55,744 nt of DNA. Source: an uncultured Burkholderiaceae bacterium (lineage in GTDB: Bacteria; Pseudomonadota; Gammaproteobacteria; Burkholderiales; Burkholderiaceae). The notes below the pieces were generated by a model. That model ran no database searches. It was given only the letters and a program-made list of their open reading frames with translations, and had not been told where the DNA came from. The translations under genes were made by a program, and so were the position numbers. Location: NCBI GenBank assembly GCA_937871985.1, contig CALMPB010000315.1, forward strand, positions 1 to 55,744. The letters are read 5' to 3'. Of this stretch, positions 1-55,744 are shown piece by piece (position 1 is the first letter of the stretch; every line of letters starts with the position of its first letter).

Positions 1-2706
1 GAGAATGACGCCCTGGGCTACCGACGTGGAGGCATGAATCAGCGCATCGATGCTGGCAAGCAAGCTAGAGGCCCCGCTCGAGTCGATCATCCCGGCATTG
101 CCGCCGCCCCCGCCGATACTCTGCGCGATGATGCCGGGCGCCTGGTCTCCCGCCGTCGTGATGAAGCCATCGTTGCGCACGTTGAATGAGGCGGCCCCAC
201 CGCCAACGCCGCCGCTGCCGCCCGTTGTAACCCCGACGGACAGATCGATGGCTTTGCTGACTTCCAGTTCCGGCCCATTCTCCAGCCATGTTGCCACCTT
301 GTCGAGCAAGCCGGGCAAATCTGATGGCGAGCCGAGAATGTCGTTGAAAGAATCGGCGTCATGCGTCTGGACGATGCCGCCGTTGCCGCCCCCCGCGCCG
401 ATGCTCTGCGCCAGGATGCCGGCCGACCCCATGCCCGAAGTGGCGAGGATCGCCGTACTGGAGTTATCGACCTCGACCTGCCCGCCATTGCCGCCTTGCC
501 CGCCCTGGCCGCCGTGCCGGATGCTGAACTGCAAATTGACCAACGAGTTACCGACGGTCGGCGCCTTGAGCGGCGCCAGGACTCCCCCTCCGTTGCCGCC
601 CCCTCCGCCGATGCTTTGCGCTATCAGGCCTTTGCTTTGCTCCGCCGCCGTGCTCACGAATCCGCCATTCACAAGCGTGACCATGCCGCCATCGCCGCCG
701 CTTTGCCCCGAGCCGCCATTGCTTATCGCCAGCGCGACGGTTCCGCTTGGATTGTCCCCGGTGGGCGGCGCGATCGTAATGCTGCGGGAATTGGCCAGGC
801 CGCCATTGCCGCCTCCGCCTCCGATACTCTGAGCCAACACCCCATTGCTGTGCGCGCCAAGCGTCCAGATCATTCCCGGGCTTGTCTGGGTAAACGAGAC
901 GGAGGAGCCGGAGCCTCCGCCGCCGCCCTGCCCGCCATTGCTCAGTGTGACGTTCAGCCCTACGCCGACGCCGACTGCGGTGGCCGACCCGGCGCTGCCG
1001 CCGCCTCCGCCGATGCTCTGCAACACGACCCCCGAGGAATTTCCCGCCCAGGTGGAAATGCCGCCATCCGACGAAAACTGCAGCTCGCCGCCATTGCCTC
1101 CCGCGCCGCCATTGCCGCCGATGGCGATGGCGGCGATCACCCCGGTGGCATTCGCGTCCCCGCCAAAACCGCCTCCGCCGCCAATGCTTTGCAGGGACAC
1201 CGCCGCGCTGTTGTCGCCCAAGGTGGTGATGCCGCCGGTATTGCTCATGATGATGCGACCCCCGGTTCCTCCAGCCCCGCCGCGGCCGCCGCCAACGGCC
1301 ATGATGCCATTGCTGGTTTCCGCCAGGCCGCCCCCGCCGCCCGCACTGCTGGCGATTACGGCTGCCGCATCATTGCCCGCCGTGCTGATGGAGCCAGCGT
1401 TGGTGATGGTGATCGCCTGGTCGGCTAGGGCGCCCGGGCCGCCGTCCCCGCCATGCCCGAACGCGCCGCCGCCTCCACCCTCGCCGCCTTCTCCGCCAAG
1501 GACGTTCGCCACAATGCCTTTCGCGCCGACGGTGCCGCTCGATCCTGTCGTGATGATGCCGGTGTTGGTGATGGTAATGGCGCCCGGCGTTCCGCCCGCG
1601 CCTCCGGGATGCCCTCTGGCCCAAGTGCCGTCTCCGCCGTTGCCGCCTTGTCCGCCCTGGCTAAGGGCGAAAACGCCGATCGAGCGATTGCCCCGCGTCG
1701 TGATTGTCCCCCCGTTGACAATGCTTACCTGGCCCGCGTTGCCGCCGTCCCCGGCCCGCGTGTCGGAATAATTGTTCGTCGACGCGTTCCCGCCAAGGGA
1801 ACGGGCGATCACGCCGTATACGCCGTCTCCCTGGCTAACGACCGAGGAACTCTCCGAGGACGTAAAGGTGACAGTCGAGGCATCGCCGCCCGCCCCCGCA
1901 TTGCTGTGACCGCCGAAGTCTCCGACATGCTGGGCGGTGCCCCCGTTTCCTCCCGCCGATAGCATACCCACTCCGGCGCTGACGGGGTCCGGCCCCGGCC
2001 CGCGCGCCGTCACTGACGTCACACCCCGCAGGTTCACGGTGGCCTCGCCGGCGTTCCCGCCGCGGCCGGCGTCCCGCTCGCCGCCGAAACCATTGGGCAA
2101 GGCGCTATCGCTGCCTGTGCCGCCCAATGATTGGGCCGCAACCCCAAAGCCAATGCCGCTTACCGTCGTATCGGTCAGTGTCGCGCGCGCCAGATGGCCG
2201 TCGCCCCCGATGCCATAGCCGCCGTTCGGCCCGTTGGCGTTTGCATACAGGCCGCCGTTGCCGCCGCTCGAATAAAGATCGATTCCACGACTGGCAGAAG
2301 TAATAACGCTTTTCGACAAGCCATAATCGATATTCCGTCCGCCCGCGCCGTTGCCACCCCAGTGAGAGTAGTCCGCGTCCTTGCCATTCCCGCCGTTACC
2401 GCCGCTCACATCGATCAGAATGCCGGCCTGGCCGGATCCCGTCGCGGTGCAGATCAGATTGCTGTCGCTCTGGATGAAATCCCGCGGCCCCCATTGGCCA
2501 TCATGGCCGTTGTCCGGGTGGATACCGCCCGAACAGCAACTGCCATCCGCGCCGCGATAGCTGTAAACCAGCGGCTGGCCAGACTGGGCATACGCCGCTT
2601 GCCCGAGAATATAGAATGTCAAGATCCCGGCCAGAACGAGAAGCGCAAGCCAAGAGCGCGGGAAACCGCTGCAACCCAGTTCCAACCGTTTTTGCGTGAG
2701 TGTCAT
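1..2706 (-). CDS. Glycine-rich repeat exported protein, autotransporter-like (partial, 3' end missing)
   Basis: The frame is open for 902 codons from an ATG at 2706 to the window edge with no stop, so the C-terminus is outside. The N-terminus is a long signal peptide: basic start, hydrophobic stretch at residues 19-35, likely cleavage after AYA at residue 40. The mature part is built of irregular repeats of about 60-100 residues, each carrying a motif like ILAQSIGGGGGNGG followed by short strands rich in T, V and I. Repeats of this kind are known from the passengers of very large Proteobacterial autotransporters, where a beta-barrel closes the protein. That barrel is not visible here, so type V secretion is inferred. 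The start has no clear Shine-Dalgarno. The proline-rich open frames on the opposite strand are shadows of the GGC/GGA codons. Confidence 0.8.
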   Translation of the reverse strand, partial: MTLTQKRLELGCSGFPRSWLALLVLAGILTFYILGQAAYAQSGQPLVYSYRGADGSCCSGGIHPDNGHDGQWGPRDFIQSDSNLICTATGSGQAGILIDVSGGNGGNGKDADYSHWGGNGAGGRNIDYGLSKSVITSASRGIDLYSSGGNGGLYANANGPNGGYGIGGDGHLARATLTDTTVSGIGFGVAAQSLGGTGSDSALPNGFGGERDAGRGGNAGEATVNLRGVTSVTARGPGPDPVSAGVGMLSAGGNGGTAQHVGDFGGHSNAGAGGDASTVTFTSSESSSVVSQGDGVYGVIARSLGGNASTNNYSDTRAGDGGNAGQVSIVNGGTITTRGNRSIGVFALSQGGQGGNGGDGTWARGHPGGAGGTPGAITITNTGIITTGSSGTVGAKGIVANVLGGEGGEGGGGGAFGHGGDGGPGALADQAITITNAGSISTAGNDAAAVIASSAGGGGGLAETSNGIMAVGGGRGGAGGTGGRIIMSNTGGITTLGDNSAAVSLQSIGGGGGFGGDANATGVIAAIAIGGNGGAGGNGGELQFSSDGGISTWAGNSSGVVLQSIGGGGGSAGSATAVGVGVGLNVTLSNGGQGGGGGSGSSVSFTQTSPGMIWTLGAHSNGVLAQSIGGGGGNGGLANSRSITIAPPTGDNPSGTVALAISNGGSGQSGGDGGMVTLVNGGFVSTAAEQSKGLIAQSIGGGGGNGGGVLAPLKAPTVGNSLVNLQFSIRHGGQGGQGGNGGQVEVDNSSTAILATSGMGSAGILAQSIGAGGGNGGIVQTHDADSFNDILGSPSDLPGLLDKVATWLENGPELEVSKAIDLSVGVTTGGSGGVGGGAASFNVRNDGFITTAGDQAPGIIAQSIGGGGGNAGMIDSSGASSLLASIDALIHASTSVAQGVIL

Positions 2707-3175
2707 GGTGGCACATAGACGAGGGACTTGAAAACCGATTAAAGAAAATCGCCGCCCGCTGAGCAAGTTCAAGATGACGAATCAACAGCCCTGTCCGATG
2801 AGTGACCGTTTATCATCTCAACGCACTGTGTTCATAAAGCGCTTGTACCAAGCCGGAAATCTCGCTACACAATGCTGCGTAAAGCTCATGGAATGAAAAC
2901 GCAAGCCGTATAAAGCCCTGAGCCCTCGTCCCGCCACCGCAATGCGTCAAAGTTTTTTTACATTTTGTCATACTCGCACGGGAAAACCCTAGCCGGCCCG
3001 GCATGTACCGCCCAAACCGCTGTTACCTACACTACTCCCATTAGCTGCTCGTCCTGCAAATCCATTGGCGCCACGCGCGCATGATGGAACAGGGTATGCC
3101 TATCGGGCCTGGTTTGCGCGCTTGCCGCGCTGCCGGCGGCCGTTGAGTTGATTGCCGTGGATGTATGTTGCTGTC
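2707..3175. other. Divergent intergenic region
   Basis: This stretch of about 470 bases separates the leftward glycine-rich gene from the rightward molybdoenzyme gene and must hold both promoters. An AT-rich island near 2950-2975 (a T run followed by ACATTTTGTCATACT) is the most promoter-like part, but I cannot place convincing -35/-10 pairs. Short open frames here have no recognisable product. Confidence 0.5.
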
Positions 3176-6100
3176 ATGACTGTTGAAGAAAAAATAGGTT
3201 TTTGCACACTGTGCCGCTCCCGCTGCGGGTCGATCAACACGGTCGAGGACGACCGCTTGATCAGCGTCCGGCCCGCCACCGGCCACCCCACGGGCAAGGC
3301 CATGTGCACCAAAGGCAAGGCAGCTCCCGAACTGGTGCATAATCCGCGCCGTATTCTGCACCCCATGCGCCGCAGCAACCCCAAGACCCAGGCCGACCCC
3401 GGCTGGCAACGCATTTCCTGGGACGAGGCGCTGAGCGAAGTGGCCCGGCGGCTGGACGACGCGCGCCGCGAGCACGGCGCCGAATCTGTGGCTTTCGGCG
3501 TCACGACGCCCAGCGGCACGCCCCTGTGCGACAGCATCGAATGGATCCAGCGCTTCATCCGCCTGTTCGGCAGCCCCAACAGTTGCTACGCCATCGAAGT
3601 GTGCAATTGGCACAAAGACTTCGCCCACATGTTCACGTTCGGCTGCGCCATACCCACCGCCGACTATGCGCACAGCGACCTCATCATGCTATGGGGGCAT
3701 AACCCGGCCAACGTCTGGCTCTCCCAGGCGGCGGCGATCAGCCAGGGGCGCTCGCACGGCGCAAAGATGATCGTGATAGACCCCCGCTGCACCGCGCTGG
3801 CGGGACAAGCCGACCACTGGCTGCGGGTGCGGCCGGGAACCGATGCCGCCCTGGCCCTGGGCCTGGCGCACCTCATCCTGAAGGAGCAGGGCTACGACAA
3901 GGATTTCGTGCGCGGCTGGACGAATGCGCCCCTGCTGGTCCGGGACGACACCGGCCTTTTTTTGCGTGAAAATGACATCGACGCCGGCGCCGCCGGCAAT
4001 CGCCCCCTTGCCTGGGATATCGAACGCCATTGCGCCGTTCCGTACGACGCCAAGGTGGATCAGACCCAGGCTGGCGCCGGCTTTGCCATGATGGGCCACT
4101 ACGTCGTCAATGGCGTTGCCTGCCAGCCCGCGTTCCAGCATTTCTCGCAAGCCTGCGAACCCTATACGCCGGAGCTTACCGCGGCCATTACCTGGGTGCC
4201 TGAAGCCGACATCCGCGCCGCTGCGCGCACCATCATGGAATCCTCGCGCATCGCCTACCATGCCTGGACGGGAGTGGGCCAGCACACCAACGCTACGCAA
4301 ACCGAGCGCGCCATCGCCACCCTGTACGCCCTGACCGGAAGCTTCGACAAAGAAGGCGGCAACGTGCTCTGGAACCGTCAGCCGGTGAACAGCGTGAACG
4401 CGCTGGGCCTTCTGCCCGAAGCGCAGCGCGCCAAAGCCCTGGGTCTGGACCGCAGGCCGCTGGGACCGCCGGCCCAGGGCTGGATCACGCCGCACGATCT
4501 CTATACCGCCATCATCGATGGCAATCCCTATCCCGTCAAAGCCTTCATGGGCTTCGGCAGCAATCCGCTGATGGCCCACGGCGACGTCGAACGGGCCAGG
4601 CAGGCTTTCGAGCAATTGGAATTCCACGTCCATTGCGATCTGTTCGAAACGCCGACCACCCAATATGCGGACATTCTGCTGCCCATCAATACGCCCTGGG
4701 AACGCGAAGGCCTGCGGGTGGGATTCGAAATCAGCGGGGACGCCGAGGAACTGGTGCAGTTGCGCCAGCGCATGGTCTCGCCGCGCGGCGAATCCCGCTC
4801 GGACAACGACGTGGTCTTCGAGCTGGCGACCCGGCTGGGAATGGGAAAGGATTTTTTCAACGGCGATCTCGAAGCAGGCTGGAACCACATTCTGGCGCCG
4901 CTGGACATCGATATTGCAACGCTGCGCCGCCACCCCGAGGGCGTGCGCCGCCCTTTGCCGCAGTCCTTCCAGAAATACGCCGAGCAGACCGGTCATGGCG
5001 TACGCGGCTTCGCCACCGAAACCGGCCGCGTGGAGCTGTACTCGGAAAAGCTGCTGCGCCACGGCTATCCCGCTGTGCCAAGGTTTGATGAACCGGCCGA
5101 CCATCCCAGCAGCCATTCCGACTTCCCTTATGTGCTGAGCTCGGCCAAAAGCGGGTATTACTGCCATAGCCAGCACCGCAGCCTGGTCTCGTTGCGCAAA
5201 CGCGCACCCTACCCGCAAATCGAAATACATTCGCAACTGGCCGGCAAGCACACTATTCAGGACGGCGACTGGTGCATCGCCACCACGCGAACGGGTCAGG
5301 CCCGGTTCAAGGCCAAGATCAACGACTCGCTGGATCCCCGGGTGCTGGTGGCCGAATACGGCTGGTGGCAGGCCTGCGACGACCTGGGCCAGCCCAGTTA
5401 CGAAATCTCGGGCCGCGGCGGCAGCAATTTCAATGCCTTGGTCGGTTCGGATCATGCCGACCCCGTCAGCGGCGCCGCGCCGCACCGCTCCCAGATGTGC
5501 TCGATTGCGCTGGATCCTGCCATCGACCCGCACCGCCGGCGCTGGACGGGTTACCGGCCGTTTCGCGTCGCAGCCCTGCAGCGCGAGCCCGGCGACGTCA
5601 CGCGCGTAACCCTGGAAGCGCTCGACACCGGCTTGCTGCCCGACTATCAAGCGGGCCAGTACATGTCGATCCGCTTCTCCAGCGTGCCGGGCCACGGTGA
5701 AGTCACGCGCACATATTCGCTGACGGGCGCAGCCGAACAAGCAAACCGCAACACCTACCAGATTGCCGTAAAGCGGGTGCGCGACGGCATCCTGTCCAAC
5801 CATATCGCGGACAACCTGCGTTGCGGCGACATCGTGCGGATGCAGGCTCCGGGCGGCACTTTCGTCATACCGACCCGCATCGCGCTGCCGGTCGTGCTGG
5901 TTGCGGGAGGCATAGGCATCACGCCCTTCATCAGTTACCTGGAATCGCTGCCGTCGGCGGTCAACCCGCCGGAAGTCGTACTGCATTATGCCAACCTCAA
6001 CAGCAGTACCCACGCATTCAAGAAGCGCCTGGAAGAACTCGCCGCCCAACTGCCCTGCCTGACCCTGATCAACTACTACGAATCGCCTCTCGCCGAGGAT

Positions 6101-6565
6101 CGCGTGGGCGCCGACTACCAAAGCCTGGGCCGGATCTCGTCATGCTCCATACAGGAACACTACGTCGAGCGCCGGGCGCGCTTCTATATGTGCGGGCCGG
6201 GCCCGATGATGTCGGCCGTCACCGACGCCCTGATCGCTCGCGGCGTGCCCAAGTTCGACATTTTCAAGGAAGAGTTTCGCGCGCCCGCCGCGCCCATGCC
6301 CGGCGGCGCCCAGAAATTCAACGTGCATTTCGCGCGCTCGCAATGCAAGGCAACCTGGAGCCCCACCGACGGCAGCCTGCTTGCTTTCGGCGAAGCGCTG
6401 GGCATCTCCATGCCCAGCGGCTGCCGGGTCGGGCAATGCGAAAGCTGTGTGCTGGACATCCTGTCGGGGCAAGTGCGCCACCTGTCGCCCATGGCCGACG
6501 CCACCGAGGACAAATGCTTCACCTGCCGTGCCATCCCCGGCTCCGACCTGGTTCTCGACGTATAG
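3176..6565 (+). CDS. Molybdopterin oxidoreductase fused to flavin/[2Fe-2S] reductase
   Basis: About 1129 residues combining two enzymes. The N-terminal 770 or so residues are a bis-molybdopterin oxidoreductase of the formate dehydrogenase/assimilatory nitrate reductase superfamily. The proximal [4Fe-4S] motif is C10-x2-C13-x3-C17-x26-C44, and a cysteine in an EVCNWHKDF context lies where the family's molybdenum-ligating residue is expected. The C-terminal third resembles phthalate-dioxygenase-type reductases: FAD motif RTYSLTG, NAD motif GGIGITPF, then a plant-type [2Fe-2S] domain with C-x4-C-x2-C and a last Cys near the end. The chain could therefore move electrons between NAD(P)H and the Mo centre by itself. 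There is no Tat signal, so it is probably cytoplasmic. No cofactor or subunit gene is adjacent and the substrate is unknown. ATG 3176 is chosen because homology begins there; in-frame TTG 3152 and ATG 3161 are alternatives, and none has a strong Shine-Dalgarno. Confidence 0.85.
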   Translation: MTVEEKIGFCTLCRSRCGSINTVEDDRLISVRPATGHPTGKAMCTKGKAAPELVHNPRRILHPMRRSNPKTQADPGWQRISWDEALSEVARRLDDARREHGAESVAFGVTTPSGTPLCDSIEWIQRFIRLFGSPNSCYAIEVCNWHKDFAHMFTFGCAIPTADYAHSDLIMLWGHNPANVWLSQAAAISQGRSHGAKMIVIDPRCTALAGQADHWLRVRPGTDAALALGLAHLILKEQGYDKDFVRGWTNAPLLVRDDTGLFLRENDIDAGAAGNRPLAWDIERHCAVPYDAKVDQTQAGAGFAMMGHYVVNGVACQPAFQHFSQACEPYTPELTAAITWVPEADIRAAARTIMESSRIAYHAWTGVGQHTNATQTERAIATLYALTGSFDKEGGNVLWNRQPVNSVNALGLLPEAQRAKALGLDRRPLGPPAQGWITPHDLYTAIIDGNPYPVKAFMGFGSNPLMAHGDVERARQAFEQLEFHVHCDLFETPTTQYADILLPINTPWEREGLRVGFEISGDAEELVQLRQRMVSPRGESRSDNDVVFELATRLGMGKDFFNGDLEAGWNHILAPLDIDIATLRRHPEGVRRPLPQSFQKYAEQTGHGVRGFATETGRVELYSEKLLRHGYPAVPRFDEPADHPSSHSDFPYVLSSAKSGYYCHSQHRSLVSLRKRAPYPQIEIHSQLAGKHTIQDGDWCIATTRTGQARFKAKINDSLDPRVLVAEYGWWQACDDLGQPSYEISGRGGSNFNALVGSDHADPVSGAAPHRSQMCSIALDPAIDPHRRRWTGYRPFRVAALQREPGDVTRVTLEALDTGLLPDYQAGQYMSIRFSSVPGHGEVTRTYSLTGAAEQANRNTYQIAVKRVRDGILSNHIADNLRCGDIVRMQAPGGTFVIPTRIALPVVLVAGGIGITPFISYLESLPSAVNPPEVVLHYANLNSSTHAFKKRLEELAAQLPCLTLINYYESPLAEDRVGADYQSLGRISSCSIQEHYVERRARFYMCGPGPMMSAVTDALIARGVPKFDIFKEEFRAPAAPMPGGAQKFNVHFARSQCKATWSPTDGSLLAFGEALGISMPSGCRVGQCESCVLDILSGQVRHLSPMADATEDKCFTCRAIPGSDLVLDV

Positions 6566-6695
6566 ATCGGAAAAGCCAAACACAGCAACCTGAGGCATTC
6601 AGACGCTGCGTAGAACCATGACCCCTCATGCCTTACCCGAAAGCCGGGCGATTGCATGCGACTGACTCGAGTATTCCCTGAACTCCTGACATATC

Positions 6696-6726
6696 TTGAC
6701 AATTGCTGCTGCGGGACATGTGATAC
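6696..6726 (+). promoter_or_regulatory. Putative sigma-70 promoter of the autotransporter gene
   Basis: A perfect TTGACA at 6696-6701 is followed after 17-19 bases by TGTGATAC, which offers overlapping -10 candidates (TGTGAT or TGATAC). It lies about 90-120 bases upstream of the autotransporter start, in an AT-rich segment after the molybdoenzyme gene. The -35 is strong and the -10 only moderate. Confidence 0.4.
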
Positions 6727-6815
6727 AAAGAATTATTTTTTATAACATTCGTTATTGTTTATTACATGGCGAGTAGCCTGCATCAGGCTTTGGCCAGCGG
6801 CCAGGGGAAGAAAAA

Positions 6816-9800
6816 ATGCAATTGAAAAGGCATCCCGGGAGTTTGTCCAATCATCGCGCCGTTGCCACGCAATTGTCGCCGAGCATTGTCATCGTCCGGC
6901 TTCTGACGTTCGGAGTCATGCTTTCCGCGGGGCAATCGGCGCTTGCCGGAAATTGCACCACAGGCTCCACATCTGTTTGCTCGGGGCCCGCGTCCAGCAG
7001 CGATACCACACAGAGCATCAGTAACGGCGGCCCGATTTCCGTAACCACACAACCAGGCTTCGGACTGTCGGTAACGGGGGCGACGGACGGCATAAGCATA
7101 TCCGGTCAGGACGGAGTGTCGTTCATCGACAACAACCATTCCACCATCAGCGCGGGCGGCATGTTCGGCATCTATGCCAGCAATGACATCAGTGGTGATC
7201 TCAGTATTACTTCGACGGGCTCGGTAAGTTCGGCCACAGGCTTGGGTGACGGCATCCGCGGCGACAGCTACGGCGCAAACATGCTGATCAACGCTCATGA
7301 TACGCAGGGCGAAAATAACGGCATCCTCGCAAACGCCTACGGAACCGGCTCGGTTCACGTAGTTTCGACCGGGACAGCCATAGGCGGCGTCACATCCGGG
7401 ATTTACGTATATATGGCTTCCGGCACCGACATCACGATCGATGCCGCGGACACCCGTAGCGCGGATGGGGCCGGCATTGTCGTGAATAATTACGGTACCG
7501 GCGCCATTCGCATCAACTCCATCGGAACGGCGAATGGCGGGTCGGGAGGTATTCTCGCCTTCAACAATTCGGGTACGAGCACGACGATCAATGCCGTGGA
7601 TACAAGCGGTGCATTTGGCATCGGGGTTACCAGCAATGGCGGGCCCATTACGGTCACGTCGACGGGCACGGCAACTGGCACGAGTTCGTCAGGTATTTCG
7701 GTTGCCAGCTTCGGAGCAGGCGATGTCTCGATCTCTGCGAAAGACACTCATGGCGGCCTCTACGGAATCTACTATCTGGGCACCGACGTCGGGAATGTCC
7801 ACATCAGCAGCAACGGCACCGCGGCAGGTGGGGCCCTGGACGGCATCTATGCCGAAACCGGCAGTCTTGGATCCGCCCTGAACATCACGGCCAATGATGT
7901 CCAGGGCGGGCGCAATGGCGTGTATATCGTGAACGGCAGCGCCGCAGGCACGGCCGGCAACACGGCAACCCTTGACGTAGCAGGCCATGTTCTCGGTGGT
8001 TCGGGCTACGGCATCGCAACCGAGTCCAATGCGGGGGTTCTGACCAACATCAACGTCGGGGCAGGCGCCGTCGTCGAGTCGGCATCCGGGAATGCCATTT
8101 CCAATAATGACGGCGACAGCCACGTTCAAATCAATCCAGGTGCTGTCGTCAACGGTGCAATCAGCCTGGGATTGGGCAACGATACTCTCGACCTTCCGGC
8201 TGGCTTGTCGGGCATCACGGTTCTCGACGGCGGTGGCGGCGGGGTCGACACCCTCAATGTGTCCAACGCTGCAGATGCGATCCACGTTGGAAGCGATATC
8301 CGGAACTGGAGCGCAATCAATATCGGCAATAGCAGCCTCACCCTGACCGGAGGCAGTCTGGGCGTCGGAAGCCCAGGCGATTTGACGACTGGCGTGTTCC
8401 TGCGCAATGGCTCGACCCTCGGCGTCCGGCAGGACGACTTCGTGTTGAACGGCAACCTGTCGCTCGACTCCGGCACGACCTTCCTGGCGTCGGCCAGCGG
8501 TACAGGAACCAACACCATCAGCGGCACCGTCACGAATGCCGGCTACATCTCGTTGGCCGGCCAAGGCGCCGGAGACTTACTGACCATTGGATCCGATTAC
8601 GTGGGGAAAGGCGGCGTCATCGCCATTGACACCGCGCTTGGCAATGACGCATCCGCAACTGATAAGGTCGCCATAAACGCAAATACCGCCGGCACTTCGG
8701 TCGTGAAGGTGACAAATGCCGGAGGAAAAGGCGCAGCCACCACCGAAGGAATAGAGGTCATCTCTGTGGGTGGCGCTTCAAACGGCCTCTTTTCCCTGTC
8801 TGGCGACTACCAGTTCAACGGCAGGCCGGCGGTCGTGGGGGGAGCCTATGCCTACCAGCTCTACAAGGGCAACAGGTCGGGCACCGAGACGAATAATTGG
8901 TATCTGCGATCCGAACTGCAGGATCCGTCCGTCGGTATGACGAATTCAACGACATCACAACCGCTATATCAACCCGGTGTTCCCTCCTACGAGGCCTACC
9001 CGCAAGCGCTGCTTGCCCTGAATGGCGTATCCACGCTGCAGCAGCGCGTCGGCAACCGCTTCTGGTCCCGCGCGGGCAGAAATGAAGCTACCGGCAGCAG
9101 TACCAGCGCGGCCAAATCGTCCCAAGGCGCACCAGGCAATGCAGACACCTACACGGACGGCAATGGCGTGTGGGGACGCATGGAAACAGGAAATAGCCGC
9201 AACGTCCCCCACGCCTCGACCTCCGGCACCGATTTCAGCCAGAATTTCCTGAAGGTGCAAGTCGGTGCAGACGCTCTTCTGGCCAAACGCAAGAGCGGCA
9301 CCTTGATCGCCGGAGGGTACTTCCAGTACGTGCATGGCAACACCACAACCCGGTCCATTTACGGCGACGGCGATATTTCTACCGATGGCTATGGCCTGGG
9401 CGGCACCCTGACATGGTATGGCAACAATGGCTACTACATCGACGGCCAAGCCCAAATCATCCGGTTCAATTCCGACCTGAGTTCCCGCCTGGCCAGCCGC
9501 AGCCTGGCCAAGAGCAACCAGGCGACCGGCTACGCATTGTCAGTGGAAAGCGGCAAGCGTATTCCGATCAGCCAGCAATGGTCGCTCACCCCTCAAGCGC
9601 AATTGAGCTATTCAGGCGTCGATTTCGACAGTTTCAACGATCCCTTCAATGCAAAGGTAAGTTCGAATAAAGGTGCAAGCCTGCAGGGCCGCCTGGGCAT
9701 TACGCTGGATCACGAAGCTCGGGGCGGCAAGGACTCGACCAGCCGCACGCATATATACGGGATAGCCAACCTGTATTACGAATTCCTCGACGGTACCCAA

Positions 9801-9992
9801 GTCAATGTTTCGGGGAAAAATTTCGGCTCGAAGACGGATCGCCTGTGGGGAGGCCTGGGCGCAGGCGTCTCGTACAACTGGGGCAAGGACAAGTATTCGC
9901 TCTATGCCGAAGGTCTCGTCAACACCAGCCTCGAGAAGGTCGGCAGCAGCCGTTCGCTGCAAGGCAATATCGGATTCCGCATGCGATGGTGA
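6816..9992 (+). CDS. Autotransporter with beta-helix passenger and C-terminal barrel
   Basis: A complete 1058-residue type V secreted protein. The ATG is preceded by AGGGGA. A long signal peptide ends near residue 44 (SALA/GN). From about residue 125 to 410 the passenger holds five or six diverged repeats of about 40-45 residues, each with ITSTGTAxGG, GIxV and INAxDTxG elements, as expected for rungs of a parallel beta-helix. From about residue 785 the sequence switches to aromatic-rich amphipathic strands of a pertactin-like barrel and ends in FRMRW, the terminal aromatic signature used for outer-membrane insertion. No protease triad or RGD was seen, so it is more likely an adhesin or surface fibre than an enzyme. 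It has its own promoter and terminator and looks monocistronic. Confidence 0.9.
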   Translation: MQLKRHPGSLSNHRAVATQLSPSIVIVRLLTFGVMLSAGQSALAGNCTTGSTSVCSGPASSSDTTQSISNGGPISVTTQPGFGLSVTGATDGISISGQDGVSFIDNNHSTISAGGMFGIYASNDISGDLSITSTGSVSSATGLGDGIRGDSYGANMLINAHDTQGENNGILANAYGTGSVHVVSTGTAIGGVTSGIYVYMASGTDITIDAADTRSADGAGIVVNNYGTGAIRINSIGTANGGSGGILAFNNSGTSTTINAVDTSGAFGIGVTSNGGPITVTSTGTATGTSSSGISVASFGAGDVSISAKDTHGGLYGIYYLGTDVGNVHISSNGTAAGGALDGIYAETGSLGSALNITANDVQGGRNGVYIVNGSAAGTAGNTATLDVAGHVLGGSGYGIATESNAGVLTNINVGAGAVVESASGNAISNNDGDSHVQINPGAVVNGAISLGLGNDTLDLPAGLSGITVLDGGGGGVDTLNVSNAADAIHVGSDIRNWSAINIGNSSLTLTGGSLGVGSPGDLTTGVFLRNGSTLGVRQDDFVLNGNLSLDSGTTFLASASGTGTNTISGTVTNAGYISLAGQGAGDLLTIGSDYVGKGGVIAIDTALGNDASATDKVAINANTAGTSVVKVTNAGGKGAATTEGIEVISVGGASNGLFSLSGDYQFNGRPAVVGGAYAYQLYKGNRSGTETNNWYLRSELQDPSVGMTNSTTSQPLYQPGVPSYEAYPQALLALNGVSTLQQRVGNRFWSRAGRNEATGSSTSAAKSSQGAPGNADTYTDGNGVWGRMETGNSRNVPHASTSGTDFSQNFLKVQVGADALLAKRKSGTLIAGGYFQYVHGNTTTRSIYGDGDISTDGYGLGGTLTWYGNNGYYIDGQAQIIRFNSDLSSRLASRSLAKSNQATGYALSVESGKRIPISQQWSLTPQAQLSYSGVDFDSFNDPFNAKVSSNKGASLQGRLGITLDHEARGGKDSTSRTHIYGIANLYYEFLDGTQVNVSGKNFGSKTDRLWGGLGAGVSYNWGKDKYSLYAEGLVNTSLEKVGSSRSLQGNIGFRMRW

Positions 9993-10017
9993 CGTTCCAA
10001 GGCGCCGCCGGAAAAAG

Positions 10018-10047
10018 AAAAAAGCCAATGATCTCATTGGCTTTTTT
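10018..10047 (+). terminator. Rho-independent terminator after the autotransporter gene
   Basis: AAAAAAGCCAATGA pairs with TCATTGGCTTTTTT across a tiny loop and ends in a T run. The A run on the other side would let it work in both directions, also ending the leftward tRNA transcript. Confidence 0.85.
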
Positions 10048-10059
10048 CTAGGCATTCTT

Positions 10060-10136
10060 TGGTGGCGCATCCCTGATTCGAACAGGGGACCTGCGGATTA
10101 TGATTCCGTCGCTCTAACCGGCTGAGCTAATGCGCC
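10060..10136 (-). tRNA. tRNA with CAT anticodon (probably elongator tRNA-Met)
   Basis: The minus strand folds as a cloverleaf of 77 bases including an encoded CCA: acceptor GGCGCAT pairing with ATGCGCC, D arm AGCTCAG...GAGC, anticodon loop ATCATAA with CAT at the anticodon position, and T arm with GTTCGAATC. It lacks the initiator acceptor mismatch. A CAT anticodon could also be a lysidine-modified tRNA-Ile2. G at position 4 of the acceptor, where E. coli tRNA-Ile2 has C, favours Met. Confidence 0.9.
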
Positions 10137-10228
10137 AAAGCATGAAACTATACCATAAATTTTTCAGTGGCGGCAAAGCCACATCCGGAAAACAAGGTCT
10201 TGGCCCAATGTAGCAATCTCTCAAGACA

Positions 10229-10270
10229 ATGATCTATATCAAACGCATGCCTGGCGATGTCTCCTAGAAT
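10229..10270 (+). promoter_or_regulatory. FNR/Anr-like box with -10 element (class II promoter) of the aerotaxis gene
   Basis: ATGAT-CTAT-ATCAA at 10229-10242 matches the FNR/Anr consensus TTGAT-N4-ATCAA at 9 of 10 defined bases. TAGAAT at 10265-10270 is a good -10. If transcription starts at about 10277, the box centre lies at -41.5, the standard class II activator position. The leader would be about 115 bases. Family knowledge supports this: aer-type receptors are oxygen-regulated by Fnr/Anr in other Proteobacteria. Confidence 0.65.
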
Positions 10271-10391
10271 TTGAAACACCAGTAACAAGAAGTCATAAGC
10301 CATGACAAACCGCTCTCCCCGCCCTGCCGAGCCCCGGCCCGGTTGAACCGCGAGGAAAGCGCCGAGACATCAACAGGACACGCTGCCTTCT

Positions 10392-12113
10392 ATGCGCAAA
10401 AATCTTCCCATTACGAACGTCGAAACAAAAGTACGCGGCGACCAGTATCTGATCTCCAAAACCGACCTGAAGGGCCGCATCATCTACGCCAATCCAGCGT
10501 TCATCGAGGTTAGCGGCTTTCACCGCGACGAACTCATCGGCAAGGCGCACAACGTCATCCGCCATCCCGACATGCCGCCCGCGGCGTTCGCCGATTTGTG
10601 GGAATGCATGAAGGCCCGCAAGCCCTGGCTGGGCCTGGTCAAGAACCGGCGCAAGGACGGAGGCTTCTACTGGGTGCTGGCCAATGCCTATCCCGTCTGG
10701 GAAAACGGCGAGGTTACCTGCTACGCCTCGGTGCGGGTTCAGGCCAGCGACGAACAGATCCGGGCGGCCGAAAGCTTTTATGCCGACCTCAACGCCGGGC
10801 ACAGCCGCGGCTATGCGGTCGAAGCGGGCCAGCGCGTCAGCCGCGGATGGAGACGGCTGCCCGAACTCGCCGCGCGCCCATTTCAGAACAGCCTGCGCGC
10901 CGGGCTGTTCCGCATGTCCTGCCTTGCCGTCGCCGCCATCGCGGGCGCCAGCTATTTTGCCTTTACCGGCGGTGTGCCCGGCGAATGGGCATGGGCGGTC
11001 TGGCCGGCCATCGGCCTGGCGACGGCCGGCATGCTGGGATATGGGTGGTCGCTTGCCGCCCGCGTGCTCGGTTCGCTGGAAGATGCCGCGAGCGTGGCGC
11101 GGCAGATCGCGGCGGGCAATCTTTCCGCCGAAATGCCGAAAGGCCGCAGCGCCGAGGTCGACAACCTGAACTTCTACCTGGACATCATGCGCAAGAGCCT
11201 GATAAGCATCGGCAGCGATGTGCAGCTTGGCGTCAACGCCACCGGCCACACGGCGCAAATTCTCTATGCCAACAACACCCATCTTTCGGCCCGCACCGAA
11301 AGCCAGGCGGCTTCGCTGCAGCAAACCGCCTCCGCCATGGAAGAAATCACCGTCACCGTCAAGCAGAATGCGGACAACGCCAGCACCGCCGCCCGCCTGG
11401 CCAGCGAAAGCATGCAGATCGCCCAGCGCGGCGGCAGTGTCGTCTCGGAAGTCGTCCACACCATGGACGGCATACGCGGCAGCGCCAACAAGATTTCGGA
11501 TATCGTCACGCTGATCGAGGGCATCGCCTTCCAGACCAATATCCTGGCCCTGAACGCCGCCGTGGAATCAGCCCGCGCCGGCGAGGCCGGGAAAAGCTTT
11601 GCCGTGGTCGCCGGCGAGGTGCGCAACCTGGCGCTCAAAAGCTCGCAGGCCGCCAAAGAGGTCAAGGCGCTCATCGACGACTCCACCGCGCGGATATCCA
11701 TGGGGGCCGAACAAGCTTCGCGCGCGGGCAACACCATGCAGGAAATCGTCGAGTCGGTGCAGCGGGTTACCGCCATCATGGCCGAAATCTCCACGGCATC
11801 CGCCGAACAATCCAGCGGACTGCTGCAAATCAACCAGGCCATCGGGCAAATGGACGGGGTAACGCATCAAAATGCCAACCTGGTGCAGGAACTGGGGCAA
11901 ACGGTGCGTGCGCTGTCGGCCGAAGCCGACAACCTCGGCGAAGCCATCGGCGTGCTCAACACGGGCCTGCGAAAAGAAATCCGCCCTTCCGCGCTGCATG
12001 CCCAACGGCAGGCCCACAAGCCGAACGCGAACGACAAGCCGTCCAAAGCCCACGCTACCCACGCGGCCGCCGGCCTTGCCGCCCGGGCCAGCCACGCCCT
12101 GGCATCGTCTTAG
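10392..12113 (+). CDS. aer: Aer-type PAS methyl-accepting chemotaxis receptor
   Basis: A 573-residue receptor. Residues about 10-110 form a PAS domain of the Aer type (ANPAFIEVSGF, then HNVIRHPDMP and an FYWVLANAYPV segment), which binds FAD and senses redox state or oxygen in known Aer proteins. Two hydrophobic segments at about 175-192 and 200-222 form a membrane hairpin with almost no periplasmic part, so sensing is cytoplasmic. A HAMP-like linker follows, then the signalling domain with the conserved hairpin tip (FQTNILALNAAVESARAGE near residue 378) that contacts CheA/CheW. The tail is rich in A, H and K and lacks an NWETF-type CheR-binding pentapeptide. It stands alone, with no che genes nearby. 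The upstream FNR-like box suggests induction at low oxygen. Confidence 0.88.
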   Translation: MRKNLPITNVETKVRGDQYLISKTDLKGRIIYANPAFIEVSGFHRDELIGKAHNVIRHPDMPPAAFADLWECMKARKPWLGLVKNRRKDGGFYWVLANAYPVWENGEVTCYASVRVQASDEQIRAAESFYADLNAGHSRGYAVEAGQRVSRGWRRLPELAARPFQNSLRAGLFRMSCLAVAAIAGASYFAFTGGVPGEWAWAVWPAIGLATAGMLGYGWSLAARVLGSLEDAASVARQIAAGNLSAEMPKGRSAEVDNLNFYLDIMRKSLISIGSDVQLGVNATGHTAQILYANNTHLSARTESQAASLQQTASAMEEITVTVKQNADNASTAARLASESMQIAQRGGSVVSEVVHTMDGIRGSANKISDIVTLIEGIAFQTNILALNAAVESARAGEAGKSFAVVAGEVRNLALKSSQAAKEVKALIDDSTARISMGAEQASRAGNTMQEIVESVQRVTAIMAEISTASAEQSSGLLQINQAIGQMDGVTHQNANLVQELGQTVRALSAEADNLGEAIGVLNTGLRKEIRPSALHAQRQAHKPNANDKPSKAHATHAAAGLAARASHALASS

Positions 12114-12135
12114 GCCTCCTCCTGAAAAGAAAGCC

Positions 12136-12161
12136 CCGGCTCGGGCAATCGTCCGAGCCGG
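12136..12161. terminator. Hairpin after the aerotaxis gene (possible terminator)
   Basis: CCGGCTCGG and CCGAGCCGG form a perfect 9-bp stem around an 8-base loop just after the stop. No clear T run follows in the plus direction (AATAAAAA follows), so termination is possible but not certain. Confidence 0.4.
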
Positions 12162-12271
12162 AATAAAAACGTCCGCCGGCTTGTGCCCGACGCTCCGCAT
12201 CGGCGGCATGCAACCGTTACAATGTGGCGTTGGCCGTCATTGCGGCCATGTTCTAGCCAGACGGAGCCTTC

Positions 12272-13636
12272 GTGAGCGTTTCAATTTTCGACAGCTTTCT
12301 TACCACCACGGAAATCATCGACGTCTTCGACGACGCGGCCGTCATCCAGGCCATGCTGAAATTCGAAGGCGCCCTGGCCCGGGCACAGGCCGCCGAAGGC
12401 ATCATTCCCGAATTCGCCGCGCAGGCCATCGCCCAGCACTGCGATGCGCAGCGCTACGATATTCCCGCCATCGTCGTCGCCAGCCGCCGCGCCGGCAGCA
12501 TGGCCATACCGCTGGTCAAGGAACTCACCAAAGCCGTCGCGGCCGCCAACCCGGAAGCCGCCATCCACGTGCATTGGGGCAGCACCAGCCAGGACGTCAT
12601 CGACACCGCAACGGTGCTGGTCACCCGCGATGCCTTGGTGCAGCTCGATGCCACGTTGACCCACCTCGCCGGCCGCCTGCTCGAACTGGCCGAACAGCAT
12701 CTGGATACGCCGGTCCTGGCCCGCACCCTCATGCAGCCGGCGCAAGTCATCAGCCTGGGATTCAAATTCACGGGCTGGGCGGCGCCGCTGGTGCGCGCGC
12801 ACCAGCAGTTGCGCGCGCAGGCCCAACGTTCGCTGCAACTACAGCTTGGCGGCGCGGTGGGCACGCTGGCCGTCATGGGCCATAAGGGCCCGGCCGTCGT
12901 CAAGCGTGTCGCGGCCGAACTGAACTTGACCGAACCGCAATCCAACTGGCATACGCAGCGCGACGAATGGGTGCGCCTGGGGCTCGAAGTAGCCGTGCTG
13001 GCCGGCAGCCTGGGCAAGATCGCCAAAGACCTCAGCCTGATGGCGCAAGGTGAAATCGCCGAGCTGGCCGAGCCTTCCGGCCAGGGGCGCGGCGGCTCGT
13101 CGGCCATGCCGCACAAGCGCAATCCTGTGTCGTCCATGATCGCCCTGGCCGCCGCGGGCCGCACGCCGCAGCGCGCCGCCGCCCTGCTGGCCAATATGCC
13201 TCAAGAACACGAACGCGGCCTGGGCAACTGGCAGGCCGAACTGGCCGAGTGGCCGGCGCTTTTCCTGAGCACCCAGGGCGCCCTGAGTGCTCTGCGCGAA
13301 GCCATGGACGGCCTGCAGGTCGACAGCGGCCGCATGCTGCGCAATATCGATTCCCTGCAAGGCCTGGTTTTCGCCGAGGCGGTCACCATCTACCTGGCCG
13401 GCGCCATCGGGCGCCCCCAGGCGCATCACCTCATGGAAACGCTTACCCGCCAGGCCGTGGCCGAAAACAAGACGCTGGAAGCCGTGGTTTCCGCCGCTGC
13501 CCAGGCCGACGCCCAGCTGCGCGGCAAAATCGATCTGGTTACTCTGCACACGCTGTTCGACCCCGTTGCCGCCACCGTCTGCGGCGCCGATCTGGCCCGC
13601 CGGCAACTGGCCGAACTGCGCGCCGCCTTGCATTGA
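12272..13636 (+). CDS. pcaB: 3-carboxy-cis,cis-muconate cycloisomerase
   Basis: PcaB converts 3-carboxy-cis,cis-muconate, the ring-cleavage product of protocatechuate, to 4-carboxymuconolactone in the cytoplasm. The 454-residue protein belongs to the fumarase/aspartase superfamily: HWGSTSQD near residue 105 and the signature GSSAMPHKRNP at about 276-286 carry its conserved active-site loops. The length is normal for PcaB. The start is GTG with ACGGAG six bases upstream. It opens a rightward run pcaB, pcaCD, MFS with gaps of about 100 bases. A TACAAT -10-like element at 12218-12223 has no good -35, as expected for an activator-dependent promoter. Argininosuccinate or adenylosuccinate lyase are excluded by the pca context. 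Confidence 0.92.
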   Translation: MSVSIFDSFLTTTEIIDVFDDAAVIQAMLKFEGALARAQAAEGIIPEFAAQAIAQHCDAQRYDIPAIVVASRRAGSMAIPLVKELTKAVAAANPEAAIHVHWGSTSQDVIDTATVLVTRDALVQLDATLTHLAGRLLELAEQHLDTPVLARTLMQPAQVISLGFKFTGWAAPLVRAHQQLRAQAQRSLQLQLGGAVGTLAVMGHKGPAVVKRVAAELNLTEPQSNWHTQRDEWVRLGLEVAVLAGSLGKIAKDLSLMAQGEIAELAEPSGQGRGGSSAMPHKRNPVSSMIALAAAGRTPQRAAALLANMPQEHERGLGNWQAELAEWPALFLSTQGALSALREAMDGLQVDSGRMLRNIDSLQGLVFAEAVTIYLAGAIGRPQAHHLMETLTRQAVAENKTLEAVVSAAAQADAQLRGKIDLVTLHTLFDPVAATVCGADLARRQLAELRAALH

Positions 13637-13735
13637 TCCGGCCATCGCGACGCCGCGCCATCCCGATGCGCGGCCGCCGCGGGAATGCCGGCACGAACCC
13701 ATCACTAAACTTCTTCATATCTCGACAGGACCACC

Positions 13736-15001
13736 ATGAGCTACGATCCCTCCGACCTCGATCTTGAACGCGGCTTCAAAAATCGCCGCGAAATTCTGGG
13801 CGACGCCTGGGTAGAGCGGTCGGTCTCCCGCGCCACCAACTTCAACGCCGAATTCCAGCACTTGATCACGCGGTTCGCCTGGAACGAAATCTGGGGCCGG
13901 CCGGGGCTGGAAAAGAAAACCCGCCGCGCCATGGTGCTGGCCGTCACCATGGCCCTGGGGCGCTGGGAGGAATTCGAACTGCACGTGCGCTCGGCCCTGG
14001 TCGGCGGCGATCCGGATACCCGCCTGACGCCCGACGAGCTGAAGGAGATCCTCATGCAAACGGCCATCTACGCCGGCGTGCCCGCCGCCAACACGGGCTT
14101 CACGCACGCCCAGGAAATCCTGCGCGAAGTGGGCCCGCAAATCGGCTACACGCTGGAACCCATGTCGCCGCTGGACGCTTTTCATTCGGGCAACGGCAAA
14201 GACCTGGTCACAGCCAGCAAACCCGCCCTGCACTACAACCTGCGCAAAGCGCGCAACGGCGCGCCGCGTAAAACCATAGTACTCAGCCACGCGCTGGGCT
14301 GCGACCTGACCATGTGGGACTGGCTGGCCAATATCCTGGCGGCCGACTACGACGTCGTCAGCTACGACCATCGCGGCCACGGCGGTTCCGACGCCCCGGC
14401 CACGCTGTACACCATGCCCGAACTGGCCGCCGACGCCGCCCGCCTGGTGCAAGAACTGGACTGCGGCCCCGTCGTCTGGATAGGCCTGTCCATGGGCGGC
14501 ATGGTGGGCCAGGAACTGGCCATCCGCAACCCCGAACTGGTGCAGGCCCTGGTCATTGCCAATTCCACTTCGGCGTATCCCGATACGGTGCGCCAGGCCT
14601 GGCAGCAGCGCATCGAAACCGTGCGCGCCGGCGGCATCGAAGCCATTGCCGACGCCGTCATGGAGCGCTATTTCCACGATGAATTCCGCAAGGAAAGCGC
14701 CGGGCTGGTGGCCGCGTTCCGCCGCCGTCTTACCTCCACCGACCAGGACGGCTACATCGGCTGCTGCAATGCCGTGGGCACCGTGGACACCACCGCCCGC
14801 CTGCCGAAAATCACCGCGCCGACGCTGATCATCGCCGGCGCGCTGGATCAGGGCGCCCCCGTATCCATGTCGGAAACCATGGCCGCCAACATTGCCGGCT
14901 CCAGGCTGGTGGTTCTGGAAGGCGCGTCCCACCTGGCCGTGGCCGAGCAGCCCAAGCCATTCGCCCGGGCCGTGGCCGAATTCCTCGACACGCTGCAATA
15001 A
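13736..15001 (+). CDS. Fused 4-carboxymuconolactone decarboxylase / 3-oxoadipate enol-lactone hydrolase
   Basis: A 421-residue fusion doing two consecutive steps: decarboxylation of 4-carboxymuconolactone and hydrolysis of the resulting enol-lactone to 3-oxoadipate. Residues 1-130 are a complete PcaC-type CMD domain (RGFKNRREILGDAWVERS, then FAWNEIWGRPGL). After a linker, residues about 165-421 are an alpha/beta hydrolase like PcaD, with nucleophile motif GLSMGG (Ser252), probable Asp371 and His399 (ASHLAVAEQPKPF). The order is decarboxylase first. The PcaL fusion known from actinobacteria is, as I recall it, in the opposite order. The ATG follows AGGACCACC. It lies between pcaB and the MFS gene on the same strand. 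Confidence 0.93.
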   Translation: MSYDPSDLDLERGFKNRREILGDAWVERSVSRATNFNAEFQHLITRFAWNEIWGRPGLEKKTRRAMVLAVTMALGRWEEFELHVRSALVGGDPDTRLTPDELKEILMQTAIYAGVPAANTGFTHAQEILREVGPQIGYTLEPMSPLDAFHSGNGKDLVTASKPALHYNLRKARNGAPRKTIVLSHALGCDLTMWDWLANILAADYDVVSYDHRGHGGSDAPATLYTMPELAADAARLVQELDCGPVVWIGLSMGGMVGQELAIRNPELVQALVIANSTSAYPDTVRQAWQQRIETVRAGGIEAIADAVMERYFHDEFRKESAGLVAAFRRRLTSTDQDGYIGCCNAVGTVDTTARLPKITAPTLIIAGALDQGAPVSMSETMAANIAGSRLVVLEGASHLAVAEQPKPFARAVAEFLDTLQ

Positions 15002-15103
15002 GGTAAGCCATCACGGCGGCAAGCTGGATCCACCCGCCGGCCGGGCGGGCCGCTGGAACACACGGCGTCCGCCGCCATCGACCGCCTCCACAGGAAACCA
15101 CCG

Positions 15104-16294
15104 GTGTCCAACCTCAGTTCTCGCGACAACCCAGAACCTGCCGCCAGCCGCCAATTCCTGATGGTGGCCTGCGCCGGGTTCGCCAGCATGGCGGGCATGC
15201 GCCTGTGCGATACGCTGCTGCCCGCGCTGGCCCGATCGTTCGACGCCGGCGTCGGCGAAGCGGCGGGCGCGGTGTCGATGTTCGCCATCGCCTACGGCAT
15301 CCTGCAGCTTGTCTACGGGCCGCTGGGCGACCGCTACGGCAAGCGGCGCGTCATCTGCCTGGCGGTGGCGGTTTCCGCCTTCATCAATCTTGCCCTGACC
15401 TTTTCGCCCAGCCTCTCCATACTGACCAGCCTGCGTTTCATGGCCGGCGCGGCGGCGGCCGGCATCGTGCCGCTGAGCATGGCCCACATCGGCGATTCGG
15501 TTCCCTATGCGCAAAGGCAGCAAGTGCTGGCCAAGTTCCTCACGGCCACCATCATGGGCATGATCTGCGGCCAATGGGCGGGCGGCATTCTTGCCGACAC
15601 CCTGGGCTGGCGGGCGGCCTTCGTGCTGCTGACCCTGCTGTTCGGCGCGGTGGCCGCCTCCATGGCGCGCAGCCTGCCGCCGGCTCCCGGCGCGGCCGGC
15701 CAGGCGGAACGCAAAGGCTACGGCGCGCAATTGATGGTGGTGATGCGCACTCCCTGGGCCCGACGCATCCTGCTGGCGGCGCTGATCGAGGGCTGCGTCG
15801 CCTACGGCGCTTTTGTATTCATCCCGGTGCATCTGCACGAACGTTTCGGCCTGTCGCTGACCATGGCCGGAGGCGTTGTCGTGCTGTATGGGCTGGGCGG
15901 GCTGGGTTACGCCATGGGCGCGCGCCGCATCGTGTCGCGGCTGGGCGAGCCGCGCATGGTGCTGTGCGGCGGAGCCCTGATGGCCACGGGCTTCGGCACG
16001 CTTGCCTTCGCGCCTTCGTGGATGTGGTCGATACCCGCCTGTGCGCTGGCGGGTTTCGGCTTTTACATGATGCACAACACCTTGCAGGCGAATGCCACGC
16101 AAATGGTGGCGCAGGCGCGGGGCACGGCCGTATCGCTGTTTGCCTGCAGCCTGTTTCTGGGCCAGTCCATCGGCGTCGGCATCGTCGCCCAACTGCTGGA
16201 CAGCCTGGGCACCAGCGCGGCCTTCATTCCCGGAATGGTGGTTCTGCCGCTGCTGGGCCTATGGCTGGCCTGGTCGATACGACACCGCCGCTAA
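15104..16294 (+). CDS. MFS transporter in the pca cluster
   Basis: A 396-residue membrane protein with about 12 hydrophobic segments and the MFS loop 2-3 signature GPLGDRYGKRR near residue 70. The size and pattern look more like the Bcr/drug:H+ antiporter branch than the aromatic acid:H+ symporters (PcaK), which are longer. Location directly after pcaB-pcaCD suggests it moves an aromatic acid or pathway intermediate across the inner membrane, as import or overflow export; the substrate is an inference. The start is GTG 15104. The stop lies 8 bases from the stop of the convergent binding-protein gene. Confidence 0.85.
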   Translation: MSNLSSRDNPEPAASRQFLMVACAGFASMAGMRLCDTLLPALARSFDAGVGEAAGAVSMFAIAYGILQLVYGPLGDRYGKRRVICLAVAVSAFINLALTFSPSLSILTSLRFMAGAAAAGIVPLSMAHIGDSVPYAQRQQVLAKFLTATIMGMICGQWAGGILADTLGWRAAFVLLTLLFGAVAASMARSLPPAPGAAGQAERKGYGAQLMVVMRTPWARRILLAALIEGCVAYGAFVFIPVHLHERFGLSLTMAGGVVVLYGLGGLGYAMGARRIVSRLGEPRMVLCGGALMATGFGTLAFAPSWMWSIPACALAGFGFYMMHNTLQANATQMVAQARGTAVSLFACSLFLGQSIGVGIVAQLLDSLGTSAAFIPGMVVLPLLGLWLAWSIRHRR

Positions 16295-16302
16295 GGCGCA
16301 AA

Positions 16303-17472
16303 TTATTTTTGCTTGCCTGGGTCCTTGACGTCGCGGATGACGTCGAACTCGACGTTCTGCAGCTTGCCATCCACTTTCTCGACCTTGCGGATATAGATAT
16401 TCTGGTCGATGTCGCGTGTGACGGAATCGATGGTGATGGGGCCGCGCGGGCTTTCCCATTTCATGCCCTTGGCGGCGGCAATGAATTTGTCGCCCGTGGC
16501 GTCGCCGCCGGTCTTCTTGAGCACGGCATAGATAAGATGCATGCCGTCGAAGCCGGCCACCGACATGAAGTTGGGGCGCTTGTTGGGGTAGGCCTTGTAA
16601 TACGCCTGCGTGTAGGCCTTGTTCTCGGGCGACTTGTGGTCTTCGGAATAATGGAACGAGGTGACGACGCCGACCGCCGCATCGCCCATGGCGTCGAGCA
16701 CGTCTTCGTCGGTGAGGTCGCCGGTGGAAATCAGCTTGATGCCGTCCTTGGCCAGGCCGCGCTCTTTATAGCCTTTCAGGAAGGCAACGCCCTGCTCTCC
16801 GGCCGGGACGAACAGGAAGACGGCGTCGGGCTTGGTGTCTTTGACCTTTTGCAGGAAGGGGGAAAAGTCGGGGTTCTTGACCGGGGTGCGCACTTCGCCC
16901 ACGATTTTCCCGCCGCCTTCGGTGAAGGTCTTGACGAATTGCTTTTCGGCATCGTGGCCGGGGCCGTAGTCGGCCACCACGGTATAGACGGTTTTGATGC
17001 CGTTTTTCAGCGCCCACGTGGCAATGGGAGCGCTGACTTGCGGCAGGGTCATGGAAGTGCGCACGATGTAGGGCGATTTTTCGGTGACCGACGACGTGGC
17101 GGCGTTCATGACCACCATCGGGACCTTGGCCTGCGCCGACAAGGGCCCCACGGCAAACGCCGAGGGTGTCAGGCCAAAGCCGGCCAGGATGTCGACCTTG
17201 TCCTTCACAATCAGCTCTTGCGCGGCGCGCTTGCTGAGTTCAGGCGCGACGCCGGTATCGTCCTTGACGACGAGCTCGACCTTGCGATCACCAATTTTGT
17301 CGCCATGCTCGGCCATGTACAGATGGACGCCGTTCAGTATTTGCTGGCCATAGCCGGCAAACGGACCGGACATGGGCAAGACCATGCCGATTTTCAGGTC
17401 GCTGGCCGCGTGCGCGGCGCTGGCCGCGCCGAACGCCACGGCGACGGCAATCAGTGATTTCTTCATAAGCAT
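16303..17472 (-). CDS. Periplasmic binding protein of the LivJ/branched-chain type
   Basis: A 389-residue solute-binding protein of ABC transporters (periplasmic binding fold type I). The signal peptide is about 22 residues (MLMKKSLIAVAV...AHA), followed by LKIGMVLPMSGPFAGYG. The start at 17472 is chosen because GGAGAA lies 7 bases upstream; ATG 17466 is possible, and the longer open frame upstream is not signal-like. No permease or ATPase gene is in the window. It has a near-twin of the same length at 25638. Both sit in aromatic catabolic clusters, which suggests binding of aromatic acids or related carboxylates rather than amino acids; this is inference. It reads away from pcaQ. Confidence 0.88.
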   Translation of the reverse strand: MLMKKSLIAVAVAFGAASAAHAASDLKIGMVLPMSGPFAGYGQQILNGVHLYMAEHGDKIGDRKVELVVKDDTGVAPELSKRAAQELIVKDKVDILAGFGLTPSAFAVGPLSAQAKVPMVVMNAATSSVTEKSPYIVRTSMTLPQVSAPIATWALKNGIKTVYTVVADYGPGHDAEKQFVKTFTEGGGKIVGEVRTPVKNPDFSPFLQKVKDTKPDAVFLFVPAGEQGVAFLKGYKERGLAKDGIKLISTGDLTDEDVLDAMGDAAVGVVTSFHYSEDHKSPENKAYTQAYYKAYPNKRPNFMSVAGFDGMHLIYAVLKKTGGDATGDKFIAAAKGMKWESPRGPITIDSVTRDIDQNIYIRKVEKVDGKLQNVEFDVIRDVKDPGKQK

Positions 17473-17597
17473 GGATATTTTCTCCTGGCTGTTATCGTTA
17501 TGCCCGATTCGGGCCGGTATTACCTGGTGAGCAAAAACCGCCCGGGCGAGGCGCACATCCACGACAACTCCGTGGCGGCATTGCATGAAAGTTCTTG

Positions 17598-17613
17598 GAA
17601 TAAACATTTATTC
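17598..17613 (-). promoter_or_regulatory. Palindromic operator candidate upstream of the binding-protein gene
   Basis: GAATAAA-CA-TTTATTC is a perfect 7-bp inverted repeat, nested inside GTTCTT (17591) and AAGAAC (17619-17624). On the minus strand the core reads CGAATAAATGTTTATT, matching 14 of 16 bases with a site upstream of pcaI. It lies about 130 bases before the gene start. Confidence 0.5.
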
Positions 17614-17659
17614 GCGTAAAGAACATGGTGTAACAGATTAGTGTCGGCCCTTGCCTTTG

Positions 17660-18631
17660 TCAACGCGGCGAATCGGCCAACCGCCACAGCGTCGCCGGAG
17701 CCCGGCGCAGCACGGCGGTTTCCCGAAGTATGGTCATCAAGGTCTTGGCCGACGGCCCGAGGCTGGTATCGCTGCGATGCAGAAGCCCCACCGGCTCTTC
17801 CGTGCCTTCCAACTGCACGGGCAATATTTGCAGCAAGCTCATATCGACGTCTTCGCGCACCGCACCCATGGGGGTAAACCACAGGGAATCGGACTGCAGG
17901 GCAATGAGGCGGGCGATCGATACGGATAAGGTTTCGAAGCAACTGCCCGGCAGCTTGAGCCCGCGCGCCTGCAGATGGCTTTCGGTGTTATGGCGGGGCA
18001 CCGTGCCCTTGGTCGATACGATAAGGGGATACTGGATGATCTCGTTAAGCGAAAGGCCCGTCTGGGCAAGAACGGGATGGCCCCGGCGCGCCACCACCAC
18101 CAGCGGCTCCACATACAAGAGTTCGAACGACACGCCGACCATCATCTTGGGGTCGGCCATTCTTCCCAGGGCGAAATCCACTTCGCCGGCCTGCAGTTTG
18201 TCGAGCAGCGGCGCATTGGCCGCCACCTGGATATCGACCCCCGCGCCGGGCCGGACGCGACGGAACTCGGCCAGCGCAGGCGGCAGCAGATCGGGCGCCA
18301 CCGTGGGCAGGGCCCCCACGTAAACCGCCTCTTCGTGCTGGGCTGCCGAATCGGCGCCCACAGAGCGCCTTGCACCGTCCAGCGCATCCAGCACCGACAC
18401 GGCATGGGTAAGAAAGGTCTGCCCGTCGCGCGTCAGGCGCGCTCCGAAGCGCCCCCGCTCGACCAGGCGCGCTTCGACCAGGCTCTCCAGTTCGTGCAGC
18501 GTCTTGGAAACCGCCGGCTGGCTCAGCAAAAGCTTGTCGGCCGCCTTGCCCAGATGCTGCTCCTGCGCCACCGCGACAAAGCATTGAATATGCCGCAGCC
18601 GGATGCGGTTCGCGAAGTTGTCAATTTTCAT
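17660..18631 (-). CDS. pcaQ: LysR-type regulator PcaQ
   Basis: A 323-residue LysR-type regulator. The winged helix-turn-helix occupies residues about 10-70 (HIQCFVAVAQEQHLGKAADKLLLSQPAVSKTLHELE) and is followed by an inducer-binding domain. The wording of the N-terminus and the divergent position next to pcaHG identify it as PcaQ, which in Proteobacteria activates pca genes in response to pathway metabolites such as 3-carboxy-cis,cis-muconate. Its start is 128 bases from the pcaH start, with the expected T-N11-A binding site between them. Confidence 0.88.
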   Translation of the reverse strand: MKIDNFANRIRLRHIQCFVAVAQEQHLGKAADKLLLSQPAVSKTLHELESLVEARLVERGRFGARLTRDGQTFLTHAVSVLDALDGARRSVGADSAAQHEEAVYVGALPTVAPDLLPPALAEFRRVRPGAGVDIQVAANAPLLDKLQAGEVDFALGRMADPKMMVGVSFELLYVEPLVVVARRGHPVLAQTGLSLNEIIQYPLIVSTKGTVPRHNTESHLQARGLKLPGSCFETLSVSIARLIALQSDSLWFTPMGAVREDVDMSLLQILPVQLEGTEEPVGLLHRSDTSLGPSAKTLMTILRETAVLRRAPATLWRLADSPR

Positions 18632-18642
18632 GACTCCATTCC

Positions 18643-18657
18643 ATAACCCTGGATTAT
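18643..18657 (+). promoter_or_regulatory. PcaQ-type LysR operator
   Basis: ATAACCCTGGATTAT contains an ATAA/TTAT dyad and the LysR T-N11-A core, and shares ATAACC with the PcaQ consensus known from alphaproteobacteria (ATAACC-N4-GGTTAA). Its centre at 18650 is 65 bases before the predicted pcaH transcription start, the usual recognition-site position for LysR activators. It also sits in the pcaQ promoter, which would allow autoregulation. Confidence 0.6.
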
Positions 18658-18679
18658 CGAATAATGTATGTTAATTCAA

Positions 18680-19502
<823 letters not shown>

Positions 19503-19503
<1 letters not shown>

Positions 19504-20138
19504 TGAGCGACATCAGCACCCCCGTCTACCTGAAGGAAACCGCCTCCCAAACCGCGGGTCCATACGTCCACATCGGCCTGGCTCCCAAGCAGGCGGGCTT
19601 CGACATCTTTGAAAACAACTTCGGCAACGTGCTGGTCAAGCCCGAAACCAAGGGCGAGCGCATCACCATCGAAGGCCGCATCATCGACGGCAGCGGCGCC
19701 GTCATCAAGGACGTCCTGCTCGAAATCTGGCAAGCCAACGCTGCCGGCCGCTACAACCACCCCGCCGACCAGCAGGCCGACAAGCCCCTGGACAAGAGCT
19801 TTCGCGGCTGGGGCCGCGCCTGCACCGACTTCGATAGCGGCATCTACACGTTCGAAACCATCAAGCCCGGTTCGGTCACCGGCCGCAACGGCAAACCCAT
19901 GGCTCCGCACATCAATGTCTGGGTCGTGGCCCGCGGCATCAACATCGGCCTGAGCACGCGCATCTATTTTTCCGACGAGGAAAAAGCCAATGCCGCCGAT
20001 CCCGACCTGACCAGCATCGAATGGGTCGAACGCCGTAAAACGCTGGTCGCCCAGCGCAGCGAAAAAGACGGCAAGGTGGTCTACACCTTCGACGTGCACC
20101 TGCAAGGCGCCGACGAAACCGTGTTCTTCGACGTTTGA
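19503..20138 (+). CDS. pcaG: Protocatechuate 3,4-dioxygenase alpha subunit
   Basis: A 211-residue partner of PcaH, with the same intradiol dioxygenase fold (LEIWQANAAGRYNHP, then APHINVWVVARGI). As in known alpha subunits, the tyrosine and histidine iron ligands of PcaH are not conserved as a set, so it contributes to the pocket and assembly rather than binding iron. The start codon shares its first base with the pcaH stop. Two hairpins follow, ending the pcaHG transcript. Confidence 0.95.
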
Positions 20139-20213
20139 TCCCAGCCCCGGGCGAGCCCGCGCCGCATGAAGCGCGCTTTGCGCGCTTCGCCGGCCGGTCT
20201 TCCCCAACGGATC

Positions 20214-20238
20214 GCGTCTCTATTCAATATAGAGACGC
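20214..20238. other. Perfect hairpin between pcaG and the terminator
   Basis: GCGTCTCTAT and ATAGAGACGC form a perfect 10-bp stem around TCAAT. No T run follows, so it is not itself an intrinsic terminator. It may be an mRNA 3'-end stabiliser or a protein-binding dyad. Confidence 0.6.
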
Positions 20239-20243
20239 CATGC

Positions 20244-20276
20244 AAAAAGCCGGCCTGATCCTCAAGCCGGCTTTTT
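20244..20276. terminator. Bidirectional terminator between pcaG and the IclR gene
   Basis: AAAAAGCCGGC and GCCGGCTTTTT form an 11-bp stem around an 11-base loop, with A and T runs at the two ends. It suits both convergent genes. Confidence 0.88.
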
Positions 20277-20319
20277 CATTTCGCGCACCGGCCTTCGGGC
20301 GCCGCTATCCCGCCCGGCC

Positions 20320-21180
20320 CTATTTGCGCGCCCCCATCAGCATATTGATCTTGGCCGCGGCGGCCAGCAGCCTGGGCAGGCTGACCTGCAGCAAATGCTC
20401 GGCGCTGCTGGTTCTGGCGTGGCCGCTGATATTGATGGCGGCGACCACCCTGCCCGCATGATCGTAGATGGGCGCGGCCATGGAGACCAGACCCGGCTCG
20501 AGCTCTTCGACAACCAGGCTCCAGCCCTGAACCCGCACCTGCTCGATGGCGGCAAGCAGCTTTTCGGGATCGACGATGGTATTGGGCGTATGCGCCACCA
20601 GATTCATGCCGGCAATGCGCTGGCGCAGTTGCTCCGGCGCCAGGCCGGCCAGCAGCACCCGCCCCATCGACGAACAATCGGCCGGCAGCCGGCTGCCCAC
20701 GCCCAGATTGATCGACATGATCTTGTGCGCTGGAATGCGCAGCACGTACACGATTTCATTACCGTCCAGCACCGCCGCCGAGCTGGATTGGCGCAACTCC
20801 TCGACCAGCGCCTCCATGACCGGCTGGGCCTGCGTCCAGACCGGCAGCGACGTAAGATAGGCAAAGCCCAGTTCCAGCACCTTGGGTGTCAGGCGGAACA
20901 AGCGGCCTTCGGCTGCCACATAGCCCAGGCTGAGCAAGGTAAGCAAAATGCGACGGGCGCCGGCGCGCGTCAGGCCCGCGCGCTCGGCTACTTCGGTCAG
21001 CGTCTGGGCCTGCGCGTCGGCGCCGAAACTGCGCAATACCGCCAGCCCCCGCGCAAACGAGCGCACGTAGCTGTCGCCGGGCTTGGGGCCGGAAGCATCG
21101 GTCTCAGGGGGATCGGCTGTTTCGCCGCTCCGCGCTGTCGTGGAAATGTTCTTCATCATTGTTTTTGAAGGCTCGCACAT
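20320..21180 (-). CDS. IclR-family regulator (PcaR/PcaU/PobR type)
   Basis: A 286-residue regulator. The helix-turn-helix lies at residues about 40-95 (YVRSFARGLAVLRSFGADAQAQTLTEVAERAGLTRAGARRILLTL, ordinary for the PcaR/PcaU branch), then a GAF-like effector domain with SSMGRVLLAG. Members of this branch control pca genes in response to 3-oxoadipate or protocatechuate. It is divergent from pcaIJ with a dyad-rich gap of 195 bases, so pcaIJ is the obvious target; whether it activates or represses is not visible. The start could also be ATG 21159 or 21156, since 21180 lacks a good Shine-Dalgarno. Confidence 0.88.
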   Translation of the reverse strand: MCEPSKTMMKNISTTARSGETADPPETDASGPKPGDSYVRSFARGLAVLRSFGADAQAQTLTEVAERAGLTRAGARRILLTLLSLGYVAAEGRLFRLTPKVLELGFAYLTSLPVWTQAQPVMEALVEELRQSSSAAVLDGNEIVYVLRIPAHKIMSINLGVGSRLPADCSSMGRVLLAGLAPEQLRQRIAGMNLVAHTPNTIVDPEKLLAAIEQVRVQGWSLVVEELEPGLVSMAAPIYDHAGRVVAAINISGHARTSSAEHLLQVSLPRLLAAAAKINMLMGARK

Positions 21181-21310
21181 CTTGCGGCTGGCCGCCGCCG
21201 GTTTTGGCGACTATAGTTGAAGGCGTCAAGGCCAAAGGCCTGCCGCCGCGCATGCCCACGATTGACAAGCCCAGGCCAGAACCCTTATCCTTGGCAAAGC
21301 AAGTTCTATA

Positions 21311-21367
21311 TACGAATAACTGTTCATTGTAAGAACTTACACACGGATTTTCAATAAAATATTCGTA
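21311..21367 (+). promoter_or_regulatory. Dyad-rich operator region upstream of pcaIJ
   Basis: TACGAATA (21311-21318) and TATTCGTA (21360-21367) form a perfect 8-bp inverted repeat about five helical turns apart. Between them lie GTTC-N7-GAAC and GTAAG-AA-CTTAC. CGAATAACTGTTCATT (21313-21328) resembles the palindrome before the binding-protein gene at 17598-17613. A TAAAAT -10-like sequence overlaps the right arm, so occupancy there could block transcription. The spaced arms could support looping by an IclR-type tetramer. Confidence 0.5.
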
Positions 21368-21375
21368 CGGAAAAC

Positions 21376-22074
21376 ATGATCAACAAAATTTCCCCCTCCG
21401 TTGAGCAGGCCCTGGCCGAAATCCACGATGGCGCCACAGTCATGATCGGCGGCTTCGGCGGCGCCGGCCAACCCGCCGAGCTCATCGACGGCCTCATCGC
21501 CCAAGGCGCCAAAGACCTGGTCATCGTCAACAACAACGCCGGCAATGCCGAAATCGGGCTGGCCGCGCTGCTCAAAACCGGCCGCGTGCGCAAAATCATC
21601 TGCTCGTTTCCCCGCCAGGCCGATTCCTACGTCTTCGACGAACTCTACCGCTCGGGCAAGATCGAGCTCGAACTCGTCCCGCAAGGCAATCTGGCCGAGC
21701 GCATCCGCGCCGCCGGCGCCGGCATCGGCGCCTTCTTCACCCCCACGGGCTTCGGCACCGAACTGGCCAAGGGCAAGGAAACGCGCGAAATCAACGGCCG
21801 CCAGTACGTGCTCGAACATCCCATCTTCGCCGACTTCGCGCTCATCAAGGCCGAGACCGGCGACCGCTGGGGCAATCTGGTCTACCGCAAAACGGCCCGC
21901 AACTTCGGGCCCGTCATGGCTACGGCGGCCAAGGCCACCATCGCCTCGGTGCACAATATTGCGGAACTGGGCGGCATCGACCCCGAAACCGTGGTCACGC
22001 CAGGCATTTTCGTCAAGCACATCGTCAAGGTACCCCGTACCGCCACCGGCCCCGCCGGCTTCAAAGCGGCCTAA
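21376..22074 (+). CDS. pcaI: 3-oxoadipate CoA-transferase subunit A
   Basis: PcaI and PcaJ transfer CoA from succinyl-CoA to 3-oxoadipate, giving 3-oxoadipyl-CoA. This 232-residue subunit has the class I CoA-transferase A signature (MIGGFGGAGQP near residue 24, NNNAGN, and GTELAKGKETREINGRQYVLE). The stop is 9 bases before pcaJ. The nearest step afterwards, the thiolase PcaF, is not in the window. Succinyl-CoA:3-ketoacid transferase (ScoA) is a near relative, but the pca context decides. Confidence 0.93.
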   Translation: MINKISPSVEQALAEIHDGATVMIGGFGGAGQPAELIDGLIAQGAKDLVIVNNNAGNAEIGLAALLKTGRVRKIICSFPRQADSYVFDELYRSGKIELELVPQGNLAERIRAAGAGIGAFFTPTGFGTELAKGKETREINGRQYVLEHPIFADFALIKAETGDRWGNLVYRKTARNFGPVMATAAKATIASVHNIAELGGIDPETVVTPGIFVKHIVKVPRTATGPAGFKAA

Positions 22075-22083
22075 GGAACACAA

Positions 22084-22749
22084 ATGAGCGAAACCACTAC
22101 CTCCACTCCCGCCTGGACCCGTGACCAGATCGCCGCGCGCGTCGCCCAGGACATTCCCGACGGCGCCGTCGTCAACCTGGGCATCGGCCTGCCCACCAAG
22201 GTGGCCAACCACCTGCCCGACGATCGCGAAGTCATCCTGCACAGCGAGAACGGCGTCATCGGCATGGGCCCCGCCCCCGCCAAAGGCGAAGAAGACTACG
22301 ACCTCATCAACGCCGGCAAACAGCCCGTCACCTTGCTGCCGGGCGGCTGCTTCTTCCACCACGCCGACAGCTTCGCCATGATGCGCGGCGGCCACCTCGA
22401 CGTCTGCGTGCTGGGCGCCTTCCAGGTCTCGGTCAAGGGCGACCTGGCCAACTGGAGCACCGGCGCGCCCGATGCCATTCCGGCCGTCGGCGGCGCCATG
22501 GACCTGGCCATCGGCGCCAAGAAAACCTACGTCATGATGGATCTGCTGACCAAGACCGGCGAGTCCAAGCTGGTCGACGCCTGCACCTATCCGGTCACCG
22601 GCATCGGCTGCGTCAGCCGCCTCTACACTGACGTCGCCGTCATCGACCTCACCCCCCAAGGCGCCCAGGTCATCGACCTGGTCGACGGCCTGAGCTTCGA
22701 GGACCTGCAAAAGCTCACTCCCGTCAAACTCACCGACGCACGCGCCTGA
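22084..22749 (+). CDS. pcaJ: 3-oxoadipate CoA-transferase subunit B
   Basis: A 221-residue partner of PcaI. It carries the class I CoA-transferase B signature with the catalytic glutamate in SENGVIGMGP (about residue 58, the CoA-thioester-forming residue in the family) and LGIGLPTKVANH near residue 32. AAGGAACACAA precedes the ATG, giving tight coupling to pcaI. Only 22 bases separate its stop from the convergent LysR gene and no clear terminator is seen there. Confidence 0.94.
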   Translation: MSETTTSTPAWTRDQIAARVAQDIPDGAVVNLGIGLPTKVANHLPDDREVILHSENGVIGMGPAPAKGEEDYDLINAGKQPVTLLPGGCFFHHADSFAMMRGGHLDVCVLGAFQVSVKGDLANWSTGAPDAIPAVGGAMDLAIGAKKTYVMMDLLTKTGESKLVDACTYPVTGIGCVSRLYTDVAVIDLTPQGAQVIDLVDGLSFEDLQKLTPVKLTDARA

Positions 22750-22771
22750 TCGGCGCCGCCCAGCACGCCGT

Positions 22772-23680
22772 TTACTCAATACGCGCCTGGGCGGCGAAGC
22801 AGTCGGCCACGAAAGAACGGAACCAGCGGTGCGCGACGTCGTCGTGATAGCGGGCATGCCAATGCTGCTTGACGAGCACGCCGGGCATTTCCAGCGGCAG
22901 TTGGAAGGTTTCGATTTCAGCCAGGCGCGAGAACAGCCGCGCCAGTTCGTCCGGCACCGTGGCAATGTAGTCCGAGTTGGCGACAATGGCCGGCACCGCC
23001 AGAATGTAGGGGCACTCCAGCGCCACCTGCAGCACGCCGCCCCGCTCCTTCACTTTCTGCTGCAGCAAATCGTTGGCCACGGCCGTGGCGGTGGCAAAGA
23101 CATGCAAGGCGCCGACGAACTCCTCGAAACTCAGCACTGCCTGCTTCGCCTTGCTCTTGCGGCGAATGCCGATGAGCGGCCGGCGAAACAAGGTCTGCTG
23201 GTAAAGCGACCGGTTCAAATGGCCGAAAAACCCCCAGGCCAGGTCGACGGCGGCGCTCTCGATCATGTCGTTCACTTCGTGCGGGCGCAATGCAACCGGC
23301 ACCACACGCATCTGCGGCGCCTTGAGGCTCAGCATCTGGACGACCCGAGGCAAGATGATCGTGCCGCCCATGTCCGTCATGCCGACGACAAACGTGTTCT
23401 TGGCCTGTAGCGGGTCGAACTGCGGGGCATCGAGAATGTCGGCCTGAATCAGGTCCAGCGCCCGGCGCGCGCCCATGGCGATCCGTTCGCCCAAGGGAGT
23501 GGGTGCCATGCCGGCCCCCACGCGCACGAACAGGCGATCCTGGAATTTGGCGCGCAAGCGGTTAAGCCCGTGGCTGACCGCCGGCTGCGTTAGGTTCAAT
23601 TTTTGCGCCGCGCGCGACACGCTACCCTCACGGTAAAGCGCATCCATCAAATACAGGAAGTTCAGGTCTTGCAAATCCAT
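22772..23680 (-). CDS. LysR-family regulator (NahR/NodD-like)
   Basis: About 302 residues from ATG 23680 (MDLQDLNFLYLMDALYREGS), which fits the N-terminus of this subfamily better than the longer open frame starting at 23713. The helix-turn-helix is SVSRAAQKLNLTQPAVSHGLNRLR, ordinary for NahR/NodD/LinR regulators, which sense aromatic compounds. It is divergent from the flavin monooxygenase gene and is its probable activator. A short dyad TTCT-N8-AGAA at 23791-23806 in the gap is a weak candidate binding site. Confidence 0.86.
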   Translation of the reverse strand: MDLQDLNFLYLMDALYREGSVSRAAQKLNLTQPAVSHGLNRLRAKFQDRLFVRVGAGMAPTPLGERIAMGARRALDLIQADILDAPQFDPLQAKNTFVVGMTDMGGTIILPRVVQMLSLKAPQMRVVPVALRPHEVNDMIESAAVDLAWGFFGHLNRSLYQQTLFRRPLIGIRRKSKAKQAVLSFEEFVGALHVFATATAVANDLLQQKVKERGGVLQVALECPYILAVPAIVANSDYIATVPDELARLFSRLAEIETFQLPLEMPGVLVKQHWHARYHDDVAHRWFRSFVADCFAAQARIE

Positions 23681-23948
23681 GGCGCATGCCTTCAAAGCGG
23701 TAACGAGCAACAAGTATTGAAGCGGATCGGTCGGGAAACACGGCCGGAGCCGTCATGCCCATATGTCGGCAAACCGCCATACTCTATGAATTCTATTAAT
23801 ACAGAAAATTAAAACCATTATATAGACACATAGATCTCCTAACGGCACACTGGGAGCGTTCCATCCCATGAACAACGCTATCTGCATGCCCGCGCGCATG
23901 CCTATTTAGCGGCAACAAGCCCTGCCGCCACACGAAGGAGAGATTGAC

Positions 23949-25601
23949 ATGAAGTACGACTGCGACGTCATCGTGGTGGGCGGCGGCCCGGTGGGCCTGT
24001 TTCTGGCTGCCGAACTGGGCATGCGGGGCGTATCGGTACAGGTGTTCGACAACAAGTCCGGAACCTGTACCCACCCGGCGGCCAACGCCAACAGCGCCCG
24101 CACCATGGAACACTACCGCCGCCTGGGCATTGCCGCCGAAGTGCGCAGCCTGGGGCTGCCCGGCGATCACGTCACCGACGTGGCCTACTACACACGATTG
24201 TCGCGGCACCAGTTGGCCAGGCTTTCCCAGCCTTGCTCCTCCGACGCCGTTTCCAAGGCCAAGGACTACGAGTTCCTGTGGCCCACGGCGGAACTGCCGC
24301 ATCGCTGCTCCCAGCTTTATGTCGAGCCCGTCCTGCTCAAGGCCGCCAAACGCTACGCCAGCACTCAGGTGCACTACGATTCCAGCGTGCAAAGCCTGGA
24401 ACAGGACGAAGACGGCGTCACCGTCACCGTGGTCTCCACCCTCGACGGGCGGCAAACCCAATGCCGCGCCAAATACCTGATAGGCTGCGACGGCCCGCGC
24501 AGCACCGTGCGCAGCCTGATGGGCCTGCACTACTCGGGCTCGGGCGGAGAAAAACGCGAATTCATGGGCGGACGCATGGCGGCCACCTACTTCAGCGCCC
24601 CCGAGCTCAACGCCGCCGTCCAGGGTGGGCGCGCCTGGCAATACTGGACGCTGAACCATGAACAGCGCTCGCTGATCGTCTCGGTCGACGGGCGCGGAGG
24701 CTTCATCATCAACATCCAGTTGCAGGGCGACGCCGAACCCAGCGACCACGACGTGGGGCAGCGCATCGCCACGGCCATCGGAACGAACGTCAACATCCCG
24801 TTCACGCTGATCAGCAGCACGACCTGGACGGCGGGCTTCGCCCTGGTGGCCGAAAAAATGCGGCAGGGCCGGATTTTCCTGGCCGGCGACTCGGCGCACT
24901 TGTTCACGCCGACCGGCGGCATGGGCTACAACACCGGCATCGAAGACGCCGCCAACCTGGCCTGGAAGCTGGAAGCCCTGGTCAAGGGATACGGCGGCGG
25001 CGTATTGGCCGACAGCTACGAAGCCGAGCGCAAGCCCGTGGCGGCGCGCAACACCGACTTCGCCCGGCAGTTCGCCGACAGCATCGGCTACGTGCGCCTG
25101 CCCAAGGCGCTGGAAGACGAAACCGCCGAAGGCGAAGCCGCCCGTCGGTCCGTGGGCGCCCACCTGAACTTCCATGGCCATAAAGAATTCGTGATCCCGG
25201 GCGTGCAGCTCGGCACGCGCTACGAAGGTTCGCCGCTGGTTTCCACCGAGGCCGGCTCGCCGCCGCCCGACACCGCCAACCTGTACCTGCCGACCGGCCG
25301 GCCGGGCCACCGCGCGCCGCACGTCTGGCTGAAAGACGGATCCTCGCTGTACGACCGCTTCGGTTCCGGCTTTACGCTGCTGCGCCTGGGCGGCACGAGC
25401 CAGGCCCGCGCGGACCTGCCAGGCCTGCCGCAAGGCTGTCCCGTTTCCGAACAAACCATCGACTCTGAAGAAGCCCGCGACCTCTACGGCGCGGACTTCG
25501 TGTTGCTGCGCCCCGACCAGCACATCGCGTGGCGCGGCAACAAGATCGACGCCGAATTCAGCCACGCCTTGAGCAAATCGCTGGGCCTGGCCAACACTTG
25601 A
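23949..25601 (+). CDS. FAD-dependent aromatic hydroxylase
   Basis: A 550-residue class A flavoprotein monooxygenase. The FAD dinucleotide motif GGGPVGLFLAAEL is at about residues 11-23; a mid DG-type motif GCDGPRSTVRSLMG lies near 181; the ribityl-binding motif GDSAHLFTPTGGMGYNTG is near 316. A C-terminal thioredoxin-like extension (residues about 430-550) places it with phenol, 2,4-dichlorophenol and 3-(3-hydroxyphenyl)propionate hydroxylases rather than the shorter PobA type. It hydroxylates some aromatic using NAD(P)H and O2; the substrate is not determinable here. AAGGAGA precedes the ATG. It begins a unit with a binding protein and an FAH-family enzyme, regulated by the divergent LysR protein. 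Confidence 0.87.
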   Translation: MKYDCDVIVVGGGPVGLFLAAELGMRGVSVQVFDNKSGTCTHPAANANSARTMEHYRRLGIAAEVRSLGLPGDHVTDVAYYTRLSRHQLARLSQPCSSDAVSKAKDYEFLWPTAELPHRCSQLYVEPVLLKAAKRYASTQVHYDSSVQSLEQDEDGVTVTVVSTLDGRQTQCRAKYLIGCDGPRSTVRSLMGLHYSGSGGEKREFMGGRMAATYFSAPELNAAVQGGRAWQYWTLNHEQRSLIVSVDGRGGFIINIQLQGDAEPSDHDVGQRIATAIGTNVNIPFTLISSTTWTAGFALVAEKMRQGRIFLAGDSAHLFTPTGGMGYNTGIEDAANLAWKLEALVKGYGGGVLADSYEAERKPVAARNTDFARQFADSIGYVRLPKALEDETAEGEAARRSVGAHLNFHGHKEFVIPGVQLGTRYEGSPLVSTEAGSPPPDTANLYLPTGRPGHRAPHVWLKDGSSLYDRFGSGFTLLRLGGTSQARADLPGLPQGCPVSEQTIDSEEARDLYGADFVLLRPDQHIAWRGNKIDAEFSHALSKSLGLANT

Positions 25602-25637
25602 ACCCTTTATCGAAACAGAACCTCAAGGAGACAACGC

Positions 25638-26807
25638 ATGAAAATCACCCGCACTCTGGCCGCGCTATGCCTGGGCCTGGCCGCCACATCCACCTCCTTC
25701 GCCGCCGAGCCCCTGAAAATCGGGCTCATCCTGCCACTGTCCGGCCCGTTTTCCCCCTATGGACACAATATTGAAAACGGCGTCAATCTTTACCTGAAGC
25801 AGCACGGCGACACCTTCTCGGGCCGCAAGGTCGAGCTGATCGTCAAGGACGACACCGGCGTGGCCCCCGAGGAAAGCCGTCGCGCCGCGCAGGAACTGAT
25901 CGTGCGCGACAAAGTGGACATCCTGGCGGGCTTCGCCATGACGCCCGGCGCGCTGGCCGCCGCGCCCGTTGCCACCAACGGCAAGAAACCCATGATCGTC
26001 ATGAACGCAGGCACGGCCAACCTGACCAGCAAATCGCCCTATATCGTGCGCACTTCGGCGGCAGTGCCGCAATACACCGTGCCGCTGGGCCCATGGGCCG
26101 TGAAGAACGGCCTGAAGAAAGTCGTGACCGTGGTGGCCGACTTCGGCCCCGGGCACGACGCTGAACGCTATTTCACGCAAAGCTTTACCGACGCCGGCGG
26201 AAAAGTCGCGGATGCCATCCGCGTACCCGTCAAAAGCCCCGACTTCGGCCCCTTCCTGCAGCGCGTGAAAGACGCCAAGCCCGATGCGGTGTTCCTGTTC
26301 CTGCCGGCCGGCGAAGCGCCCGTGGCCTTCTTCAAGGGCTTCAAGGAACGCGGCCTGGCCGCCGCCGGCATCAAGGTCATCGCCACCGGCGACCTGACCA
26401 GCGAAGACAGCATCGATGCCATCGGCGACAACGTCCTTGGCGTCATCACGGCGCACCAGTATTCCGAGGCGCACAACTCGCCCGAGAACAAAGCCTTTAC
26501 CCGGGCCTTCTACAAAGCGTATCCCAAGGAACGCCCCAACTTCATGGCCGTGGCCGGCTACGACGGCATGCACCTGATCGAAGAGACGCTCAAGAAGACC
26601 GGCGGCGATTCCTCGCCCGAAAAGTTCATGGCGGCGGTGCGCGGCATCTCGCTCGACAGCCCCCGCGGCCCGATCACCATCGACCCCGAAACCCGCGACA
26701 TTACCCAGACCATCTACATCCGCAAGGCCGAGCGTGTGGACGGCAAACTGCAAAACGTGGAGATCGACGACTCGCTCAAGAACTACAAAAACCCCGTGAC
26801 CCAATGA
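25638..26807 (+). CDS. Periplasmic binding protein, paralog of the one at 16303
   Basis: A 389-residue LivK-like solute-binding protein: signal peptide of about 22 residues, then LKIGLILPLSGPFSPYG. By eye it aligns end to end without large gaps with the product of 16303-17472 (shared VKDDTGVAPE, AAQELIV, SPRGPITID, DGKLQNVE), so the pair is a duplication. AAGGAGA precedes the ATG. It lies 36 bases after the hydroxylase gene and 70 before the FAH-family gene, so it is probably co-transcribed and binds the hydroxylase substrate. No permease or ATPase genes are here. Confidence 0.88.
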   Translation: MKITRTLAALCLGLAATSTSFAAEPLKIGLILPLSGPFSPYGHNIENGVNLYLKQHGDTFSGRKVELIVKDDTGVAPEESRRAAQELIVRDKVDILAGFAMTPGALAAAPVATNGKKPMIVMNAGTANLTSKSPYIVRTSAAVPQYTVPLGPWAVKNGLKKVVTVVADFGPGHDAERYFTQSFTDAGGKVADAIRVPVKSPDFGPFLQRVKDAKPDAVFLFLPAGEAPVAFFKGFKERGLAAAGIKVIATGDLTSEDSIDAIGDNVLGVITAHQYSEAHNSPENKAFTRAFYKAYPKERPNFMAVAGYDGMHLIEETLKKTGGDSSPEKFMAAVRGISLDSPRGPITIDPETRDITQTIYIRKAERVDGKLQNVEIDDSLKNYKNPVTQ

Positions 26808-26877
26808 CCCCTGGATGGCACCGGCATGATTATGGTGCACAATACATGGTTCCCCACCTAATAAAATTGGAGCTACT

Positions 26878-27714
26878 GTGAAACTACTTCGTTATGGCGC
26901 GGCAGGCGCCGAAAAACTCGGCGCACTCGACGCCCAGGGCAATATCCGCGACCTGTCGCTGCTCGTTCCCGATCTGACCCCCGAATACCTGGCCCCCGAA
27001 CGCCTCCAGGCCCTGGCCGCCGTCAATCTGGAAAAACTGCCCGTGGTGGACAAGAACGTGCGCCTGGGCCCGCCCGTGGCCGGCACGCGCCAGTTCATGG
27101 CCATCGGCCTGAACTACCGTGCGCACGCCGCCGAGGCGGGTATGGAAATCCCCAAAGAGCCCGTCATCTTCACCAAGGCCCTGACCTCGCTCTGCGGCCC
27201 CAACGACGACATCATCATGCCCGACAACTCGGTCAACACCGACTGGGAAATCGAGCTGGGCCTGGTCATCGGCACCAAGGCGCAAAAAGTCAGCGAAAAA
27301 GACGCCCTGAAATACGTGGCCGGCTACTGCCTGGCCAACGACGTTTCCGAACGCGACTGGCAAGCCAAGCGCAACGGCCAATGGACCAAAGGCAAAAGCT
27401 TCGACACCTTCGGCCCCATCGGCCCCTGGCTGGTCACCACCGACGAACTGCCCGACCCGCAAAAGCTGGAAATGGAACTCAAGGTCAACGGCCAGGTCAA
27501 GCAGCACAGCAATACCGCCGACATGATCTTCCCGGTAGCCACCATTGTTTCCTACCTGAGCCAGTTCATGACCCTGCTGCCCGGCGACGTGGTCGTCACC
27601 GGCACGCCCTCCGGCGTGGGCCTGGGCATGAAGCCCCAGCAATTCCTGAAAAAAGGCGACGTCGTCGAACTGCGCATCGACCAGCTCGGCACGCAGACCC
27701 AAAAGGTGGTCTGA
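26878..27714 (+). CDS. Fumarylacetoacetate hydrolase-family protein
   Basis: A 278-residue member of the FAH family (also labelled 2-keto-4-pentenoate hydratase/ureidoglycolate lyase-like). The core starts near residue 73 with FMAIGLNYRAHAAEAG. The metal-binding acidic residues of the family appear as E and E in DWEIELGLVIG, and GTPSGVGLGM closes the pocket. Such enzymes cleave or hydrate acyl-pyruvates made after ring cleavage, or decarboxylate oxaloacetate. It is the third gene of the hydroxylase unit, but no ring-cleavage dioxygenase is present, so the real substrate is open. The start is GTG with TTGGAG upstream. Confidence 0.87.
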   Translation: MKLLRYGAAGAEKLGALDAQGNIRDLSLLVPDLTPEYLAPERLQALAAVNLEKLPVVDKNVRLGPPVAGTRQFMAIGLNYRAHAAEAGMEIPKEPVIFTKALTSLCGPNDDIIMPDNSVNTDWEIELGLVIGTKAQKVSEKDALKYVAGYCLANDVSERDWQAKRNGQWTKGKSFDTFGPIGPWLVTTDELPDPQKLEMELKVNGQVKQHSNTADMIFPVATIVSYLSQFMTLLPGDVVVTGTPSGVGLGMKPQQFLKKGDVVELRIDQLGTQTQKVV

Positions 27715-27730
27715 ACGCCGGCGGCCGCGA

Positions 27731-28630
27731 TCACTCCAGCAGGGTCGCGGCCCGCTTGCGGAACTCCTTGGGCGACAAGCCCACCTGGCGCTTGAAAAAA
27801 CGCGTGAAATACGCTGGGTCGGAAAACCCCAGCGTGTACGACACCACGCTGATGGTCATCGAGGTATAGACCAGGTTGCGCTTGGCGGCCAGCACCACCC
27901 GCTGGTGAATCAACTCCAGCGCCGACTGGTCCACGTACTGCCGGCACAATACATTGAGGTAGGCGGCGGTAATGCCTATGCGCCCGGCGTAATGCTCCAC
28001 CGAATGCTGGCCCGCGTAATCTTCCTCGATCATCTGGCAGAAATGGCGGAAATACTGCCGCCCCCGGTCGCCCTCCCTGGCCGGCTCGCCGCTGGCATAG
28101 GCCTCGTGCCGGCTCAGCCACACAAGAATCGCAATCAGCATGGCTTCCATCAGGGCATTGCGGTGCGCGCCATTGCCCAGGTATTCGGCATGCAGCGAAC
28201 CGAAGCCCATGTTCATTTTCCCGGCATCGTCCCCTTCGCCGACCTGATAGATGCGCGGCGTGGCCGGCACCGCCTGCGCATCGCCGATGTCCTGCGTAAG
28301 CTTGTGCACCAAGGGAAGCGCCAGCGTCACCACGTGCCCGATGGCGTTGGGCGCGAACTTGAAGCCATGCACGCACATTTGCGGCACGACCACGATCTGC
28401 CCAGGCTGCATGTCGAAATACTCGCCGTCCAGGCATACCCGGGCGCTGCCGCCGCGCAAATACAAAAGCTGGATCAGGCCATGGTGCTGATGCAGCTTGA
28501 TTTGCCAATCGTGCAATTTGCTGCGGTCGGCAATGGATTCGCAATGCACCATGTCGGGCGTCAGCCACTGCTCGTGCTCGCCATACAACTTATAGACGGG
28601 AACCTTGGATACGCTGTCGGCCGCCGCCAT
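27731..28630 (-). CDS. AraC-family regulator divergent from pobA
   Basis: About 299 residues from ATG 28630, preceded by AGGAGA (the open frame extends to 28669 without better signal). Residues about 40-130 form a cupin-type sensor (HHGLIQLLYLRGGSARVCL). The C-terminal 100 residues carry two helix-turn-helix motifs, ending in VSYTLGFSDPAYFTRFFKRQ, the AraC signature. The divergent layout with pobA matches the AraC-type PobR/PobC activators known to respond to 4-hydroxybenzoate. Only 16 bases separate its stop from the stop of the FAH-family gene. Confidence 0.87.
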   Translation of the reverse strand: MAAADSVSKVPVYKLYGEHEQWLTPDMVHCESIADRSKLHDWQIKLHQHHGLIQLLYLRGGSARVCLDGEYFDMQPGQIVVVPQMCVHGFKFAPNAIGHVVTLALPLVHKLTQDIGDAQAVPATPRIYQVGEGDDAGKMNMGFGSLHAEYLGNGAHRNALMEAMLIAILVWLSRHEAYASGEPAREGDRGRQYFRHFCQMIEEDYAGQHSVEHYAGRIGITAAYLNVLCRQYVDQSALELIHQRVVLAAKRNLVYTSMTISVVSYTLGFSDPAYFTRFFKRQVGLSPKEFRKRAATLLE

Positions 28631-28688
28631 GGCTTCTCCTGTCCGTGGTCCGGCCCGGCAACATGCCATTTATACAAGGAGTTTGACT

Positions 28689-28702
28689 AAGGGTTAACCC
28701 TT
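28689..28702. promoter_or_regulatory. 14-bp perfect palindrome in the pobA/araC-type intergenic region
   Basis: AAGGGTTAACCCTT is self-complementary, 59 bases before the regulator start and about 220 before pobA. It is embedded in CAAGG...CCTTG flanks. AraC proteins usually bind direct repeats, so another regulator, or autorepression of the regulator gene, is possible. Downstream, TATACT at 28768-28773 in an AT-rich patch is a likely pobA -10 without a good -35. Confidence 0.45.
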
Positions 28703-28814
28703 GTTCTTGGCAATTTCATGGGCTTATCGAAACCACATTTCAAAAAATATTCGAAAAGTACAATTATTATACTAATTTATCCATTCCAAATTGCCTTGCC
28801 GGGACCCACTATAG

Positions 28815-30101
<1,287 letters not shown>

Positions 30102-30139
30102 CAAGCCAGGCGCCCATGCGCACCCACGGTGCCTGGGCG

Positions 30140-30454
30140 CTACACCAGCGGCTCGGCAGCCAGCGGCTGAATTTCAGCCATGATTTTTTTCAGCACCGAA
30201 CCTTCGGCAATCTTCAAATCGTAGGCTTGCTGCAAATTCAGCCACGACCGCGCCTCGCCGCCGAAAAAGCGTGCCAGGCGCAACGCCGTATCGGGCGTAA
30301 TGCCGCGCCGCTCCAGGACGATGTCGTTGATTCTGGCCGGCGGCACATGCAAGGCTTTCGACAAGGCATGCGGGGTCAAACCTAGAGGGTTCAGAAAGTC
30401 CTCACGCAGGATTTCCCCTGGGTGAATCGGGCGCATTCCGTTGACCGCTTTCAT
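30140..30454 (-). CDS. HigA-family antitoxin / XRE DNA-binding protein without toxin partner
   Basis: About 104 residues from ATG 30454 (ATG 30457 is equally possible; GGAAG lies just upstream). The HigA/VapI-type motif MRPIHPGEILREDFL is followed by a helix-turn-helix (GLTPHALSKALHVPPARINDIV) and RGITPDTALRLARFFGG. HigA proteins neutralise HigB toxins, whose gene normally lies immediately upstream. Here the 299 bases upstream lead to flagellin and contain no HigB-like frame, so this is a solitary antitoxin or a repurposed regulator. It is convergent with pobA, 38 bases away. Confidence 0.8.
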   Translation of the reverse strand: MKAVNGMRPIHPGEILREDFLNPLGLTPHALSKALHVPPARINDIVLERRGITPDTALRLARFFGGEARSWLNLQQAYDLKIAEGSVLKKIMAEIQPLAAEPLV

Positions 30455-30593
30455 CATCGTGCTTCCAAGCAACAGAATAAGCTGGCTCCGTTTTGAAAAC
30501 GATCCGCGCTGAGTTGTTTTATCCATTCGCAAAAACCCAACCACCCACGCTTCAGCCCTAATCTCATCTGTAACAAAGTCACGGCCTCCCCCC

Positions 30594-30620
30594 TAAAGTA
30601 ATTCCCCCCCCATCCGTTAA
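30594..30620 (+). promoter_or_regulatory. Sigma-28 (FliA) promoter of flagellin
   Basis: TAAA (30594-30597), a 15-base spacer and TCCGTTAA (30613-30620) match the sigma-28 consensus TAAA-N15-GCCGATAA at 4/4 and 6/8. The spacer is an unusual C run. The predicted leader is about 125 bases, and its first part (GGGGGAA) can pair with TTCCCCC of the promoter spacer. Confidence 0.75.
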
Positions 30621-30753
30621 TGCGGGGGAACAGGAAGAACTACGGTTTGATTTCAGCCTAAATCCACCCTCGGGAGGCAACTTCAAACTCTAATTCTTCT
30701 TGGCAACCAGAGGCGAAGCAGTGTTTCGCCGTATTCATACCTAGGAGTTATCC

Positions 30754-31677
30754 ATGGCTGTTATTAACACCAACTCGCTTTCCCTGATTGCCCAAGGCAA
30801 TTTGAATAAGTCCCAATCGGCTCTGGGCACCGCCATCGAACGCCTGTCGTCCGGCATGCGCATCAACAGCGCCAAAGACGACGCCGCCGGCCAGGCCATT
30901 GCCAACCGCTTCACCGCCAACATCAAGGGCCTGACGCAAGCCACCCGCAACGCCAACGACGGTATCTCGATCTCTCAAACCGCCGAAGGTTCGCTGAACG
31001 AAATCAACAACAACCTGCAGCGCATCCGCGAACTGGCCGTTCAAGCCCAAAACGGCACGAACTCCGCATCGGACATCGACTCGATCCAGCAGGAAGTCAA
31101 CCAGCGCCTGGACGAAATCAATCGTGTCGCCCAGCAAACGCAATTCAACGGCATCAATGTGCTTGCCGCCACCGGCACTGCCTCGGGCGCCACCAGCCTG
31201 TCCATCCAGGTTGGCGCCAACGACGGCCAGACCATCACGATCAACATCAGCGGCAACGGCAACTGGAACAAGTATGACTCGACCGCCACGGGCGGCATCG
31301 CTAGCGCTAACGGCTCGATCAACGCAGTAGGCTCCCCAGTCTCGGGAAGCGTTACCACGGCCAATACTCGCCAAGTGGCAGCCAAGGGCTTCGACGTCCT
31401 CAGCAGCAGCGTCCTGGCGGACGTCGACTCCGCCCTGAAGGCCGTGGACAACCAGCGCAGCGACCTGGGCGCCATCCAGAACCGCTTCGAATCCACGATC
31501 GCCAACCTGAACAATACCGTCACCAACCTGTCGTCGGCCCGTTCGCGTATTGAAGACGCCGACTACGCTGTCGAAGTGTCGAACATGACCCGCGCGCAGA
31601 TTCTGCAACAAGCGGGTACTTCGGTTCTGGCCCAGGCCAACCAGGTTCCGCAAACCGTGCTGTCGCTGCTGCGTTAA
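30754..31677 (+). CDS. fliC: Flagellin
   Basis: The 307-residue filament subunit. The N-terminal domain (residues 1-140) starts [20 protein letters not shown] and contains the conserved D0/D1 coiled-coil helices. The C-terminal domain (about 215-307) ends [10 protein letters not shown], as in exported flagellins. The central variable part is short (about 145-215) and rich in S, T, N and G, so it would supply the surface-exposed sites for O-glycans. CTAGGAG lies upstream. No other flagellar structural gene is in the window, which is usual for fliC placed beside glycosylation genes. Expression is expected from the sigma-28 promoter. Confidence 0.96.
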
Positions 31678-31691
31678 TCGTAGTCGGCCAA

Positions 31692-31714
31692 AAGCCTGTC
31701 ACCACGACAGGCTT
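31692..31714 (+). other. First hairpin after flagellin
   Basis: AAGCCTGTC and GACAGGCTT form a perfect 9-bp stem around ACCAC, 13 bases before the main terminator stem. It has no T run, so it may protect the abundant flagellin mRNA 3' end. Confidence 0.55.
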
Positions 31715-31726
31715 CCGGAAGCATGG

Positions 31727-31761
31727 AAAAGCGCCTCGATCCGTTCGAGGCGCTTTTTTTG
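31727..31761 (+). terminator. Flagellin terminator
   Basis: AAAAGCGCCTCGA and TCGAGGCGCTTTT form a perfect 13-bp stem around TCCGT and end in a run of seven or more T. It is probably bidirectional and also serves the convergent glycosyltransferase gene. Confidence 0.93.
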
Positions 31762-31796
31762 TGGAACACCGTTATGGAAAAACCCGATATCCGCGG

Positions 31797-34700
31797 CTAT
31801 CGGGCCGGCAGCCAGGCCCTTGCCCACTGATCCAGAAACTCCCCCTCCAGCATCCAGTTCCGCAGAACGGCCTCGCGCAGCGCATCGCCCTGACGCGCCA
31901 GGGCTTCCGGCTCGGCCAGATGCGAACGAACCGCTTCCATCCAATCCTGATAGCGGTTGCGAACGATGGTTACAGGCAAGCCGCAACGGTAGGGTTCGAT
32001 ATCCGTGCAAATCACCGGCACGCCGCAGGCCCCCAGCTCCAGCAAGCGCAGATTGCTTTTGCTTCGATTGAACTGGTTGAGCTCCAACGGCACAACCGCC
32101 AGGTCCAGATTCAGGCTGGCAAGCTTCTGGGGATATTGCTCGATCGGCACGCCCGGATGAAATTCGCAGCGGATATCCTTGGGCTGCATGCCCATGAACA
32201 CCCACTCCACGTCGTTTTCCATATCCTTGACCAGGGCGCGAATCACGGCCAGATCGCCGTCATGGCTGCTGCCTCCGGCCCAGCCAATCCGCATTTTCTT
32301 TCCGGCCCGGCGTTCCGCCCGCAAATCCTGCCACCAGGGCGGATAGAGCCCGTTCTGCGCAATACGAATATCGGAATGATAGTCGGCATACTCGTCGGCC
32401 AGCGCCGGCGTCGAGACCACCAGCCAGTCCACCTGCTCGATCGCACGGCGCATCTTCTTGATCACGCTTTGCGGGATGAGCTTGCGGTATATGCTCTGCA
32501 CCGGAATATTCGGCATATAGTCGTCGAACTCCAGGGCGACCTTCGCCCCGGTGGACTCCCGATACCGCTTTATCTGCTTGAGAATCCCTTCATGAGCCCA
32601 GGCCCCTTGCAATACAATCGCGTCTGGCTGAATACGTGCCACATCGGTGAAGTGAAAGTCGCCCAATTTCAGCCCCCCTTCGATCTGCAGGCAGCCTTCC
32701 AGCGCCTTGAAAGGTTGGATGATCCGATAGTGGCCGCAGCCCTGCCAATCCACATGGGAGGCCAACACTACAGGCAACGGTCGCCCGGGTAACGGCTCCT
32801 GAATGCGCATCGCATCGGGGCTCAAGTCGAAGCCCGGGGAGAATTTTCCGAAAGCGGGATGATAGGCCGGATCACGCGCCAGTTGCGGAAGCCATTTGGC
32901 ATATAAGTGATCACGCTGCTCGTCGTCGGGTGTGGCAGTGAGGCCGAATTTCTCGGTCAGAAGGCGCGTGGCTCCCCCCATGTGGATCAGCCCCGTATCG
33001 GGCACGATCGTCAGCAAATACCCCGCCTGGGTCGCCTTCATGCACAAATCGGCGTCGCCGTAATAAACCGGGAACGATTCTTCGTCGAACCCACCCAGTT
33101 CCTCATAGACCGCGCGGCGCATCATCATGCAGGCGGCGCTGACCGCGCTGACATTGTGCGCCGCCTGCAATCGGCTCATATACCCTTGCAGGTTTCCGGG
33201 CAGGCCCTGAAAGGCAAAGCCCACGCTATTATCCATGCCCAGAACCAGGCCCCCATGCTGCACTCGAGAATCCGGGTAATTCAGGCGAGCGCCGACGATT
33301 CCGACCTCGGGACGCAAAGCATGTCCCAGCATGAGCGCAAGCCACTCCTTGTCGACCACCTGAATGTCATTGTTCAAGAACAGCAGGATCTCGCCTTTCG
33401 CCTGCTGCGCGGCATAATTATTCAGGCGTGAATAGTTGAAGGGTTGGGGCCAACGCAATACACGCACCTGATCCAGCCGCATGGCCTCCAGCCCGTCGAG
33501 GAACGCGCAGGCATCGGGTTCGATACTGCCATTGTCAACGACCAGCAACTCATACCTGGCATAGGCGGTATGGGCCATCAAACTATCGACGCAGCTCCGC
33601 AAAATGGGCAACTGGTCGCGCGTGGGAATAATGATGGACACCAAAGGCTGCGCATCGTGGCCGTAGCGTATTTGCTGCAAGCCCTTCTGCCCAGCGGGCG
33701 AAACCTCGGCTTGCACTCCCATGCGCGTCAAATGGGCCTGAACGGCCTGGCGGGACAAACGGTCAGTATCGTCCTCCTCGACCCAACGGAACAAGGGTTG
33801 GACACCATGCATCAGCACTTCGGGAATATGGCCTATCACAGGCGGCCCTGCCCGCTCTACCAGGCGCCACACTAAATCCACCAGCGCCAGGCCGCCGAAA
33901 CCGGCATCCAGCCCGCCAACGGCCTGCACCGCGGCCGTGCTGACTACCAGAGGGCGGCCCAAATACGGATAACTGCGCAGCAAGTCCAGATTGAAATCCG
34001 GCTTGAGCATGGGGTTGGCCGGCATGCCGTCTTTCAAGGTGGCTTCGTCGAAATACCAGGCCAACGGATCGGGCTGCCGCAGGCGATATTCGCCCATTAC
34101 CAGCGTAGCGTGCGGCAATAATCGATCGCCGGCATGCAGCACGCACAGGAAATCGGGCGCGCCGCCCCGTTCAATACGATCGGACAGCCGCCGCGGCCAA
34201 GGCATGCCCTCCCCCAGGAGCTCGATGCCATCGTCCGCAATATCCGCCTTACCCACGACCCAGATGCCGTCGACCGGTCGATGCTGGCCGCGGATGCTGT
34301 CCAGGGTGTCCGCAAGCGCCCGTTCATCCGCGCCATCCGGCACGATAATCGCAATGCCCAGGGTTCCGACGTCGGGGTTGGCTTGCAGCATGGTCTGGAT
34401 GGCCAGGACGCGGGACGGGGATGGCGCGCGAGCCTCCAGCCATTCGGGAACGCCCCACTTCCGCTGCAACTGCATCACATTCTGGGCATGATGCTTTTGG
34501 CTGATGCGCTCGAATAGCTCGACCGGCTCAAAACCTGCGTGCCTGTCATGTGCGAGCGGCTTTACCCTGACCAGATGATTGTCGCTGGAGCGATACCACC
34601 CCAATTCGCGAATCATGCGCCTGAAGTCCTCGTGCCCCTTGTCGCCCACGCCAGGAGAGACACGCCCCCTATGGCTAAATTGCTCGGAGGAAATCCTGAA

Positions 34701-35387
34701 GCAGGAATAGGCCTTGTACAGCATGGCCAAGTGGCCTTTGCGCAGCAGCTTGGCATGCATGGCCAGGTCGCCCACCCAGGCAATATGCTGCCCGCCCAGG
34801 TGAAACAAGGCCCCGATTTCCGTCAAGACGTGTTCACGGCGGAACATCACCGTCGACGGCTCACCGATGAAATTCAAGGTGTTGTCGCCCAGGAAAGACA
34901 CAAGATCCTTCCCGTGCACGCATGAGTCCTCTTCGAATGGCATGACATTGCCAATGAAATCGGGCAGAAGCTCTCCATTTTCATCGACAAGATAGCGTCG
35001 CGAAGACACCAATGAAACTTCTGGATGGCCATCCAGAACGGCGGCCAATGTCGATATGCAGCCCGCCAGCAGCAGGTCGTCATCGAACAGCGGCTTTATG
35101 TACTCGCCGCGAGCCAGTTCGATGCACCTCGACAGACTGCCGCCGCCCCATAGCCTTTTGGCATTCTTGAAGTAGCGAATTTTCGGCTCGCCCAGTTCCA
35201 TCAAAAATGGATCAATGGCCTTTTTCACCGACTCATCCGGGCTATCGTCGCAAATGACGATCTCGTAGTCGGTGAAGTCCTGACTGAGAAGGCTGCGTAT
35301 CGCGGCCTCGAGAAAGGTCGCCTTATAGGCAGGAATGGCAACCGTGACCTTGGGCTGAAAATTTTCGGAAGAGGCGGAATCTTTCAT
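31797..35387 (-). CDS. Giant multi-domain glycosyltransferase next to flagellin
   Basis: A 1196-residue protein. Module 1 (about 13-250) is a GT-A family 2 domain: VTVAIPAYKATFLEAAI and an acidic FDDD motif. Module 2 (about 345-560) looks like a degenerate GT-A domain without a clear DxD. Module 3 (about 578-820) is a canonical family 2 rhamnosyltransferase-like domain (VSIIIPTRDQLPILRSC, FLNNDIQ, YGDADLC). Module 4 (about 870-1196) resembles GT-B transferases (EFDDYMPNIP, GWAGGSSHDGDL, LLELGACGVPVICT). No membrane segment or signal is seen, so it acts in the cytoplasm, where flagellin is glycosylated before export. Large multi-domain transferases flanking fliC (Fgt1/Fgt2 of Pseudomonas syringae, FgtA of P. 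aeruginosa) glycosylate flagellin, and I infer the same here. It is convergent with fliC and divergent from the seven-gene operon. Confidence 0.88.
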   Translation of the reverse strand: MKDSASSENFQPKVTVAIPAYKATFLEAAIRSLLSQDFTDYEIVICDDSPDESVKKAIDPFLMELGEPKIRYFKNAKRLWGGGSLSRCIELARGEYIKPLFDDDLLLAGCISTLAAVLDGHPEVSLVSSRRYLVDENGELLPDFIGNVMPFEEDSCVHGKDLVSFLGDNTLNFIGEPSTVMFRREHVLTEIGALFHLGGQHIAWVGDLAMHAKLLRKGHLAMLYKAYSCFRISSEQFSHRGRVSPGVGDKGHEDFRRMIRELGWYRSSDNHLVRVKPLAHDRHAGFEPVELFERISQKHHAQNVMQLQRKWGVPEWLEARAPSPSRVLAIQTMLQANPDVGTLGIAIIVPDGADERALADTLDSIRGQHRPVDGIWVVGKADIADDGIELLGEGMPWPRRLSDRIERGGAPDFLCVLHAGDRLLPHATLVMGEYRLRQPDPLAWYFDEATLKDGMPANPMLKPDFNLDLLRSYPYLGRPLVVSTAAVQAVGGLDAGFGGLALVDLVWRLVERAGPPVIGHIPEVLMHGVQPLFRWVEEDDTDRLSRQAVQAHLTRMGVQAEVSPAGQKGLQQIRYGHDAQPLVSIIIPTRDQLPILRSCVDSLMAHTAYARYELLVVDNGSIEPDACAFLDGLEAMRLDQVRVLRWPQPFNYSRLNNYAAQQAKGEILLFLNNDIQVVDKEWLALMLGHALRPEVGIVGARLNYPDSRVQHGGLVLGMDNSVGFAFQGLPGNLQGYMSRLQAAHNVSAVSAACMMMRRAVYEELGGFDEESFPVYYGDADLCMKATQAGYLLTIVPDTGLIHMGGATRLLTEKFGLTATPDDEQRDHLYAKWLPQLARDPAYHPAFGKFSPGFDLSPDAMRIQEPLPGRPLPVVLASHVDWQGCGHYRIIQPFKALEGCLQIEGGLKLGDFHFTDVARIQPDAIVLQGAWAHEGILKQIKRYRESTGAKVALEFDDYMPNIPVQSIYRKLIPQSVIKKMRRAIEQVDWLVVSTPALADEYADYHSDIRIAQNGLYPPWWQDLRAERRAGKKMRIGWAGGSSHDGDLAVIRALVKDMENDVEWVFMGMQPKDIRCEFHPGVPIEQYPQKLASLNLDLAVVPLELNQFNRSKSNLRLLELGACGVPVICTDIEPYRCGLPVTIVRNRYQDWMEAVRSHLAEPEALARQGDALREAVLRNWMLEGEFLDQWARAWLPAR

Positions 35388-35689
35388 AATTGACTCTGTT
35401 TTTGCGGCTTGTCGCGCTTTTACCGCGCATGCGGATTCTCAGCCCTCACCACCCGGGAGGCTGCCGCGAAACCCCAAGCCAACGCGCTGGGCGTATGCCC
35501 AGCATAACTGCCCCGCCACCCAGGCGAACACTTGTTTTGGAACGAAATCGCCCCTTTAATCAACCATTTGTTTTTTATACGGGCATGTAAGATTTGACTG
35601 AAAATCGCGAAACTCAATCGATAACTTGTACAACAAGGTGCTTCAGCAAGCCTGACGACACTCCATAGCCCACCTGCCAACTAAACGTC
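35388..35689. other. Divergent intergenic region between the giant glycosyltransferase and the glycan operon
   Basis: About 300 bases, AT-rich from 35540 to 35640. It should hold both promoters. TTGACT at 35595 with weak -10 candidates about 17-20 bases downstream is the best rightward guess. I found no sigma-28 or sigma-54 consensus, and no gene. Confidence 0.45.
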
Positions 35690-36808
35690 ATGAACCCCCA
35701 GCGATCTGTTTTTGTCACCGAGCCGCACCTGCCACCCCTGGGAGAGTTCGTACCGTATCTTGAAAAAATCTGGGCCAGCAAGCGCCTCGCCAACAGCGGC
35801 CCCTTCCATGTCCAGTTGGAATCGGAGCTGGCCAATTACCTGGGAGTCAAACATCTCAGCCTGTTTGCCAATGGCACCCTTGCCCTGCTCACCGCCCTCC
35901 AGGCCTTGCGCATCAGCGGCGAAGTCATTACAACTCCATATACCTTCGCCGCTACCGCCCACTCCCTGTTGTGGAACAACATCAAGCCTGTATTCGTCGA
36001 TGTCGACCCCGACACTTGCAATCTGGATCCCGCGCGCATCGAAGAAGCCATCACACCCGCAACCTCCGCCATCCTGCCCGTGCACTGCTACGGCATTCCG
36101 TGCAATGTCGAACGCATCCAGCAAATCGCGGATACCTATGGCCTCAAGGTCATCTATGACGCCGCCCATGCTTTCGGTGTCAAGCAAGACGGCGGCAGCA
36201 TCCTGAACCACGGCGACCTGGCCGTCCTCAGCTTTCACGCCACCAAGGTTTTCAATACCTTCGAAGGCGGGGCCATCGTCTGCCCGGACGCCAAGATCAA
36301 GCAGCGCATCGACTACCTGAAGAACTTTGGTTTCGCCAACGAGGTCACCGTGGTCGCCCCCGGCATCAACGGCAAGATGAACGAGGTCAGCGCGGCAATG
36401 GGGCTGTTGCAGCTCAAGCATATAGACCAGGCGCTCAAAACCCGCGCGGTCATCTATCAGCGTTATGTGGAAGCCTTCACCGACGTTCCCGGCCTGCGTA
36501 TGCAGGAAATACCCGCCAACCTCGAGTGGAACCATGCGTATTGTCCGCTATTCGTCCGTCCGGAGCATCCGATCAGCCGGGACGATCTTTATAAACGACT
36601 GAAAACGCACAATATCCACGCCCGGCGCTACTTCTATCCACTCATCAGCTCGTTTCCCATGTATCGCGGACTGCCCAGCGCCGCCAGCAGACTCTTGCCC
36701 AACGCCAGCGTTCTCGCGGAACAGGTGATCTGCCTGCCTATTTATCCGACCCTCCATGTCGACGACCAGGAGCGACTGATAGACATCATCCTGCAGACAG
36801 CCCGATGA
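35690..36808 (+). CDS. DegT/DnrJ/EryC1-family sugar aminotransferase
   Basis: A 372-residue PLP enzyme of the DegT family, which transaminates keto-sugar nucleotides. The PLP-binding lysine is in SFHATKVFNTFEGGA (about residue 187), with the phosphate-binding FANGTLALLTAL near 60 and the conserved aspartate in VIYDAAHAFG near 160. It is the first gene of a tightly packed operon; its stop overlaps the next start by 4 bases (ATGA). It would supply an amino sugar precursor for the glycan. No sugar-nucleotide dehydratase is in the operon, so the keto-sugar comes from elsewhere or the enzyme uses another substrate. The start lacks a strong Shine-Dalgarno. Confidence 0.9.
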   Translation: MNPQRSVFVTEPHLPPLGEFVPYLEKIWASKRLANSGPFHVQLESELANYLGVKHLSLFANGTLALLTALQALRISGEVITTPYTFAATAHSLLWNNIKPVFVDVDPDTCNLDPARIEEAITPATSAILPVHCYGIPCNVERIQQIADTYGLKVIYDAAHAFGVKQDGGSILNHGDLAVLSFHATKVFNTFEGGAIVCPDAKIKQRIDYLKNFGFANEVTVVAPGINGKMNEVSAAMGLLQLKHIDQALKTRAVIYQRYVEAFTDVPGLRMQEIPANLEWNHAYCPLFVRPEHPISRDDLYKRLKTHNIHARRYFYPLISSFPMYRGLPSAASRLLPNASVLAEQVICLPIYPTLHVDDQERLIDIILQTAR

Positions 36809-38082
36809 GCAAGCGCATCCTGATCTTTCCCTGCGGCTCGGAAATTGGCCTGGAGGTTCACCGGGCGTTGCGCTATTCCACGCATTTCGATCTGATAGGC
36901 GGTTCCAGCGTCGATGACCACGGGCGCTTCGTCTACGACGAGTATCTGGGCGGCCTGCCCTTTCACGACAGCCCTGAATTCGCCCCGCTAATAGCCAATG
37001 TCATTCAAAAGCATCGCATCGACGCCATTTATCCCACGATGGACGCGGTCGCCGATACATTGCAAAGCCTCGCGGAACAGCTCGGCATACGCGTTATCGG
37101 CAGCTCCGCCGAGACCACGCGCATCTGCGCCTCGAAAAGCGCCACCTACGACATTCTGGATGGGCTGATTCCCACGCCGCGGCGCTACCCGGATCTGGAC
37201 GCCGTACCGGCCTATCCCGTCTTCATCAAACCCGATCGGGGCTACGGCTCACGCAATGCCGCGCGCGCCGACAGCGCCGCCGACGCCGCCGGCCTGCTGG
37301 CCCGCCAGTCCGGCCAGACCATGTTGATCCTGGAATGCCTGCCAGGCAAAGAATGGACGGTCGATTGCTTCTCGGATCGCCATGGAACGCTTCATTTTCA
37401 CGCAGCGCGAGGAAGAAACCGGATCAGCAACGGCATCAGCGTCAACACGTCGCCCAGTTCCGAATTTGCGGATGTCTTCGCCGACTGGGCGGCAATCATC
37501 AATTCCCGCCTGCGGCCGCGCGGCGCCTGGTTCTTTCAGGCCAAGCTGGATGCCGATGGCCGGCCCCGACTGCTGGAAGTCGCCGCCCGCTTCGCCGGCT
37601 CTTCCGCGCTACAGCGCGGCATCGGCGTAAACCTGCCTCTATTGAGCGCTTTTGACGCCTTCGACTGGCCTGTAGCCGTCACCCGCAACCATTATCCGAT
37701 CGAGTTCGACCGCGCCCTGGAAAACCGCTACCACATCAAGCTTGATTACCGGCATGTTTACGTGGATCTGGACGACTGCCTGTTGCTGAAGGGAAAAGTC
37801 AACCACGAACTGGTCTCGTTTCTATACAAGGCCATCAACGACGGATGCACGGTCTCCCTGCTCACCCGGCATTCCGGCGACCTGGATGAAGCCCTTGATA
37901 ACGCCCGCCTGCGAGCCCTTTTCAATCATATTGTCCATATTACCGACGGCGCGCCCAAGTCGGCCCACATCGATGCCAAAGATGCGATCTTCATCGATGA
38001 TTCGTTCCAGGAACGAAATGACGTGGCCCGACGCCTGGGCATTCCCGTCTTTGCACCCGACATGGTCGAAACCTTGCTGTAA
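36805..38082 (+). CDS. ATP-grasp ligase fused to a HAD-like domain
   Basis: 425 residues in two parts. Residues 1 to about 310 form an ATP-grasp enzyme of the carbamoyl-phosphate-synthase-like type: an N-terminal Rossmann-like start ILIFPCGSEIGLEV, a FIKPDRGYGSRNA glycine loop near 140 and a metal/ATP segment RPRLLEVAARFAGSS near 252. Residues about 312-425 form a small HAD-like domain with motif I VDLDDCLL and a final acidic motif FIDDSFQERND. ATP-grasp enzymes join a carboxylate to an amine via an acyl-phosphate; a HAD domain could remove phosphate. The fusion suggests activation of an amino acid-like or hydroxy-acid group for the glycan, which is inference. It overlaps the aminotransferase gene by 4 bases. 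Confidence 0.82.
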   Translation: MSKRILIFPCGSEIGLEVHRALRYSTHFDLIGGSSVDDHGRFVYDEYLGGLPFHDSPEFAPLIANVIQKHRIDAIYPTMDAVADTLQSLAEQLGIRVIGSSAETTRICASKSATYDILDGLIPTPRRYPDLDAVPAYPVFIKPDRGYGSRNAARADSAADAAGLLARQSGQTMLILECLPGKEWTVDCFSDRHGTLHFHAARGRNRISNGISVNTSPSSEFADVFADWAAIINSRLRPRGAWFFQAKLDADGRPRLLEVAARFAGSSALQRGIGVNLPLLSAFDAFDWPVAVTRNHYPIEFDRALENRYHIKLDYRHVYVDLDDCLLLKGKVNHELVSFLYKAINDGCTVSLLTRHSGDLDEALDNARLRALFNHIVHITDGAPKSAHIDAKDAIFIDDSFQERNDVARRLGIPVFAPDMVETLL

Positions 38083-38123
38083 GCAGTCAATCATCAATAC
38101 CCACTCCCGACAGGACTCAACAC

Positions 38124-38924
38124 ATGGCTCAAAAAAGCTCCGCACCCAAGGCGCCCGACAGCGACGCGGCCCCGCGCAAAGATCTGCTGTCGTTCCGCAC
38201 GAGCGAAGCACGCTCGGCCCTGGCCGAGCTTCGACAGACGACGGAAGCGCTGCTGCCTAAATTCGGAAACGAAAACTGGAACAAGCAGAGTCTGTTGACG
38301 ATGAACGTCACGGTTCTGTCCAGAGTCCTCTATTTGAATGAGCTGTACCAGAAAATCATCCCTGTCCCAGGAGTTATCTGCGAATTCGGCGTCCAATGGG
38401 GAGCGACACTGACTCAGCTCATCAACCTGCGCAGCGTTTACGAACCGTTCAACCACAGCCGGACCGTCCATGGATTCGACACCTTCGAAGGATTCACAGC
38501 CGCCCACGAAAAGGACGGAAGCCACTATCGTAAAGGGGACTTATACACGCAGGACAACCACGAGGCCGAACTCGACCGCATCCTGACGCTGATCGAATCC
38601 TTTCCCCCGCTTTCCCACATCAAGAAATTCGAACTGATCAAAGGCGATGCCAGCGTCACGATCGATCGCTGGCTGGACGAAAACCCCCACGCCATCATTT
38701 CATTGGCCGTCTTCGACATGGACCTGTACGCCCCGACCAAAGCCGTTCTCGAGAAGATCCGCCCTCGGCTCGTCAAGGGATCGGTGCTCGCCTTCGACGA
38801 ACTGAACTGCAAGCCCTTCCCCGGAGAAACCCGGGCAGTGGATGAAATCCTGAGCCTCAACAGTCTTCGGCTGCGTCGCAGCAACTTCCATCCCTTTGGG
38901 GCCTGGGCCGTATACGGCGAGTAG
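38124..38924 (+). CDS. TylF-type O-methyltransferase
   Basis: A 266-residue S-adenosylmethionine-dependent methyltransferase of the TylF/MycF/NovP family, which methylates sugar hydroxyls. CEFGVQWGATLTQL near residue 89 is the SAM-binding start, and FDMDLYAPTKAVLEKIRPRL near 198 followed by AFDELN contains the Mg-binding acidic residues. The first 60 residues are polar and variable. AGGA lies before the ATG, 41 bases after the ATP-grasp gene. It probably O-methylates a sugar or substituent of the glycan. Confidence 0.84.
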   Translation: MAQKSSAPKAPDSDAAPRKDLLSFRTSEARSALAELRQTTEALLPKFGNENWNKQSLLTMNVTVLSRVLYLNELYQKIIPVPGVICEFGVQWGATLTQLINLRSVYEPFNHSRTVHGFDTFEGFTAAHEKDGSHYRKGDLYTQDNHEAELDRILTLIESFPPLSHIKKFELIKGDASVTIDRWLDENPHAIISLAVFDMDLYAPTKAVLEKIRPRLVKGSVLAFDELNCKPFPGETRAVDEILSLNSLRLRRSNFHPFGAWAVYGE

Positions 38925-38969
38925 CCACGTCACGCCACCTCATATAACAAGACTCACAGGAAAAATGCC

Positions 38970-39920
38970 ATGCAATGCAAGAAACTGGGTTTGATCTACA
39001 ACGTATCTGGTCGCCACGGTTTTGACATCTCACACTGCCATAAGCCGACGCCCCTGCTGATAGATGACGACACCCTTCGCGTCTATTTTGGCGCCCGCGA
39101 TGAGCATAACCGCACCCGGACAACCTTCATCGACCTGAACCCCCATGACCTCACGGAGATAAAGTACGTTCACGATCGGCCCATCATCGATCTCGGCAAG
39201 ATCGGCGCCTTCGACGATAGCGGAGCGAACGTATGCTCCATCGTGCGCAACGGCAATACGATCCTGATGTACTACATCGGAGTCAACACGAGCACGACCA
39301 TACACATGCGCAATGCCGTGGGCGTCGCCATCAGCGAGGACGGCGGAACCACCTTCCGGCGCCTCTTCGACGGTCCCGTCCTGGATCGCACCAAGGACGA
39401 GCCCTACTACGTTGGCGCAGCCGAAATCCGTTGCGAGAACGGTGTGTGGAAGAGTTGGTACACCTCGGGCAACGAATGGAAAATCGTCGACGGGAAACCG
39501 GAAATAGACTACCAGATCAAATATGCCACGTCAGAAAACGGCCTGGACTGGTCCCGGCATAATCTGCAGGTCATCCAGCCCCAGGACGAACTCGAGGTCT
39601 GCGCACGCCCCTCGGTCTGGCAGCGTGATGGAACCTATCACATGTATTACAGCCGGCGCAGCATCGCCGGATTCCGCCACACCTCCGCCAACGGCTACAG
39701 GGCGGGCTATGCCCAATCGACAGACGGAATAACATGGCGGCGCATGGATGACGAGACAGGACTTTTGCCATCGGCCAGCGGCTGGGATAGCGAGGGCATC
39801 GCCTACCCGTATTATTTCGAATTATCCGGGCGCGAATTCGTGTTCTACAACGGCAACCAATTCGGCCGCTCCGGATTCGGCATCGCCGAGCTGGTCAACG
39901 ACGAAGGCAACGCGTCATGA
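38970..39920 (+). CDS. Five-bladed beta-propeller protein (glycosidase-like)
   Basis: A 316-residue protein with repeated blades of the type DGTYHMYYSRRS, GVWKSWYTSGNEW and TFRRLFDGPVLD, typical of the GH43/GH32/GH68 five-bladed propeller superfamily. There is no signal peptide, so it stays in the cytoplasm, which is unusual for a polysaccharide hydrolase and fits a biosynthetic or editing role. Acidic residues at blade starts could be catalytic, but I cannot confirm a triad. The stop overlaps the next start by 4 bases (ATGA). AGGAAAAA precedes the ATG. Confidence 0.72.
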   Translation: MQCKKLGLIYNVSGRHGFDISHCHKPTPLLIDDDTLRVYFGARDEHNRTRTTFIDLNPHDLTEIKYVHDRPIIDLGKIGAFDDSGANVCSIVRNGNTILMYYIGVNTSTTIHMRNAVGVAISEDGGTTFRRLFDGPVLDRTKDEPYYVGAAEIRCENGVWKSWYTSGNEWKIVDGKPEIDYQIKYATSENGLDWSRHNLQVIQPQDELEVCARPSVWQRDGTYHMYYSRRSIAGFRHTSANGYRAGYAQSTDGITWRRMDDETGLLPSASGWDSEGIAYPYYFELSGREFVFYNGNQFGRSGFGIAELVNDEGNAS

Positions 39921-41242
39921 GCTATGCCGTTCTCCGGGAACCTCCCTCCGAGGCAAGCATCGTTGCCGGCTGGCGCCCCGAACGCGGCGACCTGGTCAGC
40001 ATCTGCATGCTGGTATACAACCACGAAGCGTACCTGCGCGATGCGCTCAACTCCATCCTCAATCAAAAGACCGACTTCGGCTTCGAACTGCTTGTGCACG
40101 ACGACGCCTCGCAGGACGCAAGCGCATCGATCATCAAAGAGTACGCCGCTCGCTACCCCAGGATCGTCAAGCCCATCCTGCAATCGGTCAACCAGCACTC
40201 CCAGCGCATCTATCCTTCCGTACACTTCAACTATCCCCGCGCCAACCTGCCCTTTGTCGCCATGTGCGAGGGCGATGACCATTGGACCGATGAAACCAAA
40301 CTGCAGACGCAAGTAGACGGCTTGCTGGCGCACCCCGAAATCAATCTTTCGTTCCATTCGGCTGTCTTTGTCGACTATCACGAAAAGGAGAGCCCGCCGC
40401 GAATCTACGGCGACTACAAACCGACCGACGCCATCGTATCCTTCGCCGAAGTCATGCACCGGGTTCGCGGCTGGATACCCTTGGCTTCCTGCATGATCCG
40501 CCAGCCGGCCAAAATCCGCTTTCTGGATTTCCTCAAGGCCCGGCCATACCTGACGCTGGGAGAGATCTACTTCCAGTTTTTCGGGGCATTGCAGCAGGGA
40601 GCGCTCTATTTCGCCCGGCCCATGTCGCTGTATCGCTACAGAACCGAACAGTCATGGACGCGCAAAACGCTGCTTGACGCAAGTTTCAAAGCAACGCATG
40701 AAACGGCCATGATCCGCTCGTACATCGAACTGGATCAACTCACTGAAGGCGCTTACGCCAACGACTTCGTCGCCTTGATTCTGCAGCGTATTTTGTGGCT
40801 GTTTGCCTCTTACGCCAATCCACCCCGCACACTGCCGGCCATGGCCTACCTGGAATCGGTCCATACGGCCTGCCAGGCTGAAATCGAACACGCGCTGAAT
40901 CGGCTCGAGCAGGCGCCAGCGCACTACGTTATCTTCGGCTGCGCATCGGGCTGCCAAAGGATACTGAATACGCTGCCGGCCGCGAAAGTCGCGGCAATCG
41001 TCGATCGCGACAATCGCCGCATCGGAGAAAGCCTGAGCGGCAAGCCGATCATCGGCACCGACGACCTCGCCGCATATCCGGATTGCGAGGTCATCGTCAG
41101 CTCCATCGTTCCCGACCGCGAGGCCATATCGGCGCTGGCCGCGAACGCCGGCATTCCCGGCGAACGGATTCATTATCTCTTCGACAAACCTATCCACTTC
41201 CTCCAGAAAAACCCCATCCCATTGGACGTCCTGAGTTCATGA
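39917..41242 (+). CDS. Family 2 glycosyltransferase with C-terminal Rossmann-like domain
   Basis: 441 residues. The first 230 are a GT-A family 2 transferase (VSICMLVYNHEAYLRDAL, then the EGDDHWTD metal-binding motif near 117). The last 110 residues form a small nucleotide-binding-like fold: YVIFGCASGCQRIL, AAIVDRDNRRIGESLSGKPIIG and EVIVSSIV. This resembles the N-terminal domain of PglD-type sugar acetyltransferases, here without the acetyltransferase part. It is coupled to the propeller gene by a 4-base overlap. It probably adds one sugar of the glycan. Confidence 0.86.
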   Translation: MSYAVLREPPSEASIVAGWRPERGDLVSICMLVYNHEAYLRDALNSILNQKTDFGFELLVHDDASQDASASIIKEYAARYPRIVKPILQSVNQHSQRIYPSVHFNYPRANLPFVAMCEGDDHWTDETKLQTQVDGLLAHPEINLSFHSAVFVDYHEKESPPRIYGDYKPTDAIVSFAEVMHRVRGWIPLASCMIRQPAKIRFLDFLKARPYLTLGEIYFQFFGALQQGALYFARPMSLYRYRTEQSWTRKTLLDASFKATHETAMIRSYIELDQLTEGAYANDFVALILQRILWLFASYANPPRTLPAMAYLESVHTACQAEIEHALNRLEQAPAHYVIFGCASGCQRILNTLPAAKVAAIVDRDNRRIGESLSGKPIIGTDDLAAYPDCEVIVSSIVPDREAISALAANAGIPGERIHYLFDKPIHFLQKNPIPLDVLSS

Positions 41243-41297
41243 CATGGCGTGCAGGTAAACCACCACCATAAACGATTGCCCGAGCCATTCCGAAATC

Positions 41298-41756
41298 ATG
41301 AAAACCATACTGACCTACGGTACCTTCGACCTTTTCCATATCGGGCACCTTCGTCTGCTGCAGCGGCTTCGCGCTCATGGCGATCGCCTGGTCGTCGGGG
41401 TGTCCACCGACGAATTCAATCAGCTCAAAGGCAAGAAGACCGTGGTGCCGTTTGCCGACAGGATTCAAATCGTGCAGGCCCTGGACTGCGTCGATCTCGC
41501 CATTCCAGAAACCTGCTGGGAACAAAAAATCGCAGACATCAAGCAGCATGACGTCTCGATATTCGGCATGGGAAGCGATTGGGAAGGCCGCTTCGACGAC
41601 CTGAAAGCGTATTGCGAGGTTCTATATTTGCCGCGCACCGAAGGTATTTCCAGTACCCATATCCGCAAAACCCTCAAAATCCTGGATCAAACACATGTCG
41701 GCGAGCTCAAGCACGCGCTCGACCTGATTTCCTCGATCGTCGAACGTTTCGACTGA
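41298..41756 (+). CDS. Glycerol-3-phosphate cytidylyltransferase (TagD-like)
   Basis: A 152-residue nucleotidyltransferase. It carries GTFDLFHIGHLRLL with the HxGH motif (His14, His17) that binds CTP, STDEFNQLKG, WEQKIADI, FGMGSDWEGRFD, and YLPRTEGISST with the second signature. These motifs match TagD/TarD, which makes CDP-glycerol for teichoic acids, better than ethanolamine-phosphate or FAD-synthase relatives. The last 20 residues are an extra helix. A TagF/TagB-like transferase follows 20 bases downstream, giving a complete CDP-glycerol synthesis and use pair, which is rare in Gram-negative bacteria. Confidence 0.9.
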   Translation: MKTILTYGTFDLFHIGHLRLLQRLRAHGDRLVVGVSTDEFNQLKGKKTVVPFADRIQIVQALDCVDLAIPETCWEQKIADIKQHDVSIFGMGSDWEGRFDDLKAYCEVLYLPRTEGISSTHIRKTLKILDQTHVGELKHALDLISSIVERFD

Positions 41757-41776
41757 CAAAGGGGAAGTCACGACTC

Positions 41777-43036
41777 ATGCTGCAACGCCTGTTTTTCCAT
41801 CTGCTCCATCCGCTATGGCGGCTGTTCGACCGGTTGACCCGGAAGCGCGCCGACCATTGGGCGTTCGCGACGCATCATCTGCACACCGGCCGCTTCATCG
41901 AGAACCAGCGCGCCCTGTTCGAGCTGGTCAAAACAGACCCGGATATCCGCAAGGTGGTCTTCTATCGCGGCGCAACCCCGGATCTCCAGATAGAGGAAGC
42001 CGTCAACTACGAAGTAATGCGGCACGGCACATTGCGTGGCCTGCTTTTGCTTGCGCGCTGCAAGGTCGTGTTTCTGACGCACTCGATCTCGATGGACTAT
42101 TCGCTGCGCTGGGGCGGCGGGCGCTTCAGCATCCTGAAGCTGACCATGCGCAACCGGCTGGTCGTCAACCTATGGCACGGCATTCCCCTGAAACGCCTGC
42201 TCTACGCCGCCAACGAGGAAACCCTCCGGCATACCGACCGGGTAACGTATCGCCGCCAGGAAAGACTCGGCTACGCCGGCCTGATTGCTTCTTCGGACAT
42301 CGACAGCTATGCCATGGGCGCGATGTTCTACCCATTGAACTATCGTCAGGTCTGGAACACCGGCCTGCCCAGAAACGATTTCCTGAGCCAGCCGGAAAGC
42401 CGTCTGCCGCGCTATATCCGCGACTCGCTGCAATTAATACGCCAAAGATGCCAGGGGAAAAAGCTTGTGCTTTACGCCCCGACCTACCGCCAGACGGATA
42501 TCAGCGCCGCCGGGCACTATTACCAGTTTTCCGATGAGGAAATCGAAAGCCTTAAAACCGTTCTGCGCTCGCAAGGTGCAATCCTGGGTTATCGGCCGCA
42601 TTACTTCAAGAATAGCGCCAGCTATTTCAATCTCGACAAGTACATAGACAATGAACTGATCTTCGATATGTCGCAGGCCGTCATTCCCGAGTTTTCCGCC
42701 CTGGCCAGAGAATGCGACCTGCTTGTCACGGACTACTCAAGCGTCTATATCGAAGCCTTGTACCTGAGCAAGCCCGTCATCTGCTTCGGCTACGATATCG
42801 AGCATTACATGAGCAATGAAGATGGCCTGCTCTACGATATGAAGCTCGTCTTCCCCGGCCCCGTCGTCCATTCCTTCGACAAACTGCTTCTTGCCATCGA
42901 GTCCAGGCTCGGTCTTGGAAAAGACGACATCATCCAAGAACAAGCCACGGCAAAAAGCATTTTCTTCACACACAACGATGCGCTGAACTCGCAGCGCGTA
43001 AAAGAAGAAGTATTGAAACGCCTATCGGACTCATGA
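41777..43036 (+). CDS. CDP-glycerol glycerophosphotransferase (TagF/TagB-like)
   Basis: 419 residues from ATG 41777, with AAGGGGAAG upstream (the open frame extends to 41579 inside tagD, but not credibly). It has the hallmarks of the teichoic-acid glycerophosphotransferase family: LWHGIPLKRLLY near 132, a LYAPTYRQT segment near 232, and VTDYSSVYIEALYLSKPVICF near 317 with conserved Asp-Tyr-Ser-Ser. The N-terminus is amphipathic (FFHLLHPLWRLFDRL) and probably sits on the membrane face. It would transfer glycerol phosphate from CDP-glycerol to a sugar or chain, creating a phosphodiester. It is the last gene of the seven-gene operon. Confidence 0.88.
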   Translation: MLQRLFFHLLHPLWRLFDRLTRKRADHWAFATHHLHTGRFIENQRALFELVKTDPDIRKVVFYRGATPDLQIEEAVNYEVMRHGTLRGLLLLARCKVVFLTHSISMDYSLRWGGGRFSILKLTMRNRLVVNLWHGIPLKRLLYAANEETLRHTDRVTYRRQERLGYAGLIASSDIDSYAMGAMFYPLNYRQVWNTGLPRNDFLSQPESRLPRYIRDSLQLIRQRCQGKKLVLYAPTYRQTDISAAGHYYQFSDEEIESLKTVLRSQGAILGYRPHYFKNSASYFNLDKYIDNELIFDMSQAVIPEFSALARECDLLVTDYSSVYIEALYLSKPVICFGYDIEHYMSNEDGLLYDMKLVFPGPVVHSFDKLLLAIESRLGLGKDDIIQEQATAKSIFFTHNDALNSQRVKEEVLKRLSDS

Positions 43037-43061
43037 ACGGTTCTCCGGGACGTTGAAACCA

Positions 43062-43099
43062 CGATATGCCCGCCCCGCTACGCAGAGCCGGGCATATCG
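43062..43099. terminator. Inverted repeat between convergent genes (possible terminator)
   Basis: CGATATGCCCG and CGGGCATATCG form a perfect 11-bp stem around a 16-base loop, between the end of the glycan operon and the convergent hydrolase gene. No T run follows, so it may act with Rho or as an mRNA end. Confidence 0.45.
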
Positions 43100-43133
43100 C
43101 TGTGTTGACGGTTCGATGAACCGCCATCGCCGG

Positions 43134-44069
43134 CTACAGATTCTCCTTGAAGAACGGCACGACCTTGGCCAGGGCCTGCGCCACGGGCTCGGGCTGGTCG
43201 TACAAGTCGTAGTGCGACCCGCCCTGCACCACCACGATGTGCTTGTTCTTCGAGGCGGCACGGCCGTAGATTTCCCATCCGTCGCGGTAGGCGCCGAATC
43301 CGCCGGGCTTGTCGCCGATGACCACCATAAGCGGCTGGGTAAGCAGCTCTTCCGCGTGTGCGAACGCATCCCAGGCCATGGCTGCGCTATTGAAGGAAAA
43401 CAGGCCGCTGGTGGCGCCATTAGGTTTCCGGCCGCGCGGCGATTTGTAGTAATCGGTGGCTTCGAGCACGTCGATGTCGGTAACTCCGCTTGCCCTGGCG
43501 GCTTCCTCCGAAGGCGGCAGGTAGTCGATGATGCTCCGCTTTTCGCCACGGGCTTCGGCGGTTCGCTGCCTGCCCATGGCTTCCAGCGCGCCGACCGGGT
43601 CGAAGTTGCTGAAGCCTTCGCGGATCAGCCGGCCGAAATTCACGCCGGTAATCGAAACCAGCGCCTTGATCCGATGATCGGTCATGGCCGCATTGACCGT
43701 ATAGGCGCCGCCCCCGCATACACCGATGGCGCCGATGCGGTTCTCGTCCACATAGGGCAGCGTGACGAGGTAATCGACGACATAGCGGATATCCGACACA
43801 CGGATCGCGGGATCCTCGATGAAGCGAGGCGATCCGCCGCTGGCTCCCTGGAAGCTGGCGTCGAACGCGGCGACGACAAAGCCCTGTTCGGCCAAGGCGG
43901 CGGCATAGATATTTCCCGACGTTTGCTCCTTGCAACTGCCGATGGGATGCGTGCTGACGATGGCCGGATACTTCCCGCCCTCGTCGAAATCCGGTGGCAG
44001 ATAGATGTCGGCGGACGTGTCCCAGGCAAGATTCTTGATGGTGACATTCTTGATGCTGCTTGCGGTCAT
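43134..44069 (-). CDS. Alpha/beta hydrolase, dienelactone-hydrolase-like
   Basis: 311 residues from ATG 44069, with AGGAG five bases upstream (the open frame extends to 44228, but that part is unlike the family). The nucleophile elbow reads IGVCGGG with Cys118 instead of the usual serine, as in dienelactone hydrolases. A late histidine in GGSHYDLY (near 287) and an aspartate in GDKPGG complete a likely triad. No signal peptide is seen. It is divergent from a LysR regulator, which probably controls it. The substrate is unknown; an ester or lactone is likely. Confidence 0.82.
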   Translation of the reverse strand: MTASSIKNVTIKNLAWDTSADIYLPPDFDEGGKYPAIVSTHPIGSCKEQTSGNIYAAALAEQGFVVAAFDASFQGASGGSPRFIEDPAIRVSDIRYVVDYLVTLPYVDENRIGAIGVCGGGAYTVNAAMTDHRIKALVSITGVNFGRLIREGFSNFDPVGALEAMGRQRTAEARGEKRSIIDYLPPSEEAARASGVTDIDVLEATDYYKSPRGRKPNGATSGLFSFNSAAMAWDAFAHAEELLTQPLMVVIGDKPGGFGAYRDGWEIYGRAASKNKHIVVVQGGSHYDLYDQPEPVAQALAKVVPFFKENL

Positions 44070-44276
44070 GCTGAACTCCTGATCATTATTGGCGAGGCGA
44101 GGCGCGGCAACGCGGCGCCCGCGGTGTGCATACGACATGAATGCGTGGTGCTTGCTCGAGCGTGTGTTTGAAAAACCATTTGCCCGCGCCATGGAGAAAA
44201 TGTTAGAAGATGGATTGGTTCGCCACAAGCCTCATATGGTGATCACAGTGATAAGCAACTCTTAACAATAGAGCCT

Positions 44277-45179
44277 ATGGAACCCTCCAAGCTTCCTCCT
44301 TTGGCCTGGTTCGTCCAGATCGCCCGCCACGGCAGTTTCACGAAGGCCGCGGCCGAAATGGGCGTGTCCCGCGCGGCGCTGTCGCAAAGCCTCAAGACCC
44401 TGGAAGAACAGTTGAACGTCAAGCTGATCTACCGCACGACGCGTGAAATGTCTCTCACGGAAGAAGGCCAGCGCCTGTTCGACCAGTTGCAGCCGGCGCT
44501 CGGCGTCATCGAGCAGGCGGTGCGAAGCGTCGGCGCGGCGGACGCGCCGCCGTCGGGCCTGCTGCGGGTCAACACATCCAGAGCCGCGGCAAAAGTACTC
44601 GTCGAACCGTATCTGGCCGAGTTTTTTTCACGCTATCCTCAATTGCGGCTGGAACTGGTCATGGACGACGGCCTTTCCAGCATCATCGCGGACGGATGCG
44701 ACGCCGGCATCCGCGTGGGCGAAAGCCTGGCGCCGCATGTCGTGGCGGTGCCGATCTCGCCCAGGCTGGAAATGGCGGTCGTCGCTTCGCCCGACTACTT
44801 CCGGCGCCACGGCATGCCGGCCACGCCCGCTGACCTGGCCGGGCACGACTGCGTGGCCTACCGCCACACATCCAGCGGCGCCGTCTTCCGCTGGGAATTC
44901 ACCTCGCCCGATGACGGGCACGCTTTCGAGATCGAGCCACAAGGCTCGCTTGTCACCAACGACGACGAAAGCATGATCCGCGCCGCCCTGCTGGGCACAG
45001 GCCTGGTTCAGCACCTGGATATCGCCGTGTGCCGGCACATCTCGGACGGCTCGCTGATCCGCGTGCTGCGACCATGGTGCAAGCCTTTCGCGGGATTCTA
45101 TCTATACATTCCTTCACGCGACCGCATGCCGCCCAAGGTTCGCGCCCTCACGGACTTTCTCGTCGAAAAGCGCGGCTAA
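44277..45179 (+). CDS. LysR-family regulator divergent from the hydrolase
   Basis: A 300-residue LysR regulator. The helix-turn-helix is GSFTKAAAEMGVSRAALSQSLKTLEEQL near residue 19. The following effector domain is of the CrgA/DsdC-like type (LRVNTSRAAAKVLVEPYLAEFF). The gap to the hydrolase start is 207 bases, and LysR autoregulation plus control of the neighbour is the standard arrangement. The inducer is not predictable. Confidence 0.88.
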   Translation: MEPSKLPPLAWFVQIARHGSFTKAAAEMGVSRAALSQSLKTLEEQLNVKLIYRTTREMSLTEEGQRLFDQLQPALGVIEQAVRSVGAADAPPSGLLRVNTSRAAAKVLVEPYLAEFFSRYPQLRLELVMDDGLSSIIADGCDAGIRVGESLAPHVVAVPISPRLEMAVVASPDYFRRHGMPATPADLAGHDCVAYRHTSSGAVFRWEFTSPDDGHAFEIEPQGSLVTNDDESMIRAALLGTGLVQHLDIAVCRHISDGSLIRVLRPWCKPFAGFYLYIPSRDRMPPKVRALTDFLVEKRG

Positions 45180-45213
45180 ACCCCATCGCGCTTGCGGCGC
45201 TTGCCATTCCTTA

Positions 45214-45236
45214 AAGATATATTTAATATACATCTT
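45214..45236 (+). promoter_or_regulatory. NsrR-like nitric-oxide-responsive operator
   Basis: Left half AAGATATATTT and right half ATATACATCTT around a central A match the NsrR consensus (AAGATGYATTT-N-AAATRCATCTT) at all but two defined positions. The dyad extends to TTAAAGAT...ATCTTTAA at 45211-45239. It lies about 60 bases before the hemerythrin start and overlaps the likely -10/-35 area, as expected for a repressor site. Confidence 0.65.
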
Positions 45237-45298
45237 TAAGAGGAACATGATCCGCTCACGCGGCATCAGCAACGACACAGGCAACGCAAGGAACAAGC

Positions 45299-45709
45299 AT
45301 GGACATCGAAAGCTTCAAGACCCAGCACGAGAAAATCCTGGAAGGCATTGCCGCCCTGCGCAATTATGCCAAGGCGGGCATCGCGGAAAACGCCGAACTC
45401 ATTGCCGGCCAGGTTGTCGCGTTGAGTTCCATCATCAAGGTTCACCTGGCCATCGAAGACCGCATCCTGTACCCGTCGTTGCAAAAGAACGCGCATGCAG
45501 AACTGGCCGCCATGGGACGCGCCTATCAGGACGAAATGAAGGATATTGCGCAAGCCTACACCGCCTTTTCGCGGCGCTGGAACACCCCCACGCAGGTGGC
45601 CCGCGAAGCGGAAGGCTTTCGCCACGACGCGAATACCGTGCTGAAAATGGTATACCAGCGCATGCAAAGGGAGAACGCCGAGTTCTACCCTGCCATCGAG
45701 GCCGCCTAG
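45299..45709 (+). CDS. Hemerythrin-like (HHE) protein
   Basis: A 136-residue four-helix hemerythrin domain. Probable di-iron ligands are H9 (TQHEKIL), H and E in KVHLAIEDRILYP (near 55-60), H near 107 (GFRHDANTV) and E near 128 (ENAEFYP). Such proteins bind O2 or NO, or repair iron centres damaged by NO. The upstream NsrR-like box supports a nitric-oxide role. AAGGAAC precedes the ATG. It is short and single-domain, unlike YtfE/RIC with its ScdA N-terminus. It is convergent with the UgpB-like gene. Confidence 0.86.
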   Translation: MDIESFKTQHEKILEGIAALRNYAKAGIAENAELIAGQVVALSSIIKVHLAIEDRILYPSLQKNAHAELAAMGRAYQDEMKDIAQAYTAFSRRWNTPTQVAREAEGFRHDANTVLKMVYQRMQRENAEFYPAIEAA

Positions 45710-45729
45710 CCCAGCCAGGCCAGGCGGCC
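45700..45729. terminator. Hairpin at the end of the hemerythrin gene
   Basis: GGCCGCCT and AGGCGGCC form an 8-bp stem that overlaps the last codons and stop of hemerythrin, and TTATTTTT follows six bases later. It is plausible as a weak terminator for the rightward transcript. Confidence 0.45.
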
Positions 45730-45735
45730 TACGGC

Positions 45736-47091
45736 TTATTTTTCGTGCATCAAGTGGTCGGCCTCGGCCGAGGCGGCGCTAAGCGTCGGCACGGCGGGTT
45801 CCTTGCCATTGAGCGCGCGATCGAGCTGCTGGTGGAACATGGTGCGTATTTGCGGGTAGTTGCTGACATTGAAGCTGCGCGAAGTCAGCACCTGGGGATT
45901 GGCGTATACCGCCACCAGGTTGCGCCAGTCGCCCAGGTTCTTGTAGTACGAGGCGTCGGTGCTGTTGAAAGCCTGCTGGGTCAGGGGCAGGTAGCCGGTA
46001 TTCTGGTACCAGGCGGCGGCATTCTTGGTTTGCGACAGCCAGGCCAGGAACTGCGCCGTGGCTTTGTCTTCGGCGGTGGAATGACCGCTGGTCGTCCAAA
46101 AGCCCGCGCCGTCGACAAAGGGGTTGCCAGGCTTGGACGTGACTTCTGGGTAGTAAGGCAGCCCCGACACGCCGAAATCCAGAATGTTCTTGTCGCGGAA
46201 GGCGCCCAGGTTGCTGGAATCGGACATCAGCACGGCGCATTCGTTGTTGGCGAAGCGCTTGACCGCCACACCCTCCTGGTCGGGCTTGAGCATGAGCTCG
46301 CTGCGCACCCAGCTGATCATCAGCGACAAATGTTTCACGTACACGGAATCGAAGATGAAAGCGGGCTCGACCGTGGACTTGACCTTGGCTTTCTTGCCCT
46401 TGCTATTGCTATGAACCGCCACGGTTTCCACGGTTACGTAGCGCTGATTGTTGACCGCGGCCAGGTTTTCCAGGTTGATGGAAACCGGCTCGTCGGTGAC
46501 CAGCGGGCAATTGCGCGTGGCCTTGTTGGCCAGATTGACCAGTTGATCCTGCAGGCCGGGCCACGAGCGTTGCGGCTGCGCCGGAACGATGCCCGCCTTC
46601 TTGAAGGCGCTGACGTTGTAGAACATGACGGGCACCTCGACCATGTACGGCAAGGCCAGCAGGCGGCCTTTGCCGTCGCGCATGAATCCGGCGTCGGGCG
46701 ACACGAACCACTTGGCATCCTTGATGGGGTATTTGGCCAGCAGGTTGTACAGCGGCTGAATGTAGTGGCGCTGCGCGATGGCATCCGGATTGCGGTTGTT
46801 GTCGAGCTGCACCAGATTGGGGGTTTTTTTGTTCTTGGCGCTTTCGGCCAGGGCGGATTCGATGGCGTTGTTGGTGTCGAAGGCCTTGACCGTGACCTTG
46901 ACGTCGTCCTGATCCCGGTTGAATTGTTTGACGAGTTTTTCAAAAACGCCGGCGTTGTGCTCGTTTAGGGAATGCCAGACCTGAATATCGGTTGCGGCGT
47001 AGGCCTGCGGCATGCCCGCAAACGTAAATACGCTGGCCAGCGACAGCGTGCGCGCTAGATTGGGCACGCTAAAAAGCCGATGTATCTTCAT
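45736..47091 (-). CDS. UgpB-like extracellular solute-binding protein
   Basis: A 451-residue binding protein of the family 1 type (UgpB/MalE cluster). The signal peptide has cleavage near residue 32 (AYA). The mature start TDIQVWHSLNEHNAGVFEKLVKQFN is UgpB-like (UgpB binds glycerol-3-phosphate). Its start is 9 bases after the stop of the upstream dadA-like gene, so the two are co-transcribed. No permease or ATPase genes are adjacent. Pairing with an amino-acid dehydrogenase rather than a glycerol enzyme makes the real ligand uncertain. Confidence 0.84.
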   Translation of the reverse strand: MKIHRLFSVPNLARTLSLASVFTFAGMPQAYAATDIQVWHSLNEHNAGVFEKLVKQFNRDQDDVKVTVKAFDTNNAIESALAESAKNKKTPNLVQLDNNRNPDAIAQRHYIQPLYNLLAKYPIKDAKWFVSPDAGFMRDGKGRLLALPYMVEVPVMFYNVSAFKKAGIVPAQPQRSWPGLQDQLVNLANKATRNCPLVTDEPVSINLENLAAVNNQRYVTVETVAVHSNSKGKKAKVKSTVEPAFIFDSVYVKHLSLMISWVRSELMLKPDQEGVAVKRFANNECAVLMSDSSNLGAFRDKNILDFGVSGLPYYPEVTSKPGNPFVDGAGFWTTSGHSTAEDKATAQFLAWLSQTKNAAAWYQNTGYLPLTQQAFNSTDASYYKNLGDWRNLVAVYANPQVLTSRSFNVSNYPQIRTMFHQQLDRALNGKEPAVPTLSAASAEADHLMHEK

Positions 47092-47100
47092 GAATTGCTA

Positions 47101-48354
47101 TCAACCTATAAAAGGAAAAACAGGCTCGGGGGTATTGCCTGAAATGATATCGGCCAGCGCGCGCCCGGAACCCACCCCCATCGTCCAGCCCAGGGTGCCG
47201 TGACCGGTGTTCAGGTACAGGTTGGAGATGCGTGTTTGGCCGATTATCGGGACGTTGGAGGGGGTTGACGGACGCAAACCCGACCAGTACTGAACATTAT
47301 CAAAATCAAGGGCGGTTGGGAACAAACCGCGCGCCAAACTTGACATATTTTCGCAACGGTTTGTATTCAGGGCTCGGGAATAGCCGCCCAGCTCCGCCAC
47401 GCCGGCCATGCGCAATTGATTGCCCAGGCGGCTGTAAACCACCTTGTGGGCGCTGTCGGTCAGGCTGACGCTGGGCGCCGCCGACTCGTCCACGATATCG
47501 AAGGTAGCCGAATAGCCCTTGGCGGGATACACCCGGCAAGGCACGCCCAAAGGCGCCACGAGATGCGGCGTCCAGCACCCCAGGGCCGCCACATAGGCGT
47601 CGGCGGTAACGGTTTGGAACAGGCCGTCGGGCTTGACCAGCTCCACTCCCTGCACCTGCCCGCCCGCGGCCAGCAAACGATTGACCTGGGTGGAAAACCG
47701 GAACTCCACGCCGGCCCGGCGCGCGCGTTCGGCCAGGGCGGTCGTGAACAGATAGACGTCGCCGCTTTCGTCCTCGGGGGTGTAGTCGCCGCCCACGATG
47801 CTGTGCCGGATCGACGCCAGCGCCGGTTCGATCTCGACGATCTCGTCCGGACCCACGATGCGGCGGTCGACCCCGAAGTTGCGCATGACGCCGGCCGCCC
47901 GCTGCGAGGCGTCGAACGCTTCGTCGTCCCGGTAGAAGTTGAGAATGCCGCGCTCCAGATGGTTGTACTCGATGCCCAGGTCGGCGCGCATGCCCTGCAA
48001 GGTATGCAGGCTGTACTCGGCCATGGCCACCATGGCCTTGATGTTGGGAGCCAGGCGGCTGGGCAGGCATTCACGCAGAAAGGCCAGCCCCCACCCCCAT
48101 TGGCGCAGATCGAATTGCGGCCGGAACGAAAGCGGCGCGTTTTTTTGCAGCAGCCACTTGAGCAGCTGCAGCGGCGCCTGGGGGTTCGCCCAGGGCTCGG
48201 CATACGACACCGATATCTGGCAGCCGTTGGCCCGGCTGGTTTCCTGGGCCGGCCCGGGCTCCCGATCGATGACCACCACGTCGTGCCCCGCCTGGTTCAG
48301 CCACCAGGCGGTTGCCGTTCCGATAATCCCGCTACCCAATACCGCTACTTTCAT
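47101..48354 (-). CDS. dadA: D-amino acid dehydrogenase (DadA-like)
   Basis: A 417-residue FAD enzyme of the DadA small-subunit/glycine oxidase family. The FAD motif VLGSGIIGTATAWWL is at residues 4-18 and ETSRANGCQISVSYAEPW near 38 is typical of DadA. GWTMGVGSGRALADIISG near the C-terminus closes the FAD site. The length is normal. It oxidises D-amino acids to keto acids, passing electrons to the respiratory chain from the inner face of the membrane. It precedes the UgpB-like gene in the same operon; no alanine racemase is next to it. Confidence 0.88.
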   Translation of the reverse strand: MKVAVLGSGIIGTATAWWLNQAGHDVVVIDREPGPAQETSRANGCQISVSYAEPWANPQAPLQLLKWLLQKNAPLSFRPQFDLRQWGWGLAFLRECLPSRLAPNIKAMVAMAEYSLHTLQGMRADLGIEYNHLERGILNFYRDDEAFDASQRAAGVMRNFGVDRRIVGPDEIVEIEPALASIRHSIVGGDYTPEDESGDVYLFTTALAERARRAGVEFRFSTQVNRLLAAGGQVQGVELVKPDGLFQTVTADAYVAALGCWTPHLVAPLGVPCRVYPAKGYSATFDIVDESAAPSVSLTDSAHKVVYSRLGNQLRMAGVAELGGYSRALNTNRCENMSSLARGLFPTALDFDNVQYWSGLRPSTPSNVPIIGQTRISNLYLNTGHGTLGWTMGVGSGRALADIISGNTPEPVFPFIG

Positions 48355-48420
48355 GGTTCCAACCTTTACACATCGATGGCCCTTGCCGGCCTGGTTTTCT
48401 TCCGCCCGGCCTCAAGCCTG

Positions 48421-49458
48421 CTACTTGCCCGCATCCGCCGCGCTGGTGAACGCGTCGGCGAAGAATTCCTCGTCGGGCAAACCGGCCTGCCGAACGAAAT
48501 CGCGGCGCGCGCTTTCCACCATGACAGGCGCTCCACAAGCATACACCTGGTGGCTGGAAAGATCGGGCAAGTCCTCGAGCACGGCCAAGTGCACGAAGCC
48601 GCTGCGGCCCGTCCAGCCGTCTTCGGGCAGCGCGTCGGAGATCACCGGCACGTAGGAAAACCCCGGCCACTGTTCGGCCCATTGCCGGGCCTGGGCGTCC
48701 AGGTACAGGTCGCCGGGCCGGCGCCCTCCCCAGTACAGCACCGCTTTGCGCGCCGTGTTCTGCCGCATCATGTTTTCGACAATGGCCTTGATGGGCGCGA
48801 ACCCGGTGCCGCTGGCCAGGAACACAATGGGCTTGTCGCTGTCTTCACGCAAGAAGAACGAACCGAACGGGCCCTCGACCCTCAGGATCTCGCGCAGCTT
48901 CATCTGTGTGGCGCCGGCGCCGAACACATGATCGGTGAATGCGCCGCCGGGCATGTGCCGCACATGCAGTTGCACCTTGTTGTCGGCCGACGGCGGGTTC
49001 GCCATGGAATAGCTGCGGCGGCGGCCGTCCTTGAGGATGAACTCGATGTACTGCCCGGCGTAGTACCGGAAGGGCTCGGCCGGCGGCATCTGCAGCGTCA
49101 CGACCGCCACATCGTCGCCCAGCCTTTCCAGGTCCATGACCCGCACCGGCATTTTGCGGATCTGGATATCGTCGGCCATGCGGATCTCGCGCGCCTCGAT
49201 CACCATGTCGGAAGTCGGCTTGGCCTGGCAGAACAAGGTATAGCCCTCGGCCAGCTCTTCGGGAGAAAGGATTTGCCCGGGGCAGGAGCCCGCCTCGAAC
49301 GTCCCGGACACGACCTTGCCCTTGCAGGTGGAGCAGGCGCCGCTGCGGCAACTGTAAGGCAGGACGATGCCAGCCTCCATGGCGGCGTCGAGCACCGAGG
49401 CTCCGGGCTGAACCGTGAATTCGTGGTGCGTGGACTGAACAGTAACCTTGAAGCTCAT
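48421..49458 (-). CDS. Ferredoxin-type NAD(P)H:flavin reductase (AscD-like)
   Basis: 345 residues: an N-terminal plant-type [2Fe-2S] domain (YSCRSGACSTCKGKV, then a fourth Cys in LFCQAKP), an FAD-binding barrel (RSYSMANPP near 149), and a NAD-binding domain (LASGTGFAPIKAI near 215, ACGAPVMV near the end). It is commonly named CDP-6-deoxy-delta-3,4-glucoseen reductase, but no deoxysugar genes adjoin it and the same gene is often found by parC in Burkholderiales, so a general electron-transfer role is more likely. The partner oxygenase or reductase is unknown. Confidence 0.86.
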   Translation of the reverse strand: MSFKVTVQSTHHEFTVQPGASVLDAAMEAGIVLPYSCRSGACSTCKGKVVSGTFEAGSCPGQILSPEELAEGYTLFCQAKPTSDMVIEAREIRMADDIQIRKMPVRVMDLERLGDDVAVVTLQMPPAEPFRYYAGQYIEFILKDGRRRSYSMANPPSADNKVQLHVRHMPGGAFTDHVFGAGATQMKLREILRVEGPFGSFFLREDSDKPIVFLASGTGFAPIKAIVENMMRQNTARKAVLYWGGRRPGDLYLDAQARQWAEQWPGFSYVPVISDALPEDGWTGRSGFVHLAVLEDLPDLSSHQVYACGAPVMVESARRDFVRQAGLPDEEFFADAFTSAADAGK

Positions 49459-49683
49459 GACATTCTTTAAACAGGATTCAACACAACAAAAACCTTTTTA
49501 TTTTAAGCCTTTGCCGGCCAATGCCGGCCGCCGCCAGGCTGCCCAGCGGCGCAAGGGCTGCTCAGGCCCCCGCCCGCTCCCCGCCGACACCCATCGAGGA
49601 AGCGTCTTTTGCCCCGAGAACGTCCCGACGAAAAAGCCCCCCGACGCGCAGCGCTCACGCGGCTCGCGCCGGGGTTGGCGCGG

Positions 49684-51987
49684 TCAGGCGGCGCGCAAAA
49701 CGGGCTGCTTGACCTTGACGGACAAGGTTTTGCCCTTGCGCGCCCTTTTGCCCGCGTAGTCGGCAAGTTCCTGCGGCCCAAGAGCGACTTCCGTTTCCTT
49801 GTTGCGGTACACCCCGCTGGCGACCAGGCCCGCCGGGCCGAAGGCCGCCCATTGCACGAGGATGTCGGGCGCATCCAGGCCCATCAATATGGTGCCGCGC
49901 CCGCCGCCCGACAGCGCCTTCAGCTCGGCCAGGTCGATGATCAGGAAACGCTCTTTCTTGCTGAGCATGGCCAGTTGCGCATCGTCCGCCTTCAGGGCCA
50001 GCGGCTTGAGCAAGGCATCGCCGGCTTCCACCGACACGAACTGCTTGCCCGCGCGCTGGCGGGTGGTGAGGTCCTTAAGCGTGGTGAGGAATCCGTAGCC
50101 GCCCTGCGTGCCCAGCACATAGCGCTGCGAATCGGCGCCCGCCATCATGTGCACGATGCGCGTGCCGTGCTCGACATCGACCATGGAGGTAATGGGCTGG
50201 CCGTCGCCGCGCGCCGAAGGCAGACCGGACACCGCCACGGTATAGGCCCGCCCGGTATTGGACAGCGCCACCAGGTTGTCGGTGCTGCGGCATTCGATGG
50301 CGTCGTACAGCGCATCGCCGGTCTTGAAATTGAACTGGGACGCATCGTGCCCATGCCCCTGGCGGGCGCGCAGCCAGCCCTTTTGCGACATGATGACGGT
50401 AACGGGCTCGTCCACCACACGTGTTTCCACCACGGCGCGCTCGGCCGTTTCGATCAGCGTGCGGCGGTCGTCGCCGTATTGCTTGGCATCGGCTTCGATC
50501 TCCTTGATCATGAGGCGCTTGAGCGAAGCGGGGTTGGCCAGCAGCTCGGCAAGCTTGGCCTGCTCTTCTTTCTGCTCGGCCAGCTCCTTTTCGATCTTGA
50601 AGCCTTCCAGGCGCGCCAACTGGCGCAAGCGCATTTCCAGGATGTCCTCGGCCTGGCGCTCGGAAAGGTCGAAGCGCTGCATCAGGGCCGCCCGGGGCTC
50701 ATCCGACTCGCGGATGGTCTGGATGACTTCGTCGACATTCAGGTACACCACCATCCGCCCTTCCAGCACGTGGATACGGTCGGTGACCTTGTCCAGGCGA
50801 TGCTGGGTGCGACGAGTGACCGTTTGGGTGCGGTAGGCCAGCCAGTCCGCCAGCACCTGCCGCAAGGCGCGCTGCCCAGGGCGCGCATCCGTGCCGATGC
50901 ACACCAGGTTGAACGACACGCTGCCTTCCAGGCTGGTCCGGGCCAGCAGGGTATTGACGAACTCGTCGCGATCGATGCGGCTGGTCTTGGGTTCGAACAC
51001 CAGGCGCACCGCGGCCTGCTTGCCCGACTCGTCGCGCACGGCATCCAGCAGCCCCAGCATCAGCGTCTTGATCTGCTGCTGTTCGCTGGTCAGGCTTTTT
51101 TTGCCGGCCTTGACCTTGGGATTGGTGCAGTCCTCGATTTCCTCGAGGATTTTCTGCGAAGACGTGCCCGGCGGCAATTCCGTGACCACCAATTGCCACT
51201 GGCCGCGCGCCATGTCCTCGAACTGCCAGCGCGCCCGCGCCTTGATCGAGCCCCGCCCGGTGCCGTAGATGTGGGCGATGTCCTCGGGCGGCGAAATGAT
51301 TTGCCCGCCGCCGGCGAAATCGGGCCCCGGCACCAACTGGAACAATTCTTCGTCGGACAGCTTGGGATTCTTGAGCAGGGCCACGCAGGCCTGGGCGATT
51401 TCGCGCAGATTGTGCGACGGAATTTCGGTGGCCATGCCCACCGCGATGCCCGACGCGCCGTTCAGCAGCATGACGGGCAGGCGCGCCGGCAAAAGCTGGG
51501 GCTCTTTCTGGCTGCCGTCGTAATTGGGAATGAAATCGACCGTGCCTTCGTCCAGCTCGTCCAGCAGTATGCGGGAGAACGGCGTCAGCCTGGCCTCGGT
51601 ATACCGCATGGCGGCGGCATTGTCGCCGTCGCGCGAACCGAAATTGCCCTGGCCGTCGATCAGCGGATAGCGCAAGGTGAAGTCCTGGGCCATGCGCACC
51701 ATGGCGTCGTAGGCCGCCTGGTCGCCGTGCGGGTGGTATTTGCCCAGCACGTCGCCCACCACGCGCGCCGACTTGACCGGCTTGGCGTTGGGGCCCAGTC
51801 CCATGGCGTCCATGGCGTAAAGTATGCGCCGCTGCACGGGCTTCTGGCCGTCGGCCACTTCGGGCAAGGCACGGCCGCGCACCACCGAAACCGCGTAATC
51901 CAGATATGCCTGCTCGGCATAGGCAGCCAGCGTCAGGCTTTCGCCGTCGCTCGGGCTGTCGAACAAACCTGCTTGTGTTGCATCCAT
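49684..51987 (-). CDS. parC: DNA topoisomerase IV subunit A
   Basis: A 767-residue ParC, which cuts and religates DNA to separate replicated chromosomes. The catalytic tyrosine is Tyr129 ([10 protein letters not shown]). The quinolone-resistance region reads [13 protein letters not shown], with Gln90 and Asp94 where E. coli has Ser80 and Glu84. A long coiled coil follows (about 420-490), then the C-terminal beta-pinwheel. It starts 3 bases after the parE stop, so the subunits are co-expressed. GyrA is excluded by pairing with parE and by the short C-terminal domain. Confidence 0.95.
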
Positions 51988-51990
51988 AAT

Positions 51991-53952
51991 TTAAATATCC
52001 ACCTCGGCCAGATTGCCTTTTTCTTCAAGCCAACTGCGCCGCTGGCTGGATTCGCCCTTGCCCATCAACATGTCGAACATGCGCACGGTGGCTTCCACCC
52101 CCGCCTCGCCGCAACCCACCGGCATCAGGCGGCGGGTATCGGGATTCATGGTCGTGTCCCACAATTGTTCGGCGCTCATTTCGCCCAGGCCCTTGAAACG
52201 GCTGATGCTCCAGGAGTTTTCGCGCACGCCTTCGCCGCGCAGCTTGTCCTGGGCGGCGTTCAGCTCGCCCTCGTCCAGGCAGTACAGCTTGCGCGCCGGC
52301 CGCTTGCCCAGCGCCGGAACGTCCAGGCGGAACAAGGGCGGGCGCGCCACGTAGACGTGGCCGGCTTCGATGAGCTTGGGGAAATGCCGGAAGAACAAGG
52401 TAAGCAGCAAGACCTGGATGTGGGAGCCGTCGACGTCGGCATCGGACAGAATGCAGATGCGGTTGTAGCGCAGGCCCGACAAATCGACGTTGTCGTCCGC
52501 CCCGTGCGGATCCACCCCGATGGCCACCGAAATATCGTGGATTTCGTTGTTGGCGAACAGGCGGTCGCGCTCGACCTCCCAGGAATTAAGCACCTTGCCG
52601 CGCAACGGCAAGACCGCCTGGAACTCTTTGTCGCGCCCCATTTTCGCGGAGCCGCCGGCCGAATCGCCCTCCACCAGGAACACCTCGGTGCGGGTGGAAT
52701 CGGAGGATTCGCAATCGGTCAGCTTGCCGGGCAACACCGCCACGCCCGAGCTTTTGCGCTTTTCGACCTTCTGGGCCGAACGCGTGCGCGCCTGGGCCTG
52801 GCGAATGGCGCTTTCGGCCAGCTTCTTGGCCGCCTCGACATTGGCATGCAGGGCAAGATCGAGCGCGTTCTTGACGTAGCCGCCGACCAGGCGCACGGCA
52901 TCGCGGCTGTTGAGCCTTTCCTTGATCTGGCCCTGGAACTGCGGGTCGAGCACCTTGGCCGACAGCACGAAACTGGCCCGCGCGAACACGTCGTCGGGCA
53001 AAAGCTTGACCCCCTTGGGGATGAGGCCGTGCAACTCGGCGAAGGACTTGACCGCGCTGTACAGGCCGTCGCGCAGCCCCGCCTCGTGCGTGCCGCCGGC
53101 CGGCGTCGAAATAAGATTGACGTACGACTCGCGCACCACATTGCCGTCCACCGTCCAGGCCACGGCCCATTGCGCGCCCTCGCCTTCCGCGAACGACTCG
53201 TCGTCGTCGCCCGCATACTGGCGGCCCTCGAACAGCGGCACGATTTTTTCGGCATCGCCCAGCGCTTCATTGAGATAGCCGCGCAAGCCGTCGGCATACT
53301 GCCACTGGCGGGTCTCGCCGGTTTTCTCGAGAGTCAGCGCAACCTTGACGCCGCTGAGCAGCACGGCCTTGCTGCGCAGGGAGTGCACCAGATCGGCCGC
53401 CGGCACCACGGCGCTGTCGAAATACCTGGGGTTGGGCCACACCCGCACACGCGTGCCGGTCTTTTTGCGCGGCACCGTGCCGGTTTCGCGCAGCGGCCGT
53501 TCGACCTCGCCATCGGCGAATGCCAGTTGGTATTCATGGCCGTCGCGCCATACGGTGATTTCGAGCCGCGTGGACAAGGCATTGGTGACCGACACGCCCA
53601 CGCCGTGCAGGCCGCCCGAGAACGCATAGGCGCCGCCCGCCTTTTTGTCGAACTTGCCGCCGGCGTGCAGGCGGGTGAACACGATCTCCACGACCGGCAC
53701 CTGCTCTTCGGGATGCAGGCCGACCGGGATGCCCCGGCCGTCGTCCTCGACCGAAATGCTGCCGTCTGTATGCAGCGTGACGTCGATCTGCTGGCCGAAC
53801 CCGGCCAGCGCCTCGTCGGCCGCGTTGTCGATGACCTCTTGCACGATATGCAGGGGGCTCTCGGTTCGTGTGTACATGCCGGGCCGCTGGCGTACCGGTT
53901 CCAGCCCTTTCAGAACCCGGATTGAAGCTTCGTCGTAGCGTGGTGTAGCCAA
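51991..53952 (-). CDS. parE: DNA topoisomerase IV subunit B
   Basis: About 653 residues from a TTG start at 53952 (GGGGAT upstream), where the family N-terminus begins (ATPRYDEASIRVLKGLEPVRQRPGMY). The open frame continues to 54123, but that extension is not ParE-like. The GHKL ATPase carries DNAADEALAG and GLHGVGVSVTNAL; the TOPRIM domain carries EGDSAGGSAKMGRD, LRGKVLNSWEV and DADVDGSHI. It supplies ATP-driven strand passage with ParC. The leftward promoter lies in the gap to trxA; TAAAAT on the minus strand at 53987-53992 is a possible -10. Confidence 0.94.
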   Translation of the reverse strand: MATPRYDEASIRVLKGLEPVRQRPGMYTRTESPLHIVQEVIDNAADEALAGFGQQIDVTLHTDGSISVEDDGRGIPVGLHPEEQVPVVEIVFTRLHAGGKFDKKAGGAYAFSGGLHGVGVSVTNALSTRLEITVWRDGHEYQLAFADGEVERPLRETGTVPRKKTGTRVRVWPNPRYFDSAVVPAADLVHSLRSKAVLLSGVKVALTLEKTGETRQWQYADGLRGYLNEALGDAEKIVPLFEGRQYAGDDDESFAEGEGAQWAVAWTVDGNVVRESYVNLISTPAGGTHEAGLRDGLYSAVKSFAELHGLIPKGVKLLPDDVFARASFVLSAKVLDPQFQGQIKERLNSRDAVRLVGGYVKNALDLALHANVEAAKKLAESAIRQAQARTRSAQKVEKRKSSGVAVLPGKLTDCESSDSTRTEVFLVEGDSAGGSAKMGRDKEFQAVLPLRGKVLNSWEVERDRLFANNEIHDISVAIGVDPHGADDNVDLSGLRYNRICILSDADVDGSHIQVLLLTLFFRHFPKLIEAGHVYVARPPLFRLDVPALGKRPARKLYCLDEGELNAAQDKLRGEGVRENSWSISRFKGLGEMSAEQLWDTTMNPDTRRLMPVGCGEAGVEATVRMFDMLMGKGESSQRRSWLEEKGNLAEVDI

Positions 53953-54302
53953 GTTATCCCCAAAAAATTCGTGGATCAAAAGCCCTATTTTACGGATGTC
54001 GCACGATCCCGCTCCGGATCGGCTAAAATGTGTCCATAAATACACAGGTAAAAGACATAGGTAATGCAGGCAGCCGCCGACAATGGTATGCTTGTCGTCA
54101 ACAAGTAAAATCATGCCGCCCAACTACCGGTTGCCAGTGCGCTGGTTCGCACAGTTCGGTTCGGGCGCCCAAGCCGGGTATGCGAACCAACCAGGCGGCA
54201 CTCCCATATATCTGTGTTGCGGCCCTGCCTCCTCTTCGTATATCGTATGGCTGTACGTACCGTTGCAGTAAGCATTCACTTTCAATCTACATCATCCAAA
54301 TC
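53953..54302. other. Divergent parE/trxA intergenic region
   Basis: About 350 bases with promoters for parE (left) and trxA (right). There is a small dyad CTTGT-CGTCA-ACAAG around 54090-54105. An open frame starting at 54030 continues into thioredoxin but is unlike the family, so I do not call it. No RNA gene or clear consensus promoter was recognised for trxA. Confidence 0.45.
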
Positions 54303-54629
54303 ATGAGCGAACTTATCCAAAACGTGAGCGATGCCTCCTTCGAGGCCGACGTGCTTCAAGCCGACGGCCCGGTTCTTGTGGACTACTGGGCGGCGTGGTG
54401 CGGCCCCTGCAAAATGATTGCGCCGCTTCTGGACGAGGCGGCCAAGCAATACCAGGGCCGAGTTACCATCGCCAAGCTCAACGTCGACGAAAACCCCGAC
54501 ACGGCCGCCAAGTTCGGCGTGCGCGGTATTCCAACGCTTATGCTGTTCAAGGACGGCAAAGCCGCCGCCACCAAGGTCGGCGCCCTGTCCAAGTCGCAGC
54601 TCGCCAGCTTCCTCGACGAATCCGTTTAA
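54303..54629 (+). CDS. trxA: Thioredoxin 1
   Basis: A 108-residue thioredoxin, the general cytoplasmic protein-disulfide reductase. The active site WCGPC is at residues about 33-37 ([14 protein letters not shown]), the cis-proline loop is RGIPTLMLF near 74-82, and the length is typical. It starts at ATG 54303 ([14 protein letters not shown]). It sits 90 bases upstream of rho, the common trxA-rho order in Proteobacteria. Confidence 0.96.
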
Positions 54630-54640
54630 CCCTTTTTGTG

Positions 54641-54663
54641 CGCAAGCCCTCCCGGGGCTTGCG
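54641..54663 (+). other. Hairpin in the trxA-rho gap
   Basis: CGCAAGCCC and GGGCTTGCG form a 9-bp stem around TCCCG. No T run follows. The gap after it is C- and T-rich (CTCTCTCACCCC, CCCCCCTCTCC), the kind of unstructured pyrimidine leader on which Rho can load, so autoregulation of rho is plausible. Confidence 0.5.
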
Positions 54664-54719
54664 AGCCAGCCTGGGGCTCGACTCTCTCACCCCAGCTCAA
54701 CTCCCCCCTCTCCTCTCTC

Positions 54720-55744
54720 ATGCACCTCACTGAACTAAAAGCTCTGCACGTCTCGCAGCTGCTGGAAATGGCCGCCAGCCTGGAAATCGACAACGCAAGC
54801 CGCCTGCGCAAACAGGAAATCATGTTTGCCATCATGAAGCGCCGCGCCAAACAAGGCGAACAGATTTTCGGCGACGGCGTGCTCGAGGTTCTGCCCGACG
54901 GTTTCGGCTTCCTGCGCTCACCCGAAACCTCCTACCTGGCCAGCACCGACGATATCTATATTTCGCCTTCGCAAATCCGCCGCTTCAATCTGCACACCGG
55001 CGACTCCATCGAAGGCGAAGTGCGCGTCCCCAAGGACGGCGAGCGCTATTTCGCCCTGGTCAAGGTCGACAAGGTCAACGGCATGCAGCCCGAGGTCATC
55101 AAGCACCGCATCATGTTCGAAAACCTGACCCCGTTGCACCCCAACGAAGTCATGACGCTCGAACGCGACATCAAAAGCGAAGAAAACATCACCGGCCGCA
55201 TCCTGGACATCTTCGCCCCCATGGGCAAAGGCCAGCGCGCCCTTATCGTGGCCAGCCCCAAATCGGGCAAGACGGTCATGATGCAGCACATTGCGCATGC
55301 CATCACCACCAATTATCCCGACGCCACCATGATCGTCCTGCTGGTGGACGAGCGCCCCGAGGAAGTCACTGAAATGCAGCGCACGGTGCGCGGCGAAGTC
55401 GTGGCATCGACCTTCGACGAGCCCGCCACCCGCCACGTGCAAGTGGCTGAGATGGTCATCGAAAAGGCCAAACGCCTGGTCGAACTGAAAAAAGACGTCG
55501 TCATCCTGCTGGACTCCATTACCCGCCTGGCCCGCGCCTACAACACCGTGGTGCCGGCTTCGGGCAAGGTGCTGACCGGCGGCGTGGACGCCAACGCCCT
55601 GCAGCGGCCCAAGCGCTTTTTCGGCGCGGCCCGCAACCTGGAAGAAGGCGGCTCGCTCACCATCATCGGCACGGCGCTCATTGAAACCGGCAGCCGCATG
55701 GACGAGGTCATCTACGAAGAATTCAAGGGCACCGGCAACTCCGA
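54720..55744 (+). CDS. rho: Transcription termination factor Rho (partial, 3' end missing)
   Basis: The first 341 codons of Rho, an RNA-dependent hexameric helicase that ends transcription. The N-terminal domain ([18 protein letters not shown]), the RNA-binding cold-shock-like domain ([14 protein letters not shown] near 60), the Walker A region SPKSGKTVM near 180 and the Walker B region [16 protein letters not shown] near 260 are all present. About 75-80 residues of a normal Rho lie beyond the window. The frame runs open to the last base. Confidence 0.96.

What the first reader, a model, noticed from the sequence alone, without database searches (positions are those of the whole stretch)
30754..43036. 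Flagellin-linked island with teichoic-acid-type glycerol-phosphate chemistry
Flagellin is followed by a convergent 1196-residue glycosyltransferase and a divergent, overlapping seven-gene operon: DegT aminotransferase, ATP-grasp/HAD fusion, TylF methyltransferase, propeller, GT2, TagD-like CDP-glycerol synthase, TagF/TagB-like transferase. Seen: the motifs and gene order. Known: fliC-adjacent giant transferases glycosylate flagellin in Pseudomonas, and phosphate-containing flagellin glycans are known from P. aeruginosa PAO1 and from Clostridioides difficile type A flagellin, whose loci include nucleotidyltransferase, phosphatase-like and glycerophosphotransferase-like genes. Inferred: this locus builds a methylated amino-sugar glycan with a glycerol-phosphate or similar phosphodiester, probably on flagellin. 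I know of no described Gram-negative system with this gene set, but cannot search. An O-antigen or capsule role is the main alternative.
Basis: partly seen in the sequence, partly recalled or inferred. Interest (0 to 1): 0.85.

Follow-up and report, generated by a model that had tools for sequence, protein, structure and literature searches.

The report
Flagellin island predicted to add glycerol-phosphate
A bacterium related to Castellaniella carries, beside its flagellin gene, a set of enzymes that most likely decorates the swimming filament with an amino sugar bearing a glycerol-phosphate group, and relatives of the same gene set sit beside flagellin in other bacteria, in one case with enzymes for a carbon-phosphorus compound in place of the glycerol-phosphate enzyme.

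Summary
In 18 genomes with a TagF relative, not chosen for flagellin, flagellin lies within 10 kb of TagF in 15; two are cut by contig ends and one is unlinked. No Wzx- or Wza-type gene was found within 100 kb on the TagF contig. DegT is in the locus in 16 of 18, TagD in 17. TagD is close to solved CDP-glycerol synthases but misses the curated equivalog score. The carrier without TagD, G576, has phosphonate genes in that place: a cytidylyltransferase-PEP mutase fusion, phosphonopyruvate decarboxylase and a PsrA-type dehydrogenase. Two further islands carry both sets. Best reading: a flagellin glycosylation island that adds a phosphodiester, probably glycerol phosphate, to a glycan with a DesI-type amino sugar. 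Phosphodiester flagellin glycans are known (C. difficile type A, PAO1 b-type), and TagB/TagD in flagellin regions were reported in 2020, so this is a new variant; the donor swap is the surprising part. No chemistry was measured.

The parts
30754..31677 (+). fliC, flagellin, 307 aa; likely acceptor protein; 21 Ser/Thr in residues 143-222
   Evidence: PF00669 145 bits, PF00700 112 bits; NF005294 474.9 over cut-off 387; composition
31797..35387 (-). 1196-aa multidomain glycosyltransferase (two GT2 modules plus a C-terminal GT1-like part); likely flagellin glycosyltransferase
   Evidence: PF00535 in two stretches, PF13524 26.1 bits; 65% identical copy beside fliC in Castellaniella defragrans, 31-41% copies in other TagF loci
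35690..36808 (+). DegT/DesI-type sugar aminotransferase, 372 aa
   Evidence: PF01041 338 bits; best solved relative 2po3 (listed as 4-dehydrase; DesI by recall) 236 bits, next 152; TIGR04427 306.9 bits, under its cut-off 650
36805..38082 (+). ATP-grasp ligase fused to a C-terminal HAD-type domain, 425 aa
   Evidence: PF15632 53.6 bits; AlphaFold2 model pLDDT 94.9; ATP-grasp fold matches; D321, D323, T354, K385, D398, D399 invariant in the 40 sequences aligned
38124..38924 (+). TylF/Methyltransf_24-like methyltransferase, 266 aa
   Evidence: PF13578 24.6 and PF05711 21.2 bits, both under cut-off; 64-72% copies in the islands of G002, G004, G005, G576
38970..39920 (+). beta-propeller of GH43/GH130 type, 316 aa; optional part
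   Evidence: weak PF04041; model pLDDT 88.9; Foldseek to GH43/GH130-type chains; 74% copy in the island L144 of G583
39917..41242 (+). GT2 glycosyltransferase, 441 aa
   Evidence: PF00535 49.4 bits
41298..41756 (+). TagD-like cytidylyltransferase, 152 aa; likely makes CDP-glycerol
   Evidence: PF01467 80 bits; 144 and 143 bits to solved glycerol-3-phosphate cytidylyltransferases 2b7l and 1coz; HIGH and RTEGISST motifs; TIGR01518 145.9, under cut-off 165.4
41777..43036 (+). TagF/TarF-like (Glyphos_transf) transferase, 419 aa
   Evidence: PF04464 153.6 bits over cut-off 22.1; solved relatives TarL, TagF, Cps3D; WHGIPLK, PRND, RPHY, TDYSS motifs

Best explanation
This is a flagellin glycosylation island. 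Proposed order of events: (1) the DesI-type aminotransferase makes a dTDP-4-amino-4,6-dideoxy sugar from dTDP-4-keto-6-deoxyglucose supplied by an RmlB encoded elsewhere; (2) the ATP-grasp/HAD enzyme joins a carboxylate to the new amine, with the HAD part removing a phosphate, and the methyltransferase adds a methyl group; (3) the 1196-aa glycosyltransferase and the smaller GT2 build a short glycan on Ser/Thr of the flagellin variable region before export; (4) TagD makes CDP-glycerol from CTP and sn-glycerol-3-phosphate; (5) TagF transfers glycerol phosphate (one or few units) to that glycan as a phosphodiester. Shown here: gene content, protein families, conserved motifs, and repeated physical linkage to flagellin and to each other. 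Inferred: every catalytic step, the acceptor and the product; step 2 is the weakest.
For: Linkage: TagF at E<=1e-60 was found in 3 of 297 and 12 of 298 genomes of two family draws, each including its centre, a known carrier. With G001, G002 and G005 this gives 18 genomes, none chosen for flagellin. Flagellin lies within 10 kb of TagF in 15 of 18, while flagellin-family matches +-10 kb cover on average 1.1% of these genomes. In the same locus: large GT 16 of 18, DegT 16 of 18, ATP-grasp/HAD 15 of 18, TagD 17 of 18. No Wzx- or Wza-type gene within 100 kb on the TagF contig in 18 of 18. Contig lengths coincide for 33 of the 120 best ATP-grasp and 120 best TagF homologues, against a mean of 0.4 (at most 3) in shifted controls. 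CDP-glycerol. Amino sugar; RmlB in 6 of 6 carriers searched, in G004 between the island's flagellin genes. Precedents: C. difficile type A and PAO1 b-type (PMC10714395, PMC11833859), P. syringae viosamine island (PMC3927599).
Against: No chemistry is shown. TagD misses the curated TIGR01518 cut-off (145.9 vs 165.4). The DegT/ATP-grasp pair is not flagellin-specific: 73 of 80 ATP-grasp loci have a DegT match, and only 4 of 80 have a FliC match inside the locus. Four non-proteobacterial loci (L020, L022, L047, L066) have a 39-49% TagF, and 19 more loci a 22-29% TagF match; none of these 23 shows a FliC match. G1016 has TagD-TagF 1.04 Mb from any flagellin-family match. The island of G003 holds a capsule-type gene (PF05159 49.6 bits over cut-off 20) just before TagD, and four GT2 genes follow TagF in C. 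defragrans. ABC-type (Wzm/Wzt, KpsMT) exporters were not searched. The 18 genomes are not independent: eight islands from the draw around G013 look alike. RmlB is common (over cut-off in 10 of 14 controls).
Confidence: 0.66

Rival explanations
1. The phospho group is not glycerol phosphate but another CMP- or CDP-activated group (amino-acid phosphate as in C. difficile/PAO1, or a phosphonate), with the same flagellin target.
For: In C. difficile and PAO1 the TagF-like protein is proposed to move phospho-(methyl)threonine (PMC10714395, PMC11833859). In G576 the same TagF type (72% identical) sits with a phosphonate cassette and no TagD was found in the genome.
Against: The window's TagD gives 143-144 bits to glycerol-3-phosphate cytidylyltransferases and 61 to the ethanolamine-phosphate enzyme. 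CD0242 is described as modelled on GDP-mannose pyrophosphorylase, a different family (PMC10714395).
Confidence: 0.2
2. The operon builds an O-antigen or capsule (teichoic-like) polymer and only happens to neighbour fliC.
For: A TagF-like capsule polymerase, Cps3D, is among the solved relatives. The DegT/ATP-grasp pair is common in loci without a FliC match. A capsule-type PF05159 gene lies in the G003 island.
Against: Flagellin within 10 kb in 15 of 18 carriers and no Wzx or Wza gene within 100 kb on the TagF contig. TagF is 419 aa, without the long N-terminal part of the 729-aa polymerase. No export gene among the window genes scanned.
Confidence: 0.1
3. The operon makes a pool of modified nucleotide sugar used for both flagellin and another surface glycan.
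For: RmlB is outside the island in five of six carriers; the DegT/ATP-grasp pair occurs elsewhere near glycosyltransferases.
Against: TagF and the large GT stay with flagellin in most carriers.
Confidence: 0.1

Closest known systems
Clostridioides difficile type A flagellin glycan, cd0240-cd0244 (PMC10714395, outline and section 6 read)
   Same: fliC-adjacent locus with glycosyltransferase, TagF-like transferase, nucleotidyltransferase, phosphatase-like protein and methyltransferase; phosphodiester on the glycan.
   Different: There the activating enzyme is modelled on GDP-mannose pyrophosphorylase and the group is phospho-N-methylthreonine on GlcNAc; here a TagD-type enzyme, a DesI-type aminotransferase and an ATP-grasp/HAD fusion.
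Pseudomonas aeruginosa PAO1 b-type flagellin, PA1088-PA1091 (PMC11833859, passages read)
   Same: Gram-negative flagellin phosphodiester; glycosyltransferase and TagF-like activity. G1131 has TagF and GT in one open frame beside flagellin, as the paper describes for PA1091.
   Different: Phospho-N,N-dimethylthreonine on a deoxyhexose; no TagD, DegT or ATP-grasp gene in the passages read. Sequences not compared here.
Enterobacterial flag-2 variable region 1 (PMC6993521, passages and section 9 read) and Geobacillus islands (PMC5109656, one passage read)
   Same: TagB/TagD (or tagD with pgs) in flagellin glycosylation regions; glycerol-phosphate polymers (or a phospholipid derivative) proposed. 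Aminotransferase and methyltransferase genes also reported in flag-2.
   Different: What I read describes no DegT-ATPgrasp/HAD-TagD-TagF-GT core and no phosphonate genes. Sequences not compared here.
Pseudomonas syringae viosamine island (PMC3927599, passages read)
   Same: dTDP-viosamine aminotransferase VioA (372 aa), methyltransferase, 1173-aa transferase VioT; flagellin target.
   Different: Acylation through VioS/VioR/ACP/VioB there, by an ATP-grasp enzyme (inferred) here; no phosphodiester in the passages read.
2-aminoethylphosphonate on C. difficile flagellin (PMC8861647, passages read, abstract in part)
   Same: A phosphonate on a flagellin glycan, shown by mass spectrometry.
   Different: That paper reports C. 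difficile as negative for pepM, so the origin is open; G576, G1024 and G1051 carry phosphonate genes inside the flagellin island, with a dehydrogenase (pointing to hydroxyethylphosphonate).
CMP-phosphonate tailoring (PMC6697681) and phosphonylated glycoproteins of marine microbes (PMC8931226); passages read
   Same: Cytidylyl activation of phosphonates for cell-surface tailoring; phosphonates proposed on surface glycoproteins.
   Different: The cytidylyltransferases assayed there are LicC-related and use aminoethylphosphonate; the islands here have a PF01467-type domain fused to the mutase. 'Flagell' does not occur in the first paper, and only in the reference list of the second.

Membership tests
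Glyphos_transf (PF04464, TagF/TarF-like) | Pfam score over gathering cut-off | tested here: met
   153.6 vs 22.1 bits
Glyphos_transf (PF04464, TagF/TarF-like) | conserved His-containing motifs of the transferase domain (motifs recalled) | tested here: met
   WHGIPLK at 133, RPHY at 273, TDYSS at 318, aligned to TagF
TarF equivalog NF041712 | curated score | tested here: not met
   90.9 vs 550 bits; so not filed as TarF
Glycerol-3-phosphate cytidylyltransferase TIGR01518 (TagD) | curated equivalog score | tested here: not met
   145.9 vs 165.4 bits; called TagD-like only
Glycerol-3-phosphate cytidylyltransferase TIGR01518 (TagD) | HxGH and RTEGIST-type motifs; match to solved enzymes over residues 1-126 | tested here: met
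Glycerol-3-phosphate cytidylyltransferase TIGR01518 (TagD) | makes CDP-glycerol | not testable with these tools
   needs an enzyme assay
C. difficile type A / PAO1 b-type flagellin phosphodiester system | glycosyltransferase plus TagF-like transferase near fliC | tested here: met
C. difficile type A / PAO1 b-type flagellin phosphodiester system | CD0242/PA1090-type (GDP-mannose-pyrophosphorylase-like) nucleotidyltransferase | tested here: not met
   none among the operon proteins; the cytidylyltransferase is PF01467
C. difficile type A / PAO1 b-type flagellin phosphodiester system | phosphoserine-phosphatase/ThrH-type HAD enzyme | tested here: inconclusive
   a HAD-type domain is fused to ATP-grasp; not compared with ThrH
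Viosamine island (P. syringae) | VioA-type 4-aminotransferase | tested here: inconclusive
   closest solved relative is 2po3, DesI by recall; VioA itself was not compared
Viosamine island (P. syringae) | VioS, VioR, ACP, VioB acylation genes | tested here: not met
   no such family among the nine island proteins
O-antigen or capsule locus | Wzx or Wza gene nearby | tested here: not met
   0 of 18 carriers within 100 kb on the TagF contig; short contigs limit this in several
O-antigen or capsule locus | ABC-type polysaccharide exporter nearby | not tested
   not searched

The most novel reading that the evidence does not exclude
These islands encode flagellin phosphotransferases with exchangeable CMP-linked donors. 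In most, TagD supplies CDP-glycerol. In one genome (G576) three genes pointing to CMP-2-hydroxyethylphosphonate stand in the place of TagD, with no TagD found elsewhere in the genome, and two others (G1024, G1051) carry both sets. So some bacteria would make a carbon-phosphorus compound inside the flagellin island and put it on the filament, which would give a genetic route for flagellin phosphonates; the only flagellin phosphonate I met in print was found by mass spectrometry in C. difficile.
Probability: 0.5. Interest if true: 0.78.

Novelty: new variant of a known kind. Interest (0 to 1): 0.58.

Why it matters
It turns a guess from one genome into a recurrent, testable class: flagellin islands with a DegT-ATPgrasp/HAD-TagD-TagF-GT core in several proteobacterial lineages. 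The donor swap in G576 suggests that TagF-type enzymes move different phospho groups onto flagellin glycans, and it offers genomes in which a flagellin phosphonate and its biosynthetic genes could be studied together. It also suggests that 'TagF' near fliC should not be read as teichoic acid by default.

Tried and rejected
Own-genome search: no genome is held for the window. TagF searches around G001 found only G001 itself, 1 of 300 in its order and 1 of 250 in its family, so linkage was tested in the family draws around G003 and G013. Castellaniella genus draw: a FliC relative in 9 of 10 genomes. For the other eight with FliC, the fliC regions were fetched (L105-L112; L106 only 5.7 kb): none of the eight gives a TagD, TagF or ATP-grasp match at E<=1e-5; the GT is there in L105, L111 and L112, and a 28-33% DegT in L105 and L107. 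So the spot is variable.

The structure search for the ATP-grasp enzyme gave only the general fold (biotin carboxylase, PylC), so its substrate remains open. The propeller matched many GH43/GH32/GH117/GH130 chains at TM about 0.6-0.75, so its role remains open. L133 has a galU gene near TagF, read as a neighbour only. The contig-length test is indirect and used only as support. One search looked for flagellin in 13 ATP-grasp genomes (12 of 13 have a match); I used the positions for six of them and did not assess linkage in the others. G718 has a PEP mutase match without the cytidylyltransferase part; its region (L149) was fetched and only screened by BLAST. Searches for phosphonate and flagellin and for Castellaniella flagellin glycosylation listed no description of this island; most subscription papers are not in the library. 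The automatic ORF choice misses some genes (fliC of L001 for one), so counts rest on tblastn.
Full report
Observation. The nine genes are confirmed at the stated places. TagF begins at 41777. The DegT/ATP-grasp and propeller/GT2 pairs overlap by 4 bp; the other four junctions have gaps of 20-55 bp. Family scores are strong for flagellin, DegT, TagD-type, TagF-type and GT2 domains, and weak for the methyltransferase and the propeller. The propeller becomes clear as a model (pLDDT 88.9; GH43/GH130-type matches). The ATP-grasp/HAD model is confident (pLDDT 94.9) and matches ATP-grasp structures; D321, D323, T354, K385, D398 and D399 are invariant in the 40 sequences aligned (that these are HAD motifs is recalled). 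The island genes are 54-60% GC, the flanks about 62%.

Is it tied to flagellin? I tested this without choosing genomes by flagellin. A scan with the ATP-grasp/HAD alignment found 136 relatives and kept the best 80 as loci. Of these 80, 73 also hold a DegT match, 9 a TagF of 39-75% identity, 19 more a 22-29% TagF match, and 4 a FliC match inside the locus. Of the 9, the five proteobacterial ones (L001, L002, L003, L005, L075) have flagellin within 10 kb of TagF; the other four (L020, L022, L047, L066) and the 19 weaker ones show no FliC match in the locus. Whole-genome searches with TagF gave 3 of 297 in the family draw around G003 and 12 of 298 around G013 at E<=1e-60, and only the centre G001 of 300 and of 250 in the draws around it at E<=1e-30. 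With G001, and with G002 and G005 known from the ATP-grasp scan, this makes 18 genomes. A flagellin-family match lies within 10 kb of TagF in 15 of 18 (3.5 to 7.9 kb); G010 and G1081 have none on the TagF contig, which is short or ends nearby; G1016 is 1.04 Mb away. PF00669 also matches hook proteins such as FlgL (recalled); in the 15, a match of over 130 bits, as expected of true flagellin, is within 10 kb, in G1131 at 5.2 kb while its nearest, at 3.5 kb, has 91 bits. On average 1.1% of these genomes lies within 10 kb of such a match. The genomes are related in groups, so these are not 18 independent events, but carriers come from several draws and gene orders differ between them.

What travels together. 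In the TagF loci the large GT is present in 16 of 18 (next to TagF in most, fused in G1131, several genes away in G001 as in the window), DegT in 16, ATP-grasp/HAD in 15 (G010 has a partial copy on another contig), and TagD in 17. In G583, whose contig length equals that listed for Pseudazoarcus pumilus, the order is DegT, ATP-grasp/HAD, propeller, GT2, an FkbM-type gene, TagD, TagF, GT, fliC, fliC. In Castellaniella defragrans (L001) the arrangement is that of the window without methyltransferase, propeller and GT2 between ATP-grasp and TagD; a Methyltransf_24 gene stands beside the GT and four GT2 genes follow TagF. In G1131 TagF and GT share one open frame, as described for PA1091 of PAO1 (PMC11833859). 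Contig lengths coincide for 33 of the 120 best homologues each of ATP-grasp/HAD and TagF, against a mean of 0.4 in shifted controls. Against an export locus: no PF01943 or PF02563 match lies within 100 kb of TagF on its contig in any of the 18, of which 15 and 13 have such a match somewhere. Limits: several contigs are short, ABC-type exporters were not searched, and the G003 island holds a capsule-type PF05159 gene just before TagD.

Chemistry, by inference. TagD matches the solved glycerol-3-phosphate cytidylyltransferases over residues 1-126 (144 and 143 bits; ethanolamine-phosphate enzyme 61 bits) and keeps HIGH and RTEGISST, but scores 145.9 against a curated cut-off of 165.4; the TagD of G1051 also falls short (162.6). 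TagF matches TarL, TagF and the capsule polymerase Cps3D and lacks the long N-terminal part of the 729-residue TagF, which suggests one or few units rather than a polymer. DegT is closest to chain 2po3 (DesI by recall) with 236 bits, the next being 152, which points to dTDP-4-keto-6-deoxyglucose as substrate. RmlB is found in 6 of 6 carriers searched, but also over the cut-off in 10 of 14 control genomes, and lies in the island only in G004. The role given to ATP-grasp/HAD is a proposal without direct evidence.

The donor swap. In G576, whose TagF is 72% identical to the window's, the place of TagD is taken by a 434-aa cytidylyltransferase-PEP mutase fusion (TIGR02320 404.7 over 319.55), phosphonopyruvate decarboxylase (TIGR03297 464.7 over 312.5) and an iron alcohol dehydrogenase (TIGR03405, PsrA, 531.3 over 423.7). 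The other three PF01467 matches of that genome were read: they look like CoaD, HldE/RfaE and NadD (by recall of their motifs) and match TagD only in part, the longest stretch being 33% over 98 residues. The mutase keeps EDKTGLKRNS (motif recalled). G1024 and G1051 carry the same trio (79% and 55% identical for the first two, 48% for the dehydrogenase) directly before TagD in the flagellin island; in G1051, the one scanned, the dehydrogenase scores 366.6, under its cut-off. Such fusions also occur in L013, L017, L031 and L060, which show no FliC match. That the dehydrogenase reduces phosphonoacetaldehyde to 2-hydroxyethylphosphonate is recalled and inferred. The CMP-phosphonate cytidylyltransferases assayed in PMC6697681 (passages read) are LicC-related and use aminoethylphosphonate, so the substrate of the PF01467-type domain here is open. 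The likely conclusion is that the group moved by this TagF type varies. A search for the fusion in the family draw around G576 found it only in G576, with a mutase-only match in G718 (2 of 294).

Known background. Flagellin phosphodiesters are established in C. difficile and PAO1 (PMC10714395, PMC11833859). A 2-aminoethylphosphonate on C. difficile flagellin was found by mass spectrometry, its origin left open (PMC8861647, passages). TagB and TagD in enterobacterial flag-2 regions (PMC6993521, section 9) and tagD in a Geobacillus island (PMC5109656, passage) were reported from genomes. Phosphonylated surface glycoproteins were proposed for marine microbes (PMC8931226, passages). The enterobacterial survey PMC4875605 (passages) lists DegT aminotransferases and methyltransferases; glycerol and teichoic do not occur in its text. 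The core described here and the phosphonate version were not met in the searches, whose listings I saw, in a library that lacks most subscription papers.

Verdict. A real flagellin glycosylation island, most likely adding glycerol phosphate to a methylated amino-sugar glycan; a new variant of a known kind, with an unexpected phosphonate version in relatives.

Noticed in passing
L143:6104-9643; L147:8427-11994; L148:1131-4671: Phosphonate biosynthesis trio inside flagellin islands of G576, G1051 and G1024; became part of the finding.
   Followed up: yes
L142:6342-10193: TagF and the large glycosyltransferase in one 1837-residue open frame beside flagellin in G1131, with TagD but without DegT and ATP-grasp.
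   Followed up: partly
L013, L017, L031, L060: Cytidylyltransferase-PEP mutase fusions near ATP-grasp/HAD genes in Fibrobacter, Bacteroidales and Actinomycetota loci without a FliC match.
   Followed up: no
L003:18549-19778: Capsule_synth (PF05159) gene just before TagD in the flagellin island of G003.
   Followed up: no
L136:3979-5892: 637-residue second Glyphos_transf-like protein (38 bits) in the island of G1051; L075, L138 and L140 also hold a second, 25-26% TagF.
   Followed up: no
L136:7226-7921: WbqC-family gene between DegT and ATP-grasp/HAD in G1051.
   Followed up: no
window:3152-6565: 1137-residue frame combining molybdopterin oxidoreductase and NAD/FAD/2Fe-2S reductase domains.
   Followed up: no
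window:49684-54123: Pair of gyrase/topoisomerase IV subunit genes on the minus strand.
   Followed up: no
window:10063-10136: tRNA gene on the minus strand, the only Rfam match over gathering score in the window.
   Followed up: no
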